39,395 nt of DNA from contig JAAWDZ010000004.1 in the NCBI GenBank assembly GCA_022794015.1, positions 1-39,395 on the forward strand, written 5' to 3'. Shown piece after piece: positions 1-39,395 of the stretch. Under the pieces are notes generated by a model. The model was not told where the DNA came from. It made no database searches and saw only the letters and a program-made list of their open reading frames with translations. Source of the DNA: Eubacterium sp. GTDB taxonomy: Bacteria > Bacillota > Clostridia > Lachnospirales > Lachnospiraceae. A program made the translations under genes and the position numbers. Position 1 is the stretch's first letter. Every line of letters begins with the position of its first letter.

Positions 1-139
1 AGTTCAGCCTTCCGGCTTCACTGTTACGGAATCCGCCCATTTAAAGTTTGCCATACGGCAAAGGGGCGGATTCCACTTAAGCCTTTACGCATTCTCACGG
101 ACTTTGCAGCAGGTGCAAAGTCCTGGGCTGAACTGTTAC
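1..139. repeat. Hairpin-module mobile repeat, full-length copy (left tip outside window)
   Basis: The right end is GGCTGAACTGTTAC, ending at 139. The left edge AGTTCAGCC is its inverted partner and probably lacks only its first five bases (GTAAC), which lie before the window. Inside are a minimal terminal hairpin (1-27), a long stem pairing 28-38 with 64-74 around an inner hairpin (47-52 with 57-62), and a perfect 10-bp stem at roughly 100-124 (GGACTTTGCA with TGCAAAGTCC). Read on the minus strand it contains all the modules seen separately at 38950-39093, 39101-39170 and 25666-25697, so it looks like the fullest copy. Its left target duplication cannot be checked. It has no coding capacity. 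Confidence 0.8.
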
Positions 140-168
140 AAAGATTACACTAATTTTTCAAAAAAATG

Positions 169-196
169 TTGTAATATAATTTTTTTGTGATATAAT
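169..196 (+). promoter_or_regulatory. Promoter of tRNA-Gly
   Basis: TTGTAA at 169-174 and TATAAT at 191-196 are separated by 16 bp. The tRNA begins 12 bp after the -10 box, so transcription probably starts only a few bases before it. The promoter lies 30 bp to the right of the repeat element. Confidence 0.75.
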
Positions 197-207
197 ACTT
201 TTTGTAG

Positions 208-278
208 GCAGATATAGTATATCGGTAGTACATCAGCTTCCCAAGCTGAGGGGGTGGGTTCGACTCCCATTATCTGCT
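208..278 (+). tRNA. tRNA-Gly (anticodon CCC)
   Basis: The acceptor strands GCAGATA (208-214) and TATCTGC (271-277) pair fully, and T278 is the discriminator. The anticodon stem TCAGC/GCTGA encloses the loop TTCCCAA, giving anticodon CCC. The T arm GTGGG-TTCGACT-CCCAT carries the TTCGA motif, and the D loop has GGTAGT. The CCA end is not encoded. The 71-nt length fits a glycine tRNA. It stands alone, with its own promoter and terminator. Confidence 0.93.
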
Positions 279-281
279 TTT

Positions 282-333
282 AGTCTGGAATCCGTTATCC
301 GCAAGGAGCCGACGGTTTATCCCAGACTTTTTT
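282..333 (+). terminator. Rho-independent terminator after tRNA-Gly
   Basis: AGTCTGG (282-288) pairs with CCAGACT (322-328), and a run of T follows to 333. The wide loop contains a smaller CCG/CGG pairing. It lies just after the tRNA and can end its transcript. Confidence 0.75.
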
Positions 334-941
334 ATTGCTTTTTGCATGGATTTTTCATTATAAGCGCCGGGGAAGCGCCGAACATGTCCGGTCGTTTGCT
401 TGAGAGAGGGTGTCTGAAATGTCAGATCAATTTTTATTAAATGTTAAAGCGACAGTCCCCTGTGTAGAGCTATCTATTTCCCGACAGCCCCATGAGCATA
501 CGTTCTTCACCAATTTCCTGATTCTCCTGATCGCGCATTAACAACGTCATATATTCGTTCTCCACTCCGTTTGGGTCCGTGCCAAACGGACATTCACTGG
601 ATGTCCGGCACCCTCCATTTCCTTCTCCTTATTGTCTGTGCTGTGCCAATGGTGATTGTTTTTTTACCGAGCTCCTTTGAAAATATTATACGGACCATTC
701 GTCTAACATACAGTGGAATCATTGCAGAAGCGCCTAAAAAGCGCCGGAAATCCGAGTGGAATACGCCTGCTGCTGTTCACGTTTTTTGGAAGGGGTCAAA
801 TACCTTTTTGCAGCAGTCCATTGTTTACAGGCGTTGCGGCAGGAGCAGGCGGTGATTTGGACTTTGGGGCAATTCATTGCCGGAATATTTTCGATGGTTT
901 CTAACTGCTATAATATGATACCCTGCATTATGTGGTTTTGA
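334..941. other. Gene-poor stretch, possibly decayed coding remnants
   Basis: No reading frame here has a good ribosome site and recognisable product. Two patches look protein-like. On the minus strand a frame ending at 470-472 reads MRDQENQEIGEERMLMGL near its end, without a usable start. On the plus strand about 756-941 reads VKYLFAAVHCLQAL followed by IWTLGQFIAGIFSMVS, also without a ribosome site. They may be gene fragments left by an excised or decayed accessory element, but I cannot assign either to a family. The nearest positioned signal is the promoter at 978. Confidence 0.3.
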
Positions 942-977
942 AAACTATATAATGCAAATACAAAAAGCCAAATTAGA

Positions 978-1006
978 TTGACACGAAAACCAAATAATGA
1001 TAGCAT
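978..1006 (+). promoter_or_regulatory. Promoter of the nitronate monooxygenase-like gene and ispF
   Basis: A perfect -35 box TTGACA (978-983) and TAGCAT (1001-1006) are separated by 17 bp. The start codon follows 40 bp downstream, behind AAGGAAGG. TGGTTTT at 932-938 and GAAAACCA at 985-992 form an imperfect inverted pair around this promoter and could be an operator, but that is a guess. Confidence 0.6.
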
Positions 1007-1046
1007 ATGAAGTAGAGAACAGAAACCGGACAAAGGAAGGTAAAAG

Positions 1047-2102
1047 ATGATGATGGAAAAGTTGATAATCGGAAATAAAACAGCAAAATTGCCTATTATT
1101 CAGGGAGGGATGGGAGTTGGTGTCAGTCGTTCCGGATTAGCGGGGGCTGTTGCTGCAGAAGGCGGAATTGGCGTCATTTCTACGGCGCAAATTGGGTATG
1201 ATGAACCGGGCTTTGAGACAAACCAGAAGGAGTGCAACAGAAATGCGATTGAAAAACATGTAAAGAAAGCTTTAGAACAGGCCAAAGGGGGCCTTGTGGG
1301 CGTTAATATTATGGTCGCATTAAAAGATTATGCAGATCATGTGAAAACAGCAGTAAAAGCGGGAGCAGATGTCATAATTTCCGGGGCAGGGCTTCCGGTG
1401 GAGCTGCCGGGGCTTGTAGAAGGCTTCCATACTAAAATTGCCCCTATTGTATCTACAGAAAAAGCTGCGCACGTTATTTTGAAAATGTGGGAGCGTAAAT
1501 ATCACAGAACGGCGGATTTTGTTATAATAGAAGGGCCAAAGGCGGGAGGTCATCTTGGTTTTTCAAGAGAGCAGCTGTTAAATGGGGAAATGCAGGAATA
1601 TGATTCTGAAATTGTAAAAATCATTCGGACTGTGAAAGAGTACAGCGCAAAATTTGGCTGTAAAATACCAGTCATTGTTGCGGGCGGGATCTTTTCGCGA
1701 AATGATGTTTCCCATGCGTTACAGCTTGGAGCGGACGGCGTACAGGTGGCGTCTAAGTTTGTAGCCACAGAAGAATGTGACGCGGATGAGGCTTATAAAG
1801 AAGCATATATTCATGCAAAAGCATCCGATGTGGAAATTATTGAGAGTCCGGTAGGGATGCCGGGGCGTGCTTTGAGAAACGCATTTTTAGAGCAGGTCGG
1901 GAAGAGTACAGCCGTAGTCGAAAAATGTTATGGCTGTCTGGCCAAGTGTAATCCGGCCAGAATACCGTACTGTATTACTGACGCACTGATCAGGGCTGTA
2001 AAAGGCGATACGGAGCACGGTCTGATATTTTGCGGTGCAGATGTCGGAAAAATCAACAGAATATCAACGGTACATGAGGTTATGCAGGAGTTGATCGTAT
2101 AA
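1047..2102 (+). CDS. Nitronate monooxygenase / FabK-like FMN-dependent enzyme
   Basis: This 351-residue cytosolic TIM-barrel protein belongs to the nitronate monooxygenase/2-nitropropane dioxygenase family, which also includes the enoyl-ACP reductase FabK. Family marks are the N-terminal PIIQGGMGVGVS loop (about residues 16-27), the GLVGVNIMVA strand, EGPKAGGHLG (FMN phosphate region with the family histidine) and VIVAGGIFSRNDV followed by GADGVQVASKF near the C-terminal half. A Cys-containing tail (CYGCLAKCNP) is common in clostridial members. Three ATG codons lie in a row. The first is used here, 6 bases after AAGGAAGG. It is not in a fatty-acid gene cluster, so nitronate oxidation or another flavin reaction is more likely than FabK function. 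The substrate is unknown. ispF follows after 31 bp with no terminator. Confidence 0.88.
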   Translation: MMMEKLIIGNKTAKLPIIQGGMGVGVSRSGLAGAVAAEGGIGVISTAQIGYDEPGFETNQKECNRNAIEKHVKKALEQAKGGLVGVNIMVALKDYADHVKTAVKAGADVIISGAGLPVELPGLVEGFHTKIAPIVSTEKAAHVILKMWERKYHRTADFVIIEGPKAGGHLGFSREQLLNGEMQEYDSEIVKIIRTVKEYSAKFGCKIPVIVAGGIFSRNDVSHALQLGADGVQVASKFVATEECDADEAYKEAYIHAKASDVEIIESPVGMPGRALRNAFLEQVGKSTAVVEKCYGCLAKCNPARIPYCITDALIRAVKGDTEHGLIFCGADVGKINRISTVHEVMQELIV

Positions 2103-2133
2103 AAATGAAACAAAGAGATGAAAGGAGAAATGG

Positions 2134-2664
2134 ATGCGGGTAGGTATTGGATATGACGTACACAAACTGACAGAAGGCAGGAGGTTAATCCTTGGCGGAG
2201 TTGAGGTGGAGCATACACTGGGGCTGCTGGGGCATTCAGATGCAGACGTGCTGCTTCATGCGATTATGGATGCTTTGCTGGGAGCGGCAGCGCTGGGAGA
2301 TATCGGGAAACATTTTCCGGATACAGACGAAGCATACAGGGGAATTTCCAGTATAAAGCTTTTGGAACATGTGGGAGGCCTGATGGAAGAGAACGGTTAT
2401 TATGTGGAAAATATTGACGCGACCATTGTTGCACAAAAGCCAAAGCTGCGGCCTTATATTGAAAAGATGGAGGAAAACATTGCGCGTGTGTTAAAGCTTC
2501 AGAAGAACCAGGTGAATGTAAAGGCAACTACAGAAGAAGGGCTGGGATTTACCGGGACGCAGGAAGGAATATCAGCACAGGCAGTCTGTGCGTTGGGTAT
2601 GTTTTATGAAAACAGCGTGGATGTTTCCGGAGGATGTGCCGGGTGTCAGGGGTGCAGAGGGTAA
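2134..2664 (+). CDS. ispF: 2-C-methyl-D-erythritol 2,4-cyclodiphosphate synthase
   Basis: IspF converts CDP-ME 2-phosphate to the cyclic diphosphate in the non-mevalonate isoprenoid pathway. The 176-residue protein shows the family metal site D8-V-H10 and H42 within [11 protein letters not shown], then [11 protein letters not shown], and the C-terminal [20 protein letters not shown] block. The start sits after GAAAGGAG. IspF normally ends shortly after the AVCAL segment, usually near 155-160 residues. Here about 18 residues follow, with four Cys in an arrangement like CAGCQGC. The stop codon lies at the edge of a possible repeat remnant (2662-2684), so the tail could be natural or altered by an insertion. 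It is probably co-transcribed with the gene upstream. In Bacillus ispF also precedes cysE-cysS, with gltX between; gltX is absent here. Confidence 0.95.
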
Positions 2665-2684
2665 GCCGTAGGCAAAACTGTTAC
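2662..2684. repeat. Possible remnant of the hairpin-module repeat
   Basis: AAGCCGTAGGC is identical to a block in the element at 38950-39093 and is followed by AAAACTGTTAC, close to that family's right end. No left half and no target duplication is visible. It begins inside the ispF stop region and lies just upstream of the truncated T-box. Confidence 0.45.
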
Positions 2685-2713
2685 GATGAGCCGGATCCAT
2701 TATAATAAAACTG

Positions 2714-2741
2714 TTGACAAAACCCTACTGTAGCGCATAAA
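2714..2741 (+). promoter_or_regulatory. Probable promoter of the cysE-sigH operon
   Basis: A perfect TTGACA lies at 2714-2719. The -10 is less clear: CATAAA (2736-2741, spacing 16) or TAAACT (2738-2743, spacing 18). Transcription would start near 2750, only a few bases before the first hairpin of the T-box, which leaves no room for Stem I. Confidence 0.5.
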
Positions 2742-2753
2742 CTATTATAGAAC

Positions 2754-2836
2754 AAAAGCGACGGATAAAAAGCAATCGCTTTTAAGAGGGTGGAACCGCG
2801 GATAACTTCGTCTCTTGATCTGAGGCGGAGTTTTTT
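2754..2836 (+). promoter_or_regulatory. T-box expression platform without visible Stem I
   Basis: The T-box core AGGGTGGAACCGCGG at 2787-2801 is an almost perfect match to the family consensus. An 8-bp hairpin precedes it (AAAAGCGA 2754-2761 with TCGCTTTT 2776-2783), in the position of Stem III. A terminator follows: AACTTCGTCTC (2804-2814) pairs over 11 bp with GAGGCGGAGTT (2822-2832), then a T run to 2836. The alternative antiterminator pairs AAGAG (2784-2788) with CTCTT (2812-2816). Known T-boxes read tRNA charging through the specifier loop of Stem I; nothing like it fits between the promoter and 2754. By position the cognate tRNA would be tRNA-Cys, but no specifier codon can be read. Confidence 0.88.
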
Positions 2837-2876
2837 ATGATACAGGAAACTTTGTCCTTTGCATCATAAAAGCCCT

Positions 2877-3080
2877 ATGGGGAATACGCACTGTGCTCTG
2901 AGGAAATGTGGCTGCTGTTGCAGTTGTGCTCCGGGGAGGGTGCGCATCAGGACGCGCACTTTTTTGTATGACAGGAAACCGCAAAATAAGAAGGAAGATG
3001 AATATGCGATTTTTCGATTTTGTAAAGGAAGAAATTCAGGTGATACAGGAGAGAGATCCGGCGATCAAATCGCCCCTTGA
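2877..3080 (+). CDS. Candidate Cys-rich leader peptide upstream of and overlapping cysE
   Basis: From ATG 2877 a 67-codon frame reads with a dense cysteine cluster at about residues 11-17 (C-G-C-C-C-S-C, codons 2907-2927), just before the terminator hairpin at 2940-2965. A TTG at 2859 in the same frame, 10 bases after AGGAAA, could be an alternative start. The frame runs out of phase 77 bp past the cysE start. Cys codons directly before a terminator and in front of cysteine genes are the expected layout of ribosome-mediated attenuation. Against this, the ATG has no good ribosome site, and TG-rich sequence can give Cys codons by chance. Confidence 0.3.
   Translation: MGNTHCALRKCGCCCSCAPGRVRIRTRTFLYDRKPQNKKEDEYAIFRFCKGRNSGDTGERSGDQIAP
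2940..2965 (+). terminator. Second attenuator/terminator in the cysE leader
   Basis: GTGCGC (2940-2945) pairs with GCGCAC (2954-2959) around an 8-base loop and is followed by six T (2960-2965). G-T pairs can lengthen the stem. It sits 39 bp before the cysE start and 100 bp after the T-box terminator, so the operon leader has two consecutive termination points. Confidence 0.65.
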
Positions 3081-3690
3081 AGTATTCTTATACCCGGCTT
3101 TTTGGGTTATGTTAAGCTACCGCAGGGCACACAGGCTTTACGAGAGAGGGCATTTTCTGCGCGCACGGCGGATATCGCAGCGGGCAGCCAGAAAGACCGG
3201 CATTGAGATCCATCCGGGAGCTGTAATCGGCAAGGGTTTTTTTATTGATCACGGCAGCGGTGTGATCATTGGGGAAACGACGATTATAGGCGATAATGTA
3301 ACTCTCTATCAGGGAGTGACGTTAGGCGGGACCGGTAAGGAAACGGGAAAGAGGCATCCGACGCTCTGTGATAATGTAATGGTGAGCGCTGGCGCGAAAA
3401 TTCTGGGTTCGTTTACGATTGGGGAGAATTCCAAAATTGGGGCGGGGAGCGTGGTGCTGGAAGAGGTGCCGCCGAATTGTACCGTTGTGGGCGTTCCGGG
3501 ACGGATTGTGAAACGGGATAATCAGAAGGTTCCGCGGAGTGATATGGATCAAATCCATTTACCGGATCCGGTCAAAGAGGACATTACAGCGCTGCAGCAT
3601 GAGAATACGGCGCTGTACAATAAGATAGTGGATTTGGAAATGCAGTTAAAAGAATTAACAAAGGAGGCCAGAAAAAATGAAGGTTTATAA
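3004..3690 (+). CDS. cysE: Serine O-acetyltransferase
   Basis: CysE acetylates L-serine with acetyl-CoA, the first step of cysteine synthesis. The protein is about 228 residues, close to the usual Gram-positive length. The N-terminal helical part (FFDFVKEEIQVIQERDPA) is followed by a left-handed beta-helix made of hexapeptide repeats, with GIEIHPGAVIGKGFFIDHGSG carrying the catalytic His-Asp region and ETTIIGDNVTLYQGVTLGGTG after it. The C-terminal tail beyond VPGRIVK is a charged helix. ATG 3004 is chosen because AAGGA (2991-2995) lies 8 bases before it; ATG 2998 is only 2 bases away. It is the first gene of the operon and overlaps cysS by 14 bp, indicating translational coupling. Confidence 0.95.
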   Translation: MRFFDFVKEEIQVIQERDPAIKSPLEVFLYPAFWVMLSYRRAHRLYERGHFLRARRISQRAARKTGIEIHPGAVIGKGFFIDHGSGVIIGETTIIGDNVTLYQGVTLGGTGKETGKRHPTLCDNVMVSAGAKILGSFTIGENSKIGAGSVVLEEVPPNCTVVGVPGRIVKRDNQKVPRSDMDQIHLPDPVKEDITALQHENTALYNKIVDLEMQLKELTKEARKNEGL

Positions 3691-5083
3691 TACGCTGTCC
3701 AGGCAAAAGGAAGAGTTTATCCCGTTAGAAGAGGGCAAGGTAAAGATGTATGTGTGCGGGCCGACCGTATACAATTACATCCATATTGGCAATGCGAGGC
3801 CAATGATTGTATTTGATACAGTCAGGCGATATCTGGAGTATAAAGGATTTGATGTAAATTTTGTATCCAATTTTACGGATGTAGACGATAAGATCATCAA
3901 AAAGGCAATAGAAGAAGGAAGCAGCGCCGAAGAAGTGGCGCAGCGTTTTATCAAAGAGTGCAAAAAAGATATGGAAGGCATGAATGTCCGTCCTGCAACG
4001 GCGCATCCGCTGGCAACGCAGGAAATTGGCGGAATGATTGAAATGATTTCCAAACTGATTGAAAAGGGATATGCGTATGCCACAGAGGACGGAACTGTAT
4101 ATTACAGGACACGTAAGTTCGCAGAGTACGGCAAGCTTTCCCATAAGAATATTGACGACTTGCAGGCGGGTCACAGGGATATCAGGGTGACTGGGGATTT
4201 GAAGGAAGATGCTTTGGATTTTGTACTCTGGAAGCCCAAAAAAGAAGGGGAGCCGTACTGGGAATCTCCGTGGGGAGACGGGCGTCCTGGCTGGCATATT
4301 GAGTGCTCGGTTATGTCCAAGAAATATCTGGGAGATGAGATTGATATCCATGCAGGGGGCGAGGATTTGATTTTTCCGCATCACGAAAATGAAATTGCCC
4401 AGAGTGAAGCCGCCAATGGCGTGCCGTTTTCCAAATACTGGATGCACAATGCCTTTTTAAATATAGATAATAAAAAAATGTCCAAATCTGCAGGCAACTT
4501 CTTTACGGTGCGCGAGGTGGCTGCGAAGTATGATCTGCAGGTACTGCGGTTTTTTATGCTGAGTGCGCAGTACAGAAGTCCGCTGAATTTCAGCGCAGAT
4601 TTGATGGAAGCTGCGAAAAATGGCCTGGAGCGGATTGTGACCGCTGCGGAAAACCTGCGTCATCTTATGAAGACGGCAAAAGAGGGTGCGCCTACCGAAG
4701 GGGAAGCAGCGCTGTTAAAAGAAGCCGCGGTATATACACAGAAGTTTGAAGACGCCATGGAGGATGACTTTAATACCGCTGATGCCGTATCGGCCGTATT
4801 TGAGCTGGTGAAATTTATCAATACGAATGCTGCTTCTGAAAATACGGATGCTTATTTTAAGGAACTGTATGGGCAGATGGAAGCGCTCTGCAATGTGCTT
4901 GGAATTATTCTTGAAAAAGAAGAAGAGATGTTAGACGAAGAAATTGAGAATCTGATCGCAGAGCGTAAACAGGCCAGAAAAGAGAAGAATTTTGCCCGTG
5001 CAGATGAGATCCGCGACGCTTTGCTGGAAAAGGGAATTCAGTTAAAAGATACCAGGGAAGGTGTACAATGGAAACGGATATAA
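3677..5083 (+). CDS. cysS: Cysteinyl-tRNA synthetase
   Basis: This class I synthetase charges tRNA-Cys. The 468 residues match the family length. It has the zinc ligand C27 in MYVCGPTVYN, the HIGH motif as HIGN (36-39), the zinc-site segments WHIECSVMS and HAGGEDLIFPHHENE, and KMSKS at 267-271. The DALR-type helical domain and a short C-terminal part (EEEIENLIAERKQARKEKNF) follow. The start has AAGGAGG 9 bases upstream, inside cysE. It ends inside mrnC (16-bp overlap). Together with the T-box this makes a unit that couples cysteine synthesis and use to cysteine supply. Confidence 0.97.
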   Translation: MKVYNTLSRQKEEFIPLEEGKVKMYVCGPTVYNYIHIGNARPMIVFDTVRRYLEYKGFDVNFVSNFTDVDDKIIKKAIEEGSSAEEVAQRFIKECKKDMEGMNVRPATAHPLATQEIGGMIEMISKLIEKGYAYATEDGTVYYRTRKFAEYGKLSHKNIDDLQAGHRDIRVTGDLKEDALDFVLWKPKKEGEPYWESPWGDGRPGWHIECSVMSKKYLGDEIDIHAGGEDLIFPHHENEIAQSEAANGVPFSKYWMHNAFLNIDNKKMSKSAGNFFTVREVAAKYDLQVLRFFMLSAQYRSPLNFSADLMEAAKNGLERIVTAAENLRHLMKTAKEGAPTEGEAALLKEAAVYTQKFEDAMEDDFNTADAVSAVFELVKFINTNAASENTDAYFKELYGQMEALCNVLGIILEKEEEMLDEEIENLIAERKQARKEKNFARADEIRDALLEKGIQLKDTREGVQWKRI

Positions 5084-5502
5084 ATGCTTATATTAAAAGG
5101 CAGTTTGGGGTGGAAGAGGTGGATATCCGTACGTATTCACCTCTTGCGCTTGCGTATATCGGAGATGGGGTGTTTGATCTTGTTATTCGCTCCGTAATCG
5201 TGGGACGGGGCAATACCGGGGCGAGCCGACTTCATCATAGGACAAGCCATATTGTAAAAGCGCATACGCAGGCGAAGATAGCGGAAAGTCTGCTGCCACA
5301 TCTGACAGAGGAAGAGGCCACAGTTTACCGCAGGGGCCGCAATGCCCATTCTCCAACTATGGCCAAAAATGCTACGATGTCGGATTACCGCAAAGCAACC
5401 GGACTGGAGGCATTGTTTGGTTATTTGTATCTTGCAGGGCAGTTTGAGCGCATTGTGTCCCTGATCCGGGAGGGGCTTGTACAAACAGGGGAAAGGATAT
5501 AG
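5068..5502 (+). CDS. mrnC: Mini-ribonuclease III
   Basis: Mini-III is an RNase III-type catalytic domain without the double-stranded-RNA-binding domain. In Bacillus it matures 23S rRNA ends. The 144-residue protein has the signature LALAYIGDGVFDLVIR (about 27-42), with the catalytic acidic residues in the GDGVFD segment, and the second acidic cluster near GLEALFGYLYL toward the C-terminus. RGRNAHSPTMAKNA between them is typical of the family. It overlaps cysS by 16 bp and is followed 3 bp later by rlmB, the same order as in Bacillus. Confidence 0.95.
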   Translation: METDINAYIKRQFGVEEVDIRTYSPLALAYIGDGVFDLVIRSVIVGRGNTGASRLHHRTSHIVKAHTQAKIAESLLPHLTEEEATVYRRGRNAHSPTMAKNATMSDYRKATGLEALFGYLYLAGQFERIVSLIREGLVQTGERI

Positions 5503-5505
5503 AAG

Positions 5506-6252
5506 ATGGAAAACGAAACATTAAAAATAGAAGGCAGGAACGCCGTATTAGAAGCATTTCGTTCCGGGAAAACCGTAGATAAGCTGTACGTCTTAAGCGG
5601 CTGCAAAGACGGCCCCATACAGACTGTTTTGCGGGAAGCCAAAAAACAGGATACGATTGTAAATTTTGTGGCAAAGGAGCGGTTAGATCAGCTTTCCGAA
5701 ACAAAAAAGCATCAGGGGGCGATTGCAGTCTGTGCCGCATATGCGTATGCGTCGGTAGAAGAAATGCTGCAAAGAGCAAAGGACAAAGGAGAGCCGCCAT
5801 TTTTATTTTTATTGGATGATATTGAAGATCCACACAATCTGGGCGCAATTATCCGAACGGCAAACCTGTCCGGTGCACACGGCGTTATTATTCCCAAACG
5901 CAGGGCGGCAGGGTTAACCGCAGTTGTAGCAAAGGCGTCCGCCGGTGCGTTGAATTATACGCCGGTAGCGAAAGTGACAAACCTGGTCCAGACAATGAAG
6001 GAGCTGAAAAAAGAAGGGTTATGGTTTGTATGCGGAGATATGGGAAGCAGACCAATGTACGAATTGGATATGACAGGACCGATTGGCCTTGTGATCGGAA
6101 GCGAGGGAAACGGTGTTTCCAGACTGGTAAAGGAAAGCTGTGATTTTGCTGCTTCGATACCGACAAGAGGCGATATTGATTCACTGAATGCTTCGGTGGC
6201 TGCGGGAGTATTGGCATTTGAAATTTTACGCCAGAGAGGTGCAGAAAAATAA
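5506..6252 (+). CDS. rlmB: 23S rRNA (guanosine-2'-O-)-methyltransferase RlmB-like (TrmH family)
   Basis: This 248-residue SPOUT methyltransferase has an N-terminal substrate-binding domain (EGRNAVLEAFRSGKTVDKLYVL) and the C-terminal trefoil-knot domain. The knot motifs are LLDDIEDPHNLGAIIRTA (motif 1, with the catalytic Asn and Arg), GLVIGSEGNGVSRLV (motif 2) and IPTRGDIDSLNASVAAGVLAFE (motif 3). The family methylates a 2'-hydroxyl in 23S rRNA using S-adenosylmethionine. The gene has GGAAAGGA upstream and its stop codon touches the sigH start. In Bacillus the gene rae1 (yacP) lies between rlmB and sigH; it is missing here. Confidence 0.93.
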   Translation: MENETLKIEGRNAVLEAFRSGKTVDKLYVLSGCKDGPIQTVLREAKKQDTIVNFVAKERLDQLSETKKHQGAIAVCAAYAYASVEEMLQRAKDKGEPPFLFLLDDIEDPHNLGAIIRTANLSGAHGVIIPKRRAAGLTAVVAKASAGALNYTPVAKVTNLVQTMKELKKEGLWFVCGDMGSRPMYELDMTGPIGLVIGSEGNGVSRLVKESCDFAASIPTRGDIDSLNASVAAGVLAFEILRQRGAEK

Positions 6253-6849
6253 ATGGCAGATTATACGCATTGTTCAGACGAAGAGCTGATTGCAAGACTT
6301 CGGAAAAACGAATACGGGATTATGGATTATATTTTAAGCAAGTACAAGCCGCTTGTCCGCAGACGTGCTAATGCGCTGTATCTGATCGGCGCAGATACGG
6401 ATGATCTGATTCAGGAAGGCATGATTGGGCTGTTTAAAGCAATCCAGGAATACCAATTGGAAAAAGGCACGTCGTTCTGTCATTTTGCCGGCCTGTGCGT
6501 AGAGCGGCAGATGTATACAGCGGTAGAAGCATCCAGACGCAAAAAACATTCTCCTTTAAACTCCTATATTTCATTTGATTCTTCGGACGATTATGGCGTA
6601 GCGCTCGCGGACGTGCTTGCCGGAGGGGCGGAAGAAAATCCGGAGAGCCTTTTGATTGGGAGAGAAGATATTGAACAGAGATTTCTGATATTGAGGGAAA
6701 GTTTAAGCAAAATGGAAAAACAGGTATTTGACTACATGCTTAAGGGATTTGACTATCGTCAGATTGCAGAAAAAATGGGAAAATCTCCCAAGGCAATCGA
6801 CAATGCGATACAGAGGATGCGTGCGAAAGCAGAAGGAATAGAACGGTAA
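6253..6849 (+). CDS. sigH: RNA polymerase sporulation sigma factor SigH
   Basis: A sigma-70 family protein of 198 residues, somewhat shorter than Bacillus SigH. Region 2 is clear (MDYILSKYKPLVRRRAN, then DTDDLIQEGMIGLFKAIQEY for core binding and -10 recognition), followed by a short linker and region 4 (MEKQVFDYMLKGFDYRQIAEKMGKSPKAIDNAIQRMR), a helix-turn-helix for the -35 element. SigH directs early stationary-phase and sporulation transcription, and its presence suggests a spore-forming lineage. The ATG directly follows the rlmB stop, with GAGAGG upstream inside rlmB. It is the last gene before a strong terminator, so readthrough of the cysteine-responsive leader would also affect SigH unless it has an internal promoter. 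Confidence 0.92.
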   Translation: MADYTHCSDEELIARLRKNEYGIMDYILSKYKPLVRRRANALYLIGADTDDLIQEGMIGLFKAIQEYQLEKGTSFCHFAGLCVERQMYTAVEASRRKKHSPLNSYISFDSSDDYGVALADVLAGGAEENPESLLIGREDIEQRFLILRESLSKMEKQVFDYMLKGFDYRQIAEKMGKSPKAIDNAIQRMRAKAEGIER

Positions 6850-6850
6850 G

Positions 6851-6888
6851 AGAAGGCGGGGTTTGGATCCCGCCTTCTGCCGTTTTTT
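6851..6888 (+). terminator. Terminator of the cysE-sigH operon
   Basis: AGAAGGCGGG (6851-6860) pairs over 10 bp with CCCGCCTTCT (6869-6878), followed by GCCG and six T. The stop codon of the convergent kinase gene overlaps the T run (6887-6889). In the opposite direction no T run follows the hairpin, so it may serve the kinase gene less well. Confidence 0.9.
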
Positions 6889-8662
6889 ACTTTTTTGGGG
6901 CGTCTGACCAGGGGATTTTCATTGTAACACGCGCCCCGCCTTTGGGCCGGTTCTGACAGCAAAGCCATCTGCCGCTGCCGTAGAGAAAAAAAAGCCGCTG
7001 TCTTACATTGGAAATACCGATGTGTGGTCTGTCTGTGCCGGAATTTAAGCTGTTGTCGGACAGTCTGGAACTGCTTTCCGCATCTTCCGGTACAATGGGA
7101 ACGTTGAATTGCTGCAGGGCTTCTTCGGAAAATCCTTTTCCGTTATCTTCAATATGAAGGAAAAGATATTCACAGTTATTTTCCATATCTGTATACGCGG
7201 TAATGCGCAGTTTTTTCTGCTGGGTGTCATTGTATGCATGTTTGAAAATGTTTTCCACAAAAGTGTGCAGAGAAAGCACGGGGATTCTCCAGCTGTCGGC
7301 ATTATCCTGAATGATATATTCCGTCTCCAGTTCATTCTGGAAACGAATTTGCTGAATGTGCAGGAAATTTTTGATGTGCATCAGTTCTTCCTCCAACGTC
7401 ACCATGTTGTCAGAATTTTTAAACAGGTAGCGGAAATGCTTCATTAATGCAGACGAAAAATCTGCAACCAGCTCTGACCGTCCGCTTAACCCCAGGCTGT
7501 ACAACAGGTTCAGACAGTTTAAGAAAAAGTGAGGCTTAATCTGCAGCGTTAAGTATGAGAGCCTGGCATATACCTGGTTTAGCTTTTTTTCATACACTTG
7601 AATTTTCAGGTCATTGATCCGACTGATCATAAAATTAAATGTTTCTGTAAGCCGGGCAAACTCATCATTGGTATTCGGGACTTTAAGTCTGGAATTGAAA
7701 TCTCCCTTTTGAATTGCTTCCATTGCAGCAATCATAGAAAGAATGGGAGCCACTATCCTTTTATATATATTGTAAAGATAGATACAGAAAAACAACAGGG
7801 CGAAAATGACCAGGGCGACCGCCATGTACTGCAGCTGTGGAAAAGAACCCAGGACGTTTGATTTGGGAATATACAGCGAAAGCCGGTAATCGTTGTTTGG
7901 AGAGTCTACCGGGATCGTAATGTATTTCCTGTCCTTTTTCTGGTCGTTCTTATCAAGAGACAGCTCAGAAAACAGAAAAGATACTTCTCCTTCCTGATTG
8001 GATAACAGGAATAAGCCGCCGGTATCTGTTTCAAGTTCACCCAGTTCCTGAAAAATATAACTGCATATGCCGAAAGCTCCTACATAAATATTGTGGAAAT
8101 CCATAGTTTCTATCAGGTAATTCTGTTCACCTATCGTATGAAAAGTCCATCCCGTAACTCCAGGGGTCTGTGAAGCTTCTTCCTGGACAGTACACTGTTG
8201 TCGGATATATTCTTTTATTTCCCGGCGTTCATAAAATGTGTCATAGCTGGAGCTGCGCATAATTAAAATATCCTGCTTTGGAGAGTAGAAAAACAGGCTG
8301 CAGCACCCGTCATAGGTATCCAGATAGCTTCTAAAAGAATTCTGGATAAAAATCTGTGTGTCTAACGTGTTTTCCGGAGAAGAGATATTCCGGGAGAGAT
8401 TCTCATTTAACAGGAAGGAATACAGGTAGCTGGAAGTGTGGTGTAAATCATTGTCTATCGTTGCAATTTGCAGTGATATCGTATTGTCATTGTATTGGAT
8501 GCTCTGCTGTATGAGCAGCTGGTTGGCGTAACGGATATCCGCAAACATAAACAGAAGCAGCGGAATGTATGTGATAACATACGTGAAAAAAAGCCGCTTT
8601 TGTGTAGAGCTTTTCCTGAAATGCCAAAAGAAGCGTTTCAGGGATATAATATTATGATTCAT
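6887..8662 (-). CDS. YesM-type sensor histidine kinase
   Basis: A membrane-bound kinase of 591 residues. It has a transmembrane helix at about 24-42, an extracellular sensor of about 230 residues, a second membrane helix near 280-300, HAMP (VAPILSMIAAMEAIQKGDF), and the His_kinase domain with QIKPHFFLN and phosphoacceptor H378. The ATPase domain follows (FVENIFKHAYND, IEDNGKGFS, GIGISNVRQRL). The start MNHNIISLK is chosen because AAAGGAGA precedes it; an upstream in-frame ATG at 8692 lacks such a site. YesM-type kinases usually work with YesN-type regulators and respond to carbohydrates. The matching regulator is at 15165-15938, separated from the kinase by one GH3 gene. Both genes have the same promoter motif. 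Confidence 0.9.
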   Translation of the reverse strand: MNHNIISLKRFFWHFRKSSTQKRLFFTYVITYIPLLLFMFADIRYANQLLIQQSIQYNDNTISLQIATIDNDLHHTSSYLYSFLLNENLSRNISSPENTLDTQIFIQNSFRSYLDTYDGCCSLFFYSPKQDILIMRSSSYDTFYERREIKEYIRQQCTVQEEASQTPGVTGWTFHTIGEQNYLIETMDFHNIYVGAFGICSYIFQELGELETDTGGLFLLSNQEGEVSFLFSELSLDKNDQKKDRKYITIPVDSPNNDYRLSLYIPKSNVLGSFPQLQYMAVALVIFALLFFCIYLYNIYKRIVAPILSMIAAMEAIQKGDFNSRLKVPNTNDEFARLTETFNFMISRINDLKIQVYEKKLNQVYARLSYLTLQIKPHFFLNCLNLLYSLGLSGRSELVADFSSALMKHFRYLFKNSDNMVTLEEELMHIKNFLHIQQIRFQNELETEYIIQDNADSWRIPVLSLHTFVENIFKHAYNDTQQKKLRITAYTDMENNCEYLFLHIEDNGKGFSEEALQQFNVPIVPEDAESSSRLSDNSLNSGTDRPHIGISNVRQRLFFLYGSGRWLCCQNRPKGGARVTMKIPWSDAPKK

Positions 8663-8682
8663 ATAGGCATCTCCTTTGTAAA

Positions 8683-8720
8683 TATTATACAACGAAAACC
8701 AGGATATGGATAGTGCTTTT
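8683..8720 (-). promoter_or_regulatory. Kinase promoter with the shared box
   Basis: On the minus strand TATAAT (8684-8689) is a perfect -10 box just before the kinase ribosome site. There is no -35 consensus. Instead, plus-strand ATGGATAGTGCTTTT (8706-8720) occupies that place. TATTATACAACGAAA (8683-8697), an 8-base spacer and ATGGRTAGKRCTTTT recur with the same spacing at 16066-16103, before the response-regulator gene. Such a layout suits an activator-dependent promoter; the regulator of this locus is the natural candidate. Confidence 0.65.
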
Positions 8721-8770
8721 GTGAAATGTAAATATGACGGGAAAGAAACAATGGAAAACGGAAAAACGGC

Positions 8771-8799
8771 AGTTTTTATTTCTTTGATTCATTTATAAT
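8771..8799 (+). promoter_or_regulatory. Possible promoter of the large GH3 gene
   Basis: TATAAT at 8794-8799 lies 37 bp before the start codon. No -35 consensus is seen at the proper distance (8771-8776 reads AGTTTT), so the promoter, if real, probably needs an activator. Confidence 0.4.
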
Positions 8800-8836
8800 G
8801 TTAAGTACAGTTTTTATTTTTAAAGGAGGAAAAAGT

Positions 8837-11800
8837 ATGAGAAACAAAATGGTAAAATCAGTGTTATCCATGACGCTGGCTGCATCTATGGTTGTGACAA
8901 GTGCAGTACCGTCACTGGGTGCGCAGACAGACCCCAATGCCAGTGCGGAACGGGAAGCCAGGAATATGGAAATTGCCCGGCAGGTTGCGGAACAGGGCAT
9001 GGTGCTTCTTGACAATCAGGGCGGCGCTCTTCCGATAGCGAAAAGCGGATCGGTAGCTCTCTATGGTGTTGGTACTTATGGAACAGTAAAGGGCGGTACC
9101 GGTTCCGGCAGTACAAATCCCAAGGATGGTTCCAAATGGGATGTTCTCACTGCATTTAAAGATGCAGGTTATAATGTTGTAAATGAGGGCTTTCTGAATG
9201 AAGTGATAGAAAGATATAAGGAAAGCGGCAGCACTGGCGGCGGTATGCGTGGCGCTGCGCCTATCTTTGATGAAGGCGCATATGCAGAAGCAGATATTGA
9301 GGCGGCAGCAGCTGATACGCAGACGGCTATTTACGTATTGGCGCGTAATTCCGGAGAGTTTGCTGACCGGGGTCTGAAAAAAGGCGATTATTATCTTTAT
9401 GACAGTGAAGCGGCAAACCTGGCTATGCTGGGAGAGAAATTTGAAAATGTAATCGTAGTCATGAATGTCGGCGGCATTATTGATACAAATTTTTATCACG
9501 GCTTAAGTGAAGAAAAACAGGCGACAGAAGCATATAAGGACAGCAAAACAGGTCAGGTTACGTATGGGGAAGAAGTAAGCCTTGAGAAAATTGAGGGGCT
9601 TGATTCACTGTTTTTAATGTCTCAGGGCGGCCTGGAAGGCGGAAACGCTCTTGTCAAAGTTTTAAACGGTACGGTGAATCCTTCCGGAAAGCTGACGGAC
9701 ACCTGGGCAATTAACTATAAAGATTATCCGTCTTCTTATCAATTTTCATACCTGGATGACAGCATTACATTTGAGGAATTTTATAGAGACGATATTTATG
9801 TAGGATACCGTTATTTTGATACGTTTGGAATTACGCCGGCATATGAATTTGGTTATGGCGAATCTTATACGGATTTTGAAGTTAAGGTAGACAGCGTTGC
9901 GGCAACCGAAAAAGAAGTAACGGTTAAAGCGACTGTTACCAATACAGGCTCTGCAGATGGAAAAGAAGTTGTAGAAGTTTACTTCTCTGCTCCGGAAGGC
10001 GCTGTTGATAAACCTTATCAGGAGCTTGCCGGCTATCAGAAAGTGGCAGTTGCAGCAGGGGCGTCAGAGCAGGTTACAGTTACCTTTGACACAACGGACA
10101 TGTCCAGTTATGATGAAGCAAAAGAAGCTTATGTAATGGAAGACGGCGATTATATTATCCGTGTCGGCAACAGCTCCAGAAATACAGTGGAAGCTGCGAC
10201 GCTGACATTAGATGAGGATGTTACCGTTGAGTATGCTGCAAATCAGCTGGGACTTACGAAGGATGGCATGCAGTCAGGCAATTATGAAGACGGTGCGGTT
10301 CTGCATCTTACCAACAATAACGATCGCAATAACCCGCAGTATGGGACGGATCCGATAGAAGACATGCTGGATGAGAATGCAGATGGCTACGGCACCGGCA
10401 TTACACCGACAGATGACGGCCTTTCCGTTGCAGCGACAGCAGCAGCATCTCTGAAGAAATCTAACTTTGCAGAGCCGGTTACGCATGAATATACAGAAGG
10501 TGTGATCAATACATATGTAAGCTCCGACAAGAGTAAGGATTCTGCAAAATATGCGGAAGGCAAAACAAGTACGGATGCAGAGAAGCTGGTAAATGTAGAC
10601 GCTGTAGAAAACCCGACACTGGTAGATGTAAAGCTTGGATACGCCACCATGGAACAGCTTGTTGCTGATATGTCCAATGTTGAACTTGCTGATTTGGTTG
10701 AGGGCGGAACCTATGCCGGACAGCCTGGAAATGACGAAACAGGAGCAGTCATTGGTAATTCTGCTCAGTCTGTACCGGGAGCGGCAGGTGAAACGACCAA
10801 AAATCTTTATACGACTAGGTTTATTCCAAATATTGTGCTTGCTGACGGACCGGCAGGTCTTCGTGTTTCAAACAAATATGTAGAGTATACCGCAGTAGGT
10901 GCGGACGCGGCATATGATGCAAATGCGACTTATTATACAAGCTCAGGCGGTAACAGACCTACTTATACAAAAGTGGAAATTGCAGATGCAGATGCATTCA
11001 AGACTATGTTGAGTGAAGGAACTGCATTATTTACAGGAATCACTTATTATCAGAACTGTACGGCAATCCCGATTGGCACTCTGATAGCACAGACATGGGA
11101 TCCGGAAATCATTGAAAAGGCCGGACAGGTAATCGGAGAAGAAATGCTGGAATACGGCGTCACATCCTGGCTGGCTCCTGGTATGAATATCCACAGGAAT
11201 CCGCTTTGCGGACGTAATTTTGAGTATTTTTCAGAAGATCCATTGATTGTTGGTAATACAGCAACAGCAGAAACAAAAGGCGTGCAGATAGATGAAAATG
11301 GCAATTACAGAGGTCTTGGCGTTACCTTAAAGCATTATGCATTTAATCAGCAGGAGGAGTCCCGTAACGGAAGCAACTCTGTTATGTCTGAAAGAGCTGC
11401 AAGAGAGATTTACTTAAAGGGATTTGAAATGGCTGTTAAGAATGCAAGCCCGGATTATATTATGACTTCTTATAATATGATTAACGGCTATCCTACATTC
11501 CACAGCTACGCTCTGAATATGGAAATGCTCAGAAATGAGTGGGGATTCAACGGCTTTGTTATGACAGACTGGGGCGCTACAAATACGGTATTTGGCAAGC
11601 ATGCTACTTATAATGAAGGCGGAGGAGTAAATAATAATATAACCAGAAGGGATTCCCGTGGATGGTTGATGTATTCAGGAAATGACTGTGAGATGTCAGG
11701 AAATAATGTTCCGAATATGCTTGCCGCACTGGAAGACGGATCGGTTATGAGGCTTGGCGATCTGCAGAGATCTGCGATCAATATGCTGAATGTAATTATG

Positions 11801-14800
11801 AGGAGCGCGGTGTTTGATAAATTATTCAATACACTGATTGAAAACCATGTACCAACTGCAACGAAGTATTTCCAACAGCAGCTTGCTGAAGCTGAAAAGA
11901 AAGTAGAAGAATTACAGAAGGCCGGCGAGGAAGCAGCAGCTGAGCTGAAGAAAGCGCAGGAAGCCGTAGAAGCTTTAAAGAAACAGCTTGAGAATCTTCT
12001 GAAAGGCGACAGAAGCGAAATGGAGAAGAAGAATGCAGAAATCTCCAAACGCGCAGCAGAAGAAGGAATCGTTCTGTTAGAAAATGAGAACAATGCACTT
12101 CCTCTGGCAAAAGATTCCAAGGTAGCTGTATTTGGTACGGCAAACTATGGTTCCATTAAAGGCGGTACCGGTTCCGGCGACGTATATAACAAATATACCG
12201 TAACGATTTACGACGGATTACAGTCCGCATACAAATTCTCCAACCAGGCATGGTGGGAAAATTACATTAAGACTTTCGAAGAGAAGAAAGCACAGGCATT
12301 AAGCGAGAAGCAATCCAACGATTATGCAATATTTGTACGCGGCGGCTTCGGCGGAGCAGATTCTGTTCTTGCGATTGACCAGCCACTGACGGCAGATGAC
12401 ATGAACAGCGCCAAAGCAAACGGCGTAAACACAGCAATTTATACCATTAGCCGTACTTCGGGAGAAGGCGCTGACCGTGCAATCGAAAAGGGCGAATATT
12501 ATCTGTCTGACGTAGAGCGCGCAAATATTGAACTGATGAATAAAAACTTCGACAAGACAATCGTTCTGTTGAATGTGGGCGGTATCGTAGATACGAAATT
12601 CTTCAAGGAAATTAACGGATTAGACAGCCTCGTGCTGGTATCTCAGGCAGGTATGGAAGGCGGCAACGCAGTTGCAAGCATCTTAACAGGCGCAGTTACA
12701 CCATCTGGTAAATTGTCTGATACATGGGCAGTTGACTATGAAGACTATCCGGCAAGCGCAATAATCGGCGACCATGATGGAGATACTATTCAGGAAAATT
12801 ATGAAGAAGGTATTTATGTAGGCTACCGTTACTTTGATTCCTTTAATGTTACGCCTGCATATGAATTTGGTTATGGTAAATCCTACACAGAATTTGACAT
12901 TACTCCGGTTTCTGTAAAAGCAGATGCAAATAATGTAACTGTAACTGTAAAAGTTAAGAATACAGGGGATACTTATTCCGGAAAAGAAGTAGCAGAAGTA
13001 TACTTCTCCGCACCGGACGGCGCAATTGAAAAACCATATCAGGAACTGGCAGGATTTGCAAAGACAGATGTACTTGCACCGGGCGAGAGCCAGAATCTGA
13101 CCGTAACTTATAAGACAACGGAAATGTCCTCTTACAGCGAGGATAAGGCCGCTTACATTATGGAAGACGGCAATTATGTAATTCGTGTCGGCAACAGCTC
13201 CAGAAACACCAAGGCAGCGGCAGTTCTGACACTGGCAAAAGATGTTATCACAGAGCAGTTAAGCAACCAGTTGGTAGTAGATACAAAGTTTGATGAGCTG
13301 AGCGCAGCAAAAGCAACGTCTTACAGCTATAAAGGCGAAGCGGCAGAAATTGCAGCAGCAAAGAAGATTGCACTTGCTCCGGCTGCATTTGAAACAGAGA
13401 ACAATGCTTCTTCAATTGATGAAGATGCAGTTACCACTTATCTGACAGCAGAAGCAGCAGCAGATTATACGCCTGCAAAAAATGAAAAAGTAGAAGTAGT
13501 AGATGATGTAAAAGGCTCCACTTTGAAGGACGTATATGATGGCAAGATCTCTATGGAATCCTTCCTGGCCAGCCTGACAAATACACAGCTGGCAAATATT
13601 GTAAACGGCACCAGGGGTGCGGATATGTCTGACGCAACAGAATGGGGTTCTGATGCGAACAGTGTTCAGGGCGCAGCAGGTGAAACAACCGGAAACTACG
13701 GCGGAACATTGGGTATTCCGAATACCGTAGAAGCAGACGGCCCGGCAGGCGTCCGTGTCACAGAGGAAAAATATAATGCAACGGCATTCCCGATTGGTAC
13801 GCTTCTGGCACAGACATGGAATATTGATATGCTGACAGAAGTTGGTCTGGCAATCGGCGAAGAAATGAATGCATTCGGCGTTACACTGTGGTTAGCTCCT
13901 GGTATGAATATCCACAGAGATCCGATGAACGGACGTAACTTTGAGTACTATTCAGAAGACCCGGCTTTAACCGGTCTGGTAGGTTCCTGCATCACAGCAG
14001 GCGTACAGTCCAATCCGGGCGTTGGCGTTACAATTAAGCACTACATTACAAACAATCAGGAAACCAGCAGGAATCAGGCAAATACTTCTGTTTCTGAAAG
14101 AGCCTTAAGGGAAATCTACTTAAAGGGCTTTGAGATGGTTGTAAAATCAACACAGCCGATGGCAATCATGAGTTCCTACAACAAAGTAAACGGAGCTTAT
14201 GCATGCGAGAACTTTGACTTGCTTGAGTCTATCCCGCGCGGCGAGTGGGGCTTTGACGGTATGGTTATGACGGACTGGGGCGCAGGCGGAAGGGCCAGCG
14301 TAAGCGGCATGATGCATTCCGGAAACGACCTTGTAATGCCGGGAAGTACACAGACCAGGATTGTAAATGCATTAGCAGGCAATCCAAGCCATGATCTTGA
14401 CAAAGGCAAAACATTGATCTTAGGCGATGTACAGAAATGTGCAGGCAGAGTCCTGACAATGATTTCACGGTCCTTACAGTTTGGCAGAATGTACAGTGAT
14501 GTAGATGTAAAAGCACATACGTCTACCTACAACAATCTGACAACTTATCTGGCGTCCAACAAGGATAAAATTGTAACAAAAGAAGAGGCAGATACAAAGG
14601 CAGAGATAGATAAAGTAAAACAGGATGCTGAAAATGCCAAAAAAGAAGCAGAAGAGCTGAAAGCTCAGCTGGGTTCGAGCAATGCTCTGGTTAAGGAAGC
14701 GCTCGCCAAGGCAGAAGCGGCTCAGAAAGAGCTTGAAAAACTGCAGTTTACTCTGAAGCAGGTTTCATTGAAGAAGGTATCTGGCAAGAAGAAAGCAGTT

Positions 14801-15031
14801 AAGGCTACCTGGAAGAAGGTTGCGGGTGCAGATGGCTATGAAGTCAGCTATGCTACGAATTCCAGTTTCAAGAAAGCTAAGAAGAAATCTGTAACATCTG
14901 CTTCACTGAACATTAAGAAACTGAAAGCAAACAAGAAATATTATGTACGCGTACGTGCATATAAGACAATTGGTGGCGTGAAGGTTTATACGAAATACAG
15001 TAAAAAGCTTTCTGCAAAGACAAAAAAATAA
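8837..15031 (+). CDS. Secreted double-module glycoside hydrolase family 3 protein
   Basis: A 2064-residue exported protein with a Sec signal (MRNKMVKSVLSMTLAAS... VPSLGA, about 1-30) and two complete GH3 units. In each the usual order is reversed: the alpha/beta sandwich comes first, then a fibronectin-like domain (VGYRYFDTF...FGYG, then the VYFSAPEG region), then the TIM barrel. Module 1 has SGEFADR with presumed acid/base E174 and nucleophile D911 in FVMTDWG. Module 2 has SGEGADR with E1210 and D1813 in MVMTDWG. KHY and NIHR(N/D)P...GRNFEY substrate-site motifs are present in both. A coiled coil at about 1010-1055 joins the modules; another coiled coil and a Lys-rich fibronectin III domain end the protein. 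GH3 enzymes remove beta-linked glucose, xylose or related sugars; the substrate cannot be told. ATG 8837 has AAAGGAGG 7 bases upstream. Confidence 0.92.
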   Translation: MRNKMVKSVLSMTLAASMVVTSAVPSLGAQTDPNASAEREARNMEIARQVAEQGMVLLDNQGGALPIAKSGSVALYGVGTYGTVKGGTGSGSTNPKDGSKWDVLTAFKDAGYNVVNEGFLNEVIERYKESGSTGGGMRGAAPIFDEGAYAEADIEAAAADTQTAIYVLARNSGEFADRGLKKGDYYLYDSEAANLAMLGEKFENVIVVMNVGGIIDTNFYHGLSEEKQATEAYKDSKTGQVTYGEEVSLEKIEGLDSLFLMSQGGLEGGNALVKVLNGTVNPSGKLTDTWAINYKDYPSSYQFSYLDDSITFEEFYRDDIYVGYRYFDTFGITPAYEFGYGESYTDFEVKVDSVAATEKEVTVKATVTNTGSADGKEVVEVYFSAPEGAVDKPYQELAGYQKVAVAAGASEQVTVTFDTTDMSSYDEAKEAYVMEDGDYIIRVGNSSRNTVEAATLTLDEDVTVEYAANQLGLTKDGMQSGNYEDGAVLHLTNNNDRNNPQYGTDPIEDMLDENADGYGTGITPTDDGLSVAATAAASLKKSNFAEPVTHEYTEGVINTYVSSDKSKDSAKYAEGKTSTDAEKLVNVDAVENPTLVDVKLGYATMEQLVADMSNVELADLVEGGTYAGQPGNDETGAVIGNSAQSVPGAAGETTKNLYTTRFIPNIVLADGPAGLRVSNKYVEYTAVGADAAYDANATYYTSSGGNRPTYTKVEIADADAFKTMLSEGTALFTGITYYQNCTAIPIGTLIAQTWDPEIIEKAGQVIGEEMLEYGVTSWLAPGMNIHRNPLCGRNFEYFSEDPLIVGNTATAETKGVQIDENGNYRGLGVTLKHYAFNQQEESRNGSNSVMSERAAREIYLKGFEMAVKNASPDYIMTSYNMINGYPTFHSYALNMEMLRNEWGFNGFVMTDWGATNTVFGKHATYNEGGGVNNNITRRDSRGWLMYSGNDCEMSGNNVPNMLAALEDGSVMRLGDLQRSAINMLNVIMRSAVFDKLFNTLIENHVPTATKYFQQQLAEAEKKVEELQKAGEEAAAELKKAQEAVEALKKQLENLLKGDRSEMEKKNAEISKRAAEEGIVLLENENNALPLAKDSKVAVFGTANYGSIKGGTGSGDVYNKYTVTIYDGLQSAYKFSNQAWWENYIKTFEEKKAQALSEKQSNDYAIFVRGGFGGADSVLAIDQPLTADDMNSAKANGVNTAIYTISRTSGEGADRAIEKGEYYLSDVERANIELMNKNFDKTIVLLNVGGIVDTKFFKEINGLDSLVLVSQAGMEGGNAVASILTGAVTPSGKLSDTWAVDYEDYPASAIIGDHDGDTIQENYEEGIYVGYRYFDSFNVTPAYEFGYGKSYTEFDITPVSVKADANNVTVTVKVKNTGDTYSGKEVAEVYFSAPDGAIEKPYQELAGFAKTDVLAPGESQNLTVTYKTTEMSSYSEDKAAYIMEDGNYVIRVGNSSRNTKAAAVLTLAKDVITEQLSNQLVVDTKFDELSAAKATSYSYKGEAAEIAAAKKIALAPAAFETENNASSIDEDAVTTYLTAEAAADYTPAKNEKVEVVDDVKGSTLKDVYDGKISMESFLASLTNTQLANIVNGTRGADMSDATEWGSDANSVQGAAGETTGNYGGTLGIPNTVEADGPAGVRVTEEKYNATAFPIGTLLAQTWNIDMLTEVGLAIGEEMNAFGVTLWLAPGMNIHRDPMNGRNFEYYSEDPALTGLVGSCITAGVQSNPGVGVTIKHYITNNQETSRNQANTSVSERALREIYLKGFEMVVKSTQPMAIMSSYNKVNGAYACENFDLLESIPRGEWGFDGMVMTDWGAGGRASVSGMMHSGNDLVMPGSTQTRIVNALAGNPSHDLDKGKTLILGDVQKCAGRVLTMISRSLQFGRMYSDVDVKAHTSTYNNLTTYLASNKDKIVTKEEADTKAEIDKVKQDAENAKKEAEELKAQLGSSNALVKEALAKAEAAQKELEKLQFTLKQVSLKKVSGKKKAVKATWKKVAGADGYEVSYATNSSFKKAKKKSVTSASLNIKKLKANKKYYVRVRAYKTIGGVKVYTKYSKKLSAKTKK

Positions 15032-15052
15032 TTCAGATTGATTTATGAAACA

Positions 15053-15086
15053 AAACAGGGGGCAGCTGAGAGGCTGCTCCCTGTTT
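15053..15086 (+). terminator. Terminator between the large GH3 gene and the response regulator
   Basis: AAACAGGGGGCAGC (15053-15066) pairs with GCTGCTCCCTGTTT (15073-15086) over 14 bp with one G-T pair. T-rich sequence follows weakly on the plus strand, and TTTTGTTT follows on the minus strand, so it may end both convergent transcripts. Confidence 0.75.
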
Positions 15087-15164
15087 GATATTGATAAGCA
15101 TATAATAAAAAAGCCGGACATGACAATATGTATGGCCTGGCCCTATCTTTTGATTGTCGAAGAT

Positions 15165-15938
15165 TCAGGACGCCCGGTGTTTCTTTCGGTACTCCTTCGG
15201 CGACATTCCAGTCCCCGCCTTAAATACCTTTGAAAAATAAGAGAAGTTTACATATGCAAGTGAAACCGCAATATTGCCTACTGGTTCGTCCGTTTCCGCA
15301 AGCAGATGCTTGGCTGTATTCAGCTTCAGTTCGCCGGTGTATTCACTGAGTGTTTTTCCGGTAGAGCGTTTGAATATCCGGGTCATATAATCCGGGCTCA
15401 AATATACGCGCCGGGCAAGCTCATCACGGCTGATGGTCACATCTTTCTGTAACATAGACAGAATTTGCTGTACTATCTGCTCAGGGTTGTCTGCGGCAGA
15501 TTTGTCCGAAACGGCCGGATGTTCGCCGGCAGATGTCTGTAAGACAGGAACATCCCGATACTTTCGTTTTCGGATAGTAGCTACTGCGTCCTGTATAGTC
15601 TGACAAAGCTCATCTTTGTTAAAAGGTTTTAACAGATAAGCAAATGCGCGGTAGGAGATAGCTTCCTTGGCATACGAAAAATCGGAGTGACAGGTTAAAA
15701 ACAGAATCAGAATTTTAGGATATTGTTCATGGAGCCATCTGGCAAGATCGAGGCCTGTCCCATTAGGCATTTCGATATCGCAGATTACAATATGTATTTC
15801 GTTCTGAATGCATAGCTCTCTAGCTGCCGTACAGTTATGGCAGGAAAAAACCTGTTCAATGCCAAGCTTCTGCCAGGGTATCGTCTGCTGAAGGGCTTCC
15901 AGGGCAAACACTTCATCGTCTACAAGCAGTAAATTCAT
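15165..15938 (-). CDS. YesN-type response regulator (REC plus AraC-type HTH)
   Basis: The 257-residue cytosolic regulator has a receiver domain (LLLVDDE acidic pocket at 7-9, phosphoacceptor D54 in VICDIEMPNG, and the conserved Lys in YLLKPFN). A linker of about 30 residues follows. Then come two AraC-type helix-turn-helix motifs (SRDELARRVYLSPDYMTRIFKRSTGKTLSEY and VGNIAVSLAYVNFSYFSKVFKAGTGMSPKEYR). It is the expected partner of the kinase at 6887-8662. GGGGA lies upstream of the start. It is divergent from the solute-binding protein gene. The promoter motif it shares with the kinase gene suggests that both are controlled together, possibly by this protein. Confidence 0.93.
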   Translation of the reverse strand: MNLLLVDDEVFALEALQQTIPWQKLGIEQVFSCHNCTAARELCIQNEIHIVICDIEMPNGTGLDLARWLHEQYPKILILFLTCHSDFSYAKEAISYRAFAYLLKPFNKDELCQTIQDAVATIRKRKYRDVPVLQTSAGEHPAVSDKSAADNPEQIVQQILSMLQKDVTISRDELARRVYLSPDYMTRIFKRSTGKTLSEYTGELKLNTAKHLLAETDEPVGNIAVSLAYVNFSYFSKVFKAGTGMSPKEYRKKHRAS

Positions 15939-16065
15939 AATTGTTCCCCATTTCTTTGAAATCAGGCTGCAGCCGGGCCGTTGCAGGCACAGCGGTATCG
16001 TGTTATGATTAGATTAAATACTCTGCAGCTTAACAATCGGTTGAAAATATGAGATGCTTTGTCAG

Positions 16066-16103
16066 TATTATACAACGAAATTAAAAAAATGGGTAGGACT
16101 TTT
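16066..16103 (-). promoter_or_regulatory. Response-regulator promoter with the shared box
   Basis: TATTATACAACGAAA (16066-16080) is identical to 8683-8697, and after the same 8-base gap ATGGGTAGGACTTTT (16089-16103) matches the second half with three differences. On the minus strand this gives -10 TATAAT (16067-16072) about 130 bp before the regulator start. On the plus strand the motif lies between a TTGAAA box (16041-16046) and the lipoprotein gene, so it could influence both divergent genes. Confidence 0.65.
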
Positions 16104-16126
16104 TAAAATTTCACAAATAAGGAGAT

Positions 16127-17644
16127 ATGGAAAATATGGGAAACAGGGAAAAACAGATAAGGTGGAAAGCAGCTTTTTGGCTCCTTTTTTGGGGGATCTG
16201 TATAATGGCAGGCTGTGGCAATGCGACGGATTGCGATAGCAGTAAAGAGACGCCTGTGATTAATATTGGAATTTCGGGTAATTCCGGCGTGCGGCAGAAT
16301 ATGGAATCGGTAAATAAAGAACTTGAGAAAATATCTGTGGAAAAAATAGGTGTTAAGGTACGGTTAGTTGCGACCGGACGGGAATCAGGGGACAATGCTT
16401 TTAAGAACCGCCAGCTTGGGCTGGATGTTTATGGAATGTATTACCATACATTCTGTTCCTGCCAAAAAAAGCATCTGCTGCTTGATATGAGCACATATCT
16501 GAATGATGCGCCGGCGCTCATGCAGGTGCTGGAAGAGAAGGTCAAAATGCAGGATCTTGGAGAAAATGGTGTTTACTGTATCCCAAAACCCTTAAGTGAT
16601 TTGCACAGTAACGGAGCTTTGCTGAACCGGGATTGCGTGGAGCGGTATCAGTTTGATGTCTCGCAAGTTCATCAGCCAGAGGATTTAGAACCTTTTTTTG
16701 ATGTCATTATAGAAAAAGAGCCGGATATGATACCATGGGTATTGGAAAAGCAGGGTAATTCTGTGGTGGAGCGAAGTCCGATTGCAGATATTCTGGATGG
16801 GTGCCTTACCGGAATTTTATATGAGAATAATGTTCCGGCAGTATGCAATGTGTTTGAGACAGAAGCTTATGAGGATGAGGTATATCTGGCCAAACGGTGG
16901 CAGGAGAAAGGATATCTGGCAAAAGATATTCTGACCTGCATGGAATCAGGAAAGAATCTGGTAGCTGCGGGAGATGCGTTTGCAACGGAATGTGTAATTA
17001 AGCCGGATGAAACGCAGTATAATGACAGTATATATGGAGAGAAGATGGTGACGGTTCCGTTTGACAGGAAGGCTGTACTGAATACACGGGATGACTGGGT
17101 GTATGTCTGGGCGGTTTCTGCGGAGACGAAATACCCCCATGAAGCAGTAAAGGCTTTGAATCTGCTTTACTCTGATCCGGAAGTTTTAAATCTGGTTTTG
17201 TATGGGGTGGCAGGAGAAAATTATGAAGTACAAGAGGACGGAAGTTTTGATTTTAAGGAAGGGGAAACACGGGATACAGTAGCGTATTTTAATGCTTCCA
17301 AGTGGAAATTTAATACTCCAAAAGCAGGGGTGTGGAAAGGGATGTCGCAGGATCTGGAGGCAGATTTTGAGGCTTTTGCAGATTCTGCTATTCATTCTGC
17401 GGCATATGGATTCTGGTTGGATGAGAGCAGGCTCACAGTCGATTTGGAAAGTCTCCGGCGGATTGTAAATACCTATACGGCAAAGCTTAAAGTAGGGCTT
17501 TGCGATACGGAAAGTTATTTAGAGGAATTTCGCGCCAGATTAAAAGAAGCCGGAGCAGAACAACTGGTATCTGAGGTGCAGCAGCAATTGGATGAATGGA
17601 AAAAGACGGAAAAAGAACAAAATAGGACGGAAATAGAACAGTAA
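16127..17644 (+). CDS. Lipoprotein extracellular solute-binding protein, orphan
   Basis: A 505-residue exported lipoprotein. The N-terminus has basic residues, a hydrophobic stretch (AAFWLLFWGICIMAG) and the lipobox Cys at about residue 28 (MAGC). The remainder resembles the large family 1 sugar-binding proteins of YesO/LipO type: VINIGISGNSG strand, GENGVYCIPKP, GLDVYGMYYH, and a late YPHEAVKALNLLYSDPEVLNLVLYGVAGENY hinge segment. The C-terminus is a charged helix. No ABC permease or ATPase gene lies nearby, so it may supply a distant transporter or present ligand to the kinase. AAGGAG is 2 bases from ATG 16127 and 11 bases from in-frame ATG 16136; either could be the start. GH3 follows 81 bp later. 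Confidence 0.82.
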   Translation: MENMGNREKQIRWKAAFWLLFWGICIMAGCGNATDCDSSKETPVINIGISGNSGVRQNMESVNKELEKISVEKIGVKVRLVATGRESGDNAFKNRQLGLDVYGMYYHTFCSCQKKHLLLDMSTYLNDAPALMQVLEEKVKMQDLGENGVYCIPKPLSDLHSNGALLNRDCVERYQFDVSQVHQPEDLEPFFDVIIEKEPDMIPWVLEKQGNSVVERSPIADILDGCLTGILYENNVPAVCNVFETEAYEDEVYLAKRWQEKGYLAKDILTCMESGKNLVAAGDAFATECVIKPDETQYNDSIYGEKMVTVPFDRKAVLNTRDDWVYVWAVSAETKYPHEAVKALNLLYSDPEVLNLVLYGVAGENYEVQEDGSFDFKEGETRDTVAYFNASKWKFNTPKAGVWKGMSQDLEADFEAFADSAIHSAAYGFWLDESRLTVDLESLRRIVNTYTAKLKVGLCDTESYLEEFRARLKEAGAEQLVSEVQQQLDEWKKTEKEQNRTEIEQ

Positions 17645-17662
17645 AAGACGGAAAAATAGTAG

Positions 17663-17688
17663 TTGTACATTTCGTGTGTGATTATAAT
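17663..17688 (+). promoter_or_regulatory. Possible promoter of the second GH3 gene
   Basis: TATAAT (17683-17688) lies 37 bp before the start codon. This is the same distance as before the large GH3 gene. TTGTAC at 17663-17668 is too close (14 bp) for a good -35. Co-transcription from the lipoprotein gene is also possible because no terminator is visible between them. Confidence 0.4.
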
Positions 17689-17725
17689 ACATATGCAGTT
17701 ATGTTTATATAAAGGAGGAATTGAA

Positions 17726-20700
17726 ATGAGAAACAAAGCAGTAACATCAGCGTTATCTATGACGCTGGCAGCAACACTTGTTGTGACAGGCGCTGTTCCG
17801 GCCATGGCGGCATCTTCAGATCCGAATTCAAGTGCAGCCAGAGAAGCAGCAAACGCAGAGGTTTCCCAAAGGGCAGCTACCGAAGGTATGGTTCTTCTGG
17901 ACAATCAGGGCGTACTGCCAATTGCGAAAAGCGGCAGTGTAGCTCTTTTTGGTACGGGCGTATATGCAACCGTTAAGGGTGGTACAGGTTCCGGCGACGT
18001 ATATTTAAAGGCCGGGGCAAATATTGATGTACAGCAGGGCTTTGAAGACGCAGGGTACAATATTGTTAACAAAGAATTCCTTGCAGCGCAGGAAGAGGCA
18101 AAGAAGAAGTGGGAAGAGGAAAACAGCGGCGGCGGTATGTTTGGCGGCAGCGGTACATATGATGAAGACGCTTATGCAGCGGCAGCAGTTGATCAGGCTG
18201 CAGCAGCGGCGCAGACAGCAGTTTATGTGCTGGCGCGTAATTCAGGCGAGGGGTCTGACCGCAAAGCGGCAAAGGGAGACTACTATCTGTCAGACAATGA
18301 GGCGGCGAACCTGGCAATGCTGGGACAGAAATTCGAAAATGTAATTGTCGTATTGAATACTGGCGGGATTATTGATACGAATTTCTACAATGGCAAAGGC
18401 GGACACGGTGCGGATGACGAGCTGAACCGGGGCAAGATTGAAGGGCTTGACGCGCTCCTTCTGATGTCGCAGGCAGGTCAGAACGGCGGACACGCAGTTG
18501 TGGAGGTATTAAACGGCACAGTGAATCCATCTGGTAAACTGACTGATACATGGGCAGTGGAATATACAGATTATCCGTCAGCCGAAGGATTTTCCAGCAA
18601 CGACGAAGAAACTCTGGAAGAGTATTACACAGACGATATCTATGTAGGCTACCGTTATTTTGATACATTTGGGAAAGATGTAGCGTATGAATTTGGCTAT
18701 GGTTCTTCTTATACGGATTTTGCAATCAATGTAACGGGTGTTACAGCAGATGAAAATACAGTAACGGTTAAGGCAGCTGTTACCAATACTGGCAGCACAG
18801 CAGGCAAAGAAGTAGTGGAAGTATATTTTTCCGCACCAGAAGGCAGCCTGGACAAACCGTTCCAGGAACTGGCTGCATATCAGAAAGTTAAAGTGGATGC
18901 AGGGGCTACAAAAAATGTTACAATTACATTTGATACGAAGGATATGTCCAGCTATGACGAATCCAAAGATGCTTATGTAATGGAAGACGGTACCTATACA
19001 ATCCGTGTCGGCAACAGCTCCAGAAATACAGTAGAAGCGGCTGAACTGACACTGGATGCAGATGTGATTACAGAACAGTGCCAGAACAACCTGGGCGTAA
19101 CAAGGGAACAGCTGCAGAAAGGTACTTATGAAGAAGGCATTGTACTGAACAACACCTATACAGAGGGAACCAATTCATGGGGCCAGCCGACTCTGATTCC
19201 GGAACCGCAGTATGGCAATGAGCCGGTAGAAGGAATTTTAGACAGTACGGCGGCAGGCTATGGAACCGGTATTACACCAGGGGACAATGGTCTGACAGCT
19301 TCTGTTGGAAAAGCAAGCTTAAAAGCCAGAGATTTTGCACCGGCAGAAACACATACTTATCAGAATGGTCAAATTGAAACTTATGTAAGTAAAGATGCCA
19401 AAAAAGATTCTGCAAAATATGCATCAGGCAAAACAAGTACGGAAAAAGAAAAATTAGTTACTGTTGAAGCAAAAGAGAACGCAACCCTGATCGACGTAGT
19501 AACCGGCAACGCTACAGTAGAGCAGCTTGTAGCAGATATGTCCAACGTAGAGCTCGCTGACCTGGTAGAAGGCGGCACCTATGATGGATTAAGCGCCGGC
19601 GGCGGCAACCAGACGGCGGTTATTGGTTCACAGGCAGAAAGCGTATACGGGGCAGCAGGTGAAACAACCAGCAATCTGTATGTATCCAGATACATTCCGA
19701 ATATTGTAATGTCAGACGGGCCTGCAGGTATCCGTGTTACCAACAGCTATATTATGTATGATCTGGTGGCGACAGACGCACCGTTCGATCCATCTCAGAC
19801 TTATTATACTTCTACTTACAGTTGGTCTGGAAATGTCTACACAGAGCGTAAATTTGCAAATGAAGCAGAATATAAAGCAGAAATTGCAAAAGGTACTTCT
19901 CTGTATACAACGGATGGAACAACTTATTATCAGTATTGTACGGCATTCCCAATTGGTACGCTTCTGGCGCAGACCTGGGATCCGGATGTAATTGAAGAAG
20001 TTGGCCGCGCGGTTGGCGTGGAAATGTTAGAGTATGGCGTTACCTCCTGGCTTGCACCGGGTATGAACATCCACAGGAATCCGCTTTGCGGACGTAACTT
20101 TGAATACTACTCTGAAGATCCGTTGTTAAGCGGTTTGACTGCAGCAGCAGAGACAAAGGGTGTGGAAACAAATGAAGACGGAACGGAATCAGGCGTTGGC
20201 GTAACATTAAAGCACTTCGCATTCAATCAGCAGGAAAACAGCCGTATGGGCAGCAACTCTGTTGTTTCCGAAAGGGCAGCGAGAGAGATTTACTTAAAAG
20301 GTTTTGAAATTGGCGTTAAGAAGGCACAGCCGGATTATATTATGTCTTCTTATAACATGGTAAATGGTTATTCTACATTTGAGCATTATGGACTGCTGAC
20401 AGAGCTTCTGAGAAATGAATGGGGCTTTGAGGGCTTTGTTATGACAGACTGGTATTCCGTAGGTACTGTTTATGGAAAACTTAGGGGCCAGAACGTACAG
20501 TCCTGGTTAATGTATGCAGGAAATGACTGTGAGATGCCGGGCGGCAACGTAAAGTCTCTGTTAGACGGTCTGAATGAAGGCACGACGATGAGGCTTGGCG
20601 ATCTGCAGAGATCTGCAATCAATATGCTCAACGTAATCAAGAGAAGCGCTGTCTTTAAGAAGCTTCAGAATACTTTAATGGAAACAAACCGTGACCTTCA

Positions 20701-21115
20701 GACAGAGCTTGACAAAACAAAAGCCGAGATGAACGACAAGGTAAACGCGGCAAACAAACAGATTGACGCTTTAAACAAAGAGCTTCAGAACGCCAAAAAC
20801 CAGCTTGCAAACGCAGTTTCTTCCGCAGACTTAGCAACAGCAAAACAGCAGGTTACTTCTCTGGAGAAACAGCTGAGCAATACATTGAATCAGATTTTAA
20901 CAGACAGCAAGAAATATACCGTTAAGAAAGGTAAATCTGTTAAAATTACGGCAATGGCGGTAAATGGTAAAAAGATAAAATTCAAATCCAATAAGCCGAA
21001 AATTGCTAAAGTAGGCAAGAAAGGCAAAATCACAGGCGTAAAGAAGGGTACTGCCAAGATTACTATTACAGCAGGAAGCGCTTCAAAGACAGTTACTGTA
21101 ACAGTAAAAAAATAA
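17726..21115 (+). CDS. Secreted single-module glycoside hydrolase family 3 protein
   Basis: An exported 1129-residue GH3 protein, paralogous to the product of 8837-15031. The signal (MRNKAVTSALSMTLAAT...VPAMA) is nearly the same. The order is again sandwich domain (SGEGSDR, presumed acid/base E175), fibronectin-like domain, TIM barrel (TLKHFAFNQQENSR; nucleophile D908 in FVMTDWY). Barrel sequence such as NIHRNPLCGRNFEY is identical to module 1 of the large protein. A coiled coil (about 990-1050) follows, and the C-terminus is a BIG2-type Ig-like domain (VKKGKSVKITAMAVNGKK, KKGKITGVKKGTAKITI) rather than fibronectin III. No sortase signal is present; wall binding through the Lys-rich end is only a guess. 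ATG 17726 has AAAGGAGG upstream. Confidence 0.92.
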   Translation: MRNKAVTSALSMTLAATLVVTGAVPAMAASSDPNSSAAREAANAEVSQRAATEGMVLLDNQGVLPIAKSGSVALFGTGVYATVKGGTGSGDVYLKAGANIDVQQGFEDAGYNIVNKEFLAAQEEAKKKWEEENSGGGMFGGSGTYDEDAYAAAAVDQAAAAAQTAVYVLARNSGEGSDRKAAKGDYYLSDNEAANLAMLGQKFENVIVVLNTGGIIDTNFYNGKGGHGADDELNRGKIEGLDALLLMSQAGQNGGHAVVEVLNGTVNPSGKLTDTWAVEYTDYPSAEGFSSNDEETLEEYYTDDIYVGYRYFDTFGKDVAYEFGYGSSYTDFAINVTGVTADENTVTVKAAVTNTGSTAGKEVVEVYFSAPEGSLDKPFQELAAYQKVKVDAGATKNVTITFDTKDMSSYDESKDAYVMEDGTYTIRVGNSSRNTVEAAELTLDADVITEQCQNNLGVTREQLQKGTYEEGIVLNNTYTEGTNSWGQPTLIPEPQYGNEPVEGILDSTAAGYGTGITPGDNGLTASVGKASLKARDFAPAETHTYQNGQIETYVSKDAKKDSAKYASGKTSTEKEKLVTVEAKENATLIDVVTGNATVEQLVADMSNVELADLVEGGTYDGLSAGGGNQTAVIGSQAESVYGAAGETTSNLYVSRYIPNIVMSDGPAGIRVTNSYIMYDLVATDAPFDPSQTYYTSTYSWSGNVYTERKFANEAEYKAEIAKGTSLYTTDGTTYYQYCTAFPIGTLLAQTWDPDVIEEVGRAVGVEMLEYGVTSWLAPGMNIHRNPLCGRNFEYYSEDPLLSGLTAAAETKGVETNEDGTESGVGVTLKHFAFNQQENSRMGSNSVVSERAAREIYLKGFEIGVKKAQPDYIMSSYNMVNGYSTFEHYGLLTELLRNEWGFEGFVMTDWYSVGTVYGKLRGQNVQSWLMYAGNDCEMPGGNVKSLLDGLNEGTTMRLGDLQRSAINMLNVIKRSAVFKKLQNTLMETNRDLQTELDKTKAEMNDKVNAANKQIDALNKELQNAKNQLANAVSSADLATAKQQVTSLEKQLSNTLNQILTDSKKYTVKKGKSVKITAMAVNGKKIKFKSNKPKIAKVGKKGKITGVKKGTAKITITAGSASKTVTVTVKK

Positions 21116-21167
21116 TCACGGTCTGTGACAGAATAAGGGGCTGTCAGTAAATGGACAGCTTGAAACG

Positions 21168-21216
21168 CAGGGGCAGGAGCGGCTCATATGGGCCGCTTCT
21201 GCCCCTGAAATTTTTT
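21168..21216 (+). terminator. Terminator after the second GH3 gene
   Basis: CAGGGGCAG pairs with CTGCCCCTG and, inside it, AGCGGC pairs with GCCGCT; AAATTTTTT follows. A smaller hairpin GCTGTC/GACAGC lies just before it (about 21140-21158). This ends the glycan locus. Confidence 0.9.
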
Positions 21217-21332
21217 AAAAGAAATAATGGCTGAACATGTATCCTCTGTCACCGCGCAGCGCGTCAAAGGGCGGATACACCATTTATCTCCAAACGGAAG
21301 GTAAAGTTACGCTATCTTTTACTGGAATAATA
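21217..21332. other. Intergenic stretch with a possible degenerate hairpin element
   Basis: GGCTGAAC (21229-21236) resembles the inner end of the repeat family. GTATCC (about 21239-21244) can pair with GGATAC (about 21273-21278) around an inner CGCG palindrome, and minus-strand ATCCGCCCTTTG resembles the central module. There are no clean ends or target duplication. No gene is seen. Confidence 0.25.
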
Positions 21333-21361
21333 TTGAAAGAAAACACATTTGATGATATACT
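21333..21361 (+). promoter_or_regulatory. Promoter of pyrE
   Basis: TTGAAA (21333-21338) and TATACT (21356-21361) are separated by 17 bp. The start codon follows 65 bp downstream, behind AAGGAG. I see no PyrR-type attenuator in the leader. Confidence 0.75.
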
Positions 21362-21426
21362 CCAAAGTGAATATGACGGAACAAAAGAGCCATGCGGCTA
21401 AATCGGAAATAAGGAGAATATAATAT

Positions 21427-22104
21427 ATGGAACAATACAAAGAAGAGTTTATTGAATTTATGGTAGAAAGCAATGTATTAAAATTTGGCAGCTTTACATT
21501 GAAGAGCGGGCGCAAATCCCCGTTTTTTATGAATGCAGGCGCATATACGACGGGTTCGCAGCTGATGCGTCTGGGCGAATATTATGCCAGAGCGATTCAT
21601 GACAATTATGGGACGGACTTTGATGTATTATTTGGACCGGCGTATAAGGGGATTCCTTTGAGTGTTGCCACATGTATTGCATTTTCCAAATTATACGGCA
21701 GGGAAATCCGTTACTGCTCAAACCGCAAGGAGGAAAAGGATCACGGGGATGCAGGAATTCTGCTTGGGAGCAAACTAAGAGACGGCGATCGCGTTGTGAT
21801 AATTGAGGACGTCACAACCTCCGGCAAATCCATAGAAGAGACATTTCCGATTTTAAAAGCGCAGGGAAATATAGAAATTGTGGGCCTTATGGTTTCTTTG
21901 AACCGGATGGAAGTAGGCCTTGGCAAAGAGATGAGCGCGTTGGATGAGATTCGTACGAAATATGGTTTTGCGGCAAATGCCATAGTAAGTATGGCAGAGG
22001 TTGTAGAGTATCTTTACAACCGTCCCTGCCAGGGGGGTATTATTATTGATGATACATTAAAGACGGCAATAGACGAATACTATAAAGAGTATGGGGTAAA
22101 GTAA
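21427..22104 (+). CDS. pyrE: Orotate phosphoribosyltransferase
   Basis: PyrE joins orotate and PRPP to make orotidine monophosphate in pyrimidine synthesis. The 225-residue protein carries LKFGSFTLKSGRKSPFFMNAG near the N-terminus, the FGPAYKGIPL loop, the catalytic Lys-rich flexible loop (NRKEEKDHG) and the PRPP motif VVIIEDVTTSGKSI. Other pyr genes are not nearby, and it has its own promoter. A VanZ-like gene starts 4 bp after its stop. Confidence 0.96.
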   Translation: MEQYKEEFIEFMVESNVLKFGSFTLKSGRKSPFFMNAGAYTTGSQLMRLGEYYARAIHDNYGTDFDVLFGPAYKGIPLSVATCIAFSKLYGREIRYCSNRKEEKDHGDAGILLGSKLRDGDRVVIIEDVTTSGKSIEETFPILKAQGNIEIVGLMVSLNRMEVGLGKEMSALDEIRTKYGFAANAIVSMAEVVEYLYNRPCQGGIIIDDTLKTAIDEYYKEYGVK

Positions 22105-22108
22105 GGTT

Positions 22109-22570
22109 TTGAAAAAAGAGAACGCCAGGAAGTTGTTATACGCCTTAAAAATACTCTTGTTTGCAGCCTATCTTGCATTTTTGTGTTATTTTTTGTTTTT
22201 TGCGGAAAGTATGGGGCGCTGCTTTTCGGAACGGACGTATCACTATAATTTGATGCCATTCAAAGAAATCTGCAGGTTCTGGGTGCACCGGCAGACATTG
22301 GGGTTTTGGTCAGTGGCTTTGAATCTGGTGGGCAATGTGGTTGCGCTTATTCCTTTTGGAATGTTTTTACCATGGCTGTATGAAAAATGCAGGAGATTTT
22401 CGATCACGGTGCTGTTTTGCTTTGAGTTCAGTCTGTTTGTGGAAATTACACAGTTGGTTTTCAAGGTAGGAAGCTTTGACGTGGATGACATACTTTTAAA
22501 TACATTGGGCGGAATTTTGGGTTTTTGTGGATATCGGGTTTATGTATTTGTAAGGAAACGGATGCAATAG
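22109..22570 (+). CDS. VanZ-like membrane protein
   Basis: A 153-residue integral membrane protein with about four membrane helices: LLYALKILLFAAYLAFLCYF, the central VALNLVGNVVALIPFGMFLP, ITVLFCFEFSLFVEITQLVF and LLNTLGGILGFCGYRVYVFV. The NLxGNxxxFIPFG-type block, ExxQ, and DVDDILLNTLGGxLG are the hallmarks of the VanZ family. VanZ itself gives low-level teicoplanin resistance in enterococci, but most family members, including this one, are uncharacterised. The start is TTG with a weak GTAAGG upstream. The 4-bp gap to pyrE implies co-transcription. Confidence 0.85.
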   Translation: MKKENARKLLYALKILLFAAYLAFLCYFLFFAESMGRCFSERTYHYNLMPFKEICRFWVHRQTLGFWSVALNLVGNVVALIPFGMFLPWLYEKCRRFSITVLFCFEFSLFVEITQLVFKVGSFDVDDILLNTLGGILGFCGYRVYVFVRKRMQ

Positions 22571-22596
22571 AGCGTGGTTGGCAGTACGGAGGTAAC

Positions 22597-22920
22597 ATGA
22601 GAGAAAGAAATCATTACAAATTTACCAGAAAAAAACATTCTAGGAGAGGGATGCTGGCCTGCGCATTAGCAGCAGCATCCATCTTTGCGCTGGTTTATCT
22701 GATTCTGTCGTCGTTTGGGCAGAAAGGAAATGGGGATATTTCTTTGGGTGCAGCAGGGGTAATCTCGTTATTGGTTGCAGTGGCTGCGTTTGTACAGGCA
22801 GCAATCAGCCTGCGGGAAGACGATACCTTTCGGGGAATTCCGGTAGTATCCATGCTGCTTTCCGTTTTGGCCGCAGGGGCGTGGATTGCATTATATACAG
22901 TAGGTTTTTTGATGGTATAA
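22597..22920 (+). CDS. Small membrane protein, DUF6142-like
   Basis: This 107-residue protein has a basic N-terminus (RERNHYKFTRKKHSRRG), then about three hydrophobic segments: MLACALAAASIFALVYLIL, ISLGAAGVISLLVAVAAFVQAAI and VVSMLLSVLAAGAWIALYTVG. It resembles the clostridial DUF6142 family by layout. I assign no function. ATG 22597 is preceded by GGAGG 4 bases away. Confidence 0.75.
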   Translation: MRERNHYKFTRKKHSRRGMLACALAAASIFALVYLILSSFGQKGNGDISLGAAGVISLLVAVAAFVQAAISLREDDTFRGIPVVSMLLSVLAAGAWIALYTVGFLMV

Positions 22921-22975
22921 AAAGATGGCGAAACAGTTTTTTACATCTTGTCAGCTGACAGAAAGAAGGGGTAAA

Positions 22976-23560
22976 ATGGAACAGTTAGAGCAGCAAATCC
23001 GGTTTTTACTGGAGCTTGATAAACAAAAAGAGATTACACGCCAGACTTATCTGGCAGACGCCAGCCGTAAGGAAGGCGACGCCGAGCATGCCTGGCATCT
23101 TGCGGTGATGGCGTTTTTGCTGGCAGATTATGCAAATGAAAAAATTGATGTGTTAAAGACGGTTAAAATGGTACTTCTGCATGATGTTGTGGAGATAGAT
23201 GCAGGTGATACGTATGCATATGATATGGAGGGAAATCAGACCAAACAGCTCAGGGAAGAGCAGGCAGCCGATCGGATTTACGGTATGCTGCCCCAGGAGC
23301 AGAAGCAGGAATACCGTGCGCTTTGGGAGGAATTTGAAAAGGGAGAAACGCCGGAAGCGAAATTTGCAAATACTCTGGACAAGGTGCAGCCAGTGCTTTT
23401 AAATCATGCTTCCGGCGGCAAATCCTGGCGTGAGCACCAGATTCAGAAATCGCAGATTCTAAAGCGCAATGAAAATACCCATGAAGGAAGCGAGGCTTTG
23501 TGGGAGTATGCATTAAATTTAATAGAAGAAAATACTAAGAAGGGCAATATTGGCGAATAG
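22976..23560 (+). CDS. HD-domain hydrolase, YfbR-like
   Basis: A 194-residue cytosolic metal-dependent phosphohydrolase. Metal-binding motifs are H in AEHAWHLAVMA, the HD pair in MVLLHDVVEIDAGD, and D in ANTLDKVQPVLLNH. The arrangement matches HD hydrolases of the YfbR type, which dephosphorylate deoxynucleoside monophosphates, though the exact substrate is not shown by sequence. A start at 22976 (after GAAGGGG) is preferred to the in-frame ATG at 22925, which lacks a good site. It follows the DUF6142 gene and precedes the aminopeptidase, perhaps in the same transcript as pyrE. Confidence 0.82.
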   Translation: MEQLEQQIRFLLELDKQKEITRQTYLADASRKEGDAEHAWHLAVMAFLLADYANEKIDVLKTVKMVLLHDVVEIDAGDTYAYDMEGNQTKQLREEQAADRIYGMLPQEQKQEYRALWEEFEKGETPEAKFANTLDKVQPVLLNHASGGKSWREHQIQKSQILKRNENTHEGSEALWEYALNLIEENTKKGNIGE

Positions 23561-23601
23561 CGGTGAGGCGCTGCGATATTGCGGAACAGGGATTATAAGA
23601 A

Positions 23602-25662
23602 ATGGGATATCAGGAAATCTTTAAAGAGGGAAACGAAGAGGTATACGAGCGTTATACGCTGGTGATGGATCGGATTGGAGAAATTTGCAGGGAGCAGCGT
23701 GTACCGGAGCAGTACAGGGATTATTTTGGGAAAACAGCAGAGCATATCTGTTTTCTGGATGAGATTTTGCGCAAATCAGGTACAGGAGAGTTGGAAGACA
23801 GAAGCCTTTCGGAGTGTGAGGAGTGTAACCGCAGGCTGTATGAGGAGCTGACGCCGGGAAATTATGAAGACAGTTATGCCAATCCTGCGACAGCAGTGCG
23901 GCTGCTTGGAGAAGATTACGGCGGGCTGCTCTGCTTTTTATATACCAGGCTTCGGGGGATGTTCGCGTATGCTTTTGAAGGTCGGAGGATGCATTTTACC
24001 ATTTTCTGCGAATTGTTTGTAGAAATATATCATTGCTTTGAGCAGGAAGGGGGTACAAAACCAAAGGAAATTCAGCAAATTCTGTACTGGTTCTTCCATG
24101 ATTACAGCGAGGTGTTTGCGGAGGACAAGGTACGGGACATGGTCGATCCGGAGTATGATTTCTTTACGCGAATCGTATTGGAATCGGATTTATTGGATTT
24201 GCGCTATCTCTATCGGTACGGGGAATATGTGAGCGAAAATGAAATCCGGACGGCAGAGTTTTTAAATACGCTGTCTGAGGAAGAAATTCAAGCAATGGCG
24301 GATACTATGACAGAGGGGTTTCGCATTGGCTACGAAAAACTGGGCAAGGATCTGGCGAAAAAAGAGACAATCTGCATGGAATATCCGCTGGGATTTGAGC
24401 GGATGGTACGCGCTGCAATTGGAAATTTTAAGAAGATGGGTTTGAGCGCGACCGCGTACCGCTGCCCGCTGTTTACTTTTGGCAGAAGAAGAGGCTGCTA
24501 TACCAGCCCGGTCAATCCGCAGTTTGGATTTGATCACAAGGCGGACAGCGCTGTTTATCTGGACAAAGCGTATGTAGAACGTGGTCTGGAGTCGATGAAG
24601 GCTGCTTATGAGAAGTATAAGAAAAAGGCGGGCCGTCACGCCGGTCCGGCTGTGACAGAGACTTTTGGCGAAGCGAATTTTGAACCGGCGCAAAAGCCCG
24701 AAGCATATCAGTACAGCGATACACAGCAGGAGCTTGTGGTTTACCAGATGAACTGTATGGGCCGGCTGACCCATGAATATATTCCGGGAGACGAGCGCAG
24801 CTTTACGATTATCGCGTATCCGATTCCGGAAATCGGAGCGCAGTATACAGAAATTTTCCGGGAAACGGTAAAGCTGAACACGCTGGATTATGAGGTCTAC
24901 TGCAGGATGCAGCAGAAGCTGATAGATGTACTGGATACGGCGGAGTATGTGCATATTACCGGAAAGGGTAAAAATAAAACGGATCTTTGGGTGAAGATTT
25001 ATCCGCTTACCGATCCGAAAAAGCAGACGGCATTTGAAAACTGCGTGGCGGATGTCAATATTCCGGTTGGAGAGGTGTTTACTTCGCCGGTGCTGGAAGG
25101 GACGAATGGGAAGCTGCATGTAACATGGGTATATTTAAACGGCCTGAAATATCAGGATTTGGAGCTGGATTTTACAGACGGCAGGGTGACGGCTTATTCC
25201 TGCTCGAATTTTGCAGGGGAAGAAGACAACCAGCGGTTTTTAAAGGAAAATCTGATGCAGCAGCATGATGCGCTTCCACTGGGTGAATTTGCAATTGGGA
25301 CGAATACAACGGCGTACCGAATGGCGAAGGAGTACGGGATTATGGAAAAGCTCCCGATTTTGATTGCGGAAAAGACCGGACCTCATTTTGCAATCGGGGA
25401 TACCTGCTATTCACATGCGGAGGAGACGACGGTATGGAATCCGGATGGGAAAGAGGTGATTGCAAAGGATAATTCAGTCTCTGCTTTGCGGAAGGAGGAT
25501 GAAGCGAAGGCTTATTTCAACTGCCATACAGATATCACGATTCCCTATGATGAGCTGGATCGGATTACGGTGGTGAGAAGGGACGGCAGCAGGACAGATG
25601 TGATCCGGGACGGGAGATTTGTGGTACCTGGAACGGAGGAGCTGAATCGGGCGTTGGAGTGA
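23602..25662 (+). CDS. M29-family aminopeptidase with N-terminal extension
   Basis: A 686-residue protein whose second half is a family M29 (AmpS/AmpT/PepS) metallo-aminopeptidase. The likely metal ligands are E491 (VGEVFTSP), E562 (LGEFAIGTN), H595 (PHFAIG) and H642/D644 (CHTDIT), which match the five ligands known in the family. Classic members are about 410 residues, so 240-260 additional N-terminal residues are present. These are acidic and rich in aromatic residues (YRDYFGKTAEHICFLDEIL, LLCFLYTRLRGMFAYAFEGRRMHFTIFCEL); they have no signal peptide or clear membrane segment. The function of the extension is unknown. The TGA stop overlaps the 8-bp target duplication of a tiny repeat element. 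Confidence 0.88.
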   Translation: MGYQEIFKEGNEEVYERYTLVMDRIGEICREQRVPEQYRDYFGKTAEHICFLDEILRKSGTGELEDRSLSECEECNRRLYEELTPGNYEDSYANPATAVRLLGEDYGGLLCFLYTRLRGMFAYAFEGRRMHFTIFCELFVEIYHCFEQEGGTKPKEIQQILYWFFHDYSEVFAEDKVRDMVDPEYDFFTRIVLESDLLDLRYLYRYGEYVSENEIRTAEFLNTLSEEEIQAMADTMTEGFRIGYEKLGKDLAKKETICMEYPLGFERMVRAAIGNFKKMGLSATAYRCPLFTFGRRRGCYTSPVNPQFGFDHKADSAVYLDKAYVERGLESMKAAYEKYKKKAGRHAGPAVTETFGEANFEPAQKPEAYQYSDTQQELVVYQMNCMGRLTHEYIPGDERSFTIIAYPIPEIGAQYTEIFRETVKLNTLDYEVYCRMQQKLIDVLDTAEYVHITGKGKNKTDLWVKIYPLTDPKKQTAFENCVADVNIPVGEVFTSPVLEGTNGKLHVTWVYLNGLKYQDLELDFTDGRVTAYSCSNFAGEEDNQRFLKENLMQQHDALPLGEFAIGTNTTAYRMAKEYGIMEKLPILIAEKTGPHFAIGDTCYSHAEETTVWNPDGKEVIAKDNSVSALRKEDEAKAYFNCHTDITIPYDELDRITVVRRDGSRTDVIRDGRFVVPGTEELNRALE

Positions 25663-25665
25663 GAG

Positions 25666-25697
25666 GGAACAGTGAAGCCGGAAGGCTGAACTGTTAC
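25666..25697. repeat. 32-bp minimal hairpin element with 8-bp target duplication
   Basis: GGAACAGTGAAGCC and GGCTGAACTGTTAC form an imperfect inverted repeat around GGAA. The flanks are AGTGAGAG (25658-25665) and AGTAAGAG (25698-25705), matching at 7 of 8 bases, as expected for an aged target duplication. The same sequence, inverted, forms the left part of the element at 1-139, and a variant forms the right part of 38950-39093. It lies between the aminopeptidase stop and the purE promoter. Confidence 0.7.
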
Positions 25698-25718
25698 AGT
25701 AAGAGCTTACAAAGTTTA

Positions 25719-25747
25719 TTGCTGAATTTTGATGTATAGAATATAAT
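25719..25747 (+). promoter_or_regulatory. Promoter of the purE operon
   Basis: TTGCTG (25719-25724) and TATAAT (25742-25747) are separated by 17 bp. A leader of about 65 bases precedes purE. No purine riboswitch is recognisable in it; a PurR-type operator cannot be excluded. Confidence 0.65.
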
Positions 25748-25817
25748 GAGGTTTAGAAGTATATTTAGATACCATATCGTATATATGGAAAATACAAATC
25801 AGAAAAGGAGTTTTGGC

Positions 25818-26327
25818 ATGATAAAGGTAGGAATTGTAATGGGCAGCGATTCGGATATGCCGATTATGGCAAAGGCAGCCGACGTATTAGAGCAGCTTGG
25901 AATTGAATACGAGATGCGGATTATTTCCGCGCACCGTGAACCGGATGTGTTTTTTGAATATGCGAAAACAGCCGAGGAAAAAGGCTTTAAGGTGATTATC
26001 GCAGGCGCCGGCATGGCCGCGCATCTGCCGGGTATGTGCGCGGCGATTTTCCCGATGCCGGTAATTGGCATTCCGATGCATACGACATCTTTAGGCGGAC
26101 GCGATTCGCTGTATTCCATCGTGCAGATGCCGTCCGGAATTCCGGTGGCAACGGTTGCAATCAACGGCGGGGCAAACGCGGCTTTGCTCGCGGCGAAAAT
26201 TCTGGCGACAAATGATGAAGAGCTGCTTTGTAAATTAAAGGATTATGCCAGGAATTTAAAGCAGCAGGTACAGGCGAAGGATGCCAGGCTGCAGGAAACC
26301 GGTTATCAGAAATATGGAAAAGAGTAG
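25818..26327 (+). CDS. purE: 5-(carboxyamino)imidazole ribonucleotide mutase
   Basis: PurE makes CAIR in purine synthesis. The 169 residues carry the family motifs MGSDSDMPIM near the N-terminus, the active-site SAHREP with catalytic His (class I usually has SAHRTP), AGAGMAAHLPGM, and GRDSLYSIVQMPSGIPVATVAI. Class I enzymes use N5-CAIR made by PurK; no purK is in the window. AAAAGGAG lies 7 bases before ATG 25818. purM follows 9 bp downstream. Confidence 0.95.
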   Translation: MIKVGIVMGSDSDMPIMAKAADVLEQLGIEYEMRIISAHREPDVFFEYAKTAEEKGFKVIIAGAGMAAHLPGMCAAIFPMPVIGIPMHTTSLGGRDSLYSIVQMPSGIPVATVAINGGANAALLAAKILATNDEELLCKLKDYARNLKQQVQAKDARLQETGYQKYGKE

Positions 26328-26336
26328 GAGAGAGTG

Positions 26337-27362
26337 ATGGATTACAAAAAAGCAGGCGTAGATATTGAAGCCGGTTATAAATCGGTAGAACTGATGAAAC
26401 AGCATGTGCAGCAGACAATGCGTAAGGAGGTGCTTTCAGGGCTGGGAGGTTTTTCGGGAGCATTTTCGATGGAGAGCTTTAAAAGCATGGAGAAGCCGAC
26501 GCTGGTGTCCGGTACGGACGGCGTAGGGACGAAGCTGAAGCTGGCATTTCTTCTGGATAAGCACGATACGATTGGAATTGACTGCGTTGCCATGTGCGTA
26601 AACGATATTGCATGTGCGGGCGGCGAGCCTTTGTTTTTCCTGGATTATATTGCCTGCGGCAAAAATTATCCGGAGAAAATCGCAGAGATTGTAAAGGGTG
26701 TGGCAGAGGGCTGTAAGCAAAGCGGCGCAGCGTTAATCGGCGGCGAAACAGCGGAGCATCCGGGACTGATGCCGGAGGAAGAATACGATTTGGCAGGCTT
26801 TGCGGTTGGAATCGTGGACGAAAAGGATATCATTACGGGAAAAGAAATTGCAGAGGGCGATGTGCTGATTGGCATGGCAAGCTCCGGTGTACATTCCAAC
26901 GGTTTTTCTTTGGTGCGCAAGGTATTTCGGATGGAAGAGGGAGCGCTTAACACTTACTGTGAGGAGCTTGGGACGACGCTTGGAGAAGCGCTGCTTGCGC
27001 CGACAAGGATTTATGTAAAGGCGCTAAAGGCCATCAAAGAAACAGGCGTAAGGGTACGGGGCTGCAGTCACATTACAGGCGGAGGATTTTATGAGAATAT
27101 TCCCAGAATGCTTCCGGAGGACAAGCATGCGGTAATTGAAAAGGCAAGCTATCCGGCGCCGCCGATTTTCCAAATGCTGGCAAAGGAAGGACAGATAGAG
27201 GAACAGATGATGTACAATACATACAACATGGGCCTTGGCATGGTGGTCGCTGTTTCTCCTTCGGATGTGGATAAGACAATGGAAGCCATCCGATCGGCAG
27301 GAGATACGCCTTATGTAGTTGGGAAAATTGTACAGGGAGAAAAAGGAGTAACCTTATGCTGA
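26337..27362 (+). CDS. purM: Phosphoribosylformylglycinamidine cyclo-ligase
   Basis: PurM (AIR synthetase) closes the imidazole ring using ATP. The protein is 341 residues, the normal size. It has [12 protein letters not shown] at the start, the ATP-binding [14 protein letters not shown], the [22 protein letters not shown] block, [11 protein letters not shown] and the C-terminal [16 protein letters not shown] 26337 is 6 bases after GGAG; a GTG immediately before it is less likely. It overlaps purN by 7 bp. Confidence 0.97.
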
Positions 27363-27979
27363 AAATAGCGGTTTTAGTATCCGGCGGAGGGACAAATCTG
27401 GAGGCCATTTTAGAGGCCGTTGACAACGGAACGATTACAAATGCCAGGGTGGAAACGGTTATCAGCAACAATCCAAACGCATATGCCTTAGAGCGTGCGG
27501 CAAAGAGAGGAATCGCGCATCTTTGTATTTCACCGAAGGATTTTTTTAGCCGGGATTTATTTCATCAGGCTCTTTTAGAGCAGCTAAGAGCCTGCGCGCC
27601 GGATTTGATTGTACTGGCGGGCTATCTGGTTGTCATTCCGCCGGAGGTGATTGCAGAGTATAAAAACCGGATGATCAATATACATCCGTCGCTGATTCCT
27701 GCGTTTTGCGGAAAAGGCTATTACGGCTTAAAGGTGCACGAGGGCGTGCTTGCACGCGGCGTAAAGGTGACCGGCGCTACGGTGCATTTTGTGGATGAAG
27801 GAACCGATACCGGGCCTATTATCCTGCAAAGGGCAGTTGCGGTGGAAGAAGGCGACACGCCGGAGATCTTGCAGCGCAGGGTGATGGAGCAGGCGGAATG
27901 GAAGATATTGCCGGAGGCGATTGATCTGATTGCCAACGGGCGGGTTCGGATCGAAAACGGAAGAACCCGGATTGGATAA
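27356..27979 (+). CDS. purN: Phosphoribosylglycinamide formyltransferase
   Basis: PurN transfers the formyl group of 10-formyl-THF to GAR. The 207 residues contain [12 protein letters not shown] (phosphate loop), the catalytic [12 protein letters not shown] with its Asn and His, and [18 protein letters not shown], which includes the catalytic Asp. Its start lies inside purM and its stop overlaps an ATG 27 bp before purD, showing tight coupling. Formyl-THF links this step to the folate genes further right. Confidence 0.96.
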
Positions 27980-28005
27980 TGGAAATTTGCGGAGGGAATA
28001 TATTC

Positions 28006-29280
28006 ATGAAAGTATTAATCGTAGGAAGCGGAGGAAGAGAACATGCAATTGCCGCAAGCGTGGCAAAAAGCAGTCGCGTGGATAAGATATACTGCGCGCC
28101 GGGCAATGCCGGAATCGGCAGGATTGCAGAGTGCGTGCCGATTGGCGCAATGGAATTTGATAAATTAACGGCATTTGCAAAGGAAAAAGGCATTGATTTT
28201 ACCATTATCGGAATGGATGATCCGCTTGCAGGCGGAATTGTGGACGAATTTGAGGCAGCGGGGCTGAAGGTATTCGGACCCAGGAAAAATGCAGCGATTC
28301 TGGAAGGCTCCAAAGCTTTTTCCAAGGATCTGATGAAAAAGTACGGTATTCCAACAGCCGCCTACGAAACGTTTGACGATCCGGCAGAGGCGCTTGCTTA
28401 TCTGGAAACCGCAAAAATGCCGATCGTATTAAAAGCAGACGGGCTCGCACTTGGCAAGGGCGTACTGATCTGCGGCACATTAGAAGAAGCAAAAGCCGGC
28501 GTAAAAGAGATTATGGAGGACAAGAAGTTCGGTTCAGCCGGAAATCACATGGTTGTAGAGGAGTTTATGACCGGACGCGAGGTATCCGTACTCTCCTTCG
28601 TGGACGGCAAAACCATTCGGATCCTGTCTTCCGCACAGGATCACAAACGTGCAAAGGATGGCGATCAGGGCTTAAATACCGGCGGTATGGGCACATTTTC
28701 CCCTAGTCCGTTTTATACAGAGGAGGTGGACGCATTCTGTCAGGAACACATTTACCAGAAGACAGTAGACGCGATGGCTGCTGAAGGGCGAGAATACAAG
28801 GGCGTTATTTTCTTTGGACTGATGCTCACTGAAGACGGGCCGAAGGTACTCGAATACAATGCCCGGTTCGGCGATCCGGAAGCGCAGGTGGTTTTGCCGC
28901 GAATGAAAAATGATATTATCGACGTAATGGAAGCATGTGTGGACGGCACACTTTCTGAGATTTTGCTGGAATTTGAAGAAAATGCGGCGGTCTGCGTCGT
29001 ACTGGCTTCCGACGGATATCCGGCAGCCTATGAAAAAGGCTTTGAAATTACCGGAGAAGAAAATTTCGAAGGTAAAGACGGCTACTACTGCTTCCATGCA
29101 GGCACAAAGTTAAACGAAAACGGCCAGATCGTGACAAGCGGCGGACGCGTGCTCGGAGTTACGGCAAAAGGAAAGGATTTAAAAGAGGCGCGCGCAAATG
29201 CCTATGCGGCGACCGAATGGGTATCCTTTGCAAACAAATATATGAGGCATGATATCGGCAAAGCGATTGACGAGGCTTAA
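28006..29280 (+). CDS. purD: Phosphoribosylamine--glycine ligase
   Basis: PurD (GAR synthetase) joins phosphoribosylamine and glycine with ATP. The 424-residue ATP-grasp enzyme starts with MKVLIVGSGGREHA, and carries KADGLALGKGVLIC, EEFMTGREVSVLSFVDG, GGMGTFSP and EYNARFGDPEAQVVLP, all family blocks. ATG 28006 has GGAGGG 9 bases upstream. In Bacillus purH lies between purN and purD; here purH is absent. Confidence 0.97.
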   Translation: MKVLIVGSGGREHAIAASVAKSSRVDKIYCAPGNAGIGRIAECVPIGAMEFDKLTAFAKEKGIDFTIIGMDDPLAGGIVDEFEAAGLKVFGPRKNAAILEGSKAFSKDLMKKYGIPTAAYETFDDPAEALAYLETAKMPIVLKADGLALGKGVLICGTLEEAKAGVKEIMEDKKFGSAGNHMVVEEFMTGREVSVLSFVDGKTIRILSSAQDHKRAKDGDQGLNTGGMGTFSPSPFYTEEVDAFCQEHIYQKTVDAMAAEGREYKGVIFFGLMLTEDGPKVLEYNARFGDPEAQVVLPRMKNDIIDVMEACVDGTLSEILLEFEENAAVCVVLASDGYPAAYEKGFEITGEENFEGKDGYYCFHAGTKLNENGQIVTSGGRVLGVTAKGKDLKEARANAYAATEWVSFANKYMRHDIGKAIDEA

Positions 29281-29328
29281 ATAACAGCCGGATATGGCAG
29301 ATAAGGATCCGGTGCAAAAGGAGTTGTG

Positions 29329-29961
29329 ATGAAAAAAGGAATCATTTTTGACATGGACGGTACACTGTGGGATGCTGCCGAGAATATTGTCTTTTCCTGG
29401 AATAAAACCATACGGAGGGAAAAGGGAGAACTGCGAGAGCTTACACCGGACGATTTAAAGAGTGTGATGGGACGCACAATGACAGAGCTTGCACAGATAT
29501 TGTTTCCTATGCTGAAAGAAGAGGAGGCCAATGCATTGGTAGATCTCTGCGGCCAGGAAGAGAATGAATATCTGCGTGTGCACGGCGGCGTTTTATATCC
29601 GGATTTGGAGGGAACGCTGGAGATTTTAGCGAAAGATTATGCGCTTACCATAGTGAGCAATTGCCAGAAGGGATATATTGAGGCGTTTTTGGACTACTAT
29701 CAGTTCTGGAATTATTTTCAGGATATCGAATGTTTTGGGAATAACCAGATGGGAAAGGCGCATAATATTGCACAGGTTGTAAAACGCAATGGGTTTTTGG
29801 ATGCGGTTTATGTCGGTGATATCCAGGGCGATTATGATGCAAGCACAGAGGCAGGTGTGAAGTTTATACATGCGGCGTATGGATTTGGAAAAATTTCGTC
29901 GCCTGTGCCCTTTATCCGTGAATTTGCGGAGCTGCCGAAGGTTGTGAGGGAGATTTTTTAG
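29329..29961 (+). CDS. HAD-superfamily phosphatase
   Basis: A 210-residue hydrolase of the phosphoglycolate phosphatase-like HAD group. Motif I is FDMDGTLWD (D8 nucleophile, D10), an alpha-helical cap follows, motif II is TIVSNC, a Lys lies in QMGKAHNIAQ and motif IV is VGDIQGDYDA. The substrate is not evident. AAAAGGAG lies 5 bases before ATG 29329. It is 48 bp downstream of purD, with only a weak CCGGAT/ATCCGG hairpin and no T run between, so readthrough from the pur genes is likely. Confidence 0.87.
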   Translation: MKKGIIFDMDGTLWDAAENIVFSWNKTIRREKGELRELTPDDLKSVMGRTMTELAQILFPMLKEEEANALVDLCGQEENEYLRVHGGVLYPDLEGTLEILAKDYALTIVSNCQKGYIEAFLDYYQFWNYFQDIECFGNNQMGKAHNIAQVVKRNGFLDAVYVGDIQGDYDASTEAGVKFIHAAYGFGKISSPVPFIREFAELPKVVREIF

Positions 29962-30027
29962 GGTTCTTGGACAGGCTTCTGTCTCATCAGAAAAATTCAC
30001 TCAGTGAAATACAGGAGGTATCATTAT

Positions 30028-31014
30028 ATGTATCAGGCGGCAAAAGAACGTTACACTACAATGCAGTATAACCGCTGCGGCAAAAGCGGTCTGAAGCTTC
30101 CGGCGGTATCGTTTGGCTTTTGGCATAATTTTGGGGATACTGCAAATTATGAAATGATGAAAACGCTCTGCTTTACAGCGTTTGACCACGGAATTACACA
30201 CTTCGATCTGGCCAATAATTACGGGCCAAAGCCAGGAAGCGCAGAGACGAACCTCGGCAAAATTCTAAAGGAGAATTTTACCGCCTATCGGGACGAGCTT
30301 TTGATCAGTACAAAGGCAGGTTATCTGATGTGGGACGGCCCTTACGGCGACTGGGGCAGCCGTAAATATCTGCTGGCGAGCCTGGATCAGAGCTTAAAAC
30401 GGATGGGACTTGACTATGTGGATATTTTTTATCATCACCGGATGGATGCGGACACGCCGTTAGAAGAGACGATGGGCGCGCTTGCACAGGCAGTTGCAGG
30501 CGGAAAAGCGCTGTATGTGGGATTGTCTAATTACAATGGCGAGACGCTTAAGCGTGCGGCAGAAATCTTAGACGATCTGAAATGTCCGTTTATTATCAAT
30601 CAGAACCGTTACTCCATTTTTGACAGGACGATTGAACAGAATGGGTTAAAGGAAACGGCGAAGGCTTTGGAGAAAGGGATTATCGCATTCAGTCCTTTGG
30701 CGCAGGGTATGCTGACGGACCGCTATTTGAACGGTATTCCAGAGGATAGCCGGGTGAAACGGGACGGACGGTTTTTAAAAGAGGCGGCTCTGACCGATGA
30801 GCGTCTGGAACAGATCCGAGGGTTGAATGAGATTGCTTTACAGCGCGGACAGACGCTTGCCGAAATGGCGCTGGCGTGGGTGTTAAAAGATGATGAGGTG
30901 ACAAGCGTATTGATTGGCGCATCCAAGCCAGGTCAGATACTGGACAATATCAAGGCGCTTGACAATTGTTCATTTACGGAGGAAGAGTTAAAGAAAATAG
31001 ACGAAATGTGTTAG
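30028..31014 (+). CDS. Aldo/keto reductase, YghZ (AKR14)-like
   Basis: A 328-residue NADPH-dependent oxidoreductase with the AKR barrel. The segment THFDLANNYGPKPGSAETNLGK holds the catalytic Asp and Tyr; Lys is in LLISTKAGY and His in DIFYHHRMD. The PKPGSAE insert is characteristic of E. coli YghZ, an L-glyceraldehyde 3-phosphate reductase. The C-terminal VLIGASKPGQILDN block binds the cofactor phosphate. ATG 30028 follows CAGGAGGT by 8 bases. A detoxifying role toward small aldehydes is inferred from family similarity. Confidence 0.9.
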   Translation: MYQAAKERYTTMQYNRCGKSGLKLPAVSFGFWHNFGDTANYEMMKTLCFTAFDHGITHFDLANNYGPKPGSAETNLGKILKENFTAYRDELLISTKAGYLMWDGPYGDWGSRKYLLASLDQSLKRMGLDYVDIFYHHRMDADTPLEETMGALAQAVAGGKALYVGLSNYNGETLKRAAEILDDLKCPFIINQNRYSIFDRTIEQNGLKETAKALEKGIIAFSPLAQGMLTDRYLNGIPEDSRVKRDGRFLKEAALTDERLEQIRGLNEIALQRGQTLAEMALAWVLKDDEVTSVLIGASKPGQILDNIKALDNCSFTEEELKKIDEMC

Positions 31015-31023
31015 CCGAAGAAG

Positions 31024-31060
31024 GCCCTGTTTGGAACTGTATACCCGAACGGGGCTTTTT
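31024..31060 (+). terminator. Terminator after the aldo/keto reductase gene
   Basis: GCCCTGTTTGG (31024-31034) pairs over 11 bp, with two G-T pairs, with the segment ending at 31055 (AACGGGGC), and five T follow. It separates the reductase from the thioesterase. Confidence 0.85.
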
Positions 31061-31100
31061 CCTGGAAATTGAGGGAGATACAGAAAGGAAGCGGTTTGAT

Positions 31101-31517
31101 ATGAAATGGGATTTAAAGCAGGAATATACAGAGGTTGTAAAAAATAATCCGTTTGCTGCGCAGCTGGGGATAGAAATCATGGAAATCCGGGAGGGCTACG
31201 TGCATGCAAGGGTAAAGAAGAAAAAAGAGCTTGAAAACGTTTACGGAGATCTGCATGGCGGCTGTCTGTATACGGTTGCAGACAACATGGCGGGAATCGC
31301 GTCCAGTACCTACGGCTATTATGTAACAACGGTGAGCGGGACGATCCAGTATCTGCGTGCTGCGAGAAATACGGAATTTATTTTCTGCGAAGCAGAGGTA
31401 ATTAAGCATGGAAAAACCATAGACGCCGTACATGTGAAGATTACGGATGATAACGGGCTGCTGTTAAATACGGCGGATTTTACCTTTTTTAATCTCAGAA
31501 AAAGAGAAGGAGCATAA
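31101..31517 (+). CDS. PaaI-type hotdog thioesterase
   Basis: A 138-residue hotdog-fold protein. VYGDLHGGCLYTVADNMAGIAS is the PaaI-type HGG motif with catalytic Asp, and the following TVSGTIQYLRAA strand is typical. The family hydrolyses acyl-CoA thioesters. AGAAAGGAAG precedes ATG 31101. The stop is 2 bp before the next start, so it is co-transcribed with the homocysteine methyltransferase/MTHFR gene, but I see no direct metabolic reason. Confidence 0.88.
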   Translation: MKWDLKQEYTEVVKNNPFAAQLGIEIMEIREGYVHARVKKKKELENVYGDLHGGCLYTVADNMAGIASSTYGYYVTTVSGTIQYLRAARNTEFIFCEAEVIKHGKTIDAVHVKITDDNGLLLNTADFTFFNLRKREGA

Positions 31518-31519
31518 AT

Positions 31520-33337
31520 ATGCGGCTGAAAGAATACCTGAAACAAAACAGACTGGTTGCAGACGGCGCAATGGGAACGTATTTTGAAATGAAATATCCC
31601 GAAGAAAAGGAGATGGCGGAAGCCTGTAATTTAAGCAGTCCAAAGAAAATTAAGGAGATTCATCTGGAATATATCAGAAGCGGCGCAAAGCTGATCCGCA
31701 CCAATACATTTGCCGCCAACACAATGTTTTTTGACACGATAGAGACGGTAAAGCAGGTTGTACGGGCGGGCTTTCGGGTGGCCAAAAAGGCAGTGGAGGA
31801 ATCGGGACAGGAGGTTTTTATCGCGGCAGATATTGGGCCGGTATACGATCCTCAGTTTCTGGGAAGAGAGCAGGTGCTGCGCGAATATTACGCCATCTGC
31901 GATACCTTTTTAGAATGTGGGGCGGATATTTTTGTATTGGAGACGCAGGCGGAATTTACCTATGTAAAAGACGTGGCCGCGTATTTGAAAAAGCAAAAGG
32001 ACGTAACGGTCATTGTACAGTTTTCCATAGACAAAAACGGGTATACCAGAAGTGGGATTGGTATGAGGCGGCTCATGGAGCTGGCAGCTGCATCGGAGGA
32101 AATTGATGTTTACGGTTTTAACTGCGGCGTCGGGGCAGCGCATTTAAAGCATTTGCTGGGCCGGGCGGTTTTCCCGAATGACAAGCCGTTTTCTGCGTTG
32201 CCAAATGCAGGGTATCCCATTGAGCTGCGCGGTAAGACGATTTACCAGGATAACAGCGGCTATTTTGTGGAAATGATGTGCCAGATTGCCGGGCTTGGCG
32301 CAGATATCCTGGGCGGCTGCTGCGGGACGACGCCGGAATATATCCGGGATATGAAAAAAGCGCTAAAGAACGTGCCTTTGGCGCAAAAAAAGCCTGCAGC
32401 AAAAGAAGGGCGCGAGGTGAAGGCGTATGGCCACAGGGAGGCAAACACAAAAAATCCAGCTGCTTCCTGTGAAAAGCTGCTTCTTGTGGAATTGGATCCG
32501 CCGTTTGGCACGGATGTGTCAAAGGTACTGGAGGGCGCGGCGCTGCTCAAGGAGGCGGGGGCAGGGATGCTGACACTTGCGGATTCCCCGATGGCGAGGG
32601 TGCGTATGGATGCCGCAAAGCTGGCGGCAAGAGTGCAGGGGGAGACGGGAATTCCCGTGATGCCGCATATTTGCTGCCGGGATAAAAATGTAATCGCCAT
32701 GCGCTCCGGGATTTTGGGCGATTATATGAATGGGCTTCGGAATTTTCTGATTGTTACAGGAGATCCGGTGGGCAGGGACGACAGGGGTGTGATTACGCCC
32801 GTATTTGATTTTAATTCGATCCGTTTCATGTCTTACTTAGCGGAGATGAACACAGAAGTATTTGCAGAAGATCCGGTGCGCTATGCCGGGGCGTTGAACT
32901 ATCACGGAGCAAATCCCGATGCGATCGCAAAGCGTATGGAACAGAAGATGGAAAACGGATGCAGTATGTTTTTGACGCAGCCGGTATATGCCGAAGAGGA
33001 TATTGGACGGCTTGCCTATTTAAAGGAGCGTTCGGGCGCAAAGCTGATATGCGGGATTCTGCCGCTTGTCAGCTATAAAAACGCTATGTTTTTGGCAAAC
33101 GAAATGCCTGGCATCCGGATCCCAAAGGAAGTTATTGCGCGCTATTCTCCGGATATGGCCCGCAGGGAGGCGGAGCAGACAGGGATTTTGCTTGCAACAG
33201 AGCTTGCAGGACAGATGCGTGGTGTGGCGGACGGGTTTTATTTTATGACGCCGTTTAACCGGGCGGGTATGATAGCGGAGATTATCTGTAAAATCCGTAA
33301 GGAGGGCCTTTTGGATACTGCGGCTTCAGACAAATAA
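31520..33337 (+). CDS. Homocysteine S-methyltransferase / methylenetetrahydrofolate reductase fusion
   Basis: A 605-residue bifunctional protein like Bacillus YitJ. Residues about 1-290 form the homocysteine methyltransferase barrel, with zinc ligands in GFNCGVG and GGCCGTTPEY. Residues about 315-600 are the FAD-dependent 5,10-methylene-THF reductase (LLVELDPPFGTDVS, FLIVTGDPVGRDDRG, MEQKMENGCSMFLTQPVY). The fusion could make methyl-THF and bind homocysteine in one polypeptide. MetH, downstream, has its own homocysteine domain. SD AGAAGGAG is 7 bases upstream. Confidence 0.93.
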   Translation: MRLKEYLKQNRLVADGAMGTYFEMKYPEEKEMAEACNLSSPKKIKEIHLEYIRSGAKLIRTNTFAANTMFFDTIETVKQVVRAGFRVAKKAVEESGQEVFIAADIGPVYDPQFLGREQVLREYYAICDTFLECGADIFVLETQAEFTYVKDVAAYLKKQKDVTVIVQFSIDKNGYTRSGIGMRRLMELAAASEEIDVYGFNCGVGAAHLKHLLGRAVFPNDKPFSALPNAGYPIELRGKTIYQDNSGYFVEMMCQIAGLGADILGGCCGTTPEYIRDMKKALKNVPLAQKKPAAKEGREVKAYGHREANTKNPAASCEKLLLVELDPPFGTDVSKVLEGAALLKEAGAGMLTLADSPMARVRMDAAKLAARVQGETGIPVMPHICCRDKNVIAMRSGILGDYMNGLRNFLIVTGDPVGRDDRGVITPVFDFNSIRFMSYLAEMNTEVFAEDPVRYAGALNYHGANPDAIAKRMEQKMENGCSMFLTQPVYAEEDIGRLAYLKERSGAKLICGILPLVSYKNAMFLANEMPGIRIPKEVIARYSPDMARREAEQTGILLATELAGQMRGVADGFYFMTPFNRAGMIAEIICKIRKEGLLDTAASDK

Positions 33338-33460
33338 GGAAAAGGAGAAGGCGATCTGCACTTTGTGACGGTCTTTTTTACAAAAGTCATGTTAATGTAA
33401 GATTGATGTGCTAAAATGTGTTCATAAAAAATTTCCGGATACAAAAGGAGGAGTGTTTTT

Positions 33461-34981
33461 ATGAAGACATTAAAAAGAGCGACGCTGTATCTTATACGAA
33501 AAAAGGGGAGGACGGTACTTTTAACGGTTCTTCTGCTTTTGATGTCCTGCTGTGTGATGATAGGCTTTTCGTTCAAGAAAAATTCGGAGCAGGAAGCAGA
33601 CCGCCTGCGGAAAAGTCTGGCTACGGGATTTGTCATGGAAGTCAATTCCGAAAATGAACTTTATCACGAACGTGTGGATAATCATGGGGCGGGCGGTATC
33701 ATATATGTCGGGCCTTTGATTACCGATGAAATGATAGAGAAAGTACTTTCTGTGGATGGCGTGAAGGATTATGTTGTGCATTTGTCCGATCTTGTGTGGA
33801 CGGATCTGGAACTAAGGCCGGGCGCATGGGCCGCACATGAGCCGGACGACCCGGAAACTTATGAAGAGAACAAAAAAATGGGCTATTTTACCATGTCAGA
33901 GGATGAAGTTACGCTGTATAAGAGCGAGACGGTAATATGGCCATGCAGAAATGGCGCAATGCATAAGAATTTTCGGACAGGGGCCCTGGAAATTGCAGAA
34001 GGCCGTAATATTGAAGAGGGAGATCATAATAAAGCTGTGATATCGGAATGGATGGCAGAGCGTAACCATGTTTCTGTAGGAGATACGTTTACCATTGAGA
34101 CAAGGGAAGGGATTTATCAACCCAGCGAGGATCCGATGAAAACATGGGGTGAACCGGTTACACTTGAGGTTGTAGGGGTGTTCCATATGAATTTCAGTCA
34201 GCCGGCTTCCGAATATACCTATGAAAGCGACTTTGTGGAAAATATGATTTATACCGATTTGGATACCCATGTAAAGTATAAAGAGAATCTAAAGAGCGGC
34301 GGTTTTAGCCTTGGGGAAGAGTTTGGGATAGAGAACGGCGTGTCGAATGGATACTCTACAGTGGAGTTTATGGTAACCGATCCGGGAGAGCTGGATTCTT
34401 TGATAGAGCAGGTGGAAAACTGGGATGAGCTTGATTTGGAAAATATAGAGATTGCAGTGGACAGTACCGCTTACCAGGCGTCGGTAAAGCCATATCAGCA
34501 AATTCGGATTTTTTCTTTGATATTGCTCACAGTGGGGGTTTGCGGAATTGGATTTATTCTTTATATGATATTGAAGCTTTGGATGCAGGGAAGAAAGCAT
34601 GAGGTAGGAATTTTATTTTCCCTGGGAAGGGGAAAAACGGAGGTTTTTGCACAGATGCTGACGGAATGTCTGCTTGTGTCGGCTGTGGCGCTGCTTCTGG
34701 CATTTGGGTTGTCAATGCCCATGATAGATCGATGTGCAGATGCCATGGAACGTATGACTTCTCCCAAAGCAGATGCGGAAGCGTATACAGCTACCACTTC
34801 TTCGAAAACGCTTGACATTGAAATTAAAAAGACTTCGTCCGACGAGGTGGTTTTGGAGCATGGGGTTTCCGGTGCAGCAGTGCTGTTTGCTGTAATTTTT
34901 GTGTGCGGTATTTCTGCGATCAGTATGCTCATATCCTTTGCCGGGGTGAGCAGTCTGGAACCGAAAAAGCTGCTGATGTGA
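33461..34981 (+). CDS. FtsX-like permease, orphan
   Basis: A 506-residue membrane protein with a first helix (TVLLTVLLLLMSCCVMIGF, about 17-35), an extracellular domain of about 310 residues, and a C-terminal group of three helices (IFSLILLTVGVCGIGFILYMI, LLVSAVALLLAFGLSMP, AVLFAVIFVCGISAISML). GRKHEVGILFSLGRGKTEV is the FtsX/MacB coupling segment. Such permeases need an ABC ATPase, but none is adjacent. AAAAGGAGG lies upstream. A weak promoter candidate is TAAAAT (33412-33417). The substrate is unknown. Confidence 0.82.
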   Translation: MKTLKRATLYLIRKKGRTVLLTVLLLLMSCCVMIGFSFKKNSEQEADRLRKSLATGFVMEVNSENELYHERVDNHGAGGIIYVGPLITDEMIEKVLSVDGVKDYVVHLSDLVWTDLELRPGAWAAHEPDDPETYEENKKMGYFTMSEDEVTLYKSETVIWPCRNGAMHKNFRTGALEIAEGRNIEEGDHNKAVISEWMAERNHVSVGDTFTIETREGIYQPSEDPMKTWGEPVTLEVVGVFHMNFSQPASEYTYESDFVENMIYTDLDTHVKYKENLKSGGFSLGEEFGIENGVSNGYSTVEFMVTDPGELDSLIEQVENWDELDLENIEIAVDSTAYQASVKPYQQIRIFSLILLTVGVCGIGFILYMILKLWMQGRKHEVGILFSLGRGKTEVFAQMLTECLLVSAVALLLAFGLSMPMIDRCADAMERMTSPKADAEAYTATTSSKTLDIEIKKTSSDEVVLEHGVSGAAVLFAVIFVCGISAISMLISFAGVSSLEPKKLLM

Positions 34982-35123
34982 AAACGGATATGCGTCTGAT
35001 AAAAATGGTGTAAAATTTTATCCCGAACTTTGAGGGGGTTATGCTGTCTGGCTGATTATTTTGATTTTTGCCTTGCTGCGTCTTATCAGTATGTGGGTTT
35101 GTTTTCCAGCCGGAAAGAATATC
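34982..35123. other. Intergenic sequence left of the MITE
   Basis: No gene, strong hairpin terminator or promoter is seen. The final eight bases (35116-35123, AGAATATC) are the left target duplication of the MITE. Confidence 0.5.
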
Positions 35124-35299
35124 GTTACTTTTCACACCCACGCCAGTCACTTCGCTGACTGGCGATGGGCCGATGCGTATAACATGGAAAGGCAGCCGTC
35201 CCTTGCCGTCAGGCAACTTTAAATGGACGGCTGCCCGTTGCATTTCACACCAAATCATATGAAATATCTGCAAAAACTGGCGTGGGTGTGAAATGTAAC
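35124..35299. mobile_element. 176-bp MITE with 24-bp inverted repeats and 8-bp target duplication
   Basis: The ends 35124-35147 and 35276-35299 are inverted repeats matching at 23 of 24 bases (GTTAC, then TTTCACACCCACGCCAGT). The direct repeat AGAATATC flanks it on both sides (35116-35123 and 35300-35307). Inside is an 8-bp hairpin GCCAGTCA/TGACTGGC (35142-35163) and a perfect 11-bp stem pairing 35191-35201 with 35225-35235 around an inner TTGCC/GGCAA hairpin and CTTTAAAT. That module is shared with the elements at 1-139 and 38950-39093. A reading frame across it is a by-product of the repeat. No transposase is present. Confidence 0.88.
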
Positions 35300-35342
35300 A
35301 GAATATCTGTAAAGTAACTTTGCACTTTCTTTAAAAAACTAA

Positions 35343-35371
35343 GTGACGAATCCGCGCATAATTGTTACAAT
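35343..35371 (+). promoter_or_regulatory. Promoter of metH
   Basis: GTGACG (35343-35348) and TACAAT (35366-35371) are 17 bp apart, 35 bp before the start codon. The MITE ends 43 bp upstream of this promoter. I see neither a SAM nor a cobalamin riboswitch. Confidence 0.6.
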
Positions 35372-35406
35372 AGGACAGACGGGAAACAGACAAACAGGAG
35401 GAAATC

Positions 35407-37869
35407 ATGAAACAGGATACCATAAAACATTTGCTAAAGCAGGAAGCTGTGATATTAGACGGCGCGACCGGCAGCAATCTGCAGGAGGCCGGCATGAAAA
35501 TGGGTGTATGCCCGGAGCAGTGGATTTTGGAAAATCCGGAAGCAATTCTAAAACTGCAGCGGGAATATGTAGCGGCAGGAACCAATATTCTCTATGCCCC
35601 GACCTTTACCGCAAACCGTATCAAACTTGCCGAATATGGATTGGAGGGCAATTTACGGGAAATAAATCATAAGCTGGTGGCGCTTTCCAGGGAAGCCGCA
35701 CAGGGCGCGCCGAATGTTTATGTGGCCGGCGACATTTCCATGACCGGACAACAGCTTTATCCGATTGGGGATATGCAGTTTGAAGAGCTGACAGAAATCT
35801 ACAAGGAGCAGGTACAGGCGCTGGAGGAAGCCGGCGTGGATTTATATATTGTAGAAACTATGATGAGCCTGCAGGAATGCCGTGCAGCAGTCCTTGCCAT
35901 CAAAGAGCTCAGCAAAAAGCCCATTATGGTAAGCCTCACCTATGAAGACACCGGCCGCACACTTTTTGGTACGGATCCAAAGACGGCCGTTATCGTTTTG
36001 CAGAGCCTGGGCGTAGACGTTGTCGGCATCAATTGTTCAACCGGACCGGATAAAATGGTGGAACAGGTAAAGGCTATGTACGAGGTTTCCAATATACCGA
36101 TACTGGTGAAGCCAAACGCAGGACTTCCAAAGCTTGTGGACGGCAAAACTGTATATGATATGAAACCGCAGGAATTTGCAGAAGCAGTCAGGACGCTTGC
36201 AGGGAGCGGCGCCCGCGTATTCGGCGGCTGCTGCGGCACGACGCCGGCACATATCAAAGCGATGACAGACGCTTTAAAGGAAATTACATTGCTTCCGGTA
36301 CACACAGCCCGCCGCCGATTTCTGGCATCCGAGCGCAGCTATACAGAGATACTTTTAGACGGGCCGTTTACCATTGTAGGAGAGCGTATCAATCCTACAG
36401 GAAAGAAAAAGCTGCAGAATGAGCTGCGCGAGGGGCGGTTGGACCTGGTATGTGAAATGGCCGTACAGCAGGAAAAAAATGACGCGGCAATTTTGGATAT
36501 CAATATGGGCATGAATGGCATCAATGAAAAAGAGATGATGTTAAATACGATTTACGAGGTGACTTCCATCGTAGATCTGCCGCTTTGTATTGATTCGAGC
36601 CATGTAGACATAATTGAGGCGGCGCTTCGTATTTATCCCGGACGTGCTCTGATCAATTCTATTTCTCTGGAAAAAGAGAAATTTGAAAGCCTGATTCCCA
36701 TAGCTGCCAGATACGGTGCGATGTTTATTTTGCTCCCGCTTTCCGATGCCGGTCTGCCGGAGAATAAAGAGGAAAAGCATAGAATTATAGAAATTATTGT
36801 AAAAGCAGCCGAGGACGCCGGAATGTCCAGAGAGGATATTGTCGTAGACGGCCTTGTGGCAACCGTAGGCGCTAATCCGAATGCGGCGGTTGAATGCCTT
36901 GAAACCATTGCATACTGTAAAAAAAATAACCTGGCGACTATTTGCGGCCTTTCCAATATATCTTTCGGTCTGCCGGAACGAAGCTGCATCAATACGGCGT
37001 TTCTAACGGCAGCCATTACAAGAGGGCTTACTATGGCGATTGCCAACCCGGCGCAGAAGGCCCTGGTAGACGCAGCTTATGCCGCCGATCTTCTGATGAA
37101 CAAAGAAGGGGCGGATTTGCGCTACATTCATCGTGCGAACCGTGCCAAAGCAGAGGAGCAAAAGGCGGACGCTCATATGCAAAAGGTCAGTCAGGAGGAG
37201 GATAAAAGCCCTGCTTCCCCCGTGCAGCGCGTCTTTGACTGTGTGACAGAAGGCAGCAAGGGCAGAATCTTAACGGAGGTAGACGCGGCTTTAGCAGCGG
37301 GGGAGCAGCCGGAGCTTTTGATCAGTGACTGCCTCATTCCCGCTATCAATCGGGTTGGCGAGCTGTTTGAGCAGCAGATTTATTTCCTGCCGCAGTTGAT
37401 TTCCTCTGCAGGCGCCATGCAGAAAGCGATTGCATATTTAGAACCCATGATCAAACGTGAAGAGGGGAAAAAGGAAATGGCGACAATTATCATGGCGACT
37501 GTTGAGGGCGATATTCACGATATCGGCAAAAACCTGGTTGTTCTGATGCTCAAAAACTACGGTTACCGCGTGATTGATCTGGGAAAAGATGTTTCAGCAG
37601 CGCAGATTGTGGAAACTGCGATACAGGAGCATGCGAAAATTATAGGACTGTCTGCGCTGATGACAACGACGATGATGCGTATGAAGGATGTAGTGGAGCT
37701 TGCGGCAAAGCGCGGCTGCGGCAGTAAAATCATCATTGGCGGAGCGGCAGTAACTGAGAGCTTTGCAGAAGAAATTGGAGCGCAGGGATATTCGAAGGAT
37801 GCGGCGGACTGTGTGCGTCTGGTAGAGCGTCTGCTTTCTGAGGATGCACATTCTAATTCAAATACTTGA
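35407..37869 (+). CDS. metH: Cobalamin-dependent methionine synthase
   Basis: An 820-residue methionine synthase. Domains in order: homocysteine barrel (about 1-295, zinc ligands in GINCSTG and GGCCGTTPAH), methyl-THF-binding pterin domain (about 318-570, TIVGERINPTGKKK), cobalamin cap (about 600-690) and the B12 domain with the cobalt-binding motif D702-I-H704-D-I-G707 and GLSALMTTTM. The C-terminal SAM-dependent reactivation domain found in the 1200-residue E. coli enzyme is lacking, as in many Clostridia, where a separate protein is thought to reactivate it. ACAGGAGG precedes the start. Confidence 0.96.
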   Translation: MKQDTIKHLLKQEAVILDGATGSNLQEAGMKMGVCPEQWILENPEAILKLQREYVAAGTNILYAPTFTANRIKLAEYGLEGNLREINHKLVALSREAAQGAPNVYVAGDISMTGQQLYPIGDMQFEELTEIYKEQVQALEEAGVDLYIVETMMSLQECRAAVLAIKELSKKPIMVSLTYEDTGRTLFGTDPKTAVIVLQSLGVDVVGINCSTGPDKMVEQVKAMYEVSNIPILVKPNAGLPKLVDGKTVYDMKPQEFAEAVRTLAGSGARVFGGCCGTTPAHIKAMTDALKEITLLPVHTARRRFLASERSYTEILLDGPFTIVGERINPTGKKKLQNELREGRLDLVCEMAVQQEKNDAAILDINMGMNGINEKEMMLNTIYEVTSIVDLPLCIDSSHVDIIEAALRIYPGRALINSISLEKEKFESLIPIAARYGAMFILLPLSDAGLPENKEEKHRIIEIIVKAAEDAGMSREDIVVDGLVATVGANPNAAVECLETIAYCKKNNLATICGLSNISFGLPERSCINTAFLTAAITRGLTMAIANPAQKALVDAAYAADLLMNKEGADLRYIHRANRAKAEEQKADAHMQKVSQEEDKSPASPVQRVFDCVTEGSKGRILTEVDAALAAGEQPELLISDCLIPAINRVGELFEQQIYFLPQLISSAGAMQKAIAYLEPMIKREEGKKEMATIIMATVEGDIHDIGKNLVVLMLKNYGYRVIDLGKDVSAAQIVETAIQEHAKIIGLSALMTTTMMRMKDVVELAAKRGCGSKIIIGGAAVTESFAEEIGAQGYSKDAADCVRLVERLLSEDAHSNSNT

Positions 37870-37898
37870 TTTTTCTTTAGCACAATGTGCATACTGCC

Positions 37899-37927
37899 TT
37901 GCATTTTCGGAAAAAAGTGTATACAAT
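37899..37927 (+). promoter_or_regulatory. Promoter of pta
   Basis: TTGCAT (37899-37904) and TACAAT (37922-37927) are separated by 17 bp. The start codon lies 36 bp downstream, behind AGGAGAGG. Confidence 0.75.
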
Positions 37928-37963
37928 ATAAGCAAAATAATTGTATAGGAGAGGTAGCATATT

Positions 37964-38953
37964 ATGGCAATATTTGGATTTGGACAAATGATACAGATTC
38001 TGAAGAAGAATCCCAAGAAAATTGTATTTACAGAAGGTACCGATTCGCGTATTCTGGAAGCGGCTTCCCGTCTTCTGGCGAGTAATTTCCTGCACCCGAT
38101 TCTGGTCGGGGATGAGGATGCCATTTTTGATGCATCCGAGGAATGTGGCTTTAACATCCGCGGTGCGGAGGTTATCGATCCGAGAAAGTTTGACCAGATG
38201 GACGAGATGGTTGAGATGTACTGTGAACTCCGTAAGAAAAAAGGAGTTACACCGGAGCAGGCAAGGGAAATTCTGGGACAGGCCAATATTTTTGGCACCA
38301 TGTTGGTTAAGATGGGTCTGGCAGACGCATTGCTGGGCGGTGCGACTTATTCTACGGCGGATACCGTACGTCCTGCACTGCAGCTAATTAAGACCAAGCC
38401 GGGCAACAGCATTGTATCCAGTGTATTTATTCTGATTCGCTCCAGGGCTACCGGTGACAACGAAGTACTGGCCATGGCAGATTGTGCGATCAATATCCGC
38501 CCGACTGAGGACGAGCTGGTAGAGATTGCAATCGAAGCGGCCGAATGTGCGAAGATTTTCGGTGTGGATCCGAAGATTGGCTTTTTAAGCTACTCCACCT
38601 TTGGCTCCGGCGAAGGCGAGGATGTGGATAAGATGCGCAATGCGGCAGTCAAGACCAGATTAAAAGCGCCGGATCTTGCAGTAGAGGGCGAGCTGCAGTT
38701 TGATGCTGCCGTATCTCCGCGTGTGGCGCGTACCAAATGCCCGGAATCCGAGCTGGCAGGCCATATCAATACATTTATTTTCCCGGATATCAGTGCAGGC
38801 AATATCGGATATAAGATTGCACAGCGCCTGGGTGGTTTTGAGGCATACGGACCGATTCTTTTGGGATTAAATGCGCCTGTAAACGACCTGTCTCGTGGGT
38901 GTAATGCATCCGAGGTATATTCTATGGCGATTATCACTGCAGCTTTGGCGTAA
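37964..38953 (+). CDS. pta: Phosphate acetyltransferase
   Basis: Pta interconverts acetyl-CoA and acetyl phosphate. The 329-residue protein has KIVFTEGTDSRILEAA near the N-terminus, GMLV-like GTMLVKMGLADALLGGATYSTADTVRPALQ, and the C-terminal FPDISAGNIGYKIAQRLGGFEAYGPILLGLNAPVNDLSRG signature region. The final codons GCA GCT TTG GCG TAA span the junction with an inserted repeat; the TAA is inside the repeat end. From the target duplication, the ancestral end was GCA GCT TTG GCA TAA, which encodes the same protein. The acetate kinase gene ackA that often follows pta is absent; tRNA genes come next. Confidence 0.96.
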   Translation: MAIFGFGQMIQILKKNPKKIVFTEGTDSRILEAASRLLASNFLHPILVGDEDAIFDASEECGFNIRGAEVIDPRKFDQMDEMVEMYCELRKKKGVTPEQAREILGQANIFGTMLVKMGLADALLGGATYSTADTVRPALQLIKTKPGNSIVSSVFILIRSRATGDNEVLAMADCAINIRPTEDELVEIAIEAAECAKIFGVDPKIGFLSYSTFGSGEGEDVDKMRNAAVKTRLKAPDLAVEGELQFDAAVSPRVARTKCPESELAGHINTFIFPDISAGNIGYKIAQRLGGFEAYGPILLGLNAPVNDLSRGCNASEVYSMAIITAALA

Positions 38954-39093
38954 CAGTTCAGCCTGCAACTGCGCGCTGGCTGCGCAGTTAGCAGCCAGTA
39001 AAGCAGAAAAGCCAGGAATCCGCTCTCTTTGCCACAGGCAAACTTCTAATGGGGCGGATTTTGTAACAGCGAAGCCGTAGGCTGAACTGATAC
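38950..39093. mobile_element. Hairpin-module element A (144 bp) at the end of pta
   Basis: It begins GTAACAGTTCAGCC and ends GGCTGAACTGATAC, an inverted repeat. The flanks are GCTTTGGC on the left (38942-38949) and, with element B removed, GCTTTGGC on the right, a perfect 8-bp duplication. Inside are an AACTGCGC/GCGCAGTT hairpin, the central stem (GGAATCCGC with GGGCGGATTTT and inner TTTGCC/GGCAAA) and a right-hand minimal hairpin like that at 25666-25697. Its first bases provide the pta stop codon. Confidence 0.85.
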
Positions 39094-39100
39094 GCTTTGG

Positions 39101-39170
39101 GTAACAGTTCAGTCCGGGATTTTGCACCTGCTGCAAAGTCCGTGAGAATGCGTAAAGGCTGAACTGTTAC
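39101..39170. mobile_element. Hairpin-module element B (70 bp), inserted next to element A
   Basis: It runs from GTAACAGTTCAG to GGCTGAACTGTTAC and is flanked by a perfect 8-bp duplication, CGCTTTGG (39093-39100 and 39171-39178). The first base of the duplication is the last base of element A, so B inserted after A. Inside is a 10-bp hairpin ending TGCAAAGTCC and GTGAGAATGCGTAAAGG, both shared with the right half of the element at 1-139 in opposite orientation. It lacks the central module. Confidence 0.85.
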
Positions 39171-39199
39171 CGCTTTGGCATAAAAAATTAAAAAAAGGC

Positions 39200-39228
39200 T
39201 TGACTTTATTTGGAAATGATTATATAAT
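39200..39228 (+). promoter_or_regulatory. Promoter of the tRNA cluster
   Basis: TTGACT (39200-39205) and TATAAT (39223-39228) are separated by 17 bp, a near-consensus strong promoter, 33 bp before tRNA-Val. It may originally have stood close to the pta end before the repeats inserted. Confidence 0.9.
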
Positions 39229-39261
39229 AGCAGAGCAGGTCAGGGATGGCTTGCTCCATAT

Positions 39262-39334
39262 GGGATCTTAGCTCAGCTGGGAGAGCATCTGCCTTACAAG
39301 CAGAGGGTCATAGGTTCGAGCCCTATAGGTCCCA
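39262..39334 (+). tRNA. tRNA-Val (anticodon TAC)
   Basis: GGGATCT (39262-39268) pairs with AGGTCCC (39327-39333), with one G-T pair, and A39334 is the discriminator. The anticodon stem TCTGC/GCAGA has loop CTTACAA, giving anticodon TAC. The T arm contains GGTTCGAGCC. CCA is not encoded. It is the first gene of the cluster. Confidence 0.95.
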
Positions 39335-39343
39335 TATATTTAT

Positions 39344-39395
39344 GGCGGAATAGCTCAGTTGGCTAGAGCACACGGTTCATACCCGTGGTGTCGAG
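39344..39395 (+). tRNA. tRNA-Met (anticodon CAT), cut by window end
   Basis: GGCGGAATAGCTCAGTTGG starts the acceptor and D arm. CACGG/CCGTG forms the anticodon stem with loop TTCATAC, giving anticodon CAT. The sequence stops in the T arm, so elongator Met cannot be fully separated from CAT-reading tRNA-Ile2, though the body looks like elongator Met. It lies 9 bp after tRNA-Val, in one transcript. Confidence 0.85.

Follow-up and report, generated by a model that had tools for sequence, protein, structure and literature searches.

Elements in the window and their shared architecture

The DNA analyzed here (the window, 39,395 nucleotides of a Eubacterium sp. contig of the Lachnospiraceae) carries, among its genes, copies of three repeat families, A, B, and C (Table 1). 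The family B element is flanked by genes for an FtsX-like permease and a methionine-synthase-like protein, and the family C element provides, through its GTAAC end, the TAA stop of a phosphotransacetylase-like gene; the neighbors of a solitary right-end fragment are genes for an M29-peptidase-like protein and an AIR carboxylase. The three copies are members of a single superfamily of MITEs, small transposons of the non-autonomous kind. Terminal inverted repeats (TIRs) are found in the elements, which are mostly 130-176 bp long, start with GTAAC or GTTAC, finish with the inverted copy, and make 8-bp target duplications (TSDs); their ends resemble GTWACWGTTCA. In its own genome, family A is matched 40 times, and most complete copies there are 144 bp long; complete copies carry an 8-bp TSD. 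A fourth family, D, occurs in the same genome (G000:C79:22560-22704 and C4:11594-11738), with different outer and inner stems around an identical CTTTAAAT.

Table 1. Coordinates and strands of the elements in the window and of their parts
Feature	Position	Strand	Remarks
Family A element	1..139	-	5 bp of the right TIR missing at the contig start
Family A module	28..74	-	11-bp outer stem, C, 6-bp inner hairpin, CTTTAAAT, closing strand
Family A hairpin 1	99..123	-	10-bp stem, 5-nt loop; repeat search and fold
Family A left TIR, GTAACAGTTCAGCC	126..139	-	Sequence comparison
Solitary right-end fragment (inner TIR and right TIR), family A-like	25670..25697	+	Sequence match
Family B element, 176 bp	35124..35299	+	AGAATATC flanks both sides
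Family B module	35191..35235	+	Sequence reading, covariance model, fold
Family B inner TIR copy to right TIR	35237..35299	+	97% identical stretch also exists alone elsewhere
Family C element	38950..39093	+	At the stop codon of the phosphotransacetylase-like gene
Family C module	39016..39061	+	Stem held through G-T pairs
70-bp element, TIRs and hairpin 1, without module	39101..39170	+	TSD CGCTTTGG

Each of the three elements contains a folded module composed of an 11-bp outer stem, 0-1 nt, an inner hairpin, a 3' bulge (CTTNNAAT), and the closing strand. Direct reading gives GGAATCCGCCC C TTTGCC GTAT GGCAAA CTTTAAAT GGGCGGATTCC for family A and GGCAGCCGTCC C TTGCC GTCA GGCAA CTTTAAAT GGACGGCTGCC for family B, confirming the common layout that the first-pass annotation had described for these two copies, with one amendment: the inner TTGCC/GGCAA hairpin holds for family B, whereas the inner stem of family A has 6 bp and not 5. 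The three compensated differences that it had reported between the outer stems fall at pairs 3, 5, and 9 (A-T to C-G, T-A to G-C, and C-G to T-A, each changed on both strands), and the G-T-paired stem that it had placed within the family C element is likewise there. When compared with dinucleotide shuffles, the two perfect modules of the window fold with z = -5.42 and -5.51.

Read by eye on the folding strand, the elements run from a TIR through hairpin 1, a linker, the module, and an inner TIR copy to the right TIR, and this order is common to families A-D and most of the relatives that were read. The stem of hairpin 1 differs between families around a short loop, and the linker often opens with CGTRAGAA (both by eye). 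In the loci examined there are 93 distinct complete elements (TSD of at least 7/8), 83 of which have a module-like core under a loose pattern; a GTWAC-like inner copy follows the module in 74 of these 83, and the ends of the 83 lie close to GTWACWGTTCA. The families would therefore be diverged forms of one superfamily, not unrelated elements that share a module, and the shared order also fits common descent, which we consider likely. The earlier proposal that the module may have moved between elements, made because their terminal repeats differ, finds little support here, since the ends are variants that diverged from a single sequence and the element order is shared. The module layout was seen with unrelated ends only in a second, leader-located repeat outside the window (see below).

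Parts of the elements also occur as short elements with their own TSD. The right part of family B has a standalone relative at G000:C53:35375-35437 (TSD GTTACCAT), and a TIR with hairpin 1 stands alone at C33:36187-36256, as it does in the 70-bp element of the window. At four loci (L208, L241, L247, and L273) another hairpin element (GGCGCTAAACGTCC...AGCGCC and a tail) lies within the module apex, and at three of these loci the displayed stretch continues beyond it into the closing strand GGGCAGATTCC; the 3' bulge of L251 and L256 holds a small hairpin around AATTGAGCTTTGCTCAAT, either as an insertion or in place of some of its letters. The Clostridiales-1 RNA of Rfam (105.8 bits) is found near one module copy, at L123 1679-1835 (minus).

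Among 22 TIR pairs in stretches of the own genome, 19 have identical 8-bp flanks, one agrees at 7/8 and one at 6/8, the last being a mis-pairing nested within element B. As a control, 8-mers taken farther out from these pairs agree at 1-4 positions. An 8/8 TSD is present in 63 of the 93 distinct complete elements, for which 7/8 was required. The family C site is empty in 7 of 15 same-genus genomes, a set that includes the own genome (the seven are G1108, G1110, G1112, G1114, G1115, G1117, and G143): there the flanks of 38950-39170 lie at most 12 bp apart or overlap by 8 bp, compared with a gap of about 228 bp between the same flanks in the window, and the junction sequences were read for six of the seven (all but G1114). 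The remaining same-genus genomes have a longer gap or leave the site uncovered. This comparison concerns the family C element and the 70-bp element as a pair, and no match spans the site of element B. We regard it as nearly certain that the elements are real, mobile, and structurally conserved. The family D copy at C4:11594-11738 is inserted into a family A terminal repeat (TSD AACAGTTC), and thus the families move into each other.

Covariation of the central module

A covariance model (R1), trained on eight sequences, four each of families A and C, recovered the family B copy at 42.9 bits and family D at 21.1 bits. Across 75 distinct aligned sequences, changes on both sides occur at 17 of 17 pairs, 98.0% of 1222 cells are paired, double-changed cells number 244 compared with 20 and 23 when the partners are slid by one column, and on each of five measures none of 500 shuffles attains the observed value; these numbers are biased somewhat because a model of the structure itself served both to find and to align the sequences, and because two minus-strand rows come from loci already included. 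In 73 distinct aligned modules, the 3' bulge has 8 nt in 56 and 6-9 nt in all, with CTTNNAAT as its consensus and mostly CTT..AAT letters; opposite it, the 5' side has a C in 44, a T in 3, and nothing in 26, and a GNA loop closes 50. The letters of the stems turn over while the pairing, the inner hairpin, and the 3' bulge persist, and it is therefore the folded form that is conserved.

A second sample was gathered by an exact hairpin-1 pattern in genome contigs, without use of the module (at least 117 loci, with 121 matches among those listed). A strict module is present in 73 of the 121 listed matches vs 2 of 121 in flanking DNA, and 6 matches are cut by contig ends; 28 different 9-nt arms occur in the sample, of which a few are linker windows, and 6 of the 73 passing matches were apparently scored on a linker window. 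By eye, the 42 failing matches divide into about 14 of a family with an GCAAATCC stem and an 8-bp outer stem, 2 with a perfect outer stem and a damaged inner hairpin, 5 with insertions, and 21 that are cut, partial, or damaged. Broken pairs are seen in recent copies. Exchanging the outer-stem arms among 44 unique arm pairs lowered the score from 8.45 for the own partners to 7.28 for permuted ones, and the own value was reached in none of 10000 permutations. Selection of this set used the inner hairpin but made no use of the outer stem. Of the first 81 matches (78 of which were parsed, at 80 of 117 hairpin-1 loci), 77 were long enough, 55 had an inner-hairpin anchor, and 44 were unique.

The view of the first-pass annotation that compensatory change marks selection on the folded form is strongly supported by these results, given the changes at every pair of the model and the agreement of the independent sample; the outcome that the annotation had named as refuting it, stem changes no more paired than expected or broken-stemmed copies equally common, did not appear. 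Paired changes might also arise without any selection, if arms are simply copied onto each other by template switching at quasi-palindromes. Such copying would suit the observations that hairpin 1 and the TIRs, too, differ between families with their pairing kept (by eye), that in the outer stem of family A mispairs are seen in four copies and one-sided G-U changes in two, next to a single copy whose change is paired, and that one copy (L288) has lost the bulge exactly to become a perfect long hairpin. However, arm copying would tend to erase a one-sided bulge, which is instead kept opposite 0-1 nt in the 73 aligned modules, and the leader-located repeat holds fixed G-U pairs; we therefore consider arm copying alone to be an improbable source of the pattern.

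Strand, gene context, and a second repeat in leaders

In the hairpin-1 sample, the module strand between co-directional genes is sense at 33 sites and antisense at 12 (P = 0.0025), and a further 25 sites lie between divergent and 4 between convergent genes, compared with a divergent:convergent background of 73:56 in all 60-600 nt gaps of the same loci (P = 0.003); in these counts the ORFs were called by a simple script, 47 of the 121 matches have no called gene on one or both sides, and copies within one genome are not independent. The orientation bias is small or absent in smaller samples (7:4 for own-genome family A, 1:2 for own-genome family C, and 5:5 with one locus per genome), and some copies appear by eye to lie upstream of promoters rather than in the leader. 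When the elements were searched for promoters and terminators, the only overlap was with a weak minus-strand promoter match (9/12) in element B, and promoter-like sites numbered 2, 2, and 1 against shuffle means of 0.8, 0.8, and 0.5.

Departures from canonical pairing in the module comprise 28 G-U and 11 A-C (P = 0.009) in copies gathered by BLAST (16:7) or by hairpin 1 (12:4, outer stem only, from 35 distinct outer stems that also have 14 other departures). This excess would favor the strand read here as the one that folds, but the TIRs, taken as a control, have 12:7 and do not differ from the module (P = 0.55); the ratio is 6:5 in hairpin 1 and 18:10 in model-gathered rows. The sense strand has a slightly lower folding energy, by a mean of 0.62 kcal/mol across 64 modules (P = 0.015), being lower in 23 where the antisense strand is lower in 10. 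For whole elements, family A folds at -61.2 (sense) and -62.9 (antisense) and family C at -67.0 (sense) and -61.5 (antisense). A small ORF through the linker was considered and rejected, as by eye it is not kept between families, and a pseudoknot between the hairpin-1 loop (ATTTA) and the bulge (TAAAT) was found by eye to fit some copies and fail in others.

The R1 search also recovered modules in a different setting, where a first hairpin such as TGTCAAG...CTTGACATG is followed by AGCGTCAGCCC...GGGCTGATGTTC. Loci of this two-hairpin repeat include L163, L161, L111, L116, L160, L162, L173, and L174, among others; it is present in 8 of 397 same-family genomes, with up to at least 11 copies each, and in places forms an 84-bp tandem array (L163). 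Its alignment of 11 sequences has 30 pairs, 18 of them with double changes, and a G-U pair is fixed in each hairpin in 11 of 11 rows. We examined 45 of the 51 listed places, counting each array once: a sense ORF begins within 110 nt of the repeat in 23, and five more have a start codon by eye (about 28 of 45), and a script-called antisense ORF follows in 14, one of which (L361) is among the five. The genes nearby, named by eye, are varied and include transporters, a microcompartment-like protein, and a dehydrogenase. This repeat and the MITE module may share ancestry or may have converged.

The orientation bias and the leader-located repeat lean toward RNA, and away from single-stranded DNA, as the level at which the fold works. 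The fold could otherwise serve as single-stranded DNA or an extruded cruciform in transposition, for example as a landmark for the transposase or a host factor, and the upstream placement would then reflect target choice only. The module does occur in elements with clear transposon anatomy, where the GTWAC-like inner copy beside it is largely retained, G-T pairs form in DNA too, and the module is not alone in its G-U excess. Against a role in transposition, elements without a module have moved as well (10 of the 93 complete elements lack it by pattern, including 70-bp ones with a TSD), the leader-located repeat keeps the layout without such TIRs, and DDE transposases of the IS66 kind are not known to require internal hairpins. 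On balance we consider this DNA-level role rather unlikely.

We instead suggest that the module, the structural core of a Lachnospiraceae MITE superfamily, may act mainly as RNA of the strand bearing CTTNNAAT. With elements mostly upstream of genes and the module strand sense, leader or readthrough transcripts would include the fold, which would most probably shape these leaders by shielding, processing, or effects on translation; insertions that shape leaders in this way may be tolerable or useful, and such copies would persist. A more specific form of leader function, in which the module responds to a ligand or a protein, as a mobile RNA of riboswitch-like or protein-binding type that spread both as a MITE core and as a leader repeat, would fit the conserved bulge letters and the frequent GNA loops, as well as the varied genes that the leader repeat precedes, in some cases as tandem arrays. 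The Rfam searches, however, gave no match to the elements, the downstream genes do not by eye resemble one pathway, and for a ligand pocket the core letters are few, which makes a responsive element very unlikely in our estimation. A broader possibility, which we put forward tentatively, is that the module is an undescribed Lachnospiraceae RNA domain of mRNA leaders that travels as a transposon core, one lineage being MITEs with IS66-like ends and another a leader repeat whose first hairpin is its own. If this were true, a mobile element would carry and spread a ready-made 5' leader.

Candidate transposase, distribution, and relation to known elements

The sections cited from two papers give 8-bp duplications and GTAA ends as features of IS66 (PMC11946415, PMC3916326), and one of them gives the ends as starting with GTAAGCG (PMC11946415). 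The 8-bp duplication and 5'-GTAA end are matched by the GTAAC-ended families, and the other families have GTTA. ISDge4, of the ISBst12 group, is reported in the cited portion of its description with the ends GTAACTGCTCAGCA and GTGACTACTCAGCA and an 8-bp repeat (PMC12898284); the duplication length is shared, and the two ends are identical to the element TIR GTAACAGTTCAGCC at 11/14 and 9/14 positions. Unlike IS66 and ISBst12 elements as described in these sections, the MITEs lack a transposase gene, and their ends are not GTAAGCG. The IS66 gene (PF03050) was not found in the own genome, whose assembly is 86.5% complete, and is present in 6 of 20 genomes searched, 19 of which are carriers. A scan of 1.69 Mb of DNA around loci of many genomes, a total that counts overlapping stretches, held nothing of 400-6000 bp that has these ends and a TSD. 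Among eight stretches examined, carrier G214 has two complete IS66 elements with 8-bp duplications (L416 3254-6006 and L421 4811-7445), both with TIR letters unlike the MITE ends. From the ends and the duplication length, we infer that an ISBst12-like transposase of the IS66 family may move the elements in trans. As for the whole proposal, in which the fold acts at the RNA level in leaders and an IS66/ISBst12-type transposase moves the elements in trans, we judge the case to be evenly poised.

R1 has matches in 35 of 397 genomes of the family, the own genome among them (E <= 0.01; some of these are the second repeat), and in 34 of the 334 genera sampled in the family. R2 (E <= 1e-4) has matches in 27 of 392 genomes of the order, two of them outside the family, and one of these two, equal on both strands, is probably due to chance; in the phylum it has matches in 2 of 398 genomes, both inside the Lachnospiraceae. 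The superfamily is almost confined to the Lachnospiraceae. Named carriers, by record title, are Eubacterium plexicaudatum ASF492, Parablautia muri D42-62, and Mediterraneibacter agrestimuris DSM 111629. Viral contigs held no exact match to the hairpin-1 pattern, and plasmids searched with B and phages searched with C gave no match. In Rfam searches of the window at the gathering cut-off and of 13 loci at a relaxed threshold, nothing on the elements reached a gathering score, and in an open-access literature search we recognized no publication that treats these elements.

Folded MITEs are already known. ERIC, Correia/NEMIS, BOX, RUP, and SPRITE are structured bacterial MITEs with predicted folds (PMC2229807, PMC3049150, PMC10969869), and the present elements share with them, as described in the cited sections, a length of about 100-200 bp, TIRs, target duplications, strongly folded transcripts, intergenic placement, and many copies. 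They differ from those descriptions in that a separate internal module is backed by paired changes, and these extend over many element families and genera; the same sections make no mention of covariation or, where it was searched for, of compensatory change. BOX is the closest of the known elements in its modularity, and one BOX element is reported in the cited text with two T-box riboswitches. The Caulobacter CIR repeats resemble the elements in having two hairpin arms and a linker within a repeated element, although CIR is described there with a GANTC motif at the terminal loop, and the module here has a 3' bulge with no such known role (PMC2229807). The paired changes at all pairs provide a handle on whether the folds of MITEs are selected, and at what level, and carriage by named strains makes the question testable. 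What is new relative to these systems is the covarying internal core, together with the like-shaped core of a leader repeat.
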